Positions 1-64,000 of a stretch of DNA of 64,000 nucleotides are shown here, in pieces. Below the pieces are notes generated by a model, which saw nothing but the letters and a program-made list of their open reading frames with translations, ran no database searches and had not been told where the DNA came from. This stretch comes from Rhizomicrobium sp. GTDB taxonomy: Bacteria; Pseudomonadota; Alphaproteobacteria; Micropepsales; Micropepsaceae. Position 1 is the stretch's first letter, and every line of letters starts with the position of its first letter. The translations under genes and the position numbers were made by a program. The stretch covers positions 782,756 to 846,755 of the forward strand of contig JBBCGJ010000001.1 of NCBI GenBank assembly GCA_037200985.1, given 5' to 3'.

Positions 1-2
1 AC

Positions 3-527
3 GGCGTGCGCACCTTCGTGCCGCGCATCAAGAAGCACGGCGAGGGCGGCCAGGTGGTCAACACCGCCTCGATGGCGTCGTTCATCACCGGTCCCGCCGC
101 GGGCATCTATACCGCGTCGAAATTCGCGGTGCGGGGCTTGAGCGAAAGCCTGCGCTGGAGTCTCGCGCCCCACAATATCGGCGTGTCGGTCCTGTGCCCG
201 GGCCTCGTCGACACCGCGATCCATGAGAGCGACAAGGTGCGGCCCGAGAGCCTGTCGCGGAACAAGGGTCCGATCGACGAGGAATTCATGAGCCTTCTTC
301 CCGACATCAACAAGGCCGGGATGAATCCGGTCGAGGTCGGCGAGAAGGTGCTGGCCGGAATCCGGCGCAACGACCTCCACATCTTCCCGCATCCCGAATT
401 CCGGGACGAATTGCGCGAAATCTTCAACGACATCCTGTCGGAGCTGCCGGAAGGGCCGGTCGATCCCAAGCGGCTCGCCATCGAGGAATTTCGTCGTGAG
501 ACCGTAGCCAAAGCCAAGCTCCACTGA
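3..527 (+). CDS. SDR family oxidoreductase, 5' end outside window
   Basis: This is the C-terminal part (174 residues) of a short-chain dehydrogenase/reductase; the reading frame is open to the window edge, so the Rossmann cofactor-binding N-terminus lies upstream. The visible part has the catalytic serine region (VNTAS) and the YTASK motif with the catalytic Tyr and Lys, followed by the VLCPGLVDT segment typical of classical SDRs. The GTG at position 6 is internal and is not proposed as the start. The substrate cannot be told. It resembles the SDR at 54743-55507 in its tail (HPEF/HPEV region), so the two are probably members of one subfamily. The gene converges on the marR-like gene 16 bases downstream. 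Confidence 0.9.
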   Translation, partial: GVRTFVPRIKKHGEGGQVVNTASMASFITGPAAGIYTASKFAVRGLSESLRWSLAPHNIGVSVLCPGLVDTAIHESDKVRPESLSRNKGPIDEEFMSLLPDINKAGMNPVEVGEKVLAGIRRNDLHIFPHPEFRDELREIFNDILSELPEGPVDPKRLAIEEFRRETVAKAKLH

Positions 528-543
528 TCGGACGGCGATGTCC

Positions 544-1029
544 CTAGCGATCGATGCGCCGCAGCAGGCCCAGAAGATCGGCGATGTCGTCCTTGCCGAC
601 GTTGTCCGCGATCCACTTCTCGTGCTCCGCGACCGCCGCCTTCGACAGCGCCAGGACCTTCTGGCCCTTCGGCGTGAGGTAGAGCTCCTGGCGGCGGCCG
701 TCACTGCTGGAGCGCTCGCGGATCAGGAGCTGGCGGTCGGCCAGCCGGTCGATGATGGCCATCATCGAGGCGCGGTCCATGCCGAGCTCGCTGGCGAGCG
801 TCACCTGCGAGATGCCGCCATTGGCGCCGATCATCCACAGCACGCCGGTCTGCTTCTGGGTCAGGTCGAGCTTGGCCATGATCGAGGCGAAGCGCCGCGA
901 GATCGCGACATAGGCCATCCGCATGCGAAAGCCGACCAGGCTGTCCAGGTTGGCGCGGTCGACCTTGCCGGCCGGTACGCCGTCAGGTGTCTTGCGGACG
1001 CGCGAAGCGGGCGTTCCTTTTGTCAGCAT
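544..1029 (-). CDS. MarR family transcriptional regulator
   Basis: A 161-residue winged-helix regulator. The core (about residues 45-130) reads as a MarR domain: a helix with LTQKQTGVLWMI, the recognition helix around LASELGMDRASMMAIID, and a wing with RSSSDGRRQELYLTPKG. The frame stays open further upstream, but ATG 1029 gives the family's normal length and removes an arginine-rich, non-conserved extension. It is divergent from the MFS transporter at 1253 across a 223-base gap, the usual layout for a MarR repressor controlling an efflux pump. That role and the nature of the ligand are inference. I found no clear operator palindrome in the gap beyond GC-rich self-complementary stretches. Confidence 0.88.
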   Translation of the reverse strand: MLTKGTPASRVRKTPDGVPAGKVDRANLDSLVGFRMRMAYVAISRRFASIMAKLDLTQKQTGVLWMIGANGGISQVTLASELGMDRASMMAIIDRLADRQLLIRERSSSDGRRQELYLTPKGQKVLALSKAAVAEHEKWIADNVGKDDIADLLGLLRRIDR

Positions 1030-1252
1030 CGCGGTCTTGGGAAGCTCTCTGTTTCGGCTTGTGGGCGATGCCTTCGCTCTTACAGGAACGGCCCCGCCGG
1101 ACGCAATGCGCGATGGGGGCGCGGCGCGGCCGGCGTCGGGTCCGCTGCAGCGCATCAAGCGCGGCGGGTGCGGCCGTTTGCGGGTCTGCATAACGTAGCG
1201 GAATGCGCGGCGGCCGCGCCGCCCGGGCGTAGCCGTTCGAGGGGGGAAAACG

Positions 1253-2896
1253 ATGGCGTCCAACGAGCCGGGCGATAGTCCGGCGGCGAAGCCCGCCGGC
1301 CGGTACCGCTGGTATGTGCTGGCCGTCCTGACGGCGGCGCTGGCGCTCAGCCTGCTCGACCGGCAGATCCTCACCATCCTGGCCGGACCCATCAAGGCGG
1401 ATCTGGGGCTCTCCGACGCGGAGATCGGCCTTCTCTACGGCACGACTTTCGCGGTGTTCTATTCGCTGTTCGGCATCCCACTGGGCCGGGTCTCGGATGT
1501 GTGGCTGCGCGGAAGGCTGATGGCGCTGGGCCTCATCGGCTGGTCGGCGATGACCATGTTCAGCGGCTTCGCCGCCAACCTCACCCAGCTCGTCATCGCG
1601 CGCATGGGCGTGGGCGTCGGCGAGGCGACCGCCAATTCGGCGACCTATTCGCTGCTCTCCGACTATTTCCCCAAGGAGCAGCGCGCCACCGCCATCGCGC
1701 TCTATTCCTGCGGCGTCTCCTTCGGCCTCGGCGGCTCGCTGTGGTTCGGCGGCAGCATCGTCGATCTGTGGCAGGGCTGGTTCGGCGCCGGCGGCGCGCC
1801 GCTCGGCCTGAAGGCCTGGCAGGCGGCCTTCGTCATCGTCGGCTTGCCCGGCTTCCTCGTCGCCGCGCTTCTGTGGTTCGTGCGCGAACCCCAGCGCGGC
1901 CTCGCCGACGGCCTGGTCCAGACCGAAACCCGAAAGCCGTTCCCGGTCTTCCTGTCCGAACTTCTCGCCATCCTGCCGCCGCTGACGCTGGTAAACCTCA
2001 TCGTCCACAAGGCGACGCGCCGCGTCTGGGCCGTGCATCTGCTCGTGCTCGCCGCGATCGTCCTCTGCGCCGCAGGGCTCATCGTCTTCACCAACGGCAT
2101 CGTGCCCGCCGCCAAGCGCCATGTGCTGTTCGATATCGGCGGCTTTCAGATCACCGGCCACACCGTGCAATGGACCGCGCTCGGCATCGGGCTCTACGGC
2201 GTGTTCTCCTGGGCCCAGACGCTTAGGCTCCGCGACGCGCCGGCCTACGCGCTGATCTTCCGATCCCCCGCCATGCTCGGCCTGATGGGGGCGGCCTCGC
2301 TCAACATGGTACTCAATTACGGCCTGACGTCCTGGGCGCCGTTCTACGCGGTCACGACCTACAAGCTGTCGCTCGCCCGCGTCGGCTTCGAGATGGGCGT
2401 CGTCGCGGCCTCGGCCGGGCTGATCGGCACCTACCTCGGCGGCGTGCTCGCCGATTGGGCGCGCCGCCGCTCGCCGCGCGGCCGGCTCTATGTCTCGCTC
2501 GTCAGCATGATCGGCTCGGTGCCGATCGCGCCCTTCATGTTCTCCGCGCCGACGCTGGAGATCATGCTGGCCTGGTGGCTGGTGCTGGGCACCATCGTCA
2601 CCGCCTGGATCGCCGGCATGGCGGCGGCGACGCAGGAGCTGGTCCTGCCGCGCATGCGCGGCACCGCGGCGGCGGCGCTGACCCTCGGCATGTCGATGTT
2701 CGGCCTCGGCCTCGGGCCCTATTCGGTCGGCTTGGTCAGCGACGCGACCGGCGATCTGCATTTCGCGATCCTCAGCGTCTACGCCGTGATCCCGTTCCTG
2801 ATCCTCTGCATGCTGCTGGCGATCCGCCATGTCGGCGCCACCGAGGCCAATCTCGTCGCGCGCGCCCGCGCCGCCGGCGAGTCGATCGAGCCCTAG
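1253..2896 (+). CDS. MFS transporter
   Basis: A 547-residue inner-membrane major facilitator superfamily permease. The first transmembrane segment follows a short cytoplasmic N-terminus (YVLAVLTAALALSLLDRQIL). A motif-A-like loop (GRVSDVWLRGRLM) lies between helices 2 and 3 at about residues 75-90. It is longer than the common 400-450 residues because an extra segment of roughly 100 residues, including additional hydrophobic helices, lies in the central loop (about 215-320). The start has a strong Shine-Dalgarno (GAGGGGGGAAAA) before ATG 1253. It is divergent from a MarR-type gene, which suggests ligand-induced export. The substrate is unknown; similar proteins are often annotated as hexuronate- or spinster-like transporters. 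Confidence 0.9.
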   Translation: MASNEPGDSPAAKPAGRYRWYVLAVLTAALALSLLDRQILTILAGPIKADLGLSDAEIGLLYGTTFAVFYSLFGIPLGRVSDVWLRGRLMALGLIGWSAMTMFSGFAANLTQLVIARMGVGVGEATANSATYSLLSDYFPKEQRATAIALYSCGVSFGLGGSLWFGGSIVDLWQGWFGAGGAPLGLKAWQAAFVIVGLPGFLVAALLWFVREPQRGLADGLVQTETRKPFPVFLSELLAILPPLTLVNLIVHKATRRVWAVHLLVLAAIVLCAAGLIVFTNGIVPAAKRHVLFDIGGFQITGHTVQWTALGIGLYGVFSWAQTLRLRDAPAYALIFRSPAMLGLMGAASLNMVLNYGLTSWAPFYAVTTYKLSLARVGFEMGVVAASAGLIGTYLGGVLADWARRRSPRGRLYVSLVSMIGSVPIAPFMFSAPTLEIMLAWWLVLGTIVTAWIAGMAAATQELVLPRMRGTAAAALTLGMSMFGLGLGPYSVGLVSDATGDLHFAILSVYAVIPFLILCMLLAIRHVGATEANLVARARAAGESIEP

Positions 2897-2898
2897 GA

Positions 2899-2919
2899 TT
2901 TGTACGTTCAACATACGAA
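2899..2919. promoter_or_regulatory. Imperfect palindrome, second copy of the 3092 operator-like site
   Basis: Two 8-base arms (TTTGTACG and CATACGAA) flank a 5-base spacer, directly after the MFS stop codon. Six of the eight arm positions are complementary. The right arm is identical to the right arm of the perfect palindrome at 3092-3112, and the 8-5-8 geometry is the same. The pair therefore looks like two binding sites for one dimeric regulator 193 bases apart. Which protein binds is unknown. Confidence 0.5.
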
Positions 2920-3083
2920 TTTACGCCTCGCTGCGGCGAGGTGGTGGGCAAGCCCCACGCGACGTCTGACCCGCTGCGGCCCGAGTCGCGAAACATTGTA
3001 AAAAAGTGCGCTCTGTGGCGGGTAGCGTGACTGCCCGCCGGCGATCCCAACCTTGCCCACGTCATGCGTGGGCGAACCGTAAC

Positions 3084-3112
3084 TTGACCATTTCGTATGT
3101 CGCGCATACGAA
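3084..3112 (+). promoter_or_regulatory. Candidate sigma-70 promoter overlapped by a perfect palindrome
   Basis: TTGACC (3084-3089) and TACGAA (3107-3112) are spaced by 17 bases, a plausible though weak -35/-10 pair for the gene starting at 3144. A perfect inverted repeat, TTCGTATG-TCGCG-CATACGAA (3092-3112), covers the spacer and the -10 box, the position expected of a repressor operator. The assignment is by motif reading only. Confidence 0.5.
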
Positions 3113-3143
3113 TCGCGCCGGGGAATGCGAGGGAGGCAGCGAC

Positions 3144-4535
3144 TTGGAAAGCCAGGCGCTTGTCGACGAGATAGCCGATTATTGCCGCAGGCACGGCCTG
3201 GCCGAATCCACTTTCGGCCGGCTCGCGATCAACGACGGCAAGCTGATGAGCCGCCTGCGCACCGGCGGCCGCGTCACCCATGAGACGCTCGACCGCATGC
3301 AGGTCTTCATGCGCACGGTCGACCAGCCGCTGCGCCGCAAGCCCGCCGCCTATGCCAACGGCCATGCCCGCGTCCCGCGGATGTCGCTGGACCCGCCCGG
3401 CCGCGACGCGGACGCGAAATTCCGCCTCTACGACAACCGCCAGAAATATCTGTTGTTCGTCACGACCTGCTCCGAGAAATGGGTCGTCGCCGACCGCGTC
3501 AGCCGCGAGCTCGCCAACATCCATCCCCAGCCGCCGGCGGTCCGCCTGTTCGACGCCGGCGTCGGCGACGGCACCATCCTGACGCGCGTCATGCGGGCCA
3601 TGCATCACCGCTTCCCCGCCGTGCCGTTTCACATCGTCGGCAAGGAGATCAGCCTTGAGGATATGCGGCTGACGCTGGAGAAGATGCCCGACCGCTTCTT
3701 CGAGCATCCCGCGACCTGCCTCGTCATGACCAACATGAACTACACCGAGGCGCCTTGGCTGACGCCGAGATCGGTGGCGGCGGCGCAGAGCATGGTGTGG
3801 CACGAGTTGGTGCTGACCGGCGACACGGCGCACGATTTCGAGCGCCAGATCGCCGAGCTCCAGCCCTTCCTGTCGCAGAACTGGGGCGCCCAGATCAGCC
3901 CGCGCTCGGGCAATCCGGTCTATGAGAAGCCGGTGGCGCTCGTGATCTACCGCGCCGATTACAAATTCCTGCTCGATGCCGTGCGGCCGCGCCAGGGCGT
4001 GCCGACGGCGGACTACGATCTCGTCATCGCCTCGCAGCCCTACCGCGCCCGTGCCCCGCTCGACTTCCGCGCGCGGCGCGTGATCGCGCCCCTGGTGCGC
4101 GCGCTCAGGCCCGGCGGCCGCCTGCTCGGCATCCATTCGCATGGCGAGGATCCGGGGCTGGAGATCGTCCGCAAGGTCTGGCCGGACGAGACCCCGTTCG
4201 CCGTCGACCGCCATCGATTGCTGCGCGCCGTGAAGGCCGAGCTCGGCAGGGACGCGCGCGACATCACCTTCCACGCCAATGCCGACGCCCGCTCGCTGTT
4301 CCGCTATGACATGCACACGCTGCCCAACGAGATCAGCAGCCATATGGGCACCTCGACGCTGCTGGCGGCGTGGAACGCGGCGATCTTCGTCGCCCAGATC
4401 GACGACGGGCGGCTGGCCGGCGCGATGGCCAGCGACGCCTATCTCGAAGCGACGCAGGAGGTCGTGCACAAGCATGGCGGCCTGTGGTTCTGGGACGAGT
4501 CCTTCATCATCTCGCGCCGCCAGGACCGGCTTTAG
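3144..4535 (+). CDS. Unrecognised SAM-methyltransferase-like protein with helical DNA-binding-like N-terminus
   Basis: A 463-residue protein I cannot name. I chose the TTG at 3144 because GGGAGG lies 7 bases before it and the upstream in-frame sequence looks non-coding and contains the promoter. Residues 1-60 form a small helical unit (STFGRLAINDGKLMSRLRTGG) resembling the lambda-repressor-like helix-turn-helix of short alphaproteobacterial proteins. From about residue 110 the sequence turns into a Rossmann methyltransferase-like fold: LFDAGVGDGTILTRVM is a good SAM-binding motif I, and ALRPGGRLLGIHSHGEDPG is a typical post-motif segment. The gene stands alone, with a palindromic site over its own promoter. 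Substrate (small molecule, RNA or protein) is unknown; the family call is moderate. Confidence 0.75.
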   Translation: MESQALVDEIADYCRRHGLAESTFGRLAINDGKLMSRLRTGGRVTHETLDRMQVFMRTVDQPLRRKPAAYANGHARVPRMSLDPPGRDADAKFRLYDNRQKYLLFVTTCSEKWVVADRVSRELANIHPQPPAVRLFDAGVGDGTILTRVMRAMHHRFPAVPFHIVGKEISLEDMRLTLEKMPDRFFEHPATCLVMTNMNYTEAPWLTPRSVAAAQSMVWHELVLTGDTAHDFERQIAELQPFLSQNWGAQISPRSGNPVYEKPVALVIYRADYKFLLDAVRPRQGVPTADYDLVIASQPYRARAPLDFRARRVIAPLVRALRPGGRLLGIHSHGEDPGLEIVRKVWPDETPFAVDRHRLLRAVKAELGRDARDITFHANADARSLFRYDMHTLPNEISSHMGTSTLLAAWNAAIFVAQIDDGRLAGAMASDAYLEATQEVVHKHGGLWFWDESFIISRRQDRL

Positions 4536-4551
4536 CGATTGTTCCTTTTTG

Positions 4552-4625
4552 TCATGCCCGCGCAGGCGGGCATCCAGCGACCGGGCGAGCAGCCGGGTTT
4601 GGATTCCCGCCTGCGCGGGCATGAC
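4552..4625. repeat. Dispersed palindromic repeat, family B copy 1
   Basis: A 74-base inverted repeat whose outer arms begin GTCATGCCCGCGCAGGCGGG and end with the matching complement. A 75-base near-copy lies at 39617-39691, and both are followed by AATCTGGAAT. It can form a long hairpin and may act as a terminator for the 3144 gene, ending 17 bases before its left arm. The IS630 element sits immediately downstream. Confidence 0.85.
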
Positions 4626-4637
4626 AATCTGGAATAA

Positions 4638-5803
4638 TACCAACGGCCTTAGTTTCTGACTCGTGAGGATTCAACGCGGCCGCTGTCTGTGATTCGCTTT
4701 GCGAGGTGATTCGCGAAGGGGATCGGCGATGGCGATCAAGATTTTGCGTTCGGAACACAGTGCTTCGGATTTGCGGCGGGAGGCGGCCAAGACGCGGCAC
4801 GCCGATCAGGCTCGCCGGTTGCTGGCGCTGGCACTGGTGCTGGAAGGCACGTCTCGCACGGACGCGGCAACGGCGTGCGGCATGGATCGCCAGACGCTGC
4901 GCGACTGGGTGCATCGCTATAATGCGTCAGGCATCGATGGTCTTGTCGACCGCAAGGCTCCAGGCCCAACGCCCCGGCTGACGGAGCAGCAGGAGGCTGA
5001 ACTTGTCCAGATTGTGGAGCAAGGTCCCGATCTTGCGAACGACGGTATGGTGCGCTGGCGCCGCGTCGATCTTCGCGACGTGATCGCCGCGCGCTTTGGC
5101 GTTGCGCTTCACGAGCGCACCGTGGGCAAGGTGCTGGATCGTCTCAACTTCAGCCATATGTCGGTTCGCCCGCGCCATCCCAAAGCAGACGCCGATGCCC
5201 AAGAGGCGTTCAAAAAAACTTCGCGCAGCTTGTCGATCGCGCCTTGCCGGATGCCGCCAAAACCAAGCCGGTCGAGATCTGGTTCCAGGATGAAGCCCGG
5301 ATCGGCCAGAAGGGAAGCTTGACCAGAATGTGGGCGCGGCGCGGGACACGCCCCACCGCGCCGCGCGATCAGCGCTACAAGTGGGCCTACCTCTTCGGCG
5401 CGGTCTGTCCCGAGCGCGCCTGTGCCGCCGGTCTGGTTCTTCCTTGCGCCAATACCAGGGCGATGACGGCGCACCTCAAGGAGATCAGCCGGGCCGTCAG
5501 GCCAGGCGCCCATGCTGTCCTGGTCATGGACGGCGCTGGCTATCACGAGAAAGCCATCACCCACCTGCCGTCCAACATCTCGCTGCTGACGTTGCCGGCA
5601 TACGCCCCCGAACTCAACCCGGTCGAGAATGTCTGGCAGTTCCTGCGCCAGAACCATCTCGCAAACCGCGTCTTCAAAGACTACGACGCCATCCTCGATG
5701 CTTGTTGCGACGCTTGGCGAAGCTTCCTCAGAAACCCAGACAATATCGCCTCGATAACCCAAAGATCATGGGCCAAATGTGTCAACCACTGAGGCCGTTG
5801 GTA
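4638..5803 (+). mobile_element. IS630-family insertion sequence
   Basis: The element is bounded by TA dinucleotides at both ends, as expected of this Tc1/mariner-related family, which duplicates TA on insertion. The terminal inverted repeats (4638-4662 and 5779-5803) share the first 12 bases (TACCAACGGCCT) and match at about 20 of 25 positions. The element is 1166 bases with one transposase gene split over two frames. It is inserted at the end of a family B palindromic repeat. I could not search for other copies. Confidence 0.9.
4729..5792 (+). CDS. IS630-family transposase, two frames joined by a -1 shift at an A7 run
   Basis: The first frame (4729-5217 onward) encodes the helix-turn-helix part: LALALVLEGTSRTDAATACG and a second HTH around TPRLTEQQEAELVQIVEQG. 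The second frame encodes the DDE catalytic domain: FQDEARIG (first Asp), VLVMDGAGYH (second Asp) and YAPELNPVENVW (Glu). The frames join at seven adenines (5212-5218); re-reading one base there gives a product of about 354 residues, normal for IS630. The family is known to use programmed frameshifting or transcriptional slippage on A-runs, so this is probably a functional design and not decay. The start ATG has AAGGGGAT before it. A sequencing-type indel in the homopolymer is the alternative. Confidence 0.85.
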
Positions 5804-5812
5804 TAACTCTCC

Positions 5813-6538
5813 TCACCCCGTCACGGCATTCGCCACATAGATCAGCGCCGCGCCCAGCAGCGTCATCGCCGTGGTGAGGAATTTCGGATGGGCGTGCTGG
5901 CTCTCCGGCACCAGGTCGCTGGCGCCCAGATAGAGGAACAGCCCCGCGAACACCGCGAGCACGGTCGCGAACACCGGTCCCGCCGGATGCACCAGAAAGG
6001 TGAGCCCGACGCCCACCGCCGGCGCCAGCGCATCGGCCGCGAGCCAGCGTAGGCCCTCGCGCCTTGTGCCGCCGTTCTTCAGCACGACGTTCATCGTGTT
6101 GATCCCGTCGGAGAAATCATGCGTCACCACCGCGATCGCCACCGCCAGCCCGATCGTCGCCGACACCTGGAACGCGAAGCCGACCGCCAGCCCGTCGAAC
6201 ATGCTGTGCGTCACCAGCGTGGCGGCGCCCAGCGCGCCGCGCGGCGGCGCGTGTCCATGGCCGCCATGTCCGTTGTGGTCGTCATGGCCGTGCAGCAGCG
6301 CGACGCGGTCCAGCAGCAGGTAGAACAGGAACCCCGCCGCCACCCAGACCATCGTTCGTCCCGGATCGGCCGGCGCCAGGCGCAAGGCCTCGGGCATCAG
6401 GTCGAAGAACGCCACGCCCACGACCGCGCCGGCGCTGAAGCCCAGGATCAGGTGCAGCCGGTCCTTGAGACGCAGGGCGACAAGGCCGCCCAGCATCGTC
6501 GCCGCGAAAGCGGCCGATGCGATCAACAATGAAGCCAT
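5813..6538 (-). CDS. ZIP family metal transporter
   Basis: A 241-residue inner-membrane protein with about eight hydrophobic segments and the ZIP hallmarks: a histidine-rich loop (HGHDDHNGHGGHGH, about residues 83-97), the helix-4 metal motif (THSMFDGLAVGFAF) and the helix-5 motif (THDFSDGINT). These residues coordinate divalent metal, usually zinc, and drive uptake into the cytoplasm; direction and specificity are known of the family and not shown here. Its length is close to bacterial ZupT/GufA types. It ends 10 bases from the IS630 right end and is divergent from the lysine-rich small gene at 6611. No Zur-like site was recognised. Confidence 0.92.
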   Translation of the reverse strand: MASLLIASAAFAATMLGGLVALRLKDRLHLILGFSAGAVVGVAFFDLMPEALRLAPADPGRTMVWVAAGFLFYLLLDRVALLHGHDDHNGHGGHGHAPPRGALGAATLVTHSMFDGLAVGFAFQVSATIGLAVAIAVVTHDFSDGINTMNVVLKNGGTRREGLRWLAADALAPAVGVGLTFLVHPAGPVFATVLAVFAGLFLYLGASDLVPESQHAHPKFLTTAMTLLGAALIYVANAVTG

Positions 6539-6610
6539 GGACGGGTTGCGTGCGGTTGCGTGTCTCTTAGGTCATACCATAGCATCGGTTTTCCGACGCA
6601 CGGGATGATC

Positions 6611-6868
6611 ATGGCCGCCGCAAAGAAGCGCACAGCGAAAAAAGCGAAAAAGAAGAAGGCCGCCGGCCGCAAGACCGCGCCGGCCGCCAAGAAGGCGCCC
6701 GTCAAAAAGAAGGCGCCTGCCAAGAAGAAGGCAGTCCCGAAGAAGAAACGCCCGGTCGCGAGGAAGCCGCCGCCGAAGCGCCGGCCCGACCCTGTGGACG
6801 AATCGTCCGACGAGAGCTTTCCCGCCAGCGACCCGCCCGCCTGGACGCCCGTCACCGGCGAAGGCTGA
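6611..6868 (+). CDS. Histone H1-like lysine-rich small protein with DESFPASDPPAW tail
   Basis: An 85-residue protein in two parts. Residues 1-60 are almost entirely Lys, Ala, Pro and Arg in short repeats (KKAPVKKKAPAKKKAV), like bacterial histone H1-like DNA- or RNA-condensing proteins. The last 25 residues are acidic and end DESFPASDPPAW, a short motif I recognise from many small alphaproteobacterial proteins of unknown role. ATG 6605, two codons earlier, is an alternative start. It is flanked by the ZIP gene (divergent) and rnd (same strand, 130 bases away). Nucleic-acid binding is inference from charge. Confidence 0.75.
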   Translation: MAAAKKRTAKKAKKKKAAGRKTAPAAKKAPVKKKAPAKKKAVPKKKRPVARKPPPKRRPDPVDESSDESFPASDPPAWTPVTGEG

Positions 6869-6998
6869 GGCGTGGCGCCGTTCGCGCCGTCGGCGCGTTC
6901 GATTTCCGCAACGACTTGCCTGCGGCGGAATTTCTCTCCATACCGATCCCGGTTCTGTTCTGGAGACTCTATCGCGCGTCGCGCGTGGAAGGCCGCGC

Positions 6999-7610
6999 AT
7001 GAAGATCAAGCTGCACAAGGGCGATCTGCCCGCCAATCTCGACCTGGGCCCGCTCGTCGCCATCGACAGCGAGACCCTGGGCCTCAACCCGTTCCGCGAC
7101 CGCCTCTGCCTGGTGCAGCTCTCCGCCGGCGACGGCGTGTGCCACGCGGTCCAGTTCGCGCCGGGCGAATACGCGGCGCCCAATCTCAAGAAGCTGCTCG
7201 CCGACCCCGACGTGACCAAGCTGTTCCATTTCGCTCGCTTCGACGTCGCCATGTTCCGCCGATATCTCGGCGTCGTGACCCAGCCGATCTACTGCACCAA
7301 GATCGCCTCCAAGCTGGTTCGTACGTATACGGACAAACACGGCCTGAAGGACCTGGTGAAGGAGCTCCTGGGCGTCGATCTCTCCAAGGAACAGCAGAGT
7401 TCCGATTGGGGCGCCCCTGTCCTGACCGAGCGGCAGCTTGCTTATGCCGCCAACGACGTCGCCTTTCTGCACAAGCTGAAAGTGGCGCTGGACGCCATGC
7501 TGGCGCGCGAGCACCGCACGGCGCTGGCCAAGGCGTGCTTCGACTTCCTTCCCGCCCGCGCCGAGCTCGACCTCGCCGGCTGGAACGAAGTGGATATTTT
7601 CGCGCATTGA
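6999..7610 (+). CDS. rnd: Short ribonuclease D-type 3'-5' exonuclease
   Basis: A 203-residue DEDDy-type exonuclease. The three Exo motifs are visible: DSETLGL (Asp, Glu) at about residue 23, FHFARFDVAMF at about 77, and YAANDVAFL (Tyr and Asp) near 149. The protein ends soon after the exonuclease fold and lacks the HRDC domains of the 370-residue E. coli RNase D. This is the usual short alphaproteobacterial form, which trims structured RNAs such as tRNA precursors. It is followed by a family A repeat and then the kdsD operon, so it is probably transcribed alone. Confidence 0.88.
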   Translation: MKIKLHKGDLPANLDLGPLVAIDSETLGLNPFRDRLCLVQLSAGDGVCHAVQFAPGEYAAPNLKKLLADPDVTKLFHFARFDVAMFRRYLGVVTQPIYCTKIASKLVRTYTDKHGLKDLVKELLGVDLSKEQQSSDWGAPVLTERQLAYAANDVAFLHKLKVALDAMLAREHRTALAKACFDFLPARAELDLAGWNEVDIFAH

Positions 7611-7620
7611 CGGGCGTATT

Positions 7621-7749
7621 TTCCTCCCCGGCAAAGCGGGGGAGGTGGCACGCCGCAGCGAAGCGAAGGCGTGACGGAGGGGGCCAGCTGGGCGGGCCCC
7701 CTCCGCCTCGCTTCGCTCGGCACCTCCCCCGCAACAGCGGGGAAGGGAA
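7621..7749. repeat. Dispersed repeat, family A copy 1 (rnd-kdsD gap)
   Basis: A 129-base element beginning with a CCTCCCC...GGGGGAGG hairpin and ending CACCTCCCCCGCAACAGCGGGG, with internal GCAGCGAAGCG and CCTCCGCCTCGCTTCG segments. Related copies lie at 11038, 28609 (split by an IS) and 36289. It fills much of the 315-base gap 7611-7925. The rest of that gap holds a palindrome (7762) and a promoter-like site (7828). Confidence 0.85.
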
Positions 7750-7761
7750 ATCGGGAATCGG

Positions 7762-7780
7762 GGTAAATCCCCCATTTACC
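7762..7780. promoter_or_regulatory. Palindrome GGTAAAT-CCCCC-ATTTACC
   Basis: A perfect inverted repeat with 7-base arms and a 5-base spacer, 48 bases upstream of the sigma-54-like site and 146 bases before kdsD. The size and position fit a transcription-factor site. No matching regulator is known to me and I saw no second copy in the window. Confidence 0.4.
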
Positions 7781-7827
7781 GCAACGCAATAATGTAACTT
7801 GAACCGGCCGCCCGGCTGGGACACATT

Positions 7828-7843
7828 TGGCACGATTTTCGCT
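7828..7843 (+). promoter_or_regulatory. Candidate sigma-54 (-24/-12) promoter before kdsD-lptCAB-rpoN
   Basis: TGGCAC (7828-7833), five bases, then TCGCT. The consensus is TGGCAC-N5-TTGCA/T, so there is one mismatch in the conserved part (TC for TT), with the invariant GG and GC exactly 12 bases apart. It lies about 85 bases before the kdsD start. If real, the operon that contains rpoN would be partly under RpoN control. An activator-binding enhancer has not been identified. Confidence 0.4.
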
Positions 7844-7925
7844 TAAGCACGCGATCCGCAGCGGTCGCGACCGGAATAGAAACGGCCGGCTCCAAGGGGC
7901 TTTGCCAACAAGAACAAGGGACTCG

Positions 7926-8948
7926 ATGGCGTCCGCCAAGATCCGAAGCATCCGTCCGGCTGCCGTGAAAGCGCGCGACATCGCCGCCGCGCGCCGGGTC
8001 CTGCGCCACGCCACCGACGCCATCACCCTGCTTGGGGAGACGCTGAACGGCGAGTTCTCCCGCGCCATCGACGCCATCCTCGCGGTCAAGGGCCGCGTGA
8101 TCGTCAGCGGCATGGGCAAGTCGGGCCATGTCGCGCGCAAGATCGCCGCCACGCTCGCCTCCACCGGCACGCCGGCCCTGTTCCTCCACCCGGCCGAGGC
8201 GAGCCATGGCGACCTCGGCATGGTCACGCGCGCCGACGCGCTGCTGATGCTGTCCAATTCCGGCGAGACCGCCGAGCTGACCGATCTCATCACCTACGGC
8301 AAGCGGCTCTCCATCCCGCTGATCGGCATGGCGAACAACCCCGATTCGCGCCTGCTTCAGGCCTCCGACATCCAGCTCCTGCTGCCCAAGGCGCAGGAGG
8401 CCTGCCCGATGGGCCTGGCGCCGACCACCTCGACCACGATGATGCTGGCGCTCGGCGACGCGCTGGCGGTGGCGCTGATGGAGCGGCGCGGCTTCTCCGC
8501 CGACCAGTACCGCGATTTCCATCCCGCCGGCGCGCTCGGCAAGAAGCTGATCCGCGTCAGCGACATCATGCACAAGGGCGAGGAGCTTCCGCTCATCGCG
8601 CCGCGGACCCCGATGCCCGACGTCATCATGACGATGACCTCGGCGAAGTTCGGCATCGCCGGCTATGCCGGCGTGGTCGACGAGACCGGCGCCCTGGTCG
8701 GCATCATCACCGACGGCGATCTGCGCCGCCACATGGAGCCGGGTCTCTTCGGCAAGAGCGCCGCCGACGTGATGACGGTCAATCCCAAGACGGTGGCGCC
8801 GGAAATCCTGGCGTCCGAGGCGCTCACCTTCATGAACGCCAAACCGCCGAAAGTGACCTATCTCTTCGTCGTGGACCCCAAGGATGCGATCCGCCGGCCA
8901 ATCGGGTTTCTCAGCGTGCACGACATCCTGCGCGCCGGCCTGACGTGA
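7926..8948 (+). CDS. kdsD: D-arabinose 5-phosphate isomerase (KpsF/GutQ family)
   Basis: Converts ribulose 5-phosphate to arabinose 5-phosphate, the first step towards Kdo of lipopolysaccharide. The 340-residue protein has an N-terminal SIS sugar-isomerase domain (VIVSGMGKSGHVARK at about 57-71, HPAEASHGDLGMV, and SNSGETAELTDL) and a C-terminal pair of CBS domains (about 215-335, beginning VSDIMHKGEELP). ATG 7926 is preceded by AAGGGACT. The frame is open to 7827, but that region overlaps the promoter candidate. The stop overlaps the GTG start of lptC, so kdsD heads the Lpt operon, matching its role in supplying the lipopolysaccharide core. Confidence 0.93.
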   Translation: MASAKIRSIRPAAVKARDIAAARRVLRHATDAITLLGETLNGEFSRAIDAILAVKGRVIVSGMGKSGHVARKIAATLASTGTPALFLHPAEASHGDLGMVTRADALLMLSNSGETAELTDLITYGKRLSIPLIGMANNPDSRLLQASDIQLLLPKAQEACPMGLAPTTSTTMMLALGDALAVALMERRGFSADQYRDFHPAGALGKKLIRVSDIMHKGEELPLIAPRTPMPDVIMTMTSAKFGIAGYAGVVDETGALVGIITDGDLRRHMEPGLFGKSAADVMTVNPKTVAPEILASEALTFMNAKPPKVTYLFVVDPKDAIRRPIGFLSVHDILRAGLT

Positions 8949-9652
8949 CGGCGCGGCGCGACATCGCGGGCGAAGCCGTGGCACAGCCTTTATCCCCGCC
9001 GCCGAAACAGCGCCGCTTCCAGCGCGACTGGACCGCGCGGACCCGCGACACCGCGATGGGCGCGCTGCGCTATTCGCGCTTCGTGGTGGTGATGAAGCGC
9101 GTGCTGCCGATCGCCGCCGGCCTCCTGATCGCCGCCGTGATCGCCTATTCGCTGGTGCCGCGCCAGTCGGAGAGGCTGTCGCTGGCGACCGAGAACTGGG
9201 CGATCATCAACAACGATCTGACGATGACCAAGCCGCGCCTGACCGGCACCGACCGCAAGGGCAATCCCTTCGTCATCACCGCCGATGCCGCCGTCCAGGA
9301 CCCCGCCGATGTCCGCCGCGCGACGCTCCGCTCCGTCCAGGCCGACATGACGGTCGACAAGAACCGCTGGCTCAACGCCACGGCGGCCAAGGGCCTCATC
9401 GACATGGACAAGGGTGCGCTGGCGCTCAGCGGCGGCATCGCGGTCTTCTCCGACGACGGCTACGAGATCCATACCGAACGCGTCGATGTCGACCTGAAGA
9501 AGGGCCTGTTCCACGGCCCCGTCGCGGTGAACGGACACGGCCCGATGGGGACGTTCCGCGCCGACACCTTCGACGTCGATCGCTCGACCAGCCAGATTCA
9601 GCTCCACGGGCATGTCCACATGACCATCCAGCCGCCGGCGCACCCCAAGTGA
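8945..9652 (+). CDS. lptC: LPS export protein LptC
   Basis: A 235-residue bitopic inner-membrane protein: basic cytoplasmic N-terminus (about 1-50), one membrane helix (VLPIAAGLLIAAVIAYSLV, about 53-71), then a periplasmic beta-jellyroll domain with the repeated strand pattern of LptC (TKPRLTGTDRKGNPFVITAD, LSGGIAVFSDDGYEI). In the family it receives lipopolysaccharide from the LptB2FG transporter and passes it to LptA. The GTG start overlaps the kdsD stop (GTGA), and its stop overlaps the GTG start of lptA, so the three genes are translationally linked. The N-terminal cytoplasmic part is longer than in E. coli LptC, as is usual for alphaproteobacteria. Confidence 0.9.
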   Translation: MTARRDIAGEAVAQPLSPPPKQRRFQRDWTARTRDTAMGALRYSRFVVVMKRVLPIAAGLLIAAVIAYSLVPRQSERLSLATENWAIINNDLTMTKPRLTGTDRKGNPFVITADAAVQDPADVRRATLRSVQADMTVDKNRWLNATAAKGLIDMDKGALALSGGIAVFSDDGYEIHTERVDVDLKKGLFHGPVAVNGHGPMGTFRADTFDVDRSTSQIQLHGHVHMTIQPPAHPK

Positions 9653-10179
9653 CGCGCGCGCTCCTTCTTTGCCTGCTCTTCGCATCGGCGCCCGCTCTCG
9701 CCGGCCCGGCGCCGGCGCCCGCCGCGATCCGGCACAATTCCAGCGAGCCGATCGACGTCTCGGCCGACAATTTCGTCGCCGAAAAGGTGCCGGTGAAATC
9801 GGGCCCCGGCGTCATCAACGGCACCTATAGCGGCAACGTCATCGTCCGGCAGGGCGACATGCGGCTGCGCGCCGACACGGTGCGCCTCCTCATCGTCGAC
9901 GGCCATGCCGACCGGGCCTTCGCCAACGGCCACATCGTCATCGACTCGCCGAACTCCGGAACCGCGACCGGCGATTCCGGCGTCTACGAGGTCGGGCCGC
10001 GCATCGCGACCCTGACCGGCCATGTCGTGCTGACCAAGGAGAAGAATGTGATGCGGGGCCAGCAGCTCACCGTCAATCTCATCACCGGCGTCGCGAAACT
10101 CGGCGGCGGGGTGGCGGGAACGCATGGCGGCCGCGTTCAGGGAATTTTCACGCCGCCGCCGCAGAGCGGCGGCAAATGA
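9649..10179 (+). CDS. lptA: Periplasmic LPS bridge protein LptA (OstA-like)
   Basis: A 176-residue secreted protein with a signal peptide (LLLCLLFASAPALA, cleavage near residue 18). The OstA/LptA jellyroll repeats follow: INGTYSGNVIVRQGDMRLRA, SGVYEVGPRIATLTGHVVLT and QQLTVNLITGVAKLGGG. In the family it polymerises or bridges between LptC and outer-membrane LptD. GTG 9649 overlaps the lptC stop by four bases. A short intergenic stretch separates it from lptB. Confidence 0.9.
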   Translation: MTRALLLCLLFASAPALAGPAPAPAAIRHNSSEPIDVSADNFVAEKVPVKSGPGVINGTYSGNVIVRQGDMRLRADTVRLLIVDGHADRAFANGHIVIDSPNSGTATGDSGVYEVGPRIATLTGHVVLTKEKNVMRGQQLTVNLITGVAKLGGGVAGTHGGRVQGIFTPPPQSGGK

Positions 10180-10241
10180 CGGCTTCATCCTTCCTTAAAG
10201 ACGAATAGGCACAGTTCTTGCCGGAAACCGCGAACGAAACC

Positions 10242-11021
10242 ATGAGCATCAGCGACAGCCCGACCGACCTATCCGCCCGCCCTCGCGTGATCGAAGGCGG
10301 CAAGGGGCTGGTCGCGACCCGCATCGCCAAGGCCTATAACCGCCGGCCCGTCGTCCGCTCGGTGAGCCTCACCCTCAAGCGCGGCGAAGTGGTGGGCCTG
10401 CTCGGCCCCAACGGCGCCGGCAAGACGACCTGCTTCTACATGATCTCGGGCCTGATCGCGGCCGATGCCGGCACCATCGAGGTCGACGGCGTCGACGTCA
10501 CCCGCCTGCCGATGTACCGCCGCGCCCGTCTCGGCATCGGCTACCTGCCGCAGGAGGCATCGATCTTCCGCGGCCTGACCGCCGAGCAGAACATCCGCGC
10601 CGCCGCCGAGCTGATCGAGCCGGAACCCAACCGCCTCAACGCCATGGTCGAGGAATTGCTGGCCGAGTTCGGCATCAGCCATGTCCGCCAGACGCCGGCC
10701 ATCGCGCTCTCGGGCGGCGAGCGCCGCCGGGTCGAAATCGCCCGCGCCCTCGCGACGCATCCCTCCTACATCTTGCTCGACGAGCCCTTGGCCGGCATCG
10801 ATCCCATCGCCGTCGCCGAAATCCGCGCCCTCGTCGTCCACCTGAAGGACCGCGGCATCGGCGTCCTCATCACCGATCACAATGTGCGCGACGCGCTCGA
10901 CATCATCGACCGCGCCTACATCCTGCACGACGGCCAGGTGATGAAGGAGGGCACGCCGGCCGAGATCGTCGCCGACCGCGACGTGCGCCGCGTCTATCTG
11001 GGCGAGAGGTTCTCGCTGTGA
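10242..11021 (+). CDS. lptB: LPS export ABC transporter ATPase LptB
   Basis: A 259-residue cytoplasmic ABC ATPase powering lipopolysaccharide extraction with LptFG. All motifs are present: Walker A GLLGPNGAGKTT (about 54-65), Q-loop YLPQEASIFRGLT, signature LSGGERRRVEIARAL, Walker B YILLDEPLAGID, and the switch histidine in LITDHNVRD. ATG 10242 was chosen; a TTG at 10218 is a possible longer start adding eight residues. The N-terminus is about 20 residues longer than in E. coli. A family A repeat lies between it and rpoN. Confidence 0.95.
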   Translation: MSISDSPTDLSARPRVIEGGKGLVATRIAKAYNRRPVVRSVSLTLKRGEVVGLLGPNGAGKTTCFYMISGLIAADAGTIEVDGVDVTRLPMYRRARLGIGYLPQEASIFRGLTAEQNIRAAAELIEPEPNRLNAMVEELLAEFGISHVRQTPAIALSGGERRRVEIARALATHPSYILLDEPLAGIDPIAVAEIRALVVHLKDRGIGVLITDHNVRDALDIIDRAYILHDGQVMKEGTPAEIVADRDVRRVYLGERFSL

Positions 11022-11037
11022 CCCGAGGCCCCGACAT

Positions 11038-11154
11038 TTCCTCCCCCGCTGTTGCGGGGGAGGGGAACCGCGAAGCGGTGGAAGGGGCCGCCGTCTGCGC
11101 CGCCCCCTCCGCCTCGCTTTGCTCGGCACCTCCCCCGCAAACGCGGGTGAGGAA
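11038..11154. repeat. Dispersed repeat, family A copy 2 (lptB-rpoN gap)
   Basis: A 117-base copy almost filling the 145-base gap between lptB and rpoN. It starts with CCTCCCCCGCTGTTGCGGGG, has the CCGCGAAGCGG internal hairpin, and ends CACCTCCCCCGCAAACGCGG. It could attenuate or insulate rpoN transcription, but it leaves the rpoN Shine-Dalgarno (GGAAAAGG) intact just downstream. Confidence 0.85.
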
Positions 11155-11166
11155 AAGGTCTGGTCG

Positions 11167-12684
11167 ATGGCGGGCGTAGGACAAAGGCTCGAGATAAGGC
11201 AGGGCCAGGGCCTTGTCATGACCCCGCAATTGCAGCAGGCGATCAAGCTGCTGCAATTGTCCAATGTCGAGCTCGCGGAATACTGCGAGCAGGAGCTCGA
11301 GCGCAATCCGCTGCTCGAACGCGACGACGGCCCGTCCGAGCCGGAACGCGAGATCGTCGAAGCCGGAGCGAAGTCCGAGACCCTCGACACCGAGCTGGCG
11401 CGGGAGGATTTCTCCAAGGTCGCCGACATGGATGCCGGCCATGAGAATCTTTACGACGGCGACACGCCGCAGCCCGCCGCGACCGCGCAAAGCGCGTCCC
11501 TCACGGATTGGACCACCGTCAAGTCCGGCAACAGCTTCGACGGCGACGAGGACCTGCTGGAATCCACGCTCGCCGACGGCGGCACGCTCAAGGACCATCT
11601 GCTCGACCAGGTCGGCATCGCCGCGCTGCCGCCGGAAAAGCGGCTGATCTGCCTCACCCTGATCGATTCGATCGACGAGGCCGGCTATCTGCGCGCCGAT
11701 ATCGCCGAGCTCGCGGACCGGCTGGGCTGCGACCTCGGCGCCGTCGAGGAGGTGCTGCGCACGCTGCAGGGCTTCGATCCCATCGGCGTCGCGGCGCGCG
11801 ATCTCGCCGAATGCCTGGCGCTCCAGCTCAAGGCGCAGAACCGCTACGACCCCGCCATCGCGGCGCTGCTGACGCGGCTCGACCTCGTCGCCCGCCGCGA
11901 CCTTTCCGCCCTGGCGCAGCTTTGCGGCGTCGACACCGACGACGTCGCCGACATGATCGGCGAGATCCGCGGCCTGACGCCCAAGCCGGGCCTCGCCTTC
12001 GGCAGCGAGCCGGTGCAGCCGGTCGTGCCCGACGTCTTCGTGCGCGTCGGCGCCGACGGCGGCTGGGCGATCGAGCTCAACTCCGACACCCTGCCGCGGC
12101 TTCTGGTGAATGCGCGCTACTTCGCGAAGGTCTCGAAGGGCGCGCGCGACAAGGATTCGAAGAACTACCTCACCGAGTGCCTCAACAGCGCCAACTGGCT
12201 GGTGAAGAGCCTCGACCAGCGCGCCCGCACCATCCTCAAGGTCTCGACCGAGATCGTGCGCCAGCAGGACGGCTTCCTCACCTATGGCGTGCGGCACCTG
12301 CGCCCGTTGAATCTCCGCACCATCGCCGACGCCATCGGCATGCACGAATCCACCGTCAGCCGCGTCACCTCGAACAAGTACATCTCGACGCCGCGCGGGC
12401 TGTTCGAGCTCAAATATTTCTTCACCGCCTCGATCCAGTCGATCGACGGCGCCGAGGCGCATTCCGCCGAGGCGGTGCGCGACCGCATCCGCGAGATGAT
12501 CCAGAACGAGCAGCCGATCGAGATCCTCTCCGACGACCGCATCGTCTCGCTGCTTACCGCCGACGGCGTGAACATCGCGCGCCGCACCGTCGCCAAATAC
12601 CGCGAGGCCATGCGCATTCCGTCTTCGGTGGAGCGCCGGCGTCTTAAGGGCGTGCAGGAACCTCAGGCCTCCGCGTTCCGTTAG
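11167..12684 (+). CDS. rpoN: RNA polymerase sigma-54 factor RpoN
   Basis: A 505-residue sigma-54 protein. The N-terminal glutamine/leucine-rich activator-interaction region (QRLEIRQGQGLVMTPQLQQA) is present, then an acidic linker (about 60-120), the core-binding region, and the C-terminal RpoN box ARRTVAKYRE (about 471-480), which contacts the -24 element. ATG 11167 has GGAAAAGG 9 bases upstream. It directs RNA polymerase to -24/-12 promoters with an AAA+ activator. Position after lptB and before hpf-ptsN is the classic alphaproteobacterial arrangement, but here a histidine kinase gene intervenes. Confidence 0.96.
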   Translation: MAGVGQRLEIRQGQGLVMTPQLQQAIKLLQLSNVELAEYCEQELERNPLLERDDGPSEPEREIVEAGAKSETLDTELAREDFSKVADMDAGHENLYDGDTPQPAATAQSASLTDWTTVKSGNSFDGDEDLLESTLADGGTLKDHLLDQVGIAALPPEKRLICLTLIDSIDEAGYLRADIAELADRLGCDLGAVEEVLRTLQGFDPIGVAARDLAECLALQLKAQNRYDPAIAALLTRLDLVARRDLSALAQLCGVDTDDVADMIGEIRGLTPKPGLAFGSEPVQPVVPDVFVRVGADGGWAIELNSDTLPRLLVNARYFAKVSKGARDKDSKNYLTECLNSANWLVKSLDQRARTILKVSTEIVRQQDGFLTYGVRHLRPLNLRTIADAIGMHESTVSRVTSNKYISTPRGLFELKYFFTASIQSIDGAEAHSAEAVRDRIREMIQNEQPIEILSDDRIVSLLTADGVNIARRTVAKYREAMRIPSSVERRRLKGVQEPQASAFR

Positions 12685-12727
12685 TGATCCGGCGCGGTAG
12701 CGAAATCGTAACCATGTTGTATGGAAC

Positions 12728-12743
12728 GGACCGAGCGCGGTCC
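12728..12743. promoter_or_regulatory. GGACCG-AGCG-CGGTCC hairpin between rpoN and the kinase gene
   Basis: A perfect 6-base stem with a 4-base loop, 44 bases after the rpoN stop. No T-run follows on either strand, so it is not a standard terminator; an operator or weak RNA hairpin is equally possible. The 251-base rpoN-kinase gap holds nothing else I can name. Confidence 0.3.
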
Positions 12744-12935
12744 ACGTTACGATAACGCTGGGATGTCTGTGAAAATTTGCCTGATGTTCGCCGGTCCGGG
12801 CCTATTTGCTGGGTCGACTGCCGAATTGCCTCGGACGAGTTGCCGAATCCGGCCTTCGGTATTGTGTTGCCGGCCTTGCGATTGCACGCGGCCTCTCTGG
12901 GATCGCGGCGTCTCGCATTACCTGAAGGGCCGGAC

Positions 12936-14321
12936 GTGACCGCTGCGATACGGACCTCGGATCAATCGAAGGTTGCAAGGTTCCGCGCGCCCGCCGTCAG
13001 CAAGACGACGGACAGGCTGCTGCGGCAGCAGGCGGCGCTGGCCGAGTTCGGCAGCTTCGCGTTCGGCGAAGCCGACCTGCAGAAGATATTGACCCAGGCG
13101 GTGCGCATCTGCGCCGCCAGCCTGGACGTCCCGTTCGCGAAAGTCTGCCGCTACCGCGTGGAGGAAAACGATCTTCTCGTCGTGGCGGGCTGCGGCTGGC
13201 AGGCGGGCGTGGTCGGCCATGTCGTCTCGGCAGCCGATGTGACTTCGACACAGGGCCGCGCCTTCGTCGGCGGCGAACCGGTGATCCTCAAGGACATCGC
13301 GAAAAGCACGGGCTACGAGCTTCCGCCGTTCTACGCGGAACACGGCATCGTCGCGACGGTCGATGTCCTGATCAAGGGCAGGGGCGGAGCCTGGGGCGTG
13401 CTGGAAGTCGACAGCACGGCGGCGCGCAAATTCGACCGCTACGACATCGTGTTCCTAACCGGCTTCGCGAACGTCCTCGCCGAGGCCGCCGCCACCGCCG
13501 AGCAGATCGTGAACCTGCGGGCCGTGGTCCAGCAGACCCAATCGCTTCTCGCGCAGAAAGAAAGGCTGCTCACCGAGCGCCGCGAGTCCGAGCGCATGTT
13601 GCGCGATCTGCAGGCTGAGCTGCTGCGGGTCGCCCGGCTGAACATGATGGGCCAGATGACGGCGGCCATCGCGCACGAGCTCAACCAGCCCCTGTCGGCC
13701 ATCGGAAACTATCTGGCGGCCGCGAAGCGCACGCTCAAATCCGCCGAGCCTGACGCGATGGCCGGCCTGCCGGCGATCGTCGGCAAGGCGGCGGACCAGA
13801 CCAAGCGCGCCGGCGACATCATCAAGAACCTGCGCGAATTCGTGGAGAAGCGCGAGAGCGCCCATTCGTCGGAAGACATCGCCGTCATCGTGCGGCGCTC
13901 CCTGGCGCTGGCGACCTATGGCGCGCTCGACGAAAAGGTCGACGTGACGCTGAACCTCGACGAGACGCTGCCGCCGGTGGCGATCGACGCGGTGCAGGTT
14001 CAGCAGGTTCTCACCAATCTCATCTGCAACAGCGTCGAGGCCATGCGCCCGCTCGACAGGCGCAACCTTCTGATCGTCACCGAACGCGGCGAAGCGGGTT
14101 TCGCGAACGTGACGGTGCAGGACACCGGACCAGGACTCCCCACCGATGTCCGCGAGCATCTGTTCGAGCCCTTCGTCACGACGAAAGACAGCGGCATGGG
14201 CCTGGGGCTCAACATCTGCGAGGTCCTGATCAAGGCGAATGGCGGGCACCTGTCGCTGGTCGAAGGCCTCTCCGAAGGCACCGGATTCCGCTTCAGCCTG
14301 CCCTTCGCGAAGGCCGCTTGA
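12936..14321 (+). CDS. GAF-domain sensor histidine kinase
   Basis: A 461-residue soluble kinase. The GTG at 12936 has GAAGGG six bases before it and was preferred to upstream in-frame ATGs in poorly conserved sequence. A GAF sensor domain occupies about residues 35-185 (starts near QQAALAEFGSFAFG, ends GVLEVDSTAARKFDRYD). A coiled-coil follows (LLAQKERLLTERRESERML), then the phosphoacceptor helix AIAHELNQPLSAIGNYL with His at about 247. The HATPase domain has an N-box (VLTNLICNSVEAM), DTGPGLP and GMGLGLNICE. The HELNQPL form is shared with FixL/DctB-like kinases. No response regulator gene adjoins it, so its partner and signal are unknown. Confidence 0.88.
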   Translation: MTAAIRTSDQSKVARFRAPAVSKTTDRLLRQQAALAEFGSFAFGEADLQKILTQAVRICAASLDVPFAKVCRYRVEENDLLVVAGCGWQAGVVGHVVSAADVTSTQGRAFVGGEPVILKDIAKSTGYELPPFYAEHGIVATVDVLIKGRGGAWGVLEVDSTAARKFDRYDIVFLTGFANVLAEAAATAEQIVNLRAVVQQTQSLLAQKERLLTERRESERMLRDLQAELLRVARLNMMGQMTAAIAHELNQPLSAIGNYLAAAKRTLKSAEPDAMAGLPAIVGKAADQTKRAGDIIKNLREFVEKRESAHSSEDIAVIVRRSLALATYGALDEKVDVTLNLDETLPPVAIDAVQVQQVLTNLICNSVEAMRPLDRRNLLIVTERGEAGFANVTVQDTGPGLPTDVREHLFEPFVTTKDSGMGLGLNICEVLIKANGGHLSLVEGLSEGTGFRFSLPFAKAA

Positions 14322-14397
14322 GGCCTTCGCCGAGCGCCCGCCGCGACCGCGGATTTGCGAAGAATCGCGGCCTTCCCGGCATCGTTAATTGCAAGAA

Positions 14398-14426
14398 TTG
14401 ACAATCGGAAAAGCTGGGCCTACACA
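14398..14426 (+). promoter_or_regulatory. Sigma-70-type promoter for hpf-ptsN
   Basis: TTGACA (14398-14403), exactly 17 bases, then TACACA (14421-14426). The -35 is a perfect consensus and the spacing is ideal. It lies about 85 bases before the hpf start, and suggests that hpf-ptsN can be expressed separately from rpoN and the kinase gene. Confidence 0.6.
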
Positions 14427-14510
14427 CCCGCGCCTTTCGCGTTGGGCGCGTGTCTTGAAAGCGGAACATTTGTGACGCAAACAGTGTCTCGGCCAGCACA
14501 GAAGAAGGCC

Positions 14511-14840
14511 ATGCGGGTACGGGTTTCAGGCAAACAGGTCCAGATCGGCGAGACGCTTCCGGCCGGAGTCCGGGCGCGTCTCGAAGAAACGGTGGCCAAG
14601 CATTTCGACGGCGGCGCGGACGCCAATGTCGTGTTCTCTCACAACGGTCCGTTCTATCGGGTCGACTGCACGCTGCATCTGGATTCCAAGACGATCATAA
14701 AATCGGAAGGCGAGGGGGCGGACGCACACCGGGCGTTCGATAAAGCCTTTCTTCATATCGAGGCCCAGCTTCGCCGTTACAAGCGCAAGCTGAAGAACCA
14801 TCACCCCAAGGCCCGTGCGCGCGCCAGCGCCGAGGCCTGA
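14511..14840 (+). CDS. hpf: Ribosome hibernation-promoting factor, short form
   Basis: A 109-residue HPF/YfiA-family protein (VRVSGKQVQIGETLPAGVRA at the start; AFLHIEAQLRRYKRKLKNHH near the end). The family binds the 30S subunit in the mRNA/tRNA channel and silences ribosomes in stationary phase. ATG 14511 with AGAAGG upstream matches family starts; GTG 14472 is a longer alternative. Most alphaproteobacterial HPFs are about 190 residues and carry a C-terminal dimerisation domain. This one stops after the first domain, and only 20 bases remain before ptsN, so the second domain has no room. Its neighbours are ptsN downstream and the kinase/rpoN upstream. Confidence 0.9.
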   Translation: MRVRVSGKQVQIGETLPAGVRARLEETVAKHFDGGADANVVFSHNGPFYRVDCTLHLDSKTIIKSEGEGADAHRAFDKAFLHIEAQLRRYKRKLKNHHPKARARASAEA

Positions 14841-14860
14841 CGGCATCGAAAAGGTCGCTC

Positions 14861-15334
14861 ATGAAGATCTCCGATTTGCTCCAGCCCTCCGGTGTGGTCG
14901 CCACGCTCAAGGTGCACGGCAAGAAGCAGCTCCTGCAGGAACTCGCCGCGCGCGCCGCCACGCTGGTGCGCCAGCCCGAGCGCAAGATCTTCGAGACGCT
15001 GATGGAGCGCGAGCGCCTCGGCACCACCGGCGTGGGGCAGGGCATCGCGATCCCGCACGGCCGCCTCGCCGACCTCAAGGACATCGTCGGCGTCTTTGCG
15101 CGGCTGGAATCTCCGATCGACTACGACGCGGTGGACAACCAGCCGGTCGATCTCGTCTTCATGCTGCTGGCGCCCGAAGGCGCCGGCGCCGATCACCTGA
15201 AAGCGCTGGCCCGCGTCTCGCGTCTCTTGCGCAACCAGCAGGCCACCGAGAAGCTGCGCGCTGCCAAGACCGCCGAAGCGCTCTACGCCATCCTCACCGA
15301 GCCGACCGGCACCGCGGGCGCCCAGGCGGCCTGA
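14861..15334 (+). CDS. ptsN: Nitrogen-PTS EIIA protein PtsN
   Basis: A 157-residue EIIA-Ntr. The phosphoacceptor is the histidine in GIAIPHGRL (about His66). The fold markers RLESPIDYDAVDNQPVDLVF and HLKALARVSRLLRN are typical. In the family it is phosphorylated by HPr from EI-Ntr (PtsP) and, according to phosphorylation state, modulates potassium transport, KdpD and stringent response. The HPr (60719), EIIA-Man (60991) and HPr kinase (61463) genes lie in this same window; the EI-Ntr gene does not. ATG 14861 follows hpf by 20 bases, so they are probably co-transcribed. Confidence 0.95.
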   Translation: MKISDLLQPSGVVATLKVHGKKQLLQELAARAATLVRQPERKIFETLMERERLGTTGVGQGIAIPHGRLADLKDIVGVFARLESPIDYDAVDNQPVDLVFMLLAPEGAGADHLKALARVSRLLRNQQATEKLRAAKTAEALYAILTEPTGTAGAQAA

Positions 15335-15551
15335 GCGGCGCGCGGCGGCGCCATCGGTTCGGGCGCCCCTTCTCGATATCGTCTGCGCCGTCGCCGGGGA
15401 CGCGTCGTGCTCCATGATCGCGACGAAAAGCCGAGACGCGTCCGGCGGTCGGCCGCTTTTGCGCCAAACGCACTAGCGCGTTCACATTTGCACTATTTTT
15501 GGGGCCGGCGGAGGCGCCATTGTTTTCGCGAAACCACGCGAAAAATCGACC

Positions 15552-16043
15552 ATGACCGCTACCCTTTCTCGACCGCCCGATCCGACCGCGGGATCCGGCT
15601 TGCCCGGTCGGCCGGCTGAAGCGGCGATACGATCCCTTCCGTTTCGAATCCGCCCCGGCATGCAGGCGCTCGTCTTGGTTTTTCTTGTCGTTTCCGCGCC
15701 GCTGGTGCTCGCTGCCGACACGGTGTCTGCCGAGGCACCTTTCCTGGCGCAGAACGACGCCGCGATGGCGCGCATGATGAACGCGATGGCGGTCAAGCCG
15801 ACCGGCGACGTCGACCGCGATTTCGTCGCGATGATGGTGCCGCATCACCAGGGCGCCATCGACATGGCGCTGGCGGTTCTGCGCTACGGCCGCAATGAGC
15901 GGCTGCGGCGCCTGGCGCAGGAGATCATCGTGACGCAGCAGCAGGAGATCGCGGCGATGCGGCTTGCCGTGGGCGAGCCGCTGCCGCCGTCGATCCCGTC
16001 GCCGACCGCCGCGGCGATGCCTCCCGACATGAAGATGAAATAG
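15552..16043 (+). CDS. Exported DUF305 protein
   Basis: A 163-residue protein with a DUF305 (ferritin-like helical) domain over about residues 85-145. The diagnostic piece is FVAMMVPHHQGAIDMALAVL, whose two adjacent histidines suggest metal binding. A hydrophobic segment with Ala-X-Ala (VFLVVSAPLVLAAD) indicates export. The start is uncertain: ATG 15552 gives a long basic leader, while ATG 15660 would place the signal peptide at the very N-terminus. It ends 12 bases before the beta-propeller gene, so the two form an operon. Members often occur with copper- or redox-related genes, but no function is shown here. Confidence 0.8.
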   Translation: MTATLSRPPDPTAGSGLPGRPAEAAIRSLPFRIRPGMQALVLVFLVVSAPLVLAADTVSAEAPFLAQNDAAMARMMNAMAVKPTGDVDRDFVAMMVPHHQGAIDMALAVLRYGRNERLRRLAQEIIVTQQQEIAAMRLAVGEPLPPSIPSPTAAAMPPDMKMK

Positions 16044-16054
16044 GAGCGTTTCCC

Positions 16055-17506
16055 GTGAAGCATCGCCTGCTCGCCCTGTTGGCCGCCACCGTCCTCGCCT
16101 GTCCCTTGCCCGCCTTCGCCGGACAGGCGCCCTTCGCCGCCGCCGCTCCCGACATACCGCTGAGCCACCACGACCGCGTCTACGCGGCCGAGCAGTTCTC
16201 CAACACCGTCTCCGTCACCGATCCGGCCAGCAACACGCTGCTCGGCGTCATCCGCCTCGGCGATCCGCAGCCGGGCAATCTCAGCCCGCTCTACCGCGGC
16301 CAGGTCCTGGTGCACGGCATGGGCTTCTCGCCCGACCGCAAGACGATCGCCGTGGTCTCCATCGGCACCAATTCCGTCAGCTTCATCGACACCGCGACCA
16401 ACACGGTAAAGCACGTCGCCTATGTCGGCCGCGCTCCGCACGAGGCGTTCTTCACGCCGGACGGCAGCGAGGTCTGGGTGACGGTGCGCGGCGAGGATTA
16501 TGTCGCGGTGCTCGACGGCACGACCTTCGCGGAGAAGACGCGGATCAAGGTGCCCAACGGCCCCGGCATGCAGATCTTCTCGCCCGACGGCACATACGGC
16601 TATGTCTGCTCGTCCTTCACGCCCGAGACCGTCGTCGTCACCGTCGCCGACCACCGGATCGTCGGCCATGTGCCGCAGGCCAGCCCGTTCTGCCCCAACA
16701 TCGCCGCGTCGCCCGACGGCACGCAGGTCTGGTTCACGCTCAAGGATGTCGGCAAGACCCAGGTGTTCGACGCCAAGCCGCCCTTCGCGCTGCTCCAGAC
16801 CATCGACACCGGTCCGATCACCAACCATGTGAACTTCGCGCACAACGCCAACGGCACGTTTGCGTATGTGACGGTCGGCGGCCTGAACGTCGTCAAGGTG
16901 TTCCGTACCGACACCTTCGCGCCGGTCGCGACGATTCCGGTCGGCAACCTGCCGCACGGCGTCTGGCCGTCGGGCGACGGCGCGCGCGTCTATGTCGGGC
17001 TCGAGAACGCGGACGGCCTCGCCGCCATCGACACGCTGACCAACACGGTGATCGCGACCGTCCCCATCGGCCAGGCGGCCCAGGCCGTGAACTACGTCCC
17101 CGGCGCGGTGCCGGACGGCGATGGCCTGCAGGGCCTCCAGCCGCTCGGCGTCGCCGGCGTGACCGCCCATCTGGCGATGTCGCCGGACGGCAAGGCGAAC
17201 GGTGTGCCGCCGACCAGCGTCTCGCTGTTCGACCAGGGCCTCTCCCAGGTGCTGGAGGCCTCCGTGACGGGTCTGGCGCCCAAGCAGCCCTATGTCCTGG
17301 CCCTGGCCGCCAAGCCGGACGGCAGCGGCGCGCTGGAGCCCTTGTCGGCCTTCACGACCAACCCGGCCGGCTCGGCCATCGTCAACGCGGTCGGACCCAT
17401 CCGGCAGATCGTGCAGGACGCCGCCAAGCCGCAGCGCCGCTACCTCGTGATCCTGGCGGGCACGCCCGACAAGCTCGGCCCGCCCGTCCAGCGCCAGATC
17501 CCTTGA
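16055..17506 (+). CDS. Periplasmic YVTN-type beta-propeller protein
   Basis: A 483-residue exported protein starting at GTG 16055 (TAGGAG upstream). The signal peptide (LLALLAATVLACPLPAFA) is cleaved near residue 22. It carries repeated 40-residue blades with the pattern NTVSVTDPASNTLLGVIRLG, SVSFIDTATNTVKHVAYVG, and so on to about residue 345, the YncE/YVTN signature. A C-terminal domain of about 120 residues follows. Such propellers bind DNA, metals or partner proteins; no catalytic residues can be assigned. It is the second gene of a unit with the DUF305 protein. Confidence 0.85.
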   Translation: MKHRLLALLAATVLACPLPAFAGQAPFAAAAPDIPLSHHDRVYAAEQFSNTVSVTDPASNTLLGVIRLGDPQPGNLSPLYRGQVLVHGMGFSPDRKTIAVVSIGTNSVSFIDTATNTVKHVAYVGRAPHEAFFTPDGSEVWVTVRGEDYVAVLDGTTFAEKTRIKVPNGPGMQIFSPDGTYGYVCSSFTPETVVVTVADHRIVGHVPQASPFCPNIAASPDGTQVWFTLKDVGKTQVFDAKPPFALLQTIDTGPITNHVNFAHNANGTFAYVTVGGLNVVKVFRTDTFAPVATIPVGNLPHGVWPSGDGARVYVGLENADGLAAIDTLTNTVIATVPIGQAAQAVNYVPGAVPDGDGLQGLQPLGVAGVTAHLAMSPDGKANGVPPTSVSLFDQGLSQVLEASVTGLAPKQPYVLALAAKPDGSGALEPLSAFTTNPAGSAIVNAVGPIRQIVQDAAKPQRRYLVILAGTPDKLGPPVQRQIP

Positions 17507-17520
17507 GCCCCGAAACGAAA

Positions 17521-17552
17521 GAAGCCGGCCGTCCTTGCGGACGACCGGCTTC
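17521..17552 (-). terminator. Rho-independent terminator of the hsp20-DUF1150 unit
   Basis: A 14-base stem with one mismatch and a TTGC loop (GAAGCCGG...CCGGCTTC). On the minus strand it is followed by TTTCGTTTCG, a usable T-rich tail. On the plus strand it may also serve the propeller gene ending at 17506, although no T-run follows in that direction. Confidence 0.8.
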
Positions 17553-17584
17553 TCCCGTTGAACCTACTCCGCGCAGGAGGGGGG

Positions 17585-17836
17585 CTAATGCACGGAGACA
17601 GGCGTCAGTTCGTTCTGCACCGCCGCGCCATAGGCGCTGTCATAGGCGTCGGTGTAGCCCAGCACGCTGCCGTCGACGGCGTGCAGCACATAGAGCTTCA
17701 CGCCTTTCGGAAGCGTGATCCCCGGAGGGATCAGGCCCAGCCGGTGGGCCTCTTCGTCGCCCGTCGGCTTGATGTAGGTCAGCCGGCCGCCGCCGAAGGC
17801 GGGCGCATTGTTGTCCATTTTCATTTCATTGCTCAT
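17585..17836 (-). CDS. DUF1150 family small protein
   Basis: An 83-residue protein with the DUF1150 pattern (RLTYIKPTGDEEAHRLGL, LPKGVKLYVLHAVDGSVLGY). The family is restricted to alphaproteobacteria, and its gene nearly always follows an hsp20 gene, as here; the ATG overlaps the hsp20 stop by four bases. This argues for a co-regulated heat-shock role, but the biochemical function is not established. A clear terminator follows. Confidence 0.9.
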   Translation of the reverse strand: MSNEMKMDNNAPAFGGGRLTYIKPTGDEEAHRLGLIPPGITLPKGVKLYVLHAVDGSVLGYTDAYDSAYGAAVQNELTPVSVH

Positions 17837-18282
17837 GACTGAACTCCTTCGCCCTTCACATTCGTATTGCCGGCACGCGTCCGGATGTCGATCGTCCGCA
17901 CGACGCTGTCCGCGGCTGGACGGGAGAGCTCGATCGTGAGCAACCCATTTTCCAACTCCGCACCGGAAACTTCGATCCCTTCGGCCAGCACGAAAGCACG
18001 CTGGAATTGTCGTGCCGCGATGCCGCGGTGAAGGAACGTTTTGTCGTTGGCCTCAACCTGCTTGCCCCGGATGACCAGTTGGCGGCCCTCGACGGTGACG
18101 CCCAACTCGTCCCGGCCGAAGCCGGCGACCGCGAGCGTGATCTTGAGTTTGTCCTCGGCCGACTGCTCGATGTTGTACGGCGGGTAGCCGTCTCCGGCGC
18201 TTTTGGCGGTTCGTTCGAGCAGGCGTTCGAGGTGCTCGAAACCCAGGAGAAACGGGCTGTTGAAGTAAACATTCCTGTTCAT
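17833..18282 (-). CDS. Hsp20/IbpA family small heat-shock protein
   Basis: A 149-residue alpha-crystallin-domain chaperone that holds unfolding proteins in the cytoplasm. The N-terminal arm (NSPFLLGFEHLERLLERTAK) is typical of rhizobial-type class A Hsp20. The crystallin domain spans about residues 40-130 (YNIEQSAEDKLKITLAVAGF, FLHRGIAARQFQRAFVLAEG). The C-terminal tail differs from the usual I-X-I anchor, with TIDIRTRAG. Start ATG 18282 has GGAGG upstream. Its promoter region carries a sigma-32-like site at 18388-18413. Confidence 0.93.
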   Translation of the reverse strand: MNRNVYFNSPFLLGFEHLERLLERTAKSAGDGYPPYNIEQSAEDKLKITLAVAGFGRDELGVTVEGRQLVIRGKQVEANDKTFLHRGIAARQFQRAFVLAEGIEVSGAELENGLLTIELSRPAADSVVRTIDIRTRAGNTNVKGEGVQS

Positions 18283-18387
18283 GTTCCAAGCCCTCCTTCA
18301 AGCGGCTCAGGGTACTCTGCCGGCCCTCCCTGGGAGCTGCCGGAATTCGTTTCTGGCCCTTATCGGCACCAGCGTCTGCGATAGAAT

Positions 18388-18413
18388 GTGGGGACCGGCT
18401 CCGCCAAATCAAG
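18388..18413 (-). promoter_or_regulatory. Sigma-32 (RpoH)-type heat-shock promoter of hsp20
   Basis: On the minus strand the site reads CTTGAT (18413-18408), 14 bases, then CCCCAC followed by ATTC. The heat-shock consensus is CTTGAA-N13-15-CCCCAT, so ten of twelve boxed positions match and the spacing is right. It lies about 100 bases before the hsp20 start, leaving a leader of roughly 95 bases that could hold a thermosensor; I could not confirm a ROSE-type fold. Confidence 0.7.
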
Positions 18414-18449
18414 GGATAGGCCCTTGAGACGTTAACCCTGGGTAACCGC

Positions 18450-20207
18450 GTGCAGAGTTCCCCCACCGTCATCCTGGACGACGCGACCCCCGGTGCCGAG
18501 CGGCTGCTGCGATTTGGAGCGCCCGACGCGGTCGTTCAAGCCCGCCGGCCCGACGAGGTTCCCGCCGCGCTGGCCCGGATCGAGGCCGCGCTGGCCGCCG
18601 GCCGCCATGTCGCCGGCTGGTTCGGCTATGAGCTGGGCTATGTCCTGGAGCCGCACCTGGCGCCCCTGCGCTGGCCGGACGATCGGGCGCCGCTCCTCTG
18701 GTTCGGCATTTTCGACGCCCCCGAATCGGTTTCCCGCGCCGGTCTCGCCGCCGCCGGCCGGGCCTATGCCGGCCCGCTGCGCCACGAATGGGACGAGGCC
18801 GCCTATGGGCGCCGCTTCGACCGTGTTCATGCCTATATCGGCGCCGGCGACATCTATCAGGCCAATCTCAGCTTCCGCTCGCGCTTCGCCTTCGCCGGCG
18901 ACCCGCTGGCGCTCTATCTGCGCCTGCGCGACCGCGCCCAGGCGGCCCACGGCGCCTATATCGACGACGGCGAACGGCAGATCTTAAGTCTCTCGCCCGA
19001 ACTGTTCTTCCGCATCGCGCCGCAGGGCCGCATCTGGGCGCGGCCGATGAAGGGCACCGCGCCGCGCGGTGCCGACGAACTCTCCGACGCCCGCGCCCGG
19101 GCGGCGCTCGCCGTCTCGCCGAAGGACCGCGCCGAGAATCTGATGATCGTCGATCTCGTGCGCAACGATATCGGAAGGCTGGCGCTGATCGGCAGCGTCG
19201 CGGTGGAGGATCTCTTCGCGGTCGAGACCTATCCGACGCTGCACACCATGGTCTCCACCGTCACCGCGCAGCTCAAGCCCGGAACGCGCGTCGAGCAGAT
19301 CGTGCGCGCGCTGTTTCCCTGCGGCTCGATCACCGGCGCGCCGAAAATCCGCGCCATGGAGATCATCCGCGAATTGGAGCAGAGCCCGCGCGGCCTCTAT
19401 TGCGGCGCCATCGGCCATTTTGCGCCCGACGGCTCGGCCAGCTTCAACGTCGCCATCCGCACCATCGCGATAGAGCGGGGCCGAGGCACGCTCGGCATCG
19501 GCGGCGCCGTGGTCCAGGATTCGCGGGCGGACGCCGAATATGCCGAATGCCTCCTCAAGGCGCGCTATTTCGACAGCGTCCGCGAGCCCATCGGCCTGAT
19601 CGAGACGCTGCGCTGGGAGAGCGGCTTCGTCCGCCCGGACCGCCATCTCGCGCGCATGGAAGCGTCGGCGGCATTTCTCTCGCTCCCCTTCGACCGCCAC
19701 GCCGCGCTGGCGGCGCTGTCCGCCGCCGTCGCGCGGGCGCGCGAGCCGCTGCGCGTGCGCCTGACGCTGGACGAGCAGGGCGCCTTCGCCGCCACCGCGG
19801 CGCCGCTCGAACCCGCGCCGTCGGTCTGGACCTTCGCGCTGTCGCCGCGTCGCGTCGCGAGCTCGGACGTCCTGCTCCGCCACAAGACGACCTGGCGGTC
19901 GTTCTACGACGAGGAACCGGCGCGCCTCGGCGCCGACGAAGCACTGTTCTGCAACGAGCGCGGCGCGCTCACCGAGGGCAGCCGCAGCACCCTCTTCCTG
20001 CGGCGCGGCGGCACGCTCCTCACGCCGCCGCTCGCATGCGGCCTGCTCGACGGCGTCCTGCGCCGCGAGCTGATCGAGCAGGGGCGCTGCATCGAAGCGG
20101 TACTGACGCCGGACGATCTCGCCACGGCGGACGAAATATTCTTCGGCAATTCCCTGCGGGGCCTGATCCGCGCCGAACCGGCCGCCTTGGCGCAGGCAAC
20201 CGGCTGA
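18450..20207 (+). CDS. pabB: Fused aminodeoxychorismate synthase component I / 4-amino-4-deoxychorismate lyase
   Basis: A 585-residue fusion making p-aminobenzoate for folate. Residues about 1-380 are the chorismate-binding PabB domain (MKGTAPRG, ENLMIVDLVRNDIGRL, CGSITGAPKIRAMEII, GIGGAVVQDS). Residues about 385-585 are a class IV aminotransferase-fold PabC lyase, with the PLP lysine in RHKTTW (about Lys479) and FCNERGALTEGSRSTLF. The fusion joins two successive steps, the amination of chorismate and removal of pyruvate; the glutaminase PabA is not in this window. GTG 18450 has no strong Shine-Dalgarno. It is divergent from hsp20. Confidence 0.92.
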   Translation: MQSSPTVILDDATPGAERLLRFGAPDAVVQARRPDEVPAALARIEAALAAGRHVAGWFGYELGYVLEPHLAPLRWPDDRAPLLWFGIFDAPESVSRAGLAAAGRAYAGPLRHEWDEAAYGRRFDRVHAYIGAGDIYQANLSFRSRFAFAGDPLALYLRLRDRAQAAHGAYIDDGERQILSLSPELFFRIAPQGRIWARPMKGTAPRGADELSDARARAALAVSPKDRAENLMIVDLVRNDIGRLALIGSVAVEDLFAVETYPTLHTMVSTVTAQLKPGTRVEQIVRALFPCGSITGAPKIRAMEIIRELEQSPRGLYCGAIGHFAPDGSASFNVAIRTIAIERGRGTLGIGGAVVQDSRADAEYAECLLKARYFDSVREPIGLIETLRWESGFVRPDRHLARMEASAAFLSLPFDRHAALAALSAAVARAREPLRVRLTLDEQGAFAATAAPLEPAPSVWTFALSPRRVASSDVLLRHKTTWRSFYDEEPARLGADEALFCNERGALTEGSRSTLFLRRGGTLLTPPLACGLLDGVLRRELIEQGRCIEAVLTPDDLATADEIFFGNSLRGLIRAEPAALAQATG

Positions 20208-20216
20208 GCGACACGC

Positions 20217-20265
20217 TTGACCGATACATATCCCGTTGGTTATACGTTTATCGATAGCCAACGGG
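20217..20265 (+). promoter_or_regulatory. Promoter and palindromic operator of the ArsR operon
   Basis: TTGACC (20217-20222), 18 bases, TATACG (20241-20246). A long inverted repeat, arms 20232-20243 and 20254-20265 with one mismatch in twelve and a 10-base spacer, covers the -10 region. The outer arms are CCCGTTGG and CCAACGGG. It lies 13 bases before the ArsR-type gene and fits autorepression. Confidence 0.65.
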
Positions 20266-20278
20266 TTATTGATCGCGC

Positions 20279-20602
20279 ATGCCGACCGCCCATGACATGC
20301 TCTTCCGGACCCTCGCCGATCCGACAAGGCGGGCCATCTTCGAGCGGCTGTGCCGCGAAGGCGAGGCGACCGTCGGAGCCCTGACGGCACGGGCCGGCGT
20401 CTCGCAGCCGGCCGTCTCCAAGCATCTGGGCGTCCTGAAGCAGGCCGGCCTGGTGCGCGACCGCCACGAAGGCCGCCAGACGCATTACAGCGCGCGGCTT
20501 CGCGCCCTGGCGCCGCTGATCGACTGGACGAGCCGGATGACCGGCTTCTGGCAAGGCCGTTTCGACAAACTCGAAGATCTTCTCAAAAGGATGGACCAAT
20601 GA
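20279..20602 (+). CDS. ArsR family winged-helix repressor
   Basis: A 107-residue regulator with a full ArsR HTH: FRTLADPTRRAIFERL at the start, recognition helix VSQPAVSKHLGVLKQAGLV (about 43-61), and wing RHEGRQTHYSA. The metal-binding Cys motifs of arsenic sensors are absent. It belongs to the subgroup paired with SRPBCC (AHSA1-like) proteins, whose gene overlaps it by four bases (ATGA). It probably represses its own operon through the 20232-20265 palindrome; the inducer is unknown. Confidence 0.92.
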   Translation: MPTAHDMLFRTLADPTRRAIFERLCREGEATVGALTARAGVSQPAVSKHLGVLKQAGLVRDRHEGRQTHYSARLRALAPLIDWTSRMTGFWQGRFDKLEDLLKRMDQ

Positions 20603-21006
20603 GCAACACCGCGACCGAAACGCGCTCCATCACCGTCGAGCGCGAATTCCCGTTTGCGCCGGAAAAGCTCTGGCGCGCGCTCACCCAGCCGCATCTGATC
20701 GCGGAGTGGCTCATGCAGAACGACTTCGAGCCCGTCGTCGACCGCCGCTTCAATCTCCGCGCCGATTGGGGAACGGTCGACTGCAAAGTCCTGACCGTCG
20801 AGCCGAACCGGACGCTGTCTTACACCTGGGAAGCGATGGGGCTCGAGAGCGTCATCGTCTGGACACTCACGCGGACGGACGCGGGAACCCATCTGCGCAT
20901 GGTGCAGTCCGGCTTCCGGCCGGATCAGACCCGCGCCTATCAGGGCGCCACGTTCGGCTGGCAGAGATTCTTCGCGAACCTGGAACAGGTCCTGGCGCGG
21001 CCATGA
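20599..21006 (+). CDS. SRPBCC (AHSA1/START-like) domain protein
   Basis: A 135-residue single-domain protein of the SRPBCC fold, which forms a deep hydrophobic pocket. It has the family opening ITVEREFPFAPEKLWRALTQ, central VLTVEPNRTLSYTWE and closing HLRMVQSGF...GWQRFFANLEQVL. Such proteins next to ArsR genes are thought to bind small hydrophobic ligands; no enzyme activity can be claimed. Its ATG overlaps the arsR stop, and its stop overlaps the next ATG, so the three genes are tightly coupled. Confidence 0.9.
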   Translation: MSNTATETRSITVEREFPFAPEKLWRALTQPHLIAEWLMQNDFEPVVDRRFNLRADWGTVDCKVLTVEPNRTLSYTWEAMGLESVIVWTLTRTDAGTHLRMVQSGFRPDQTRAYQGATFGWQRFFANLEQVLARP

Positions 21007-21443
21007 CGAGCGCGAAGAAGAGCGCTTCGAAGGATGCCGGCGGCGGGGCCTCCCGGCTGATCGATGCGAAGATCGAGCAATTGGGCGACTGGCGCGGCGA
21101 GATGCTCGGCCGGCTGCGTGCCCTGGTCCGGCAGGCCGATCCCGAAATCGTCGAGGAGTGGAAATGGAGAGGGGTGCCGGTGTGGTCGCATGACGGAATC
21201 GTCAGCACGGGCGAGACCTACAAGACCGTCGTGAAGATGACCTTCGCCAAGGGCGCTTCGCTGGCGGATCCTTCGGGTCTCTTCAATTCCAGTCTCGAAG
21301 GCAATATGAGACGCGCGATCGATTTTCGCGAGGGCGACAAGATCGACGCGCGCGCCCTGAAGGAGCTCGTCCGGGCCGCCGTCGAACTCAATCGGGCCAA
21401 GTCGAAGAAGAAAGCACCGGCCCGGGCGAAGAAACCCGAATAG
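21003..21443 (+). CDS. DUF1801 domain protein
   Basis: A 146-residue protein with the DUF1801 (YdhG-like) pattern: LGDWRGEMLGRLRALVRQAD, EEWKWRGVPVWSHDGIV, KTVVKMTFAKGASL and NSSLEGNMRRAIDF. Both ends are lysine-rich. It is the third gene of the ArsR-SRPBCC operon with a four-base overlap, a combination seen in many proteobacteria. The function is not known; the fold resembles iron-sulfur-scaffold-like domains. Confidence 0.88.
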   Translation: MTSAKKSASKDAGGGASRLIDAKIEQLGDWRGEMLGRLRALVRQADPEIVEEWKWRGVPVWSHDGIVSTGETYKTVVKMTFAKGASLADPSGLFNSSLEGNMRRAIDFREGDKIDARALKELVRAAVELNRAKSKKKAPARAKKPE

Positions 21444-21448
21444 CGCGC

Positions 21449-21823
21449 CTAGCTTTCCAGCGCCGCGAGCTCGCACAGAAGGACGAGCGTCTCCGGCAGG
21501 ACCCAGCCCTGGACCTCCAAGAGCTTCCCCTCCGCCAGGTCCGAATCCGCGGCGACGAGCAGCGTGCGCTGGCCCAGCCGCGGCCGCAGCTCCTTCGCCA
21601 GTTTCGCGGGCGTGACCGGCCCGGCTGTCTTGAGCGCGGCGGCGCCGACCTTCACCGCCTCCTCGCGGTCGACAAGCTGGGCGAACAGGTCGTCATAGGG
21701 CGTCTTGCGATATTGGCGCCCGAACAGGCGCGGCACGGTGATGCCGAGCGCCGCGATGCCCAGCGCGGCGGCGATGCCGCCGCCGACCGTCACCGCCCGC
21801 CGGCTGTATCCGTTGGCGCTCAT
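21449..21823 (-). CDS. Tat-signal small partner protein of the GMC oxidoreductase
   Basis: A 124-residue protein beginning SRRAVTVGGG followed by a hydrophobic stretch (IAAALGIAALGITV), a twin-arginine-like export signal. The mature part ends GWVLPETLVLLCELAALE, a pattern I associate with small subunits of membrane GMC-type dehydrogenases. Its ATG overlaps the stop of the GMC gene upstream, so they are expressed together. No cofactor-binding motif is visible. It may carry the folded flavoprotein, which has no signal of its own, through the Tat system. Confidence 0.72.
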   Translation of the reverse strand: MSANGYSRRAVTVGGGIAAALGIAALGITVPRLFGRQYRKTPYDDLFAQLVDREEAVKVGAAALKTAGPVTPAKLAKELRPRLGQRTLLVAADSDLAEGKLLEVQGWVLPETLVLLCELAALES

Positions 21824-23319
21824 GCGAGCACCTTGCGCAGGTGCTGCGCCAGCCGCAGCGTCAGCGCCACGAGATTGAGCGTCGGATTGGAGGCGCTGTA
21901 GGTCGGAAACACCCCGCTGCCCGAGACGAACAGGTTGCCGATGCCGTGCACCTTCAGATTGGCGTCGACCACGCCCTGCCGCGGATCGGCATGCATCCGC
22001 GTGGTGCCCAGGTGGTGGTCGCCCCAGTCGAGCGCGCCTTCCCATTCCGCCCTGGTGTCGTAGTTCAGGCGGATCATGCCGCTCCCGGCGCTCAGCAATT
22101 GCCGGCCCAGCTCCTTCATCGTGTCGCGATAGCGGCGGAAATCCGCGTCGGCGACGCGATTGGTCAGCTTGAGCCGCGGCATGCCCAGCGCGTCGCGCTC
22201 GCTCGTGAGCGTCAGCCTGCGATCCGGGTCGGGCTGCAGTTCCAGGCCGCAGCCGATGGAATAGGCCTTGGCGTTGCTGGCCGCCGCGCCGACCGCCAGC
22301 GCCGCCGTCACGATCGCCGCCTTGTCCAGCTCGTTCAGCTCGACGGGATTTTCCACCGTCGACAGCGAGCCCGTCACCTGGCGCGTGCGCTTGAAATCGT
22401 CCGTCGGCGCGAAGGTGGCGCGCAGGATGGCGCCGCCCGTCGGCGTGCCGTTGAAATAATAGCCGGGCAGGTCGCCCGCGAAGCTGACCAGGGTCGCGGT
22501 GTCGCGCGGGATCGGATGGTCGGCGAAGAAGCGCCCGACCAGGTCGTTCTGGTTTCCGACCCCGGCCGGCGCGACCGCGTTGGACGCCAGCATCAGCCGC
22601 GCATTCTCGACCGCGCCGAGCGCCAGCACCGTCGCCTTCGGCCGCACCTTGAATGTGTGTCCGCCCAGCGTCGCCACGTCGAAGCTGTCGATCGCGGCGG
22701 CGTTCGGCGCCAGGTTCAGCGCGGTCGCATTGGCGCGCAGGAACACTTTGAGATTGGGGACGCGCTTCAGGTCGGCGCCATAGCGCTCGCCGAAATGGGT
22801 CGGCAGGATGCCGTCGCGGGTCTTGGAGAACTGGAACCAGCTCGTATAGACCCCGCCGCCCGCCAGCGTCATCGGCGGCGCCAGCGCCGCCATGGTGGGC
22901 GTTGCGCCGTCATAGAGCCAGGCGCCGACTTCGCACAGCGCCTGCGCCCGCTTGAAATACGGCTTCAATTCGCCGATGCCGAACGGCCAGCCGGAATGGG
23001 GCAGCCAGTCGCGCGTCTCGAAATCGATCGGATCGAGCGGCCGGCACCAGCCGCCCCAATGGTTCGAACTGCCGCCCAGATAGCGCATGCGCGAGGCGTC
23101 CAGCGGCAGGTAGCGCACGCCGCTCGTGGTGCCGGCATAGAGCGCCTGGGTGGCGCCGTCGAAGTCGAGGCCGCCGCTCTCGAACAGCATCATGCGGATG
23201 GGGGTATGCGCCAGCGCGAGGGCGAGCGTGATCCCCGCGGGGCCGCCGCCGATGATGGCAAGGTCCGGTTCCTGAAGGGTGCCCGCGGGAACGGTCCGGG
23301 CGTCGATGAAGGCATTCAA
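21820..23319 (-). CDS. GMC family FAD-dependent oxidoreductase
   Basis: A 499-residue flavoprotein. The dinucleotide fold is at the N-terminus (LAIIGGGPAGITLALALA, about 20-37). The SSNHWGGWCRPLDP segment (about 84-97) and the C-terminal active-site region (DHHLGTTRMHADP, then NLFVSGSGVFPTYSASNPTL) identify the glucose-methanol-choline family, with the catalytic His in HHLGTTRM. There is no signal peptide. The substrate is probably an alcohol or sugar, not determinable here. A Tat-signal small gene overlaps its 3' end, suggesting a two-subunit periplasmic dehydrogenase. Confidence 0.88.
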   Translation of the reverse strand: MNAFIDARTVPAGTLQEPDLAIIGGGPAGITLALALAHTPIRMMLFESGGLDFDGATQALYAGTTSGVRYLPLDASRMRYLGGSSNHWGGWCRPLDPIDFETRDWLPHSGWPFGIGELKPYFKRAQALCEVGAWLYDGATPTMAALAPPMTLAGGGVYTSWFQFSKTRDGILPTHFGERYGADLKRVPNLKVFLRANATALNLAPNAAAIDSFDVATLGGHTFKVRPKATVLALGAVENARLMLASNAVAPAGVGNQNDLVGRFFADHPIPRDTATLVSFAGDLPGYYFNGTPTGGAILRATFAPTDDFKRTRQVTGSLSTVENPVELNELDKAAIVTAALAVGAAASNAKAYSIGCGLELQPDPDRRLTLTSERDALGMPRLKLTNRVADADFRRYRDTMKELGRQLLSAGSGMIRLNYDTRAEWEGALDWGDHHLGTTRMHADPRQGVVDANLKVHGIGNLFVSGSGVFPTYSASNPTLNLVALTLRLAQHLRKVLA

Positions 23320-23563
23320 GGGAGGACGTCCGGGATGGGCTCTGGGAGGCGTGACGCTAGGCTTGCGGGGCGGGTGCTGTCTTGTCGGAAATGTCGCGGC
23401 GCCGCAAGCCGGCCCGAAATCCCATTGTTTTCAAGCACCGGCGCTCATCGCCGCGCCGCGCAAACTTTCATTGCCGCAGTGCACAAAACGCTTGCGTATA
23501 AGGTAAATGCTTGGAAAAATTGCGCAGGCGAGTGTTGCTTATCGCCTGCGTAGGGGAACTGAA

Positions 23564-23854
23564 ATGCGACTGCGCTGCGTTTTGGCGCTGGCATTGCCGC
23601 TGGCTGCGTGTACCGGTGGGAACTGGTCCGGCACCGCCGCGTCTTCGCCTGCCCCGTCCGATCCCAACATCGTCCCGGTCGCCGTGCAGCCGGTCGCGAC
23701 CGTCCCGCCCAAGATCGAAGGCTTTTGCCGCGACGTTGCGAATGCGCGGACGAGAGACACGGCCGATCAAGGCTTCGATACCTCGATTCAGCAAGCCGTC
23801 TACGACCATACCTATGCGGATTGCGTGCGCTGGTCGAACCAGCTTTCCCGGTAG
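23564..23854 (+). CDS. Small lipoprotein
   Basis: A 96-residue putative lipoprotein: basic start MRLR, hydrophobic core, and the lipobox LAAC with the lipidated Cys at about residue 16. A Pro/Ser/Ala linker follows, then a short domain (IEGFCRDVANARTRDTADQG, HTYADCVRW) with two cysteines that could form a disulfide. ATG 23564 has GGGGAA upstream. I do not recognise the family. It is followed by tRNA-Ala on the other strand. Confidence 0.7.
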   Translation: MRLRCVLALALPLAACTGGNWSGTAASSPAPSDPNIVPVAVQPVATVPPKIEGFCRDVANARTRDTADQGFDTSIQQAVYDHTYADCVRWSNQLSR

Positions 23855-23857
23855 ATT

Positions 23858-23933
23858 TGGTGGAGCCAAGCGGGATCGAACCGCTGACCTCCTGCATGCC
23901 ATGCAGGCGCTCTCCCAGCTGAGCTATGGCCCC
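23858..23933 (-). tRNA. tRNA-Ala (anticodon GGC), CCA encoded
   Basis: Read on the minus strand, the 76 bases fold as a complete cloverleaf: acceptor GGGGCCA with TGGCTCC, D arm AGCTCAGCTGGGAGAGC, anticodon stem CCTGC/GCAGG with loop ATGGCAT giving anticodon GGC, and T arm AGCGG-TTCGATC-CCGCT. The 3' CCA is present in the DNA. This isoacceptor reads GCC and GCU alanine codons, GCC being very common here. Confidence 0.97.
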
Positions 23934-24026
23934 GTACCAGAAAACAGATGTCGGGCATCAGGTATCAGAATTCGCCGGGCGGCGTCATCAGGTTTGATTC
24001 CCGATGCCTGATTCCTGATCCCCGGC

Positions 24027-24530
24027 CTAACGTTCGTCCTTCTCGATATCGGCGTCGATGATGCCGCTGACGTCGTCGTTCTCGTCTTCGTCTTCTTCGA
24101 GGAGGCTGTTGTCGTCCTCCTCGTCCTCGTCGTCTTCCTCGACGACGATGTCCTCGATGTCGTCCTCGTCGACCACCGACATGCCGGCGCCTTCGGTCTC
24201 GGTCTCTTCGGCGGCTTCTTCCTCTTCCTCGTCCTCGCCGGTGGCGGCGATCTGGATCGGCGCCTCGTCCGGGATCGGCTCGACGACTTCCTCGACCTCG
24301 GCCTCTTCGCTCTCCTCGTCCTCGTTCTCCGCCTCTTCATCGTCGGCTTCGGCGGCGGCGGGCTGCGCGGCGACGGCTTCGGGCTGGCGCGGACGGCGCT
24401 GCTTGTACATCGCCTCGGGCTCGAAGGTGAACTGACACTTCGGGCACTCGATGGGACGCTTCTGGAGGTCGTAGAACCGCGCCGTGCAATTGGGGCACAC
24501 GCGCTTCAAACCGAGATCTGCCTTGACCAA
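24027..24530 (-). CDS. TIGR02300 (FYDLN) zinc-ribbon protein with acidic tail
   Basis: A 167-residue protein. TTG 24530 was chosen because the family begins directly with the zinc-ribbon (here VKADLGLKRVCPNC), and GGGAA lies 9 bases upstream. Two CPxC pairs (CPNC and CPKC, about residues 11-36) with the FYDLQKRPI motif between them define the family. From residue 60 onward about half of residues are Asp or Glu, in runs such as EEDDEDEEDD. The alphaproteobacterial family is conserved but has no proven function. It is divergent from aroA across 91 bases. Confidence 0.88.
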   Translation of the reverse strand: MVKADLGLKRVCPNCTARFYDLQKRPIECPKCQFTFEPEAMYKQRRPRQPEAVAAQPAAAEADDEEAENEDEESEEAEVEEVVEPIPDEAPIQIAATGEDEEEEEAAEETETEGAGMSVVDEDDIEDIVVEEDDEDEEDDNSLLEEDEDENDDVSGIIDADIEKDER

Positions 24531-24621
24531 TCTATTGCTTCCCGTGAAGAAGGGTTTCTTTGGAAGGCGGGTCGTTTGCCACGCCTGACACCGGCTGTCA
24601 AAGAAGTTTTGGGGCGTAGAG

Positions 24622-25971
24622 ATGCACGGTTCCGGCGCGGCCAGGCCCTTGAAATCGCGGAAATCTTCCGGGTTGCGGGGCATCGCGGCGGTTCCCGGCG
24701 ACAAATCCATCTCCCACCGGGCCTTGATCCTGGGTGCCCTGACGGTGGGCGAAACCGCCATTACCGGGCTTCTCGAAGCCGAAGACGTCCTCAACACCGC
24801 CGCCGCGATGCGGGCGTTCGGCGCCGCCGTCACCCATGACGGTCCCGGCGCCTGGCGCGTCCGGGGCACCGGCGTGGGCGGCTGGGGCGAGCCCGACAAT
24901 GTGCTCGATTTCGGCAATTCCGGTACCGGCTCGCGCCTCGTCATGGGCGCCATGGCAACCGCGCCGATCACCGCGGTGTTCACCGGTGACGCCTCGCTGC
25001 GCGGCCGGCCGATGGCCCGGGTGCTCGATCCTCTGACGCATTTCGGCGCGGTCTACACCGCGCGCGCCCACGGCCTGATGCCGGTGACGCTGACCGGCGC
25101 CAAGCTCCCGATCGCCGTCGAGCATCACGTCGCTGTCGCCTCCGCCCAGGTCAAATCCGCGATGCTGCTGGCGGCGCTGGGCGCGCCGGGCCGCTCGCGC
25201 ATCGGCCAGGACGCGCTCACCCGCGACCACACCGAGAAGATGCTCGCCGCCTTCGGCGCGAAGATCGAGATCGAGCCGCTCGCGACGGGCGAAGCGGTCC
25301 ATGTGAGCGGCGAAGCCGAGCTCAAGCCCTGCGCCGTCGACGTGCCGCGCGATCCGTCCTCCGCCGCCTTCGCGCTGGTCGCCGCGCTGATCGTGCCGGG
25401 CTCGGAGGTGCGCATTCCGTCCGTGCTGCTCAATCCGCGTCGCATCGGCCTGATCGAGACCCTGCTGGAGATGGGCGCCTCTATCGCCATCGAGAACGAG
25501 CGGATCAGCGGCGGCGAAAGGATCGGCGACCTCGTCGCGCGCTCTTCGCAGCTCAGGGGCGTCGATGTGCCCCCCGACCGCGCGCCCGCGATGATCGACG
25601 AGTACCCGATCCTCGCCGTGGCGGCCGCCTTCGCCGAAGGCCGGACGGTGATGCGCGGTCTCGAAGAGCTGCGCGTGAAGGAAAGCGACCGCCTCGCCGC
25701 GATCGCCGCCGGTCTCAAGGCCAACGGCCTTACGACATCCGAAACCCACGACACGCTGACGGTGGAGGGCAGGGGCCTGGACGGCGTCCCCGGCGGCGCC
25801 CGCGTGGCGACGCATCTGGACCACCGCATCGCGATGAGCTTTCTGGTCATGGGTCTGGCCGCCAAGGACGCCGTCACCGTCGACGACACCGCGATGATCG
25901 CGACGAGCTTTCCCGAATTCGAGCAGCTCATGCGCGACCTGGGCGCCGATTTCCAGGCGGTGAATGCATGA
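24622..25971 (+). CDS. aroA: 3-phosphoshikimate 1-carboxyvinyltransferase (EPSP synthase)
   Basis: A 449-residue enzyme of the shikimate pathway joining phosphoenolpyruvate to shikimate 3-phosphate. Motifs seen: [17 protein letters not shown] (about 26-42), NSGTGSRL (substrate loop, about 96-103), and [16 protein letters not shown] near residue 350. The NSGTGSRL form is typical of class II enzymes of alphaproteobacteria, which are relatively glyphosate-tolerant; that property is inferred. It heads aroA-cmk-rpsA, with its stop overlapping the cmk start. Confidence 0.96.
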
Positions 25972-26636
25972 GCATCGTCATCGCCGTCGATGGGACCGCG
26001 GCCTCCGGCAAGGGAACGCTCGCCAAGCGTCTCGCCCGGCACTTCAACTTCGCCCATATGGATTCCGGCTCACTCTACCGCCTGACCGCGCTCGCGGTGC
26101 TGGAGGCCAAGGGCGATCCAACCCGCGAGGCCGACGGGCTCCAGGGCGCCCGCGCCATAGACCTCTCCCGCGCCGGCAGCCCCGCCATCCGCACCGACGT
26201 GGTCGGCAAGGCGGCGAGCCAGGTCTCGGCCATCCCCGCCGTGCGCCGGGCGCTGCACGACTACCAGATCGCCTTCCTGGACCACCCGCCCGGCGGCAGC
26301 TTGGGCGCCGTGATGGACGGCCGCGACATCGGCACCGTCATCGCCCCCGGCGCGACCGCCAAGCTGTTCGTCGACGCCGACCCCAAGGTCCGCGCCCATC
26401 GCCGGCTCCTGGAGCTGGAAGCCATGGGCATCCTCCGCGACGAGGCCGATCTCTTCCAGGAGATCCTGGCCCGGGACGCGGCCGACCGCACACGCCCGAT
26501 CTCCCCCATGGTCCGGGCGGCGGACGCGGACTTGCTTGATACCACCGCTTTGGGTATAGACGCCGCGTTCGCGGCAGCCCTCGCTTTGGTCTCACCGAAG
26601 ATCGAGGACGCGCTCAAGGCTCGCCACAGGGGTTAG
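25968..26636 (+). CDS. cmk: Cytidylate kinase
   Basis: A 222-residue enzyme phosphorylating CMP and dCMP. The P-loop [19 protein letters not shown] lies at residues 4-22, with [10 protein letters not shown] (nucleotide-binding) and [14 protein letters not shown] following. The length is the usual 210-230. The ATG overlaps the aroA stop (ATGA) and rpsA follows after 144 bases, the standard aroA-cmk-rpsA order of proteobacteria. Confidence 0.96.
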
Positions 26637-26780
26637 GAGACCCGGCGGCCTCTTCGAGCCACCCGAACTTGACCGACAACCCAACCGCCCAAGCGGGCTT
26701 TGCGTCCGCGCGGGAAGTCCATCACGCCGAAGCCCGAGGGCAAGGCGGATCGGCACGACGAAGTGAATTGGAAATACCGA

Positions 26781-28523
<1,743 letters not shown>

Positions 28524-28551
28524 TCGTCGTCGCCTTTAGGGAAGCGGAAAG

Positions 28552-28580
28552 GGCGCGGAGCGATCCGCGCCTTTTTCTTT
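28552..28580 (+). terminator. Rho-independent terminator of aroA-cmk-rpsA
   Basis: A perfect 8-base GC-rich stem (GGCGCGGA / TCCGCGCC) with a GCGA loop, followed by TTTTTCTTT, starting 29 bases after the rpsA stop. Confidence 0.93.
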
Positions 28581-28629
28581 GTCCATGGCCAAGCGTTCGG
28601 CATCGATTTTCCTCCCCCGTTGTTGCGGG

Positions 28630-29816
28630 CAGGGGAATCGCATATGGGATTTTGGCGGTTGCGGGCTTGGTCTTTGTGGCTTCTGAAGGTGTCTTCTGAT
28701 TCTTCAGGAGACGGGAATGGACAGCTTCCACGAGGTATTTGGGGACTTGCCCGATCCGCGCGCGGACAATGCGCGCCACGATCTTGTGGAAGTCCTTTTC
28801 ATCGCCCTGGTTGGGACGCTGTGCGGGGCCACGTCGTGCAGCGACATGGAAGAGTTCGGACTGTCGAAGGAACCGCTTCTTCGGCAAATCCTGGTGCTGG
28901 AGCATGGCATTCCGAGCCACGACACCTTCAGCCGGGTGTTCCGGATGCTCGATCCGCAGGCGTTCGAGGCGGCCTTCCGGACGTTCATGGCGGCCTTTGG
29001 GGCGGCGGCGAAGCTGGGCAAGACCAAGGGCGTCGTGGCGGTGGACGGCAAGTCGCTGCGCCGCGCCTACGAGGCGGGCCAAAGCCACATGCCGCGGCTG
29101 ATGGTGACGGCATGGGGCGCCCAGACCCGCATGGCCCTGGCCAACATGCTGGCGCCGGACAACGACGAGGCCGGCACGGCGCTGAAGCTGCTCGAACTGG
29201 TGGCGCTGAAGGGCTGCATCGTCACCGCCGACGCGCTGCACTGCCATCGCAAGATGGCCCGGACGATCGTGAACCGCGGCGGCGACTATGTGCTGGCGGT
29301 CAAGGACAACCAGCCGGGATTGTTGGCCGATGCCAAGGCAGCCCTGGCGGTGCTGCCCAAGGACACCGAACCGGCCAGGAGCCGGGACGGCCATCACGGC
29401 CGCACCGAAAGCCGCGCCGCCCTGGTCACCTCGGCCCCAGGCATGGCCGACAAGCACGCCTTCCCGGGCTTGAAGGCGGTGGCCAGGATCATCTGCCGCC
29501 GCGGCACGGACAAGCCCGTCGAGCGCTACTTCCTGCTGTCGCGCTCCTGCACCGGTGCCGAACTGCTGCGCATCGTACGGGCCCATTGGGGTATCGAAAA
29601 CCAGCTCCACTGGGCCCTCGACGTCGTCCTCGACGAGGATCTGGCGCGCAGCCGAAAAGACAACGCGCCGCAAAACCTCGCCGTCCTCAGACGAACCGCA
29701 CTCAACATCGCAAGAGCACATCCCAATACAAAGACTTCCCTGCGCCGCAAAATCCTCCGCGCAGGATGGGACGACAACTTCCTCTTCGACCTCATCAGAC
29801 ATATGCGATAGCCCTG
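28630..29816 (+). mobile_element. ISAs1-family insertion sequence with intact target duplication
   Basis: The element is 1187 bases. Its 17-base terminal inverted repeats (28630-28646 and 29800-29816) begin CAGGG and share ATCGCATATG, with two mismatches. Perfect 10-base direct repeats, TTGTTGCGGG, flank it at 28620-28629 and 29817-29826, the duplication size known for ISAs1. Intact ends, gene and duplication point to a recent insertion. Confidence 0.95.
28717..29811 (+). CDS. ISAs1-family DDE transposase
   Basis: A 364-residue transposase, full length for the family. The N-terminal DDE-associated domain (DLPDPRADNARHDLVEVLFI) is followed by catalytic positions in VVAVDGKSLRRAY (Asp, about 109), IVTADALHCHRKM (Asp) and the HWGIENQLHWALDV segment (Glu). 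The reading frame is intact, and its stop codon lies inside the right inverted repeat. It has its own start with CGGGA upstream and is probably active. Confidence 0.95.
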   Translation: MDSFHEVFGDLPDPRADNARHDLVEVLFIALVGTLCGATSCSDMEEFGLSKEPLLRQILVLEHGIPSHDTFSRVFRMLDPQAFEAAFRTFMAAFGAAAKLGKTKGVVAVDGKSLRRAYEAGQSHMPRLMVTAWGAQTRMALANMLAPDNDEAGTALKLLELVALKGCIVTADALHCHRKMARTIVNRGGDYVLAVKDNQPGLLADAKAALAVLPKDTEPARSRDGHHGRTESRAALVTSAPGMADKHAFPGLKAVARIICRRGTDKPVERYFLLSRSCTGAELLRIVRAHWGIENQLHWALDVVLDEDLARSRKDNAPQNLAVLRRTALNIARAHPNTKTSLRRKILRAGWDDNFLFDLIRHMR

Positions 29817-29883
29817 TTGTTGCGGGGGAGGTGCCGAGCGAAGCGAGGCGGAGGGGGCCCGCGCCGCAAAGCGGACAGCGGGC

Positions 29884-30233
29884 CTATCCCGAGACTTATC
29901 CAACACCCCCGGCGCGGCCTTATGATGCCGCCATGAACAAGCTGATCCAATTCGTCATGCGGGCTCTCGCGCACCGCGTCTTTCGGTGTCTGCCCGGCGC
30001 GCTCACGCACATCTCGAAAACAATTATCTTGCCGAAACTGTCTCAACATATTGCCCGGAAAGAGATATTCGCACGGCGTCGTGTGCTGCCAAGGCACGCA
30101 TCGCGGTTGCCATCTGCCGGTCGTCGCGTCTCCGCATGGCGCCGATCCGTCCCGCGCGCGTCTCCTGCCAAGCTCCTGACAGAACCCTGGCAGGAGCGGC
30201 CCGCTACGGTCTCGCTCCATTGAGGAGGGTTCT
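29884..30233. other. Intergenic stretch without a supported gene
   Basis: After the repeat remnant, the 350 bases up to the VOC gene hold no recognised RNA or site. An open frame 29933-30223 (96 codons, beginning MNKLIQFVMRALAHRVF) is possible, but it lacks a Shine-Dalgarno and its later half is arginine/proline-rich like a shadow frame, so I do not annotate it as a gene. The last 15 bases provide the GAGGAGG-type ribosome site of the 30234 gene. Confidence 0.5.
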
Positions 30234-30644
30234 ATGAGATTCGTATCCATGGCCGCCGGTTTCGTGCTGGCCACGCTGATCACCATCGGCGCGCATGCCG
30301 CCGTTCCGGACGACGCCGACTATGTCGAGTTCACCGTGCACGACATCGCCCGCGCCAAGACGTTCTATCGCGCGGTGTTCGGCTGGACCTTCACCGACTA
30401 CGGTCCGACCTATGCCAGCTTCGACGACGGCCGCATCGGCGGCGGCTTCACGACGGACGGCGCGCCGCGCGCCGCCGGCGGTCCGCTTGTCGTGTTCTAC
30501 GCCGCCGATCTGGACGCCACGCTCGCCAGGGTGAAGGCGGCCGGCGGCACGATCGTCAAGCCGCCCTTTGCCTTTCCCGGCGGGCGGCGCTTCCATTTCA
30601 CCGATCCCGACGGCACCGAGATCGCCGTATGGTCCCGCAGATAG
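30234..30644 (+). CDS. Secreted VOC (glyoxalase/bleomycin-resistance fold) protein
   Basis: A 136-residue protein with a signal peptide (MAAGFVLATLITIGAHA, cleaved near residue 22) and one VOC domain: VEFTVHDIARAKTFYRAVFG, a middle GGGFTTDG segment and closing FTDPDGTEIAVWS. VOC proteins are usually cytoplasmic, so the export signal is unusual. Only one half of the fold's metal sites is clear (Glu at the end), and a dimer would be needed. Start ATG 30234 has GAGGAGGG upstream. It is followed 9 bases later by a TfoX-like gene, so the two may be co-transcribed. Confidence 0.82.
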   Translation: MRFVSMAAGFVLATLITIGAHAAVPDDADYVEFTVHDIARAKTFYRAVFGWTFTDYGPTYASFDDGRIGGGFTTDGAPRAAGGPLVVFYAADLDATLARVKAAGGTIVKPPFAFPGGRRFHFTDPDGTEIAVWSRR

Positions 30645-30653
30645 GAGCAATCC

Positions 30654-31040
30654 ATGCCGCACGATCCGCGCGCCCTGCAGAAGGCGATGGAAGCCGCGCT
30701 GCCCGCGCATGTCGATTGGCGCTTCAAGCCGATGTTCGGCGGCATCGGCGTCTATGCCGACGACAAGATGTGCGTCTCGCTGTCCGACATCGGCCTCGCC
30801 GTGAAGCTGGCGCCCGCCGAACAGGACGCGCTCCTCAAGCTGAAGGGCGCCAGGCGGCTGCAATACGAGCCGTCCGCGCCGCCGAGCAAGACCTACATCG
30901 TCGTGCCCGACGCGATGTTGTCCGACCGCAAGGCGCTCGGCCATTGGCTGTCCGTCAGCGCCGCCCATGCCGCCGCCTCGCCGGCCGCAAAACGGCGCAA
31001 ATCCGCGGCTGCCAAGCCCGGGAAACCGCGCCGGACTTAA
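30654..31040 (+). CDS. TfoX N-terminal domain protein
   Basis: A 128-residue protein with a single TfoX/Sxy N-terminal domain (FKPMFGGIGVYADDKMCVSL, KTYIVVPDAMLSDRKALGHW), the part shared with competence regulators, but without the C-terminal TfoX domain. A lysine/arginine/alanine-rich tail follows. Stand-alone TfoX-N proteins are common in alphaproteobacteria and have no assigned role; a competence function should not be assumed. Confidence 0.85.
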   Translation: MPHDPRALQKAMEAALPAHVDWRFKPMFGGIGVYADDKMCVSLSDIGLAVKLAPAEQDALLKLKGARRLQYEPSAPPSKTYIVVPDAMLSDRKALGHWLSVSAAHAAASPAAKRRKSAAAKPGKPRRT

Positions 31041-31058
31041 CGGGGCATTATCCCCGTT
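31039..31058 (+). terminator. Possible terminator hairpin after the TfoX-like gene
   Basis: A perfect 7-base inverted repeat AACGGGG-CATTAT-CCCCGTT that includes the end of the stop codon. No long T-run follows (only TTCT), so termination may be weak; an operator for the kinase gene at 31075 is the alternative. Confidence 0.4.
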
Positions 31059-31074
31059 CTGGGTAGTTTCGGCG

Positions 31075-32793
31075 ATGTTGCGCCGGGATCCCGACTTCGT
31101 GAACGTGTCCGCCCAGTCCATTGCGCCCGCGTCGCGGGACCGCGGCGTGCCGCAGTCTCTGGCGCTGCTGGGTCTGGCGATCTTCGCCACCACTTGGGCC
31201 TGTGTCGCGCTCGTCGAGCATAACGGCCGCATCTCGCCCCTCTGGGTCAGCAATGCGATCCTGCTGGCCTGCCTGCTGCGCCGCCCGACGCGGGCCTGGC
31301 TGCCGATGCTGGCGGTCGCGGCGCTCGCGGCCATTGCCGCCGATTTCGCGACCAACGACACCGTGTTCAACGCCATGGGCTTCTGCCTCGCCAATCTGAC
31401 GGAAGTCCTCATCGTGGCGGTGCCGCTGCGCTGGCTCGGCTTCGATCGGGTGTTCAGCCGCACCGAGGTCCTGCTGACCTTCTACGGGCTGGTGATCGCG
31501 GCCTGCGCCGTCTCCGCGGGCATGGCGGGCGCGATGCTGCACTATTCCTCGGGCGCGTCGTTCTTCTCGGTCGCGCGGAGTTGGTTCGGCGCCGACACGC
31601 TGGGCCTCAGCCTGCTGGTGCCGTTCTTCATGTGCGTACGCTATGCCGCGGTCGAGGAGATGTTCGCGCCCGGCGCGCGGTTCGGCACCTTCGTGCTGCT
31701 GGGTCTCGTCGCCGCCATCGGCTATCTCTGCTATGCGCTGCCCCATTGGGCGCCGAGCTTCCTCTACTTTCCGGTCCTGATCCTGCTCACCTTCCGCCGC
31801 GGCTTCGCCGGCGGCGCGCTCGGATTGTCCATGGCGCTGGTGGTCTCGTTCTACATGGCGATCGACGATCAGGCCTCGGTGTCGCTCCTGCAGCACAGCC
31901 AGGCCGAGCGCATCGCGATGGTGCAGCTCTACTACGCCGTGATCGGCTTCACCGTCATCCTGGCCGGCGCCACGCTCGACGAGCGGCGGGCGCTGGAGAA
32001 AAGCCTCGCGCTTTCCGCCCAGCGCGCCGAGGCGGCGCGCGAGGAGGCGCTGCTCGCCAAGGACATGGCGGAGAAGGCGAGCCACGCCAAATCCTCCTTC
32101 CTCGCCAATATGAGCCACGAGCTGCGCACCCCGCTGAACGCGGTGCTCGGCTTCTCGGAGATCATCCACACCGAGATGTACGGCCCCAATGGCGACACGC
32201 GCTACCGCGACTATGCCGGCCTCATCCACAGCGCCGGAACGCACCTGCTCGACCTGATCGGCGACATCCTCGACATGTCGAAGATCGAGGCCGGCAAGCT
32301 CGAGCTCCACCGCGAACGGGTGAACACCGCGGCGCTGGTGCGCGAATGCGTCGAGCTGGTCTCCGAGCGCGCCGCCGCCGGCGGCGTCGCGCTGGACATG
32401 CGCGAGGCCCTGACTCCCGTCTTCCTCAGCGCCGACCGGCGCGCCCTCAAGCAGATCGTGCTGAACCTTCTGTCCAACGGCATCAAGTTCACCCCGGTCG
32501 GCGGCGTCGTCGCCATCGGCGTCAGCGACGAGGGCGCCCTGTGCCGCCTCTCGGTATCCGACACCGGCGTAGGGATATCGGCCGCCGAGATCGACCGCCT
32601 CGGCAATCCCTTCGTCCAGCTCTCGAACAATTCGGGCAACCACGCCGGAACGGGCCTGGGCCTGGCCCTGGTCCGCGGCCTGTCCGAGCTGCATGGCGGC
32701 CGCATGCGCATCCACAGCATCGAGGGCCAGGGGACGACGGTGACGGTGAGCATGCCGTTCAAGGCCCCCGTGGCGGACAGCCTGGCGGCCTGA
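31075..32793 (+). CDS. MASE1-type membrane sensor histidine kinase
   Basis: A 572-residue hybrid-less histidine kinase. Residues about 25-290 form a multi-helix MASE1 sensor region (for example SLALLGLAIFATTWACVALV, LPMLAVAALAAIAADFA). Then comes a coiled coil (RRALEKSLALSAQRAEAARE), the H-box MSHELRTPLNAVLGFSEII with His about 348, and an HATPase domain (LNLLSNGIKFTP, DTGVGIS, GTGLGLALV). The kinase core resembles the PleC/DivJ type of alphaproteobacteria. No receiver gene is adjacent. The signal is unknown; MASE1 usually faces small ligands at the membrane. Confidence 0.9.
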   Translation: MLRRDPDFVNVSAQSIAPASRDRGVPQSLALLGLAIFATTWACVALVEHNGRISPLWVSNAILLACLLRRPTRAWLPMLAVAALAAIAADFATNDTVFNAMGFCLANLTEVLIVAVPLRWLGFDRVFSRTEVLLTFYGLVIAACAVSAGMAGAMLHYSSGASFFSVARSWFGADTLGLSLLVPFFMCVRYAAVEEMFAPGARFGTFVLLGLVAAIGYLCYALPHWAPSFLYFPVLILLTFRRGFAGGALGLSMALVVSFYMAIDDQASVSLLQHSQAERIAMVQLYYAVIGFTVILAGATLDERRALEKSLALSAQRAEAAREEALLAKDMAEKASHAKSSFLANMSHELRTPLNAVLGFSEIIHTEMYGPNGDTRYRDYAGLIHSAGTHLLDLIGDILDMSKIEAGKLELHRERVNTAALVRECVELVSERAAAGGVALDMREALTPVFLSADRRALKQIVLNLLSNGIKFTPVGGVVAIGVSDEGALCRLSVSDTGVGISAAEIDRLGNPFVQLSNNSGNHAGTGLGLALVRGLSELHGGRMRIHSIEGQGTTVTVSMPFKAPVADSLAA

Positions 32794-32974
32794 GAGGCGA
32801 AAATCCGCGCTCCGGCAAGGCGCCAACCCCGCGACAGCCGGGCGGAACTCGCGCGCGTTTTAAAAAAATGCTGAGCTTTCAGGGACTTCCATTGACGATC
32901 TGTCGAGGAATTGTCACAGTTAACAGGTCGGGGCGGGGGATTCTGTCCCGCGCTGTTTCCCTCAGGGGCAGGGG

Positions 32975-33271
32975 ATGATCAAGTCCGAACTGGTTGCAAG
33001 GCTCACCGCTCGCTATCCGCACCTGTATCACCGCGATATAGAGCGCATCGTCTCGACGATGCTGGATGAAATCACCAAGGCGCTGGCGTCCGGCCATCGC
33101 GTGGAATTGCGCGGTTTCGGCGCCTTTTCGGTGAAAGTCCGTCCGGCGCGCCAGGGCCGCAATCCGCGCACCGGGGAGCCGGTGTCGGTGGAAGAAAAAC
33201 GCGCGCCCTTCTTCCGCACCGGCAAGGAGCTGCGCGAGCGTCTGAACAATGGCGACGGACGCGAGGATTAG
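32975..33271 (+). CDS. ihfB: Integration host factor beta subunit
   Basis: A 98-residue HU/IHF-family DNA-bending protein, with [20 protein letters not shown] containing the beta-arm GRNPRTGE and the intercalating Pro. The start [20 protein letters not shown] and overall length are those of the beta subunit, which pairs with IhfA. ATG 32975 follows AGGGGCAGGGG. IHF helps sigma-54 activators reach their promoters, which is relevant to rpoN in this window. The LapA-like gene follows. Confidence 0.94.
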
Positions 33272-33297
33272 CCCGCTTTTCGAGCCAGGCCAGGGAC

Positions 33298-33606
33298 ATG
33301 CGACTCACCACCTGGATCGTCGGCGTGCCGGTCGCCCTGGTCGCGGTCTGGATCGCGCTGGCCAATCGGGGGCCGGTCGTCCTCAGCCTCGACCCGTTTT
33401 CCCAGGAAAGCCCGGCGCTCTCGCTGCAGATGCCGCTCTATCTGCTGCTGTTCGCGGCCGTCCTGGTCGGTGTCCTCCTGTGCGGCCTCGTCGTCGGCGT
33501 CCGCCGCGCGGCGCGGCGGGGCGCCGAATTGGCCGGGACGGCCTCGGCGAAAGCCGCTACGCTCTTGCCCGAGCGATTGCGCAGGACTAAGACCCTGCCC
33601 GGATGA
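33298..33606 (+). CDS. LapA-like (DUF1049) small membrane protein
   Basis: A 102-residue protein with two transmembrane segments (WIVGVPVALVAVWIALANRG and LYLLLFAAVLVGVLLCGLVV), the topology of the LapA/DUF1049 family, which in enterobacteria regulates LpxC stability with LapB. Here it follows ihfB and overlaps pyrF by four bases (ATGA), an order conserved in alphaproteobacteria. A role in lipopolysaccharide regulation is only by family similarity. Confidence 0.82.
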   Translation: MRLTTWIVGVPVALVAVWIALANRGPVVLSLDPFSQESPALSLQMPLYLLLFAAVLVGVLLCGLVVGVRRAARRGAELAGTASAKAATLLPERLRRTKTLPG

Positions 33607-34316
33607 GCCAGATGCGATTCTCCAATCCCGTCTTCGTCGCGCTCGATACGCCCGACGTCGAGAACGCCTTGGCGATAGCCCGCAGCGTCCGGCCCTATGT
33701 CGGCGGCCTGAAGATCGGCCTCGAATTCATCACCGCCGCCGGCCCCGAAGCGGTCCGCCGCATCGTCCAGACCGGCCTGCCGGTCTTCGCCGATGTGAAA
33801 TTCCACGACATTCCCAACACCGTCGCCGCCGCGTCGCGCGAGCTCGCCCGGCTGGGCGCCCGGATGTTCAACGTCCACGCCTCGGGTGGCGAACGGATGA
33901 TGCGCGACGCCGCGGCCGCGGCCCGCGCCGTCGACCCGCAGGTCAAGGTGATCGGCGTCACCGCGCTGACCAGCCTGGACGACGCGGTGCTCGAATCGGT
34001 CGGCCAGCGCGGTCCCGCCGAGGAACAGGTGCTGCGCCTCGCGCGCCTCGCCAAACAATCGACGCTCGACGGCGTGGTCTGTTCCGCGCATGAGATCGTG
34101 GCGCTGCGCAAGGCGCTCGGCCCCGACTTCCTTCTGGTGACGCCCGGCATCCGCCCCGCCGGCGCCGACCTTGCCGACCAGAAGCGCGTGATGACGCCGT
34201 CCGAGGCTCATCGCGCCGGCGCTGACATCCTGGTCGTCGGACGGCCCATCACCGGCGCGCCCGATCCGGCCGCCGCCGCGAAAGCGATCGCCGACGAGCT
34301 GAAACTGCCGGCCTGA
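33603..34316 (+). CDS. pyrF: Orotidine 5'-phosphate decarboxylase
   Basis: A 237-residue TIM-barrel enzyme producing UMP from OMP. The active-site strand VFADVKFHDIPNTV carries the catalytic Lys and Asp residues. FVALDTPDVENALAIARSV is at the start, and LLVTPGIRPAGAD and ADILVVGRPITGAPDP (phosphate binding) close the barrel. It begins the run pyrF-trpF-trpB-trpA on the plus strand. Confidence 0.96.
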   Translation: MSQMRFSNPVFVALDTPDVENALAIARSVRPYVGGLKIGLEFITAAGPEAVRRIVQTGLPVFADVKFHDIPNTVAAASRELARLGARMFNVHASGGERMMRDAAAAARAVDPQVKVIGVTALTSLDDAVLESVGQRGPAEEQVLRLARLAKQSTLDGVVCSAHEIVALRKALGPDFLLVTPGIRPAGADLADQKRVMTPSEAHRAGADILVVGRPITGAPDPAAAAKAIADELKLPA

Positions 34317-34397
34317 ATCGACCGCCGACCCGGCGGGCAACACTGCGCCAAGCCGTTGCTTGATCGGCCCGCCGTCGCGGTCCATAAGGCCGGTCCC

Positions 34398-35053
34398 ATG
34401 GCAGTCCTGGTCAAAATCTGCGGCGTCACCTCGGCCGAAGCGGCCGACGCGACCCTGCGCGCGGGCGCCGACATGGCGGGACTGGTCTTCAATCCGAAGT
34501 CTCCGCGCCATCTGGCGCCGGAGCAGGCGGCGAGCCTCGCCGCCCGCATGCGCGGCCGCGTCCGGCTGGTCGCGCTGCTGTGCGACCCGGCCGACGAGGC
34601 CCTGTCCGCCATCCTGGACGCCATCCGCCCCGATTTCCTCCAGCTGCATGGCGGCGAAACCGCGGCCCGCGTCGGCGCCATCCGTTCGCGCTTCGGCGTG
34701 CCGGTGATCAAGGTGCTGTCGATCGCCGAGCCGGCCGATCTCGCGGGCGTCGCGGCCTATGAAGACGCCGCCGACATGCTGCTGTTCGATGCCCGCCCGC
34801 CCGCCGGCGCGAGCCGCGAAGGCGGTCACGGCGTCGCATTCGACTGGCAGATTCTCCGTGGGCGGAGATTCTCCAAGCCATGGCTGCTCGCCGGCGGCCT
34901 GACGCCCGACAATGTCGGCCGCGCGCTCGCCGTCAGCGAAGCGCCCGGCGTCGACGTCTCGTCCGGCGTCGAGACGGCGCCCGGCATCAAGAGCCCCGAG
35001 AAGATCGCGGCCTTCGTGAGCGCGGCGCGCAACGCCCGGGTCGGAGCGGCAGC

Positions 35054-35057
<4 letters not shown>
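34398..35057 (+). CDS. trpF: Phosphoribosylanthranilate isomerase
   Basis: A 219-residue TIM barrel of tryptophan synthesis. The catalytic Cys is in VKICGVTS at the start and the catalytic Asp in the LFDARPP segment. DFLQLHGGE and [12 protein letters not shown] (phosphate site) are present. ATG 34398 with AAGG upstream is preferred to 34356. Its stop overlaps the trpB start (ATGA), so translation is coupled. The anthranilate-side genes trpE/G/D/C are elsewhere. Confidence 0.96.
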
Positions 35058-36265
<1,208 letters not shown>

Positions 36266-36288
36266 GCACGAGCCGCCAGCACACTGTT

Positions 36289-36430
36289 TTTCATCCCCCG
36301 CTGTTGCGGGGGAGGGGGACCGCGAAGCGGTGGAGGGGGCCCGACTGGGCGATATCTCTCCGCACAGACCCCCTCCGCTTCGCTCGCGAAGGGCTCGCTC
36401 AGCACCTCCCCCGCAACAGCGGGGTAGGAA
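36289..36430. repeat. Dispersed repeat, family A copy 4 (between trpB and trpA)
   Basis: A 142-base copy (CATCCCCCGCTGTTGCGGGG, CCGCGAAGCGGTGG, then CACCTCCCCCGCAACAGCGG), filling most of the 181-base gap between the two tryptophan synthase genes. It has strong hairpins and could reduce trpA relative to trpB expression, though trpA keeps a Shine-Dalgarno downstream. Confidence 0.85.
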
Positions 36431-36446
36431 AGCAGGGGCGCTTGCC

Positions 36447-37265
36447 ATGAGCCGCATCGCTGCCCGCTTCGCCGAGCTCAAGAAACAGAACCGTGCCGCC
36501 TTCGTGCCCTTCGTCACCGGCGGCGATCCGGATATCGACACGGCGTTCGATATCCTGTCGAAGCTCCCCGCCGCCGGCGCCGACGTCATCGAGCTCGGCA
36601 TCCCGTTCTCCGATCCGATGGCGGACGGGCCGATCAACCAGGCCTCCTATCTGCGCGCGCTGCATGCCGGCATGACGCTGCCCAAGCTGGTGGAACTGGT
36701 CCGCCGCTTCCGCAAGACCGACGACAAGACGCCCATCGTCCTGATGGGCGCCTACAATCCGATCCACGCCTACGGCACCGCGCGTTTCATGAAGGACGCC
36801 GCCGAGGCCGGAGTCGACGGCCTTCTCATCGTCGACGTGCCGGCGGAAGAGGACGAGGTCCTGCGCACCCCCGCCTCGGCGCACGGCATCGACATCGTGC
36901 GCTTCCTCAGCCCCACCACCGACGACACGCGGCTTCCCGCCGTGCTGGAAGACGCTACGGGCTATCTCTATTACGCCTCCATCGCCGGCATCACCGGCAC
37001 CCGAAGCTTCGCCGAAGACGAGGTCCGCGCCGCGCTGGCGCGCTTCCGGGCGAACACCGCCCTGCCGGTCGTCGTCGGCTTCGGAATCAAGACTCCGGAA
37101 CAGGCGGGCGTCATCGCGCGTTTCGCCGACGGGGCCGTGGTGGGATCCTCCATCGTCGGCCGGATCGAATCGCATGTCGCCAAGGGAACGAAACGTGCGG
37201 AATTGGTGGCCGATGTGGTCGAATTCTGCGCCGAGCTCGCGAAATCCGTGCATGCGGCGCGCTAG
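36447..37265 (+). CDS. trpA: Tryptophan synthase alpha chain
   Basis: A 272-residue TIM barrel that cleaves indole-3-glycerol phosphate. The catalytic Glu and Asp lie in VIELGIPFSDPMADGP (about 50-65), and the GITGTR loop and VVGFGIKTPEQA follow. ATG 36447 starts the conserved SRIAARFAELKKQNR; the frame upstream is repeat sequence. It pairs with trpB although separated from it. accD follows after 22 bases. Confidence 0.96.
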   Translation: MSRIAARFAELKKQNRAAFVPFVTGGDPDIDTAFDILSKLPAAGADVIELGIPFSDPMADGPINQASYLRALHAGMTLPKLVELVRRFRKTDDKTPIVLMGAYNPIHAYGTARFMKDAAEAGVDGLLIVDVPAEEDEVLRTPASAHGIDIVRFLSPTTDDTRLPAVLEDATGYLYYASIAGITGTRSFAEDEVRAALARFRANTALPVVVGFGIKTPEQAGVIARFADGAVVGSSIVGRIESHVAKGTKRAELVADVVEFCAELAKSVHAAR

Positions 37266-37287
37266 GCTTTTGTGCTAGGCTGAGTTC

Positions 37288-38250
37288 ATGAATTGGATCG
37301 CCAATTTCGTCCGTCCACGGATCAAAAGCCTGATGGGCGGCGGCGCCCGCGCTGAGACGCCGGAGAATCTGTGGAAGAAATGCCCGTCCTGCGGCGAGAT
37401 GATCTTCCACCGCGACCTCGCCGTGGCGCAGTTCGTCTGCCCGCAATGCGGCTTCCACATGCGCATCGGCCCGACCGAGCGCTTCACCGCGATCTTCGAT
37501 TCGGCGAGCTATGAGGAACTTCCCTATCCGGAGGTCCCGGTCGATCCGCTGAAGTTCCGCGGCGAGAAGCGCTACACCGACGAGATCAAGGCCTCGCGCG
37601 GCAAGACCTCCCGCAACGAGGCGTTGTCCGCCGCCAAGGGCACGCTCGAAGGTATGCCGGTCGTGGTCGCGGTGCAGCCCTTCGATTTCCTCGGCGGCTC
37701 GCTGTCGATGGGCGTGGGGGAGGGCCTCGTCCGCGCCATGGACGTCGCCGTTGCCGAGAAGCGGCCCTTCATCCTCTTCGTTTCGTCCGGCGGCGCCCGC
37801 ATGCAGGAGGGTATCCTCTCGCTGATGCAGATGCCGCGCGTCACCATCATGGTCGACCGCCTGCACGAGGCGGGGCTGCCCTATATCGTCGTCCTGACCG
37901 ATCCGACCTATGGCGGCGTCAGCGCCTCCTACGCCATGCTGGGCGACATCCAGATCGCCGAGCCCGGCGCGCAGATCGGCTTCGCCGGCCCGCGCGTCAT
38001 CGCCAACACGATCCGCGAGCGCCTGCCCGACGGCTTCCAGCGCGCCGAATACCTGCTGGAGCACGGCATGATCGACATGGTCGTGCCGCGCCACGATCTG
38101 CGGCCGACCCTTTCGAAGGTCGCCCATCTGATGATGAAGCGCGCCCGTCCGCGCGCCCGCCCCGTCGTGGTGCCGCCCGTCGTCACCGCCACCGCGACGC
38201 GCGTCATCCCGCAAGCCGCGCCGGCTGCCGGCTCGACCGCCGCGGAATGA
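37288..38250 (+). CDS. accD: Acetyl-CoA carboxylase carboxyltransferase beta subunit
   Basis: A 320-residue subunit of the carboxyltransferase that makes malonyl-CoA with AccA. The zinc ribbon is present ([11 protein letters not shown] and [10 protein letters not shown], two CxxC pairs, about residues 31-53), then the crotonase-fold core ([45 protein letters not shown]). The last 35 residues are Pro/Ala/Val-rich. Its stop overlaps folC, the usual accD-folC pairing of proteobacteria. Confidence 0.96.
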
Positions 38251-39578
38251 GCGTCCAGAACGACGCCGCCGATTTCCGCAGCACCGCCGTCCTCGAGCGC
38301 CTGCTGGATCTGCACCCGAAGAAGATCGATCTCGCGCTGGACCGCATCCTGCGTCTGCTGCACGATCTCGGCGATCCGCATCTGAAGATGCCGCCGACCA
38401 TCCATGTCGCGGGCACCAACGGCAAGGGCTCGGTCTGCGCCTTCTCCCGCGCCATGCTGGAGGCCCAGGGCCTCAAGGTCCACATGCACACCTCGCCCCA
38501 TCTGGTGCGCTTCCACGAGCGCATCCGCATCGCGGGCAGCCTGATCTCGGAAGACGAACTCGTCGCCACGCTGGAAGAGTGCGAGCGCGTCAATGCCGGA
38601 AGGCCGATCACCTATTTCGAGATCACCGACGCGGCGATGTTCCTCGCGTTCTCGCGCCATCCCGCCGACGCGCTGGTGCTGGAGGTGGGCCTCGGCGGAA
38701 AGTTCGACGCCACCAATGTGATCGACAAGCCGGCGATGACGGCGATCCAGCCCATCGGGCTCGACCATCAGGATTTCCTCGGCTCCGACATCCGCCAGAT
38801 CGCCGCCGAGAAGGCCGGCATCATCAAGCCCGGCGTGCCCCTGATCGTCGGCCCGCAGGAGGATGCGCCGCGCGACGTGATCCTGCAGCGCGCCGACCGG
38901 CTGAGCGCGCCGGCCTATGTCTTCGGCCAGGATTTCTCCGCCCATCAGGAGCATGGCCGCATGGTCTATCAGGACGAGCACGGCCTGCTCGACCTGCCGC
39001 TGCCAAAGCTCATCGGCCGCCACCAGATCGAGAATGCCGCCGTCGCCATCGCGGCGCTGCGCCATGCGAACCGCGGCTGGGGCACCGACTTTGGCGTCGA
39101 GACCGGCCTGCGCACCGTCGACTGGCCGGCGCGGCTGCAGCGTCTGACGCGCGGCCCCCTGGTCGACATGGCGCCGAAGGGCGCTGAGATTTGGCTGGAC
39201 GGCGGCCACAACCCGCATTGCGCCGCCGCCGTGTCGCGCGCCATCGCCGATCTGGAAGAAAGGTCGGAGCGGCCGCTCTATCTCATCTGCGGCATGCTGC
39301 GCACCAAGGATGCGATCGGTTTTCTCTCGGCCTATCGGGGCCTTGCCCGTCACGTCGTGACGGTGAACATCCCCGGCGAAGCCGCCAGCCTCGGCGCCGG
39401 CGCGCTCTACGACATGGCCCGCCATGCCGGCCTCGACGCACAGCCCGCCGAGGATCTGGAAGACGCGATGCTTCAGTTACAGGCCTGGTCGCGCGCCCAT
39501 CCGAAAGAGCCGCCGCCCCGCATCCTGATCTGCGGCTCGCTCTACCTGGCGGGCCAGGTGCTGGTGGAGAATAGCTGA
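38247..39578 (+). CDS. folC: Bifunctional folylpolyglutamate / dihydrofolate synthase
   Basis: A 443-residue Mur-ligase-fold enzyme adding glutamate to (dihydro)folates. The P-loop is [14 protein letters not shown] (about 53-66). [31 protein letters not shown] and [10 protein letters not shown] follow, with the C-terminal LDGGHNPH motif. The ATG overlaps the accD stop (ATGA). A family B repeat lies downstream and may end transcription. Confidence 0.95.
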
Positions 39579-39616
39579 TGGCGCGGAGCGCGACCATCTC
39601 TGTTTGAATCCCTTCT

Positions 39617-39691
39617 GTCATGCCCGCGCAGGCGAGCATCCAGCGACTGGGCGATCAGCGGGGTCTGGATTCCCGCCTGCGCGGGAATGAC
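39617..39691. repeat. Dispersed palindromic repeat, family B copy 2
   Basis: A 75-base near-copy of the element at 4552-4625, starting GTCATGCCCGCGCAGGCGAG and ending GCGCGGGAATGAC, followed by AATCTGGAATCGG. The copies differ at only a few positions, mostly at the centre. It lies between folC and a minus-strand lipoprotein, a convergent spot where it may terminate both. Confidence 0.85.
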
Positions 39692-39732
39692 AATCTGGAA
39701 TCGGTTTGACAAAGACTCTTGCGTCGCGAAGT

Positions 39733-40098
39733 TCACTGCACCGATTGCGCCATGCAGTCGCGATACGTATCGCTCTGCATCTTCGCCTGGTCGGCCGGCG
39801 AGGCGCCGAGCTGCCTGGCATCGTCGGCGCGATTGGCCGCCAGCGCATGGCAGCGGGCGTCGTAGTCGACCGGCGGCGGCGGGGCCGGCGGTGCGGTCTG
39901 CGGCTCGCTCTGCGATTGCTGCGGCGCCGGCCGCTCGACATGCGGCTTCGGCTTGGGCGGACGCACGGGCTCGGGCTTGGGAGCCGGCACGGCCGGCGCG
40001 CTCGGAGCGGGCGCGACCGGCGGCGGCGAGAGTTCCTGCCGCACCCAGGTGCAGCCGCTCAAGAGCAGCGCAACGGCGACTATGGCAACGAAACGCAT
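39733..40098 (-). CDS. Proline-rich lipoprotein
   Basis: A 121-residue putative lipoprotein: FVAIVAVALLLSGC gives a lipobox (LLSGC, Cys about 16). A Pro/Ala/Lys-rich linker spans about residues 25-75, as in periplasm-spanning proteins. A short C-terminal domain (YDARCHALAANRADDARQLG, SDTYRDCMAQ) follows, with two Cys that may pair. The family is not recognised. A similar Cys...Cys tail occurs in the small lipoprotein at 23564. Confidence 0.7.
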   Translation of the reverse strand: MRFVAIVAVALLLSGCTWVRQELSPPPVAPAPSAPAVPAPKPEPVRPPKPKPHVERPAPQQSQSEPQTAPPAPPPPVDYDARCHALAANRADDARQLGASPADQAKMQSDTYRDCMAQSVQ

Positions 40099-40152
40099 GC
40101 GTCGGACCCGGCTTGATACCGGCCGACCTATAGCACGCGCCGCGCCGGAGCC

Positions 40153-40392
40153 TTAACCGTCCAAAGGTTCGTTGTTGAATTTCACGCAATCGTACTCCAT
40201 CGCGCCATGGTCCGGAGGCCGCGCCGCCATGCAGGCGTCCTTCGTCTCATAGGCGCCGCGATAGAGCGCGTTCTGCTTGATGGGCGTGTTCAAGACGATG
40301 TACCAGCCGGGTCCGTGCCATCCGGCACCGACGGCCAGCGCCGCGGTCGTCGCCGCGAGCGTGGCGACGACCGACAGAAACAGCAGGCGCAT
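40153..40392 (-). CDS. Small exported protein of unknown function
   Basis: A 79-residue protein with a signal peptide (LLFLSVVATLAATTAALAV, cleaved near residue 22). The short mature part contains GWYIVLNTPIKQNALY, TKDACMAARPPDHGAMEYDC with two cysteines, and a polar end. I do not recognise the family. It stands alone between the lipoprotein and trxA, all on the minus strand, and resembles other short Cys-pair exported proteins in this window. Confidence 0.65.
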   Translation of the reverse strand: MRLLFLSVVATLAATTAALAVGAGWHGPGWYIVLNTPIKQNALYRGAYETKDACMAARPPDHGAMEYDCVKFNNEPLDG

Positions 40393-40466
40393 GTGAGAAT
40401 CCCCCTCGACGCGATCCCGTTCTAACGGAAAACGGCGCCGATTCCGTCACCGGAAAAAGGGGAGGG

Positions 40467-40790
40467 TCAGACCGAGGATTCGATCCATTCCTTGATCTTG
40501 TTCTTCGGCAGGGCGCCCACCTTGGTGGCCGCGACCTGGCCCTGGGCGAAGATCATCATGGTCGGGATGCCGCGCACGCCGTATTTCTGCGGCACATGGG
40601 GGTTCTCGTCGATGTTGATCTTGGCGATGGTCACCTTGCCGCTCATCTCGCCCGCCAGTTCCTCCAGCGCCGGCGCGATCATGCGGCAGGGCCCGCACCA
40701 TTCCGCCCAGAAATCCACGACGACCGGCGTCTTGGAGTTGAGCACGTCGTTCTGGAAGGATGCGTCGGAGACTTTGATGGGTGCGGCCAT
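40467..40790 (-). CDS. trxA: Thioredoxin
   Basis: A 107-residue thioredoxin with the redox site WCGPC (Cys32, Cys35), FWAEWCGPCRMIAPALEELA, the cis-Pro loop VRGIPTMMIF, and the length of TrxA. ATG 40790 with AAGGACAC upstream was chosen over 40820. It reduces disulfides in the cytoplasm with thioredoxin reductase. It follows addA by 33 bases on the same strand, as in many alphaproteobacteria. Confidence 0.95.
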   Translation of the reverse strand: MAAPIKVSDASFQNDVLNSKTPVVVDFWAEWCGPCRMIAPALEELAGEMSGKVTIAKINIDENPHVPQKYGVRGIPTMMIFAQGQVAATKVGALPKNKIKEWIESSV

Positions 40791-40823
40791 GGCTTGTGTC
40801 CTTGAGATAGCTGGCTGCAATAC

Positions 40824-43800
40824 TTAGGAACGCTGCCCCAAGGGGTCAAGGCGCGCCTTGATCAGGGTCATTTCCGCGTCCAACAAGCCATTGGACAGCG
40901 CCATGAGTGTGGGACCTTCCGTCCAGACCAGCCCGCACACGATTCGCCGTCCCGGGAATATCCTTTCCGCTGCGGCGCGGTAGAGCGCCATTTGCGTCCG
41001 ATAGAGCGGCGCGACGTCGTCCTCCCGTGTCGGCGGCGGCCGGTTGGTCTTGAAGTCGACGATGAGGACACTGTCATCGGTGATCGCCAGCCGGTCGATC
41101 CGGCCGTTGACGCGCGCGGCCTGTCCGAGTTCCGGCAGATCCGCGACGATGGAAACTTCGGCGCGGCTCCCCTCCGCGAAGGCCGCGGCGAAGGCGGGAT
41201 CGTCCAGCACGCGCAACGTCTCGTCCACCAGCGCCTCGGCTTCGTCGTCCGGCCGGTTTCGCAGGCGGAGGTATTGCCGCGCCCGGGCCGCGCGCTCGTC
41301 TTTCGCCACCTCCGGCAGATGCGTTAGCAGGGCATGCACCAGAAGTCCCCGGCGGAACCGCTGGTTGTCCGCCAGCGGCGAGAGCGTCGCCGGCTCGTCC
41401 ATGCCCGCCGCGTCGAACGGTCGGACCAGCCGGGGCGCCGGCGCATCGCGCGGCGCAGGCGCGATCAGCCAGCCCGGCGCCGCCGTCACGGGCGTCGCGG
41501 CCGGCGCCGCGCCCGCCGCCGAGACCTCTTCCGCCTCGCCGACCAGGTGCAACGTCTCGCCGCCGCGCGTCAGCTTCACGCCGATGTCCTCGGCGGCGCG
41601 CTTTGCGAGCGTGTACCACGAGCCGTCCTTGACCCCGCGCTTGCCCTCGAAGCCGCAGACCACCAGCCGGTCGCGCGCCCGCGTCAGCGCGACGTAAAGC
41701 AGCCTGCGATGCTCCTCCAGCATGCGCGCCTTGGCCGCCGCCTTGGCCTCCAGCACGGCGCGGGGCGCCTGCGCGTCCGCGACCGGATAAAGCACGCCGT
41801 CATCCGTATAGAGAAGATTGCCCCGGTCATTGGCGAGCGAAGGAATGCCGGTCGTGTCCGGCAGGATGACGATATCGGCTTCGAGCCCCTTGGCGCCGTG
41901 CACCGTCATGACGCGGACCTCGTCGCGGGCGCGTTCCATGTCGCGCTTGATCTCGGCGCCGCCGCGTTCGATCCAGTGCAGGAAGCCCTCCAGCGAAGGC
42001 GCGTTCGCCGCTTCATAGGCGAAGGACAGCGACAGGAATTCGTCGATCGCATCGTTGGCTTCGTGGCCGAGCCGCTTCAGCAGCCGCTTGCGCATCCCGC
42101 GCGGCCCCAGCGCGTGGGCGTAGAATTCGTAAGGCGGCGCGAAATCGGCGCGCCCCCGCATCTCGGCGAGGAAATCGTGCGCTTCGCGGAACACGTCGTG
42201 CTCGTCCTGCCGCCTTTGCAATGTGCTCCACAATGAGCCCTTGCGGTCGTAGCTGAGCGCGAACAGCGCCTCCTCGCTCACCCGGCACAGCGGCGAGCGC
42301 AGCACCGTCGCCAGCGTGTAATCGTCCTGCGGCAGAAGGACGAAGCGGCCGAGCGCGATCAGGTCCATCACCGCGATCTGCTCGGTCAGCACGATGCGGT
42401 CGGCGCCGGCCACCGGAACGCCGCGCAGTTTCAGCTCGCGGATTACCGCGCTGCCGAACGGCTCGCGCCGCGGCAGCAGGATCATGATATCGCCGGCGCG
42501 CACCGCGGCCTTGTGGCCCGGCAGTTTGGCGCGCCCGACCCATTGGCGGATCTGCTCCGCCACCCGCCGCGCCAGTTGCGCGACCGGGCTCGCCTCGCCG
42601 ACATAGTCGACCGGCGGCAATTCATAGGGATCGGTCTCCTCGGCATCGGCCGGCTTGATCGTGTCCCACAATTCGACGCGCCCACGGTCTTCGCGCAGGT
42701 GCCGGTGCTCGATCGCTCCGCCGCCCGAGGTCAGCCCGGCCCGCGCGTCCTCCGGCTGGAACACGGTGTCCACGAATTGCAGCACCTCGCGCACCGAGCG
42801 GCGCGACACCACCAGCGGCTGGTCGACGAAGCCGCGCTCGGCCGCCGCGGCGGCCTCGCCGAAGGCGCGGCGATGCACGTCGAACTGCGCCGGATCGGCG
42901 CCCTGGAAGGAGAAGATCGACTGCTTCTCGTCGCCCACCGCGAAGATGGTGCGCGTCGCCGGCTGCTTATCTTCGCCGCGCCGGCGCGGCGCCGCGTCGG
43001 GCGCGAAGAACTCCGCCGTCAGCGCCCGCACGATGCGCCACTGTTCCGGGCTGGTATCCTGCGCCTCGTCGATCAGCACATGGTCGATGCCGCCGTCGAG
43101 CTTGTAGAGCACCCAGGACGCCGCCTCGCGCTCTTCGAGCAATTGCCGCGTCTTGACGATGAGGTCGTCATAGTCGAGCGCCCCGCGCGCCTCCTTGGCG
43201 CGGACATATTCCGAGCGCACCGCATCGGCGATGGTCAGCGCCGCCTCGGTCAGCGCCGCCGCATGCGCCGCGCGCCGCCGTTCCTCCACCGCCAGCAGAT
43301 CGGCCTGCAGCCGGTCCACGACCGCGCGCAGCTCCGGCCTAGTGGCGGAGTGCCGCTTGGTGACCGGCTCCTTGCGCGGCTCGCCCGCCTGGGTCAGCCA
43401 CAGCCCGCGATAGGCCTCGTACATGGCGGCGCCCGGCGCCGTGTCCAGCGCGGCGAGCAGCGCGGCGGCGCGCTCGCCATCGGTCTTCGATCCCGCCGCC
43501 ATCCACGCCGCGATGGAGCGCAGGTCTTCCGCAAGCTCCAGCAGCTCTTCGCAGAAGCCGCGGCAGATCGCGTCCGGTCCCTCGTCACCCGCGCCATGCG
43601 CCCGGCGTACCGCGGCGCCGACATCCTTGGTTCCCAGCGTCTCGAAGAAGCGGTCGAGCTTGCGCTTGTCGGCGCCCAGCGCCGCATCGAGGATCGCGTT
43701 CAGTGTCGCCTCGCTCGTCTGCGTCAGCAGGAAGGCCAGCGCCGAGGCTCGCGCCGCGTCGCCGCTGCCCGATCGCTCCAGGACGCGCATGCGCGCCTGC

Positions 43801-44273
43801 GCGATCAGCTCGCGGGCCGTCTGCTCGTCCAGCACGTCGAACGACGCCGGCACGCCGGCCTCGAGCGGAAAGCGCGACAGAAGGTTCTGGCAGAACGCGT
43901 GGATGGTCAGGATCTTCAGCCCGCCCGGCGTCTCCAGCGCCTTGGCGAAAAGCTGCCGCGCCCGCCGCATGTCTTCCGGCCCGCCAAGCCCCGCGCCGAT
44001 CGCAGCGATGCGCCGCTCCAACTCCTTGTTCGGCAGCATCGACCATTCGCCGAGCTGCTTGAACAGCCGCCCCTGCATCTCCGCCGCCGCCGCCTTGGTG
44101 AAGGTCAGGCACAGGATGCGCTCCGGATCGGTCCGCGCCAGCAGAAGCCGCGTCACGCGATTGGCGAGCGTGTGCGTCTTGCCGGCGCCGGCATTGGCCG
44201 CGACCCAGGCCGAATGCGCCGGATCGGCCGCGACGACCGACGGGTCCGTCTCGATATCGCTGGCCCCGCTCAT
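40824..44273 (-). CDS. addA: Double-strand break repair helicase-nuclease AddA
   Basis: A 1149-residue UvrD-family helicase/nuclease subunit of the AddAB complex, which processes double-strand ends for RecA. Walker A is ANAGAGKTHTLANRV at about residues 23-37. Helicase motifs follow (YDDLIVKTRQLL, DHVLIDEAQDTSPEQW, FAVGDEKQSIFSFQGADP, VMTVHGAKGLEADIVILPD, LLYVALTRARDRLVVCG). The C-terminal nuclease motif VLIVDFKTNRPP is present. ATG 44273 has GGAGGA and overlaps the addB stop. The length is normal for the alphaproteobacterial form. Confidence 0.95.
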   Translation of the reverse strand: MSGASDIETDPSVVAADPAHSAWVAANAGAGKTHTLANRVTRLLLARTDPERILCLTFTKAAAAEMQGRLFKQLGEWSMLPNKELERRIAAIGAGLGGPEDMRRARQLFAKALETPGGLKILTIHAFCQNLLSRFPLEAGVPASFDVLDEQTARELIAQARMRVLERSGSGDAARASALAFLLTQTSEATLNAILDAALGADKRKLDRFFETLGTKDVGAAVRRAHGAGDEGPDAICRGFCEELLELAEDLRSIAAWMAAGSKTDGERAAALLAALDTAPGAAMYEAYRGLWLTQAGEPRKEPVTKRHSATRPELRAVVDRLQADLLAVEERRRAAHAAALTEAALTIADAVRSEYVRAKEARGALDYDDLIVKTRQLLEEREAASWVLYKLDGGIDHVLIDEAQDTSPEQWRIVRALTAEFFAPDAAPRRRGEDKQPATRTIFAVGDEKQSIFSFQGADPAQFDVHRRAFGEAAAAAERGFVDQPLVVSRRSVREVLQFVDTVFQPEDARAGLTSGGGAIEHRHLREDRGRVELWDTIKPADAEETDPYELPPVDYVGEASPVAQLARRVAEQIRQWVGRAKLPGHKAAVRAGDIMILLPRREPFGSAVIRELKLRGVPVAGADRIVLTEQIAVMDLIALGRFVLLPQDDYTLATVLRSPLCRVSEEALFALSYDRKGSLWSTLQRRQDEHDVFREAHDFLAEMRGRADFAPPYEFYAHALGPRGMRKRLLKRLGHEANDAIDEFLSLSFAYEAANAPSLEGFLHWIERGGAEIKRDMERARDEVRVMTVHGAKGLEADIVILPDTTGIPSLANDRGNLLYTDDGVLYPVADAQAPRAVLEAKAAAKARMLEEHRRLLYVALTRARDRLVVCGFEGKRGVKDGSWYTLAKRAAEDIGVKLTRGGETLHLVGEAEEVSAAGAAPAATPVTAAPGWLIAPAPRDAPAPRLVRPFDAAGMDEPATLSPLADNQRFRRGLLVHALLTHLPEVAKDERAARARQYLRLRNRPDDEAEALVDETLRVLDDPAFAAAFAEGSRAEVSIVADLPELGQAARVNGRIDRLAITDDSVLIVDFKTNRPPPTREDDVAPLYRTQMALYRAAAERIFPGRRIVCGLVWTEGPTLMALSNGLLDAEMTLIKARLDPLGQRS

Positions 44274-47185
44274 TCCTCCGGCGCCTCCCAGCCGCCCAGC
44301 GACCATTCGCGCACCCGCGCCAGGTGATCGTAGTCGCCGGCATATTTCACATTGAGGGGCCGCAGCCGCGGCAGATAGGGCGTCGATTGCTTGGCGAACA
44401 GCGCGATGTATCGCTTCAGTCGCGCCACCGCTTCGCCCACCAGCGAGACGTCGACGGGCTCGAGCGCGCCCGGCTCGCGCCCGCCGCTGAACCACACATA
44501 GATCAGCGCCTCGGCCTCGCGCGGATCGCCGAACGCGCCCTGGCGCAGCATCTCGGCTTCGAGCAGAAGCTGCGGCGCCAGGAATGCCTTGATCTGCTTG
44601 CCCGTCGGCGGCTTGCCGGTCTTGTAGTCGAAGATGACGCCGGTCCCGCCATGCAGGATGTCGATGCGGTCCGCGACGCCGCTCAGCGCGAAGCCGGGCG
44701 TCACCTGCCAAAGTCCCTTGATCTCGGTCAGCGACGTCTCGCGCGCCTCGCGCAGCACCCGTTCCTGCTCCACGAACCACAGCGCCGCATGGGCGAAGCG
44801 CGGCCGCCACAGCGCCAGCGCCGCCTTCGGCGTGCCCTCCGCCGCGAACACCTGGTCGGCGATCGCGATCAGCGTCAGCGCCGCATCGTCACCGAGCGGC
44901 CCGGGATACGCGTTCACGAAACGCTCCAGTGCCTTGTGCACGGCATTGCCGCGCTCCAGGGGACCGATCTCGGCGTCGAGCGGATCGAGCACGTCGAGCT
45001 TCAACACCCGCCGGGCATAGATCGCATAGGGATCGCGCACCCAGCGCTCGATCTCGGTCACCGACAGCTTCGGCGGCCGCGCGGCCGCCGGCGGGCGCGG
45101 CGCCGGACGCTTTTCCGGCGTCGCCATGCCGGCTTCATCGAGGTTGCGCGCCAGGGCGAGATAGTCGAGCCCCGGCTTCAGGACGTCATGCGCCTCCGTC
45201 CGCAAACCCAATCCGCCCGTGAGCTGCGACAGGCGCTCCACCCAGCGCGAGGCGACGGTCGGCGCGCCTTCCGACTTCTTGGCCCGCGTCAGCACCACGC
45301 GCGGCCCCGCGCCCAGCGTCGCGAAATCATGTGCCGCTTGGCCGATGGCGCGCTCGGGCTGTTCGAGGCCGAGCGCCTTGCGCATCGGCCGCGAGAACCA
45401 CGGATCGGCCGCCGGCGTGCGCGGCCAGCTTCCCTCGTTCAGCCCGCCGAGGACGATGGTGTCGAAGCTCTGCAGCCGCGCCTCCAGCGGTCCGAGGATC
45501 GCCACGCGCGGATGCCCGCCGCGTTGAAGTCGGACCGCCTTGGTCGATGCGAGCTTGCGGAACAGGGCGGCATAGGCGCCGCTGTTCGCGTCGATATCGG
45601 ACGCGGCGTCCAGCAGTTCCGCCACGAAGCGCGACGCGACGTCGCCGGCTTCGGCCCGCCACAGCGCATCGCCGGCCAGTGCCTCCGCCGCCTTCAGATG
45701 CGCCGCCACGATATCCGCGAGCGGCGCCTCGCGCCTGTCGAGCGCCGTTTCGAGCGGCGTCAGCACCTCGGCCACGTCCGCGAACCAGTAGAACAGGCGC
45801 GACAGCCGCGCTTTCGCCGCTTCGTTCGCGTCCTCGCGTTCGCGCTGGATCGCCTTGCGCACGCCCGCCAGCCCCGGATCGGGCCGCGGCCCGCGCAGCA
45901 GAACGTCCAGCTCCCGCGCCTTCTTGCGGAACGCGGCGCCGTCGCCGCCCATCGTGCTCAGGGGATGCTTGAGCAATGCCAGCAGCGGCACCGGCGCGAA
46001 CGCCGCGTCCGCCGCATCGGCCAGGAGGCACAGGAACGTCCCCGGCGGCGTATGCGACAGCGGCCGGCCGGCGGAATCGTCGACCTCCACATCCCACCTT
46101 CGCAATTCGCTCGCCACCCGCCGCGCCAGCGCGCGGTCCGGCGTCACCAGCGTCGCGGTCGTGCCCGGCTGTTCCAGCGCCTCGCGCAGCACCAGCGCGA
46201 TGGCGGAGGCTTCCTCTGCCGCATCCGCCGCCTCGATCAACGAGATGCCGGCGACGCCCTCCGCGATGGCGTTCTCTTCGCCGTTCTCGGCGATGGCGCG
46301 CCACGCATCGGTGGTGGGGGCAGGGCGCAGCGCCTCGCGCAGCACGCGCTCGCGCAAGGGATTGCGGGCGCCGTCCCAATCCCGCACCTCTTCGCGCCGG
46401 ACGTCCAGGCGCCCCAGCAACTGCTTCATGCCGTATTGCGGATGGCCCGGATCGAGCCCCTCCCAGCTCTTCGCATCGAGTTCGCGGTCCAGCCCCGGCA
46501 GGATCACCGCGCCGTCCGGCCGCTCCGCGATGACCTTCAGCAGCGCCGCCGTCGCGGGGATCGAGCCGGTCGAACCCGCCGCGATCACCGGTTCGCGCGC
46601 GCGCGCCACCTGCGCCGCCAAAGCCTGCAGCGCCCGATTGCGCCGCTCCGCCGGACTGATCCGCTGCTCGGCCGCCAGGATCGCGGGCCACGCGTCCTTC
46701 AGCAGAAGAAGGAAACTCCGCACCCGATCCCAATGCGCCGCCAGCGCGACCGGCACGAAGCCATCGAGGTCCGACAGCTCGGCCCCCTGCGTCTCGATCT
46801 CGTCCATCACCGCGGCGAGCCCGTCCGCCAGCGCCGCCGCCTGCGCGAAGCCCGTCTCGCCGCCCTGCCAGCGCCGCACCATCGCCGCCAGCAGCAGGGT
46901 CCGCCGCATCGGCGCGATGGCGGGCGGCAGGTCGAGCGCCTCGGCCTCGAACAGCAACTCGTCCTCGTCGGCGTCGCCCAGTGCCTTGAACTGCGGCAGC
47001 AGCGCCGCGCCGCCCAGCGCCCGCGCGAAGGCGTCGCCGAAGGTCCGCTGCGCCCGCCGCGTCGGCAGGTAGATCGTGGTGTCGGCCAGCGCCAGCGGGC
47101 TCGGGCCAGCCTTGGCGATCAGCCCTTTTGCCAGCGTGTCGGCGAAGGGCGCGCTCGAAGGGATCGTGTAGACGTTCGCCGTCAC
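44270..47185 (-). CDS. addB: Double-strand break repair nuclease subunit AddB
   Basis: A 971-residue partner of AddA. It starts at GTG 47185 (VYTIPSSAPFADTLAKGLIA) and overlaps the murU stop. The N-terminal part resembles an inactive helicase with TIYLPTRRAQRTF. The C-terminal RecB-type nuclease contains GVIFDYKTGKPPTGKQIKAF and LLLEAEMLRQGAF. The four iron-sulfur cysteines of the Bacillus type are not evident, as is common in alphaproteobacteria. It lies in the tsaE-amgK-murU-addB-addA chain of overlapping genes. Confidence 0.92.
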   Translation of the reverse strand: MTANVYTIPSSAPFADTLAKGLIAKAGPSPLALADTTIYLPTRRAQRTFGDAFARALGGAALLPQFKALGDADEDELLFEAEALDLPPAIAPMRRTLLLAAMVRRWQGGETGFAQAAALADGLAAVMDEIETQGAELSDLDGFVPVALAAHWDRVRSFLLLLKDAWPAILAAEQRISPAERRNRALQALAAQVARAREPVIAAGSTGSIPATAALLKVIAERPDGAVILPGLDRELDAKSWEGLDPGHPQYGMKQLLGRLDVRREEVRDWDGARNPLRERVLREALRPAPTTDAWRAIAENGEENAIAEGVAGISLIEAADAAEEASAIALVLREALEQPGTTATLVTPDRALARRVASELRRWDVEVDDSAGRPLSHTPPGTFLCLLADAADAAFAPVPLLALLKHPLSTMGGDGAAFRKKARELDVLLRGPRPDPGLAGVRKAIQREREDANEAAKARLSRLFYWFADVAEVLTPLETALDRREAPLADIVAAHLKAAEALAGDALWRAEAGDVASRFVAELLDAASDIDANSGAYAALFRKLASTKAVRLQRGGHPRVAILGPLEARLQSFDTIVLGGLNEGSWPRTPAADPWFSRPMRKALGLEQPERAIGQAAHDFATLGAGPRVVLTRAKKSEGAPTVASRWVERLSQLTGGLGLRTEAHDVLKPGLDYLALARNLDEAGMATPEKRPAPRPPAAARPPKLSVTEIERWVRDPYAIYARRVLKLDVLDPLDAEIGPLERGNAVHKALERFVNAYPGPLGDDAALTLIAIADQVFAAEGTPKAALALWRPRFAHAALWFVEQERVLREARETSLTEIKGLWQVTPGFALSGVADRIDILHGGTGVIFDYKTGKPPTGKQIKAFLAPQLLLEAEMLRQGAFGDPREAEALIYVWFSGGREPGALEPVDVSLVGEAVARLKRYIALFAKQSTPYLPRLRPLNVKYAGDYDHLARVREWSLGGWEAPEE

Positions 47186-47913
47186 CGCCGCACGGCCAGC
47201 GACTCCTCGGCGAGGAAGTCTTCCGCCTGCTTCACCGCCTCGGGCGTGCCGACATGGATCCACACGCCCTCGAGCCGGATGCCGAACAGCCGCCCTTTGG
47301 CGATCGCCTGGTCCCACGCCCGGTTGGTCGAGAAGCCGCCCTGTGGCGCGTGATCGAACAGGCGCGGATGGGCGATCTGCACGCCGGGAAAGGCGAAGGG
47401 CGACAGCCGCCGCTCCTCGACGCGCGACAGCCGCCCGTCGCCGTCCATGATGAAATCGCCCGGTCCCTCGAAGCCCAGCGCCGTCGTCATCGCCGCCATC
47501 AGCAGGAGCGCATCCATCGCCTCGGGGTCCCAGCGCGCGATCATCCGGTCGAGCGCATGGCCGATGCCCTCCACCCACACCGTGTCGGAGTTCATGATGA
47601 AGAAGGGCTGGCCCTCGAAATGCGGCAGCGCCTTCACCACGCCGCCGCCGGTGCCCAGCAGCGCGTCCTTCTCCACCGAATAGCGGATTTCGATGTCGTG
47701 GCGCCTGGCGAGATGCGCCATCACCATCTCGGCCTTGTAGTGCACGTTGACGACGGCCAGCTTCACGCCCGCCGCCACCAGGCGGTCGAGCGCATGGTCG
47801 ATCAGCGTGCGGCCCGCCACCGTCACCAGCGGCTTCGGCTTGTCGTCGGTCAGGGGCCGCATGCGGGTGCCCAGGCCCGCCGCCATGATCATCGCGCGTT
47901 CCGGCTTGCTCAC
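47182..47913 (-). CDS. murU: N-acetylmuramate alpha-1-phosphate uridylyltransferase-type nucleotidyltransferase
   Basis: A 243-residue sugar-phosphate nucleotidyltransferase: MIMAAGLGTRMRPLTDDKPK (the G-X-G-T-R-X-R-P-L-T signature), LVTVAGRTLIDHALDRL, and FIMNSDTVWVEGI with the metal Asp. GTG 47913 overlaps the amgK stop. Beside an AmgK-like kinase, MurU makes UDP-MurNAc from MurNAc 1-phosphate in the peptidoglycan recycling route that bypasses de novo synthesis. The sugar specificity is inferred from this context. Confidence 0.85.
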   Translation of the reverse strand: MSKPERAMIMAAGLGTRMRPLTDDKPKPLVTVAGRTLIDHALDRLVAAGVKLAVVNVHYKAEMVMAHLARRHDIEIRYSVEKDALLGTGGGVVKALPHFEGQPFFIMNSDTVWVEGIGHALDRMIARWDPEAMDALLLMAAMTTALGFEGPGDFIMDGDGRLSRVEERRLSPFAFPGVQIAHPRLFDHAPQGGFSTNRAWDQAIAKGRLFGIRLEGVWIHVGTPEAVKQAEDFLAEESLAVRR

Positions 47914-49022
47914 ACTGCCAACCCCTCGGGTGTGCCGCGCTTCTCGCGCGGGATGGTGCGATCGTACCACGCCTTCAAGCCGGCCAGCGCCGGATGTTCG
48001 AGATCGCCGTTCAGATATCCCCACACCCGCGGCAGGAAGGCGAGATAGCGCGCCTTGCCGTCGCGTTTGTAGAGCCGGGAGAACACGCCCACGATCCGGG
48101 CGTTGCGCTGGGCCGCGATGATGGCCATTTCCGCGCCGAAGCGCTCGGCGTCCAGCGCCACGCCGTGTTCCGCCATGGCGCGCAGATAATGCGCCTTGGT
48201 CGCCGCTGCCAGCTCCGGCGACACGTCGCGCCGCGCATCCTCGACCAGATGCATCAGGTCCTGCGCCCGCGATCCGGCCACCGCGTCCTGGAAATCGATC
48301 AGCCCCACCCGCGCCACGCCGTCGCGCGCGGGAAGCCACAGCAGGTTCTGGGCATGGTAGTCGCGGTGGATGAAGACCGGCGCGGCCTTGCGGGTCTGGT
48401 TCAGCGCCTTGCGCCACAGCACGCGATGCTCGTCCACCTCGTCGGCGCGGGCCGTCCGGCCGAGCGCCAGCGGAAAGAACCAGTCGGTCATCAGGTCGAT
48501 TTCGGCGATCTGCGCCGTCTCGTCGTAGAGATGAAGCGGCACGCCGACCGGCATCGCCGCAGGCGCCGCCTGCTCGTGCAGATGCGCCAGCACGTCGGCG
48601 GCGGCGGCGTAGAGCTCGAACGCGTCGCCGCCCCGATCGAGCACATCGGCATAAAGATCGTCGCCCAAATCCTCGAGGATCGCGAAGCCGAGCTTGGGAT
48701 CGGCCGCCAGGATCTCCGGCGCGCTCAATCCGTTGCCGCGCAGGAATTTCGAGACCGCGACGAACCGCGCGACATCGCCGCCCGCCAGCCGCGCCAGGGC
48801 GTTGTAGCCCAGCGCCCGCCGCTCCTCCGGCGTCGCGTCGGCGGGGGCGGGCGGGGTCTCGGCCGATTGCGGCTGGTCCATCAGCATGGCGCGGCGCCCG
48901 TTCATCGAAAGGCGCACATAGCGCCGCGTCGAGGCATCGCCGGGGAGCGGGGTGCGCGTCGCCGGTCCCCATCCCGAGGCCGCCAGGAAGACGTCCATCG
49001 CCTCGGCGCGTTCAACCGCCAT
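47910..49022 (-). CDS. amgK: Aminoglycoside-phosphotransferase-fold sugar kinase AmgK
   Basis: A 370-residue kinase. The catalytic HRDYHAQNLLW and DFQDAV motifs (Asp residues of the APH/choline-kinase fold) and ALGYNALARLAGGDVARFVA are typical. AmgK phosphorylates the anomeric carbon of MurNAc and GlcNAc for cell-wall recycling with MurU, next in the operon. It overlaps tsaE by 11 bases. Antibiotic resistance is not implied by the fold name. Confidence 0.87.
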   Translation of the reverse strand: MAVERAEAMDVFLAASGWGPATRTPLPGDASTRRYVRLSMNGRRAMLMDQPQSAETPPAPADATPEERRALGYNALARLAGGDVARFVAVSKFLRGNGLSAPEILAADPKLGFAILEDLGDDLYADVLDRGGDAFELYAAAADVLAHLHEQAAPAAMPVGVPLHLYDETAQIAEIDLMTDWFFPLALGRTARADEVDEHRVLWRKALNQTRKAAPVFIHRDYHAQNLLWLPARDGVARVGLIDFQDAVAGSRAQDLMHLVEDARRDVSPELAAATKAHYLRAMAEHGVALDAERFGAEMAIIAAQRNARIVGVFSRLYKRDGKARYLAFLPRVWGYLNGDLEHPALAGLKAWYDRTIPREKRGTPEGLAV

Positions 49023-49491
49023 GATGGGGCTCCGCCATCGCCATCTGCCAGCGCGGCGGCCCGCTCACCACCGCCTGCCGCGTCCCGTCCTTCAGGCTCA
49101 GCGACACGTGCAGCCGGTCCCGCGGCAGCCAGGCCAGCGCCCGCTCCGGCCATTCGATCAGCGCCGCGCCGTCGTCCAGGGCTTCTTCCAGTCCCAGCTC
49201 CTCGACCTCCGCCGGACTCTCGATGCGGTAGAGATCGTAATGGCGGACATTCAGCTTCGGGGTCTCGTAATACTGCACCAGGGTGAAGGTTGGGCTCGGC
49301 ACCTCTTCCGTCACGCCCAGGGCATGCAGGATGGCGCGCGCCAGCGTCGTCTTGCCCGCGCCCAGATCGCCCTGCAGCGCCACCGCGTCGCCGACTTTCA
49401 AGGATGCGGCAATCCGCGCGCCCAAAGCCTCGGTCGCTTCCAGGCCGGCAAGCGCCAGCGTCCGTTCAAAGCGTTGAGAATCCTTGGACAT
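49012..49491 (-). CDS. tsaE: tRNA threonylcarbamoyladenosine biosynthesis ATPase TsaE
   Basis: A 159-residue P-loop ATPase for the universal t6A37 tRNA modification. Walker A is LQGDLGAGKTTLARAIL (about 39-55), with SPTFTLVQYY and YDLYRIESPAEVEELGLEEA following. It acts with TsaB, TsaC and TsaD, none of which is in this window. It heads a minus-strand operon (tsaE-amgK-murU-addB-addA). A stretch of 123 bases separates it from the divergent ferredoxin-reductase start. Confidence 0.94.
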   Translation of the reverse strand: MSKDSQRFERTLALAGLEATEALGARIAASLKVGDAVALQGDLGAGKTTLARAILHALGVTEEVPSPTFTLVQYYETPKLNVRHYDLYRIESPAEVEELGLEEALDDGAALIEWPERALAWLPRDRLHVSLSLKDGTRQAVVSGPPRWQMAMAEPHHGG

Positions 49492-49614
49492 GGCAAGGTT
49501 CTAGCCCGCGCGCGCCCGCCGCTCAACGCCGCTAAGCGGTTGATTCAGCGGCAGGTCTCGGCCATGTTCGGACCTGTCCGGGGCGAAGGGTGCCGGACTT
49601 GAGCGGAAATCCAC

Positions 49615-51158
<1,544 letters not shown>

Positions 51159-51225
51159 ACTTCTCCTCCCTCGAGGAGTGGAATGTTTTAGCGTCGTTTC
51201 GGCCTGTGACTATCTGCACAAAAGT

Positions 51226-51303
51226 CGTCATTGCCCGGCTTGTCCGGGCAACCCATTTTTCTCGCTGCCAAATTGGGTCGCCCGCATGAAGCGGGCGATG
51301 ACG
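51226..51303. repeat. Palindromic repeat element, family C
   Basis: A 78-base element with outer arms CGTCATTGCCCGGC... and ...GCGGGCGATGACG and inner hairpins GCCCGG/CCGGGC and CGCCCGC/GCGGGCG. It sits between the ferredoxin and the minus-strand GIN protein, a convergent site, and may serve as a bidirectional terminator. I saw no second copy in the window. Confidence 0.7.
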
Positions 51304-51336
51304 ACCTATGAGTGACGCTTCCAAGCCGAAATTGCT

Positions 51337-51900
51337 CTACTCCACCCGCTCGACGCTGCCGCCGCCCGCCACCGCCTGCGTGACCTGCGGATGGCCGCGA
51401 TAGGTGATCGCGCCGCCGCCGTGCACCGCCGCCATCAGCATGCCGGTCGCGGTCACCGCGACCGAGCCGCCGCCATGCACCGCCGCCTCGACCGTGCCGG
51501 CGGAAATCGCATGCACGTCGATCTCGCCACCGCCATGGATGGCCGCCGCGAGATTGCTCTGCGCGGGGAAGGCGCCTTGCGTGCCGATCGCGCCGCCGCC
51601 CTCGATCGCGACGCCGGCGAGGTCGGGCGTCACGATCTCGATCTCGAGATCGTAGTGCTGCGGGCAATTCGCGTTGCAGGCGTCGATGTCGAGCTCCCGG
51701 CCGTTGCGCACGGTCAGGGTCGTGAACTGCGTGCTGCCTTTCAGAAGCGTCACGCGCTGCGCGTCGCCGTGCCGGAGCACCACATGCCCGCCGCCGCGCA
51801 GATGGATTTGCCTGAATTTCGCGACCGGCACGACGGTCGCGGCGGTCGCGGGGGCGATCATCAGGCAGGCGGCGGCGAGAAAGAGCGAAACGCGCGTCAT
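51337..51900 (-). CDS. Exported GIN-domain (DUF2807) protein with HGGG repeats
   Basis: A 187-residue protein with a signal peptide (SLFLAAACLMIAPATAA). The mature part repeats a short beta-strand unit with GGG turns: IHLRGGGHVVL, AIEGGGAIG, AIHGGGEID, AVHGGGSVA, AVHGGGAIT, AVAGGGSVE, spaced about 18-20 residues. This is the DUF2807/GIN pattern of exported beta-helical proteins, thought to be adhesive or protective. It is monocistronic. Four Cys (two in an NACNANCP segment) may stabilise it. Confidence 0.82.
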   Translation of the reverse strand: MTRVSLFLAAACLMIAPATAATVVPVAKFRQIHLRGGGHVVLRHGDAQRVTLLKGSTQFTTLTVRNGRELDIDACNANCPQHYDLEIEIVTPDLAGVAIEGGGAIGTQGAFPAQSNLAAAIHGGGEIDVHAISAGTVEAAVHGGGSVAVTATGMLMAAVHGGGAITYRGHPQVTQAVAGGGSVERVE

Positions 51901-52023
51901 GGGGCACTCCCGAGCGGTGAATCCGGCGGAAATCCTACGCGCCCATCGCTAGTTTCGCCGCATCGCAAAGCCGCGTCCCGGCCATGAGCGTAGGCGATGG
52001 TCGGAAAAATCCGCTCGGCGCGT

Positions 52024-54480
52024 TCACGCCGTTTTCTTCTCGCCCGCCGCCGGCGGCTCGTCGTGGATGCGGCGCGGGAAGTGGCAGCGCACCAGCGTGC
52101 CCCCCTCCTTGCCGTGGATATCGCTCTCGATCTCCACCCAGCCATCATGCAGCTCGACGAAGCGGTTGACCAGCGCCAGCCCCAGCCCCGCGCCGGCGCG
52201 CTGGCCGGAACGGTGCTTGGACGAGAACCGCTCGAACACATTCGCCTTCACCTCGGGCGCCAGACCCGGTCCGGTGTCCGCGACCGCGATCTGCACATCC
52301 TCGCCGGCGATGGTGCCCGACAGGGTGATCGTGCCGCCGGCCGGGGTGTATTTGAACGCGTTGGCGAGCAGATTGTAGACGACCTGCTGGATGCGCCGCT
52401 CGTCGCCTAGGAAGGCGCCGGCGTCCGGCTCCACGTCGACCTTGAGTTCGAGATCGACCTTCGCGGCCCAGTCGCGCGCCGACGCCGCCACGCCGTTCAG
52501 CAGCGCGGCGAGATCGATCCGCTCCAGCTCCAGCCGGAGCGCGCCGGATTCGATCAGCGACAGGTCCAGGATGTTGTCGATCAGGTTCTCCAGCGTCCGC
52601 GAGCCGGTGACGATGTCGTTCACGTAGTCGGTCTGCGCCCGGTTGAGCGCGCCCGGGATACCGCTCGCCAAATGTTCCGCGAAACCCTTGATTGTGTTCA
52701 GCGGCGTACGCAATTCATAGGACACATGCTTGATGAAATCGGATTTCAGGTTATCGGCCGCCTCCAGCGCCTCGTTGCGCTCGCGCAGCGCGTTCTCGAT
52801 CCGCGAGCGGTCGGTGACGTCGGCGAAGGTCACCAGCGTCGCCCCGTCCGGCAGGGCCGACAGGGTCAGCGACAGGATGGTGCGGTCGTTGCGCTCGATC
52901 TCGCCCCAGTCGCGGCGCGTCGGGGCGCCCGACACGATGCTCTGGATCAGCCGCTCCCACACCGCCTCGTCGCCGAACTTGTCGGCGCAGGCCGCGGCGA
53001 TGGTGCGGATATGCGGCTCGCCGTCGACATCCTTGCGGGACAACTCCCAGATCTTCAGGAATGCCGCATTGTGCAGCTTGAGCTTGCCGTCCGGCCCGAA
53101 CACCGCCACCGCTTCCTGCAGGGTGTCGAGCGTCGCCGACTGCACCTTGATCTGGGTGTTGAAGGCGCTCTCCAGCGCCAATTTCTCGGTGATATCCTCG
53201 TAGAGATAGGTCAGCCCGCCGAAGGGGTGGGGCTGCGCCACCACCCGCAGCGTCTTGCCGCCGGGCACGTGCCAGGGCTCCTCCGTCGGATATTCGCGCT
53301 GCTTGTCGTAGAGCGCGAGCCGCTCGCGCTTCCAGGCCTGGTAGTCGCGCTGCTCCGGCAGCTTGCGTGCCTCGCGCAGCCTGTCGAGCATCTCGTCGTC
53401 GGTGGGGTGGCTTTCGAGCCATTTCTCCGGCAGGTCCCACAGCCGGACAAAGGCCTGGTTGTAGAAGGTGAGCTTCTGGTCGCGCCCGAAGATCGCCACC
53501 GCCGTCGCGAGCTTGTCGAGCGTATCGGCATGGGCGTCGACATGCTGCTGCAGCTTGGCTTCCGCCGCCGCGACGTCGGTCACGTCGACGGCGCTGCCGA
53601 CCACGCCCCCACTTCCCAAGCCAGTGTCGTCGAGCGGCATTTCGGTGAAGGCCAGCGCCCGGCGCTGCCCTGCCACCACCGAGAACCGCCGCGCCTCGTA
53701 GACCGCGCCTTGGTTGCGCGCCGTCGCCGCGAGATCGCGCTCGGTGCGGTCGAGCGTGGCCTGTGTCGCCGCCGCGCTCTGCGCGTCCTTGGCGCCCGTC
53801 GCCGCCAGGAAGCTCTGATTGCCCCACACCAGCGACAGCGAGCGGTCGCGCAGCCAGACCGGCACGGGCAGCGCATCGAGGATGGCGCGGAAGTCGAAGG
53901 CGTCTTGTTCTTTCGCGGCGACATGCTCGACTTCGATCCACACCGCCGCCATGCCGCCGACGGCGCGCCCGCGCACGGTGAAGCCCCGTGCGTCCTTGTC
54001 GTGCGCGGTCATCGCGAAGGGCGCGCCGCGCTCGGAAAGATTGTCCAGCGCCTGGCTCAATTCCGTCGCCTCGGCGCCCTTCAGGCAGGCATCGAGCATT
54101 GTCTCCGCATTGGCGTAGGACATCGGCGTCTGGCCGTCGCGGCCCCAGACGATCAGCGATTCCCGCCCGGCCGTGATCAGCGCGTCGCGCTCGCCCACCG
54201 CCGCCCGCGTCCTTGCGCCGGACTGGCGCAACGCCCGGCGCAGCTTGCCGGCGCGGTTCTGCTCGGCCAGCGCCCAGAGCCCCGCCGCGACGGCAAGCGC
54301 CACAGCGCCCGTCGTGACCGCGCCCAGCACCAGAAGCTGCTGGGTCGCCGCGTCGGCGGTGGCGGCAAGAGCGGGGCAGGGCGCCAGCAGGAATCCGGTG
54401 AGGGCGGGCATCGCGGCCCGCAGCTTCCCGAATCCTCCCCTGACGCCAGGGCTCTTGTTCTGTCCCATCTTGGGACGCAT
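52024..54480 (-). CDS. divL: DivL-type tyrosine pseudokinase regulating the cell cycle
   Basis: An 818-residue multi-PAS histidine-kinase-like protein. One membrane segment lies near the N-terminus (LLVLGAVTTGAVALAVAAGL). About three PAS domains follow, for example around LDALPVPVWLRDRSLSLVWG and LDTLQEAVAVFGPDGKLKLH. In the H-box the usual histidine is tyrosine (HVSYELRTPLNTIKGFAEHL; Tyr at about 588, codon TAT at 52719-52717). The HATPase part keeps VVYNLLANAFKYTP, DTGPGLAP and GAGLGLALV. In Caulobacter, DivL with this Tyr regulates CckA/CtrA phosphorelay. ATG 54480 has GAGGGG upstream. Its neighbourhood (tsaE...trxA and ahcY...chvG) is consistent with the DivL assignment. Confidence 0.88.
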   Translation of the reverse strand: MRPKMGQNKSPGVRGGFGKLRAAMPALTGFLLAPCPALAATADAATQQLLVLGAVTTGAVALAVAAGLWALAEQNRAGKLRRALRQSGARTRAAVGERDALITAGRESLIVWGRDGQTPMSYANAETMLDACLKGAEATELSQALDNLSERGAPFAMTAHDKDARGFTVRGRAVGGMAAVWIEVEHVAAKEQDAFDFRAILDALPVPVWLRDRSLSLVWGNQSFLAATGAKDAQSAAATQATLDRTERDLAATARNQGAVYEARRFSVVAGQRRALAFTEMPLDDTGLGSGGVVGSAVDVTDVAAAEAKLQQHVDAHADTLDKLATAVAIFGRDQKLTFYNQAFVRLWDLPEKWLESHPTDDEMLDRLREARKLPEQRDYQAWKRERLALYDKQREYPTEEPWHVPGGKTLRVVAQPHPFGGLTYLYEDITEKLALESAFNTQIKVQSATLDTLQEAVAVFGPDGKLKLHNAAFLKIWELSRKDVDGEPHIRTIAAACADKFGDEAVWERLIQSIVSGAPTRRDWGEIERNDRTILSLTLSALPDGATLVTFADVTDRSRIENALRERNEALEAADNLKSDFIKHVSYELRTPLNTIKGFAEHLASGIPGALNRAQTDYVNDIVTGSRTLENLIDNILDLSLIESGALRLELERIDLAALLNGVAASARDWAAKVDLELKVDVEPDAGAFLGDERRIQQVVYNLLANAFKYTPAGGTITLSGTIAGEDVQIAVADTGPGLAPEVKANVFERFSSKHRSGQRAGAGLGLALVNRFVELHDGWVEIESDIHGKEGGTLVRCHFPRRIHDEPPAAGEKKTA

Positions 54481-54742
54481 GCCGGCTGGCCCCTCGTTCG
54501 CTTCCCAGCGACGAATCACTGTGGAATCAAGATGATAGGCGGGTTAATCGCAGCCGCAAGAGAAGGTGGTTAAGAAAGTGTAAAAAACTAGATGTGGCCA
54601 AATCCCCCAGATTTTGGGCTCATCGTCCAATAACAGAGTCATATCAGTGGATTAGAAATTCCGGGTACGGAGCGAAGCCGCTGTGGACGAATCGTCCGCG
54701 CGGCGGCCGAAGGCGTCGCCATTGCACCGACGCACCGATCGG

Positions 54743-55507
54743 TCAGCCCTGGAAGCGGCGATTGAGCTTGCGCATGCCGCCGATCCAGCGGGCATAGTTC
54801 GCCGCCTTGTTGCGCATGTAGTCGAGCACTTCGGGATGCGGCAGGATGAGGAAATCCTCCGCCGCGATGGCGCGCACGCACGCCTCCGCGACCTCTTCCG
54901 GCTCCATCATGCCGTCGATGCTGGCGACGCCGTCGGGATTGTCTGCCGTCATCGTCGTGCGCACCGCCTGCGGGCACAACACCGAGACCTTGATTCCCTG
55001 GTCGCCATGGGTGATGGCAAGCCATTCCGCGAGCCCGACAGCGGCGTGCTTCGTCACCGCGTAAGGCGCGCTGCCGATCTGCGACAGCAGTCCCGCCGCC
55101 GACGCGGTCGAGACCAGATAGCCGCCGCCGCGCGCCGCCATGCGCGGCACCAGATGCCGCGCCGCCCAGACATGCGCCATGACGTTGACGTCCCAGATGC
55201 GCTGCCAGCGGTCGTTCGAGACCTCCGCGCCGCCGCCGTAACCGATCCCGGCATTGGAGAAGAACAGGTCGATGGGGCCGTGTTCCTTCTCGACGGTCTC
55301 GATGAGGTGCACGATGTCCGCCTCCTTCGACACGTCCGTGGTGAAGGCAATGCCGCCGGTTTCTGCCGCGGTCGCCGCGGCGCCTTCGCCGTTCAGGTCG
55401 GAACACACGACGAGCCTGGCGCCGTCCTTCGCGAAACGCTGCGCCAGCGCCTTGCCGATGCCGCTCGCGGCGCCGGTCACGACGACGGTCTTCTCCTTGA
55501 TGTCCAC
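54743..55507 (-). CDS. SDR family oxidoreductase
   Basis: A 254-residue classical SDR with the cofactor motif TGAASGIGKAL (about 11-21), the NAG motif (FFSNAGIGYG), catalytic Ser in VSTASAAG and YAVTK (Tyr, Lys). It ends with the HPEVLDY...RWIGG tail also seen in the window's first gene (3-527). Divergent from the MDR oxidoreductase at 55579, with 71 bases between the starts, so the two oxidoreductases may respond to the same signal. Substrate unknown. Confidence 0.93.
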   Translation of the reverse strand: MDIKEKTVVVTGAASGIGKALAQRFAKDGARLVVCSDLNGEGAAATAAETGGIAFTTDVSKEADIVHLIETVEKEHGPIDLFFSNAGIGYGGGAEVSNDRWQRIWDVNVMAHVWAARHLVPRMAARGGGYLVSTASAAGLLSQIGSAPYAVTKHAAVGLAEWLAITHGDQGIKVSVLCPQAVRTTMTADNPDGVASIDGMMEPEEVAEACVRAIAAEDFLILPHPEVLDYMRNKAANYARWIGGMRKLNRRFQG

Positions 55508-55578
55508 GAGGTTTCCTTCCGATTGCCTGCCGTCAGCTTAAGGGACAAACTCGCGCCAGAACATCCAGGGAGAACGAC

Positions 55579-56700
55579 ATGGAAGGCCTTCAGCTGCACT
55601 CGCTTTTCAAGGACAGCGGCGAACTCGAACTCTCGCTGCACAAGGTCCCCGTTGCAGAACCCGGTCCCGACGAAGTCGTCATCCGCATCCAGGCGACGCC
55701 GATCAATCCCTCCGACATCGGCCTCTTGTTCGGCGCCGCCGACATGCGCGCCGCGAAATTCTCCGGCGCGGGCGCCGACGCGAAGATCGTGGCGCCGGTT
55801 CCGGAAGGCCATCGCCGCGCCATGGCGGCGCGCGTCGGCCAGTCGCTTCCCGCAGGCAACGAGGGTGCGGGCGAGGTGATAAAGGCGGGCGCAAATGCCA
55901 AGCACCTGCTCGGCAAGACCGTCGCCGCGATCGGCGGCGCGATGTACGCGCAATACCGCACGCTGAAAGCGTCCGATGTGCTGGTGCTCCCGCCCGGCAC
56001 GACGGCGGAGGAGGGCGCCTCCTGCTTCATCAATCCGCTGACCGCGCTCGGCATGGTCGAGACCATGCGCCGCGAAGGCCACACCGCGCTGGTGCACACC
56101 GCTGCCGCATCCAATCTCGGCCAGATGCTGCAGAAGCTCTGTCTCAAGGACGGCATCGGCCTCGTCAACATCGTGCGCAGCGAGGCGCAGGCGAAGATCC
56201 TGCGCGACATCGGCGCCGCGCATGTCGTGGACAGCTCCAAGCCGTCTTTCACGGACGATCTGATCGCCGCGCTGGTCGATACCGGCGCGACCATCGGCTT
56301 CGACGCCATCGGCGGCGGCAAGCTGGCCGGGCAGATCCTGGCCGCGATGGAAGTCGCGGCCGCGCGCAAGATGACGAGTTTCAGCCGCTACGGCTCGGCG
56401 ACCTTCAAGCAGGTCTACATCTATGGCGGCCTCGACACCGGCCCCACCGAGCTCAACCGCGCCTACGGCATGGCCTGGGGCTTGGGCGGCTGGCTGCTCA
56501 CGCTCTTCCTGATCAAGATCGGGCCGGCCGAGGTCGAGCGGCTGCGCCAGCGCGTCGCGGGTGAAATCAAGACGACCTTCGCGAGCCGCTACACCAGGAC
56601 CGTGTCGCTGCCCGAGGCGCTGTCTGCCGGCGCCGTCGCCGCCTACAACAAACGCGCGACGGGCGAGAAATACCTGATCGATCCGAGCCTGGCGTTCTGA
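55579..56700 (+). CDS. Zinc-free MDR-type quinone/alcohol oxidoreductase
   Basis: A 373-residue medium-chain dehydrogenase/reductase: INPSDIGLLFG near the start, NEGAGEVIKAGANAKHLLGK, and HTAAASNLGQMLQKLC as the nucleotide-binding turn. The structural and catalytic zinc ligands of alcohol dehydrogenases are not evident, placing it nearer to the quinone oxidoreductase or enoyl-reductase branch. ATG 55579 follows GGGAGAACG. It is divergent from the SDR gene and faces the GFA gene. Confidence 0.88.
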   Translation: MEGLQLHSLFKDSGELELSLHKVPVAEPGPDEVVIRIQATPINPSDIGLLFGAADMRAAKFSGAGADAKIVAPVPEGHRRAMAARVGQSLPAGNEGAGEVIKAGANAKHLLGKTVAAIGGAMYAQYRTLKASDVLVLPPGTTAEEGASCFINPLTALGMVETMRREGHTALVHTAAASNLGQMLQKLCLKDGIGLVNIVRSEAQAKILRDIGAAHVVDSSKPSFTDDLIAALVDTGATIGFDAIGGGKLAGQILAAMEVAAARKMTSFSRYGSATFKQVYIYGGLDTGPTELNRAYGMAWGLGGWLLTLFLIKIGPAEVERLRQRVAGEIKTTFASRYTRTVSLPEALSAGAVAAYNKRATGEKYLIDPSLAF

Positions 56701-56708
56701 ATCGCCCG

Positions 56709-57104
56709 TCAGTCGAGATGCTCGACATCGCCGGGGATGTCGATCCAGGCATGCTTGCGCTCCTCGTAGACCGAGAAGCTCGGCGCCGGAAACGCCGGGT
56801 CGGCGAAATTTCCCAGCGCCACCGCGACGACGTCCGGCACGTGGTCGAGCCGGTAGTACACCGTCGAGCCGCAGTCCGGGCAGAAGTGGAACGTGACCGT
56901 ATTGCCGCTGTCGGCGGTGCGGACATAGCGGCTGGCGCGGCCCTCGACCGTCGCTTGCGCCGCGGGCCAGCGCGCCTGCGCCCCGAAGGGCGCGCCCGTC
57001 CGCTTCTGGCAGTCCAGGCAATGGCACACGGACACCCGCACCGGATCGCCTTCGCAGACGACGCGGAGCTGGCCGCAGGAGCAGGTGGCGGTGCGTGTGT
57101 TCAT
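56709..57104 (-). CDS. GFA family (CENP-V fold) zinc protein
   Basis: A 131-residue protein with the GFA cysteine pattern: CSCGQL, VCHCLDCQKRTGAPFG and FCPDCGSTVYY. The cysteines bind two zinc ions. Family members include the glutathione-dependent formaldehyde-activating enzyme, but most act on nothing known and this one should not be called Gfa. It converges on the MDR gene with only 8 bases between stops. Confidence 0.9.
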   Translation of the reverse strand: MNTRTATCSCGQLRVVCEGDPVRVSVCHCLDCQKRTGAPFGAQARWPAAQATVEGRASRYVRTADSGNTVTFHFCPDCGSTVYYRLDHVPDVVAVALGNFADPAFPAPSFSVYEERKHAWIDIPGDVEHLD

Positions 57105-57191
57105 GGGCGCGACGCTATCACAGGAGCGGGCCGAAATCCGTCAGCACGAAGAAGCTCGGGCGGCATGCTGTTGCATGCCGCCCGTTTCCGA

Positions 57192-58595
57192 TCAGTACCG
57201 GTAGTGGTCCGGCTTGTAGGGGCCGGCCTGCGGCACGCTGATATATTCGGACTGCTTGTCCGAAAGCTCGGTCAGCTTGGCGCCGATCTTCGCCAGGTGC
57301 AGCCGCGCCACTTTCTCGTCCAGGTGCTTGGGCAGGGTGTAGACCTTCTTCTGATACTTGCCCTGGTTCGCGAACAGCTCCATCTGGGCCAGCGTCTGGT
57401 TGGTGAACGACGCGGACATCACGAAGGAGGGATGCCCCATCGCGTTGCCGAGATTGACCAGCCGGCCCTCGGACAGAAGGATGATCTTGTGGCCGTCGGG
57501 GAATTCGATCTCGTCGACCTGCGGCTTGACGTTGCTCCACTTGAAATTGCGCAGGCCCGCGACCTGGATCTCGGAATCGAAGTGGCCGATGTTGCACACG
57601 ATGGCCCGATCCTTCATCGCGCGCATGTGCTCGACCGTCAGCACGTCGACATTGCCGGTCGCGGTGACGAAGATGTCGGCGCGGGGCGCCGCGTCTTCCA
57701 TCGTCACGACCTCATAGCCTTCCATCGCCGCCTGCAGGGCGCAGATCGGATCGATCTCCGACACCATCACGCGGCAGCCGGCCTGGCGCAGCGACGCCGC
57801 CGAGCCCTTGCCGACGTCGCCGAAGCCCGCGACCATCGCGACCTTGCCGGCCATCATCACGTCGGTGCCGCGGCGGATGCCGTCGACCAGCGATTCGCGG
57901 CAGCCATAGAGATTGTCGAACTTCGACTTGGTCACGCTGTCGTTGACGTTGATCGCCGGGAAGAGGAGCTTGCCCTCCTTCTCCATGATGTAAAGCCGGT
58001 GCACGCCGGTGGTGGTCTCTTCCGAGACGCCCTTGATGTTCTTGGCGAGCTCGGCGAACCAGCCCGGCTTCTCCTTCAGCGTGCGCTTGATCAGCGCGAA
58101 GAACACTTCCTCTTCCTCGTTGCCCGGCGTGTCGAGGAAGGCGGTGTCGCCCTTCTCGGCGCGCAGGCCGTGATGGACGAGCATGGTGGCGTCGCCGCCG
58201 TCGTCCAGGATCATGTTCGGCGTACCGCCGTCATGCCATTCCAGGATCTTGCGGGTGTATTCCCAATAGTCCTTCAGGCTCTCGCCCTTGATGGCGAACA
58301 CCGGCGTGCCGCCGGCCGCGATCGCCGCCGCGGCGTGATCCTGCGTCGAATAGATGTTGCACGACGCCCAGCGGACGTCGGCGCCGAGCGCCTTCAGCGT
58401 CTCGATCAGCACGGCGGTCTGGATCGTCATGTGCAGCGAGCCGGCGATGCGCGCGCCCTTGAGCGGCTGCGCCTTGGCGAACTCGGCGCGCGTCGCCATC
58501 AGGCCGGGCATTTCGACTTCGGCCATCGCGATCTCCTTGCGCCCCCAGTCGGAAAGCGAGATATCCTTGACGACGTAGTCGGAAGCGGCTGTCAT
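57192..58595 (-). CDS. ahcY: Adenosylhomocysteinase
   Basis: A 467-residue NAD-dependent hydrolase splitting S-adenosylhomocysteine into homocysteine and adenosine. It starts at ATG 58595 (AAGGA upstream) with [19 protein letters not shown]. The NAD fold [19 protein letters not shown] (about 220-240), the Asn/Lys active region [20 protein letters not shown] and C-terminal YRY (LKPDHYRY-like) are diagnostic. In alphaproteobacteria it lies next to the ptsH region. The unusually long 392-base upstream region is described separately. Confidence 0.97.
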
Positions 58596-58711
58596 GGGGA
58601 GGAATCCTTCATGTTGGTCGAGCGTCGAAAGACGCATCTGGAATTGACGCACGCGAATTTCGAAATCGGCGACGGTCGCGCGTGACGAGCGCCGGCGCTT
58701 CACTTTCAACC

Positions 58712-58742
58712 GTCACGGCCGGGACCGGACACCCGGGATGAC
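58712..58742. repeat. Short palindromic element GTCACGGCCGGG...CCCGGGATGAC
   Basis: A 31-base imperfect inverted repeat upstream of ahcY (outer GTCA/TGAC and inner CCGGG/CCCGG pairs). It resembles the REP-like elements elsewhere in the window but is shorter. It lies in the ahcY leader region if transcription starts near 58835-58864. Confidence 0.5.
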
Positions 58743-58834
58743 AGACGGCTTGGGCGCCGGCCGACATGGCACCCAAAACCTGGCCCCGACGGTTTCGCGG
58801 GCGGTATAGCAGCGGTCCGGAATGAGGGCAAGAA

Positions 58835-58864
58835 GGATATAAAGAAATCTACATATCTTTATCC
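58835..58864. promoter_or_regulatory. A/T-rich tandem palindromes between ahcY and the 58988 gene
   Basis: GGATATAAAGA (58835-58845) and TCTTTATCC (58856-58864) are inverted arms in a locally A/T-rich patch. Read as ATAAAGATATCTTTAT-type 16-mers, two overlapping sites offset by 8 bases each match 13 of 16 positions. The remaining 392-base gap (58596-58987) holds the 58712 palindrome and nothing else I recognise; no SAH or SAM riboswitch core was found. The site may control ahcY (minus) or the plus-strand genes. Confidence 0.45.
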
Positions 58865-58987
58865 GGCTGCCTTCCGTTGCCGTAGTTTCACTTGTTCCGC
58901 GCGTCGTAAAACGTCACAGTCCTATGCAAGTGTTCGAAAAAGCATCGGCGAGGAAGCGTCCCGGCGTTCACATGTCGGGGATCGCTT

Positions 58988-59335
58988 ATGGTCAAGATCA
59001 TCGAGCGTTCGGACAAGCGTCTGAAGGTTCATTGCGGCGAACGCAGCGCGAGCGCAAGCGTCTGCACCATCGACCGCGATCTCGATATCGCTGAAATTTC
59101 CTGGCTCACTCTGCGCATTCCGTTTCGCCGCAAGCGCGTGGCGTTGTCGAATGTGTTGGATATCGCGGTGCGGCGGAGGGCCCACCGAAAGGTCTATCAG
59201 CCTGTGGTCGAGTTGAGGGTCGGGGGCACGATATCGCTCGGCGGCTACACCAAGGAGGAGGCCATGGAAGCCGCGCGCGCGATCCGCGATTTCCTGCACC
59301 AAACCCGCGGAACGCTGGTCAAGACCCCGCCTTGA
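58988..59335 (+). CDS. Unrecognised PH-like small protein
   Basis: A 115-residue protein without signal or membrane helix. The composition and pattern, beta strands SWLTLRIPFRRKRVALSNVL, VVELRVGGTISLGGY and a final helix EEAMEAARAIRDFLHQT, suggest a small PH-like or bacterial-PH fold; that is inference. I do not know the family. It lies on the plus strand within the usual ahcY-ptsH interval, together with an ankyrin protein and a DJ-1 protein. Confidence 0.65.
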   Translation: MVKIIERSDKRLKVHCGERSASASVCTIDRDLDIAEISWLTLRIPFRRKRVALSNVLDIAVRRRAHRKVYQPVVELRVGGTISLGGYTKEEAMEAARAIRDFLHQTRGTLVKTPP

Positions 59336-59453
59336 TTTCGCGCGCGCCGGCGGTCCATCGCAGCGGACGGCGACACGATCGACATCCGCGATTTCGCGGA
59401 TGCGCGCCGGGCTTTCGCGTTCTAACGTCCGAACAGGACGACGGAGCGGCTCC

Positions 59454-60098
59454 ATGGCTTTCGAATATTTCGTGCTTGCCGCCGCCGACGATGCGGCCGC
59501 CCTCGAACCCGCTCTGGCGGGCGCCGATCTTTCCCGCATCCTCAACGAAGGCGGCGAGTCCCTCTATCGCTTCGCGCTGTTCCACGGTCATGCCAAATGC
59601 GCCGAGATGCTGAAGCGCCGCGGCGGCCTGCCGTTCCACGACGCGGCGCTGGCCGGCGAGGTAGCCCGGATCGAGACGCTTCTGGCGCAGGCGCCCTGGG
59701 CGATCGACCTGCTGTCGCCCGATGGCTGGACGGCGCTGCACCTCGCGGCCTTCTTCGGCAACGATGCCGCGGTCGAAACATTGCTCCGGCAGGGTGCGAA
59801 CGCGCGCATCATGGGCCGCGCCTTCGAGCAGAACCTTGCGCTTCACGCCGCCTGTGCCGGCCGCCGAATCGGCCGTGCCGCCTTCGCCAGGCTGGTCGCC
59901 GCCACCTGCGACCCCGACGCAAAGCAGAAGCAGGGATACACCGCGCTGATGATCGCGGCCGCCAACGGCTTCACGGACGCGGTGGAGGTCTTGCTCGACG
60001 CCGGCGCCGATCGCACGACCAAGCTGCCGGACGGAAAAGCCGCGGCTGACTTCGCGCGCGAGCGCGGGCATCCGGAACTTGCGAAGCGCCTCTCCTGA
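59454..60098 (+). CDS. Ankyrin-repeat protein
   Basis: A 214-residue cytoplasmic protein with about five ankyrin units. Clear ones are DGWTALHLAAFFGNDAAVET (about 88-107) and QGYTALMIAAANGFTDAVEV (about 160-179), with weaker units before, between and after (FALFHGHAKCAEMLKRRGG; GKAAADFARERGHPELAKRL). ATG 59454 follows ACGGAG. Ankyrin repeats bind other proteins, but no partner is evident. The DJ-1 gene follows 53 bases later. Confidence 0.85.
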   Translation: MAFEYFVLAAADDAAALEPALAGADLSRILNEGGESLYRFALFHGHAKCAEMLKRRGGLPFHDAALAGEVARIETLLAQAPWAIDLLSPDGWTALHLAAFFGNDAAVETLLRQGANARIMGRAFEQNLALHAACAGRRIGRAAFARLVAATCDPDAKQKQGYTALMIAAANGFTDAVEVLLDAGADRTTKLPDGKAAADFARERGHPELAKRLS

Positions 60099-60151
60099 GC
60101 CGGAACGCCTTTGGCCGTCGGCGGTTTTCCCTGCAGCAACAGGAGACCCGC

Positions 60152-60715
60152 ATGACCGCCATCGCATCGTCCCGCATCCTCATCATCGCCACCGACGGTT
60201 TCGAGCAGTTGGAACTCGAGGTTCCGCGCGATCAGCTTCGCGCCAAGGGCGCAAAGGTCGACGTTGCGACGCCTGACGGCCGGCAGATCATGGGTTGGGA
60301 CCGCAAGGATTGGGGTCGTCCGGCCGATGCGGATCTCAAGATCGCCGACGCGAAGATGGACGACTACCAGGCGCTCGTGATTCCGGGCGGCGTGATCAAT
60401 CCCGACAAGCTGCGCATCGACGAGGACGCAATGACGCTGGTGCGCAATTTCCTCGGCGCCGGCAAGGTCGTGGCGGCCGTCTGTCATGGGCCTTGGCTCC
60501 TGGTGCAGGCCGATGCGCTCAGGGGCCGTCAGGCGACGTCCTGGCCGTCGCTGCGCAAGGATCTGGAGAATGCCGGCGCGAAATGGCTGGACGAGAAGGT
60601 GGTGGTCGACAACGGCATCGTCACCAGCCGCAAGCCGGAAGACCTTGATGCTTTCGTCGCGAAGATCCTGGAGGAAGTGGAAGAGGGCAGGCACTACCGG
60701 CGGCAGGCCGCCTGA
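60152..60715 (+). CDS. DJ-1/PfpI family protein
   Basis: A 187-residue protein with ILIIATDGFEQLELEVPRDQ (the conserved Glu of the fold) and the nucleophilic-elbow Cys in AAVCHGPWLLV (about Cys112), the YhbO/PfpI signature. Members are implicated in general stress resistance and glyoxal detoxification; a protease role is uncertain. ATG 60152 has CAGGAG upstream. It faces ptsH with only 3 bases between stops. Confidence 0.92.
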   Translation: MTAIASSRILIIATDGFEQLELEVPRDQLRAKGAKVDVATPDGRQIMGWDRKDWGRPADADLKIADAKMDDYQALVIPGGVINPDKLRIDEDAMTLVRNFLGAGKVVAAVCHGPWLLVQADALRGRQATSWPSLRKDLENAGAKWLDEKVVVDNGIVTSRKPEDLDAFVAKILEEVEEGRHYRRQAA

Positions 60716-60718
60716 GGC

Positions 60719-60994
60719 TCACTCCTCGCCGAACTTGGCCTCGGCCAGCGCGACGAGCGCGGTGATCGCCTCGACCGCGTCGGGGCCTTCGGCCTTCACT
60801 TCGATCTCGGTGCCGAGGCTCGCGGCCAGCATCATCAATCCCATGATGGAGCGGGCGTTCACCGCCTGGCCGTCCTTGGTCACCGTGATCTCGGCTTGGA
60901 ATCGCGCCGCGGCTTCGACGATCTTCGCCGAGGCGCGTGCGTGCAGACCACGCTTGTTCGCGATCCGGACGATCGCGGACTTTCGCTCGCTCAT
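60719..60994 (-). CDS. ptsH: Phosphocarrier protein HPr
   Basis: A 91-residue HPr with the phosphohistidine in NKRGLHARASAKIV (His18) and the kinase-target Ser in NARSIMGLMML (about Ser49). In alphaproteobacteria it serves regulation, and is phosphorylated by EI-Ntr at the His and by HprK at the Ser. ATG 60994 overlaps the EIIA stop. It is the last gene of the chvI-chvG-hprK-EIIA-ptsH order on the minus strand. Confidence 0.96.
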   Translation of the reverse strand: MSERKSAIVRIANKRGLHARASAKIVEAAARFQAEITVTKDGQAVNARSIMGLMMLAASLGTEIEVKAEGPDAVEAITALVALAEAKFGEE

Positions 60995-61401
60995 TCCTTG
61001 GCGACACCGGCGAGGTCGGCGGAGCCGGCGCGCATATACTTGCGTCCCGCCTCGATCGCCTGTCGCACCGCCTCGTCCAGCGGCAGCCTGTTGCGCACAT
61101 CGATCAGCTTGATGAGGCTCGGCAGATTGACGCCCGCCAGCACCTCGATCTTGCCGCGTTCGAGCACGGTCAATGCCAGATTGCACGGCGTGCCGCCGAA
61201 CATGTCGGTGGCGATCACGACGCCGCGGCCGCAATCGACCGAGTTCGCCGCCGCAGCGATCTCGCGCTGGCGACGCTCGATGTCGTCTTCCGGTCCGATG
61301 CAGACGGCGCGCAGATGGGTTTGCGGACCCACCATGTGCTCCATCGCTGCAATGAATTCTTGCGCGAGGCGGCCGTGGGTGACGAGTACGATGCCGATCA
61401 T
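60991..61401 (-). CDS. manX: PTS EIIA protein of the mannose family
   Basis: A 136-residue EIIA-Man-type protein whose phosphorylated histidine is in GIVLVTHGRLAQEF (His9). VIATDMFGGTPCNLAL is the second conserved piece. No EIIB or membrane EIIC is present, so it is regulatory and receives phosphate from HPr. ATG 61401 was chosen over 61434 because the family starts directly at this strand. It lies between hprK and ptsH. Confidence 0.95.
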   Translation of the reverse strand: MIGIVLVTHGRLAQEFIAAMEHMVGPQTHLRAVCIGPEDDIERRQREIAAAANSVDCGRGVVIATDMFGGTPCNLALTVLERGKIEVLAGVNLPSLIKLIDVRNRLPLDEAVRQAIEAGRKYMRAGSADLAGVAKE

Positions 61402-61462
61402 GTGATGCCCCAAATGTGGGTGGAACGATAGCAAGGTTCAAGACCCGTGCCAGAGCCCAATT

Positions 61463-61927
61463 TCACTTGACAGTGCGCCGCTGGCGGGATTTGCCGAAAA
61501 GACCAAGTACAGCGGCGATTTTGTCGGGCGCCGACTCCTCGAAGGCATTGAGGACGATCAAGGGCGGCTGCGCGGATTGTCGCAAGGCGAGCGGTTTGGG
61601 CGGAACATAGCGCGCCGGTTCCGGCATTCGCGCCACCTGTCCCGACAGGTCGACCGCGAGGACCACCGCCGCGCTGGGCGCATAGGGAAGCTCCATAATA
61701 CCGATACCGCGGACTTCCAGCAGTCCGGCGATCGTGGCCGGCGGCCTCGCGACAAGCGCGTCCTTTTCGATCGAAAGATCGCAGCGGTCGTCGGACACCA
61801 GCCTGGCATTGCGTCCGATCAGCCGCAGCGCGAGGTCGGATTTGCCGGCGCCGCTCTTGCCCAGCAGCAGCACGCCATAGGTGCCGAAGCAAACGCAGGT
61901 CGCATGGATGTTGACGCTTTTCGTCAT
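61463..61927 (-). CDS. hprK: HPr kinase/phosphorylase, short alphaproteobacterial type
   Basis: A 154-residue P-loop protein: VLLLGKSGAGKSDLALRLI (Walker A, about 19-37), LVSDDRCDLSIEKD and GLLEVRGIGIMELPY. It lacks the N-terminal domain of Gram-positive HprK, as in other alphaproteobacteria, where it phosphorylates HPr on the serine. Its start overlaps the chvG stop by four bases. It sits between chvG and the EIIA gene. Confidence 0.93.
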   Translation of the reverse strand: MTKSVNIHATCVCFGTYGVLLLGKSGAGKSDLALRLIGRNARLVSDDRCDLSIEKDALVARPPATIAGLLEVRGIGIMELPYAPSAAVVLAVDLSGQVARMPEPARYVPPKPLALRQSAQPPLIVLNAFEESAPDKIAAVLGLFGKSRQRRTVK

Positions 61928-63495
61928 GCGCGCGCCAGCGGCAGCTCGACGAGGAAGCGCGCTCCGCCGCCCTCGCGATTCTCGGCCCAGATGCGGCCGC
62001 CCGCGGCCTCCGCGATCTGCCGCGCGATGGAAAGGCCGAGGCCCGAATTGTTGCCGAAATTCGCGGTCGGCCGCTCGGTGTAGAAGCGCTCGAAAATGGT
62101 CTCGAGGTTGTCGGGCGGAATGCCCGGTCCGTCGTCTTCCACCAGCACCCGCGCCATGCCGTTCTCCGCCGTCGCGGTGACGGTCACCTTGCCGCCTTCC
62201 TTGCTGAACGACACCGCGTTGTCGATCAGGTTGCGGAAGACCTGTCCCAGCCGCTCGTCGCGCCCCAGCACGCGTGCCTGCGGCGGCAGGTCGACGGAAA
62301 GCGCGACGTCGATGCCTTTCGAGATTTCGGTGAAGCGATAGACCTCGACGATGGTCTCCAGCAGATGCGCTAGATCGACCGGCTCGCTCGTCTCGCGGCT
62401 GAGCTCGGCGTCGAGTCGCGAGGCGTCGGAGATGTCGGTGATCAGCCGGTCGATGCGCTTGACGTCGTTGCGCACGATCCCCATCAGCCGCGTGCGCTGC
62501 GCGTCCGTGTCGGCGCGCGCCAGCATCTCCACCGCGCTCTTGAGCGAGGTGAGCGGGTTTTTCAGTTCGTGCGCCACGTCGGCCGCGAAGCGCTCGATGG
62601 CGTCGATGCGGTCGTAGAGCGCCCGCGTCATCGCCGAGAAGCTGCCGGCCAGTTCGCCGATCTCGTCGCGCCGTTCCTCCATCGCCGGGATGGTGCTGCG
62701 GCCGGCATGGCCGCCGCGCACCGCGTCGGCGGCGCGCGCCAGGCGCTGGATCGGCTCGGCGATGAAGCGCGCCAGGAACAGCGAGGAAATCACCATCACC
62801 GCCACCGCCACCAGGAACACCTGGATCAGGGTGGCGCGCTCTTCGCGCAGGATGTCGTCGATGTCGCCGCCTTCTGTGGAGACCAGAAGCACGCCATAAA
62901 TCGCCTTGAAGCGCTGGATCGGCACCGCGACCGAGAGCACCAGCTTGTTGCGCTCGTCGACCCGCTCGGCGGTCGCGCTGTCGCCACCGAGCGCGGTGGT
63001 CACCTCGCCATAGACACGCCCGTCATCGCCGGCCTCGAAATAGGGCTCGAGGCGCGAGAAGGGGCGGACCCCCATTACGCCCTCATAGAGCCGGGTCATC
63101 TCATCCTTGAAATGGTCCCACCAGTCGATCGGCGGCAGATCCTGGATCTGCACCACATTGCGCGCGAGCAGATAGCGCGAGTCGACCAGCAGCCTTCCAT
63201 TGGTGTCGTAGAGCCGCGCGCGCAGGCGCGAGGGCGCGATGAGCTGGCGCAGCAGGGGCTTGGCCTGGCTGACGAACACCATGTGGTTGTATTCGTCGGT
63301 CGAATATTCGGCGAGGGTGGAGGCGACGATCTGTGCCTGCTGCTGGATGCCGGACAGCCGCTCGTCGACCAGACTGGCGCGGTTGGACTGGACGGCCAGA
63401 ACGCCCGCGATCAGGACCACCAGCGCGAAGCCGTTGAACAGGATGATGCGCTGCGAAAGCGCGGAAAAACGCGGGCGCCGGTTGGTCGCGGCCAT
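61924..63495 (-). CDS. chvG: ChvG (ExoS)-type sensor histidine kinase
   Basis: A 523-residue membrane kinase. The first helix (IILFNGFALVVLIAGVLAVQ) precedes a periplasmic stimulus-sensing domain (about 40-245). A second helix (VFLVAVAVMVISSLFLARFI) and HAMP follow, then the H-box DVAHELKNPLTSLKSAVEML (His about 309) and HATPase (FRNLIDNAVSFSKEGG, DDGPGIPP, GLGLSIARQ). With ChvI it responds to acid and envelope stress in rhizobia and Agrobacterium. hprK overlaps its end. A repeat lies between it and chvI. Confidence 0.94.
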   Translation of the reverse strand: MAATNRRPRFSALSQRIILFNGFALVVLIAGVLAVQSNRASLVDERLSGIQQQAQIVASTLAEYSTDEYNHMVFVSQAKPLLRQLIAPSRLRARLYDTNGRLLVDSRYLLARNVVQIQDLPPIDWWDHFKDEMTRLYEGVMGVRPFSRLEPYFEAGDDGRVYGEVTTALGGDSATAERVDERNKLVLSVAVPIQRFKAIYGVLLVSTEGGDIDDILREERATLIQVFLVAVAVMVISSLFLARFIAEPIQRLARAADAVRGGHAGRSTIPAMEERRDEIGELAGSFSAMTRALYDRIDAIERFAADVAHELKNPLTSLKSAVEMLARADTDAQRTRLMGIVRNDVKRIDRLITDISDASRLDAELSRETSEPVDLAHLLETIVEVYRFTEISKGIDVALSVDLPPQARVLGRDERLGQVFRNLIDNAVSFSKEGGKVTVTATAENGMARVLVEDDGPGIPPDNLETIFERFYTERPTANFGNNSGLGLSIARQIAEAAGGRIWAENREGGGARFLVELPLARA

Positions 63496-63511
63496 CCTTC
63501 GAGGCCTTGCG

Positions 63512-63576
63512 CGTCACCCTGAGGTGCGAGCGGAGCGAGCCTCGAAGGGCGACGCGCAGGGCACCTCAGGATGACG
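63512..63576. repeat. Palindromic repeat element, family E (chvI-chvG gap)
   Basis: Two 16-base arms, CGTCACCCTGAGGTGC (63512-63527) and GCACCTCAGGATGACG (63561-63576), complementary except for one base, enclose 33 bases containing CTCGAAGGGC. Similar elements are widespread in alphaproteobacterial genomes. It separates chvI from chvG by a hairpin and may moderate read-through. Confidence 0.75.
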
Positions 63577-63596
63577 AATTTCCGCTGCGTTCACCT

Positions 63597-64000
63597 TCAT
63601 CCCTCGCGATAGCGATAACCGACACCGTAGAGCGTCTCGATGGCGTCGAAATCGTCGTCCACCACCTTGAACTTCTTGCGCAGCCGCTTGATGTGGCTGT
63701 CGATGGTGCGGTCGTCGACATAGACCTGATCGTCATAGGCGGCATCCATCAGGCTGTCCCGGCTCTTCACGAAGCCCGGCCGCTGCGCCAGCGCCTGAAG
63801 GATCAGGAATTCGGTGACCGTGAGCCGGACCGGCTTGCCGTCCCAGGTGCATTCGTGGCGCTGCGGATCGAGCGCCAGCTTGCCGCGCACCAGCGCTTCC
63901 TTTTTGCCCTCCGGCCCGGGCGCGATGCCCTTGTTGGCCTCGGCGCGGCGGAGCACCGCCTTCACCCGCTCCAGCAGCAGGCGCTGCGAGAAGGGCTTGC
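63597..64000 (-). CDS. chvI: ChvI-type response regulator, 5' part outside window
   Basis: The C-terminal 133 residues of an OmpR/PhoB-family regulator. Frame continues to the window edge ([20 protein letters not shown] is the end of the receiver and linker). The winged-helix DNA-binding domain follows ([49 protein letters not shown]). Gene order (chvI before chvG and hprK) supports the name; the receiver domain with its Asp is outside. Confidence 0.93.

Follow-up and report, generated by a model that had tools for sequence, protein, structure and literature searches.

A putative self-regulating HTH-methyltransferase-like fusion protein and its candidate operator of CCCAC/GTGGG half-sites

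Restriction-modification methyltransferases of the M.SsoII type carry an autoregulatory HTH and control their own promoter. In the available parts of two reports on Proteobacteria, SahR is described as the SAH-responsive regulator of ahcY, metH, metF and metK as well as of its own gene (PMC4239095, PMC8877191). DNA-binding domains are also found joined to enzymes or to domains derived from them. BzdR is presented, in the accessible portion of its report, as an enzyme-derived sensor in which an HTH DNA-binding domain is combined with a shikimate-kinase-like domain and for which the loss of enzymatic activity is essential (PMC3602430), and the trifunctional PutA appears in the text available to us as a self-repressing enzyme that consists of an RHH and a proline catabolic enzyme (PMC5293562). 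A literature search of partial coverage, which does not prove absence, returned no paper on the methyltransferase-like family described here or on HTH-CysD fusions, and the available parts of two articles on MetE/MetF (PMC12478193, PMC7857596) make no mention of the fusion protein.

We analysed a 64-kb stretch of Rhizomicrobium sp. DNA (hereafter, the window), in which the gene at 3144..4535 on the plus strand encodes an HTH-methyltransferase-like fusion protein of 463 aa. The gene begins with TTG behind an RBS-like GGAGG (3132-3136), and this start is supported by the orthologue in a close relative (G066; 93% identical), which has ATG at the same place. Upstream of it lie an MFS transporter gene (1253..2896, plus strand; Pfam MFS_1, E 4.9e-37) and, divergent from the latter, a MarR family regulator gene (544..924, minus strand; Pfam MarR_2, 52.1 bits with a cut-off of 27). 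Directly 3' of the fusion gene is an insertion (about 4540-5829) with a DDE_3 transposase in two overlapping frames, which we take to be IS630 by name; it is missing from G066, where the flanks align directly. The same genome holds a paralogue, about 60% identical (L047:4700-6340; G000:C1, around 4362000), that is devoid of the HTH part and whose matches are split over two frames. DNA resembling the insertion element, as read by eye, is located upstream of this paralogue, and its G066 counterpart (L065) is full-length. The window also contains an ahcY-like gene at 57195-58583 on the minus strand, about 53 kb from the fusion gene.

The whole protein or part of it was matched in 36 of 385 genomes of a class-wide sample, in 180 of the 248 sampled genomes of the family of G452 and in 4 of the 96 genomes of the window's own family. 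The relatives occur in two forms: a long form in which both the HTH and the methyltransferase-like domain are present, and a short form from which the HTH is missing. A plasmid-borne gene was rejected, with no match at E <= 1e-5 among 72,556 plasmid records, as was riboswitch control, since the window and five loci of relatives (L152, L161, L068, L012, L066) gave only two tRNAs at the gathering score.

The class I methyltransferase-like domain is predicted to span residues 93-463 (3420..4532, plus strand) and carries FDAGxGD, GKEIS-like and ASQ motifs that are conserved in both the long and the short forms. As the original prediction had claimed, the gene encodes a SAM-binding motif, FDAGVGDGT, which we located at residues 136-144 (3549..3575, plus strand) and which we take to be motif I of class I methyltransferases; six of its positions (F, D, A, G, G, D) are invariant across 12 aligned relatives, so that the SAM motif I expected of this class is present in the window protein (FDAGxGDG). 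The downstream ASQPYRAR (4029..4052, plus strand), presumably comparable to amino-methyltransferase motif IV, has its A, S, Q and both R residues invariant in 12 relatives, and its SQPY part is replaced by SQAF in L083 and L041. The earlier statement that no named family fits is borne out by the Pfam and NCBIfam scans, in which the window protein reached no family at its cut-off and the relatives (sets of 11 and 12 scanned) gave no convincing Pfam family, the best being DUF2000 in one member (E 0.0023), with weak matches to Methyltransf_12 (E 0.12) and UPF0020 (E 0.17). PDB sequence searches with profiles A1 and A3 gave no match at E <= 10, PHROGs returned weak families of unknown function only, PADLOC matched mad2 weakly and locally (E 7e-4, 16.6 bits) and the whole-protein fold prediction from three sequences was poor (pLDDT 40). 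The same motifs are retained in the short forms, which have no HTH, so that the methyltransferase-like domain is possibly still an enzyme.

The putative HTH module occupies residues 1-60 (3144..3323, plus strand), as indicated by a whole-protein search that matched the N-terminal part alone in unrelated proteins (L042, L044, L045, L046). The original prediction had described this part as a small DNA-binding-like domain, and we find this supported because a distant member of the module family (L193) matches Pfam HTH_3 (E 5.2e-5, 23.6 bits, cut-off 23), so that the putative assignment draws on this match and not on structure prediction. The window protein itself has no Pfam HTH_3 match. The fold prediction of the HTH gave four helices but a low pLDDT of 60, and a Foldseek search of the PDB with this prediction found no match at E <= 0.001. 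No ArsR/HTH_5-type model was among the Pfam and NCBIfam scan matches of the window protein and its relatives.

We noticed by eye that the upstream DNA of 12 long forms contains CCCAC-N7-GTGGG just ahead of a TTGAC box; in seven of the 12 the pattern has at most 1 mismatch and the box follows at a distance of 27 or 28 bp, and none of the 17 short forms has CCCAC-N7-GTGGG at <=1 mismatch. In the window, this proposed operator of the HTH module, suggested by its conservation across relatives, is located at 3056..3072 (plus strand), and the -35 box begins 28 bp after its first base (3056). A second half-site pair, GTGGGCAAGCCCCAC (2944..2958, plus strand), is partly kept in G066 as GTGGGCAAACCCCAT. 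In a check set of 30 further long forms, 29 of which had enough upstream DNA, the pattern at <=2 mismatches stands exactly 28 bp before TTGA[CT] in 25 of the 29.

The half-sites are conserved upstream of the relatives and depend on the HTH module. When the half-site was defined as [TG]CCCAC or GTGGG[AC] and counted in 200 bp upstream, the 68 HTH-bearing homologues (71 entries minus L123, with too little upstream DNA, and the duplicates L144 and L145) yielded 149 against 19.2 expected from shuffles, counts that are not independent events because many of the 68 genomes are close relatives, while the homologues without the HTH yielded 3 against 4.0 expected (n=16 of 17, L033 being dropped for too little upstream DNA). 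At least one half-site is present in 62 of the 68 long forms, the six without one being L065, L067, L138, L151, L153 and L203. Within the same loci, the 200-bp upstream segment holds 2.19 half-sites on average versus 0.136 in 2,713 other segments of this length, and it strictly exceeds every other segment in 45 of the 68 loci. The outward CCCAC-N7-GTGGG at <=1 mismatch was found in 33/68 (0.88 expected), the same pattern, with <=2 mismatches allowed and TTGA[CT] required at +28 exactly, in 32/68 (0.04 expected) and the inward GTGGG-N6-CCCAC at <=1 mismatch in 26/68 (0.9 expected), with at least one of these arrangements in 41/68. Several of the remaining long forms have the half-site in looser arrays, such as the repeated TGCCCAC in L152 and L163. 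The site is present in f1, f87, f122, f171, f102 and f70, the last two inward, and in the MAG loci L012 and L013. A single dimer would not usually be expected to use such a variable arrangement (outward N7, inward N6, looser arrays). A further GTGG directly precedes the TTGA box in 26 of the 36 long forms that have the box, the window not being among them, and because this extra GTGG overlaps the -35 region, repression would be favoured.

The 64-kb window by itself shows no excess of CCCAC-N7-GTGGG at <=1 mismatch over chance (3 versus 2.29 expected); the case for a candidate operator rests on conservation and position. The exact 15-base pattern, CCCAC-N7-GTGGG with TTGAC at +28, occurs once each in G000 (the genome of the window), G066, G049 and G216, always at the fusion gene, and in none of the other 14 of the 18 genomes searched. 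Six of those 14 hold the long form or part of it (G027, G293, G452, G301, G381, G417), and only G293 among them has the pattern at its own gene within 2 mismatches; weaker matches are about as frequent as those of a reversed control. The single exact site in four genomes suits a regulator that would mainly serve its own promoter. The comparison gives good support to the idea, put forward in the original prediction, of a self-regulating enzyme with an N-terminal DNA reader, but not by way of the palindromes named there; the sites that follow the N-terminal domain are the CCCAC/GTGGG half-sites, which that prediction did not list.

The theme common to the neighbours of the gene in relatives is SAM and methyl-folate metabolism. 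Among 70 distinct long-form loci (74 entries minus 4 duplicates), 22 have metK within 300 bp downstream on the same strand, with ahcY behind metK in the 15 of those that have long flanks, and 32 have a MetF-like gene in that position. Neither is found in 16 of the 70, the window and G066 included; in four of these 16 the flank is shorter than 350 bp. In NCBIfam scans, one metK and one ahcY exceeded the respective cut-offs. For the MetF-like query, the matches to methylenetetrahydrofolate reductase models stayed below cut-off, and no NCBIfam match at 1e-5 was obtained with its L068 relative. MetE-like genes are located near seven long forms and near the broken L047 paralogue, and another MetF-like type, one member of which matches PRK08645 below cut-off, is found close to 10 forms that are short or cut off and to 2 long forms. 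For two outlying short forms, we observed a DddP-like gene (below cut-off) as neighbour in L083 and a phosphonoacetaldehyde dehydrogenase gene in L082.

From these comparisons, we consider it likely that the fusion protein is an autoregulatory HTH-methyltransferase that tunes SAM-cycle and one-carbon genes, with a methyltransferase-like domain that binds SAM or SAH; the binding to DNA, the sign of regulation, the ligand and any enzymatic activity are what we infer from sequence. The protein would consist of an XRE-like HTH module fused to a class I methyltransferase-like domain, the latter binding SAM and/or SAH, and the module would bind the [T/G]CCCAC half-sites in its own promoter at 3055-3073 and probably also at 2944-2958. 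With the half-sites just upstream of the -35 box and in fixed phase to it, the protein would control the operon to which it belongs; the most likely mode is that of a repressor or tuner, with SAM/SAH read by the methyltransferase-like domain. In relatives, the operon so controlled would include SAM-cycle or methyl-folate genes (metK-ahcY, or a gene of the MetF-like type). The window lineage has no such genes next to the fusion gene, and the promoter there may have gained a second operator, the palindrome discussed below; this would probably serve a different regulator, for example the MarR family protein whose gene lies upstream.

This palindrome, TTCGTATGTCGCGCATACGAA (3092..3112; TTCGTATG-N5-CATACGAA), is perfect and occupies the spacer and the -10 of a promoter-like TTGACC-N17-TACGAA (3084-3112, as read from the sequence), confirming that a perfect palindrome covers the probable -10 box. 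The -35-like TTGACC (3084..3089, plus strand) is at a fixed distance to CCCAC-N7-GTGGG in many relatives, and the -10-like TACGAA (3107..3112, plus strand), 17 bp after the -35, lies inside the palindrome. The imperfect copy reported right after the MFS gene is also there: TTTGTACGTTCAACATACGAA (2899..2919) has 2 mismatches and an identical right arm, and starts just past the stop codon of the MFS gene (end at 2896). At <=3 mismatches, the palindrome has two matches against 0.07 expected, and none of 100 shuffles had two. Both copies are kept in G066 amid surrounding intergenic DNA that has diverged, which, together with the promoter position, indicates that the palindromes are real and probably selected. 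Among 69 genus genomes, an exact copy was found in G000 and G066 only, and something similar at <=2 mismatches in 17, with 1 to 3 sites each. A third copy in the genome, with 1 mismatch, is located at G000:C1:2801161-2801181 (L055:1501), near a TonB-receptor-like ORF and two GST-like ORFs (names given by eye). We also noticed that the 21-mer TTCGTACGCTGTCGCTACGAA or its complement is present at many places in G000, G066 and G049, like a dispersed repeat.

The original prediction went further and let the N-terminal domain read these palindromes, naming homologues that lack them among the observations that would refute it. In its favour are a perfect palindrome over the -10 and the two copies, both of which are present in the close relative. 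The comparison of upstream regions places the palindrome at <=3 mismatches in 2 of the 68 HTH-bearing homologues, the window and G066, with 5 mismatches in the next best; it is absent from the other 66, including L066, whose protein is 70% identical, and it is unlike the GGA-N4-TCC sites of the HTH family. We have rejected the palindrome as the site of the HTH on this distribution, and regard its recognition by the N-terminal domain as very improbable. Since only two of the 68 homologues have it, the palindrome is probably the operator of another regulator, and appears to be an additional input that the window lineage has acquired. What makes the MarR protein a candidate is solely that its gene lies beside the fusion gene in the same two genomes, four other long-form loci having been compared: among L064, L065, L066 and L067, the MarR and MFS genes are found only in L064, which is the one of the four with the palindrome. 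Such an operator, placed in the promoter spacer and -10, would link the fusion gene to the MFS transporter, and as a statement about the second operator it is compatible with the autoregulation proposed above. Its occurrence in two genomes only, the lack of any site at <=3 mismatches in the MarR-MFS intergenic region and the third genomic site near the TonB-receptor-like and GST-like ORFs speak against it, and we hold it to be a possibility on the doubtful side.

The half-sites themselves could belong to another transcription factor that controls the gene, the HTH module having some other role. Promoters of conserved operons often hold the sites of separate regulators, and the varied half-site arrangement is odd for one dimer; we nevertheless find this unlikely, in that the half-sites track the HTH across the with-HTH and without-HTH groups (although the genomes of one group are not those of the other), the CysD-fused module comes with the same half-sites and the exact site is single in four genomes, as suits autoregulation. 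A different role for the whole protein, that of a DNA methyltransferase, either orphan or restriction-linked, that carries an autoregulatory HTH as in the M.SsoII type, would agree with the combination of an HTH and a methyltransferase whose SQPY resembles amino-methyltransferase motif IV, and with the weak local mad2 match. The context in relatives is one of metK, ahcY, MetF-like and MetE-like genes, no endonuclease was recognised among the recurrent neighbour clusters listed (mostly judged by eye) and SQPY is not invariant, all of which make a DNA methyltransferase very improbable. We thus retain autoregulation through the CCCAC/GTGGG half-sites as the preferred reading.

The HTH module is also found outside this family. 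Profile A4, built from the 59-residue module and including that of the window, where the match is therefore by construction, found matches in 44 of the 385 class genomes and in 38 of the 398 drawn from the phylum. The module is fused to CysD (sulfate adenylyltransferase subunit 2) in seven loci (L173, L174, L175, L176, L177, L205, L207) and to AMP nucleosidase (L172) and fumarase C (L178) in one locus each, and is present in small proteins, alone or in tandem; one CysD fusion, the AMP nucleosidase and the fumarase scored above NCBIfam cut-offs. The putative DNA-binding module and an enzyme domain are hence combined in one chain both in the long forms, as opposed to the short ones, and in the CysD, AMP nucleosidase and fumarase fusions. 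All seven CysD fusions have a GGA-N4-TCC palindrome with arms of 5 or more (0.03 expected), in each case of the TGGGA-N4-TCCCA type and within 200 bp upstream of the module. The stand-alone module genes have such a palindrome in 13 of 29 cases (0.1 expected), eight of these being TAGGA-N4-TCCTA, while the other 16 and the AMP nucleosidase fusion have none with arms of 5 or more; the match of the fumarase fusion overlaps the start codon, and a control stretch downstream has none with arms over 3. Two new methyltransferase fusions were tested for GGA-N4-TCC, with GTGGGAAATATCCCAC found in L204 and no site in L203.

With arms of 4 or more, sites are present in 25 of the 40 modules examined and absent from the other 15. 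TGGGA sites are found in 9 of the 12 modules scored DG[KR] versus 0 of 13 other modules, where DG[KR] is a text match anywhere in the module, by which L189 (DPRLVFDLRDGR) is mislabelled; the DG[KR]-scored modules that do not fit are L178, L183 and L189. In seven small stand-alone HTH genes (L206, L208, L209, L212, L213, L214, L217), the upstream TAGGA-N4-TCCTA has GACAAGTAGGA or GACAAGTTGGA behind it. On a Thioclava plasmid, a stand-alone relative is divergent to an S24 peptidase gene, an arrangement that resembles that of CI and Cro. A broader reading of these data is that the HTH module serves as a portable cassette for autoregulation, probably an alphaproteobacterial one, and has been grafted before unrelated metabolic enzymes (the SAM-cycle methyltransferase-like protein, CysD, AMP nucleosidase and fumarase), that each fusion reads GGA-cored half-sites in its own promoter, that the substrate or product of the enzyme sets the switch, that stand-alone Cro-like members are the source and that a recognition code pairs DGK-type modules with TGGGA and DPR-type modules with TAGGA. 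The agreement of this reading with the CysD data is good, but it is poor for AMP nucleosidase and fumarase, which have one locus each; we put the reading as a whole forward tentatively, as somewhat short of an even chance.

The preferred reading assigns a testable role, as first gene of SAM-cycle and methyl-folate operons, to an uncharacterised gene with matches in 180 of the 248 genomes sampled from one bacterial family, and the fusions suggest a general route by which bacteria let enzymes regulate their own genes. The proposed control of SAM-cycle genes and of its own gene would liken the protein family to SahR as described in the parts of the reports available, but SahR is an ArsR family protein with other sites, whereas the HTH of the window protein is unrelated to that of SahR and is joined to a large methyltransferase-like domain. 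With the M.SsoII-type enzymes it shares the HTH, the methyltransferase and the proposed control of its own promoter, and it differs from them in that its relatives have SAM-cycle and methyl-folate operon partners. The likeness to PutA, as far as the available text describes that protein, is one of design; PutA has an RHH and another enzyme where the window protein has a putative HTH. The likeness to BzdR, drawn from its description in the accessible text, is also one of design only, a DNA-binding domain joined to an enzyme-type domain; BzdR has another enzyme fold and pathway, and the window protein, in contrast to that regulator, has kept SAM motif I.
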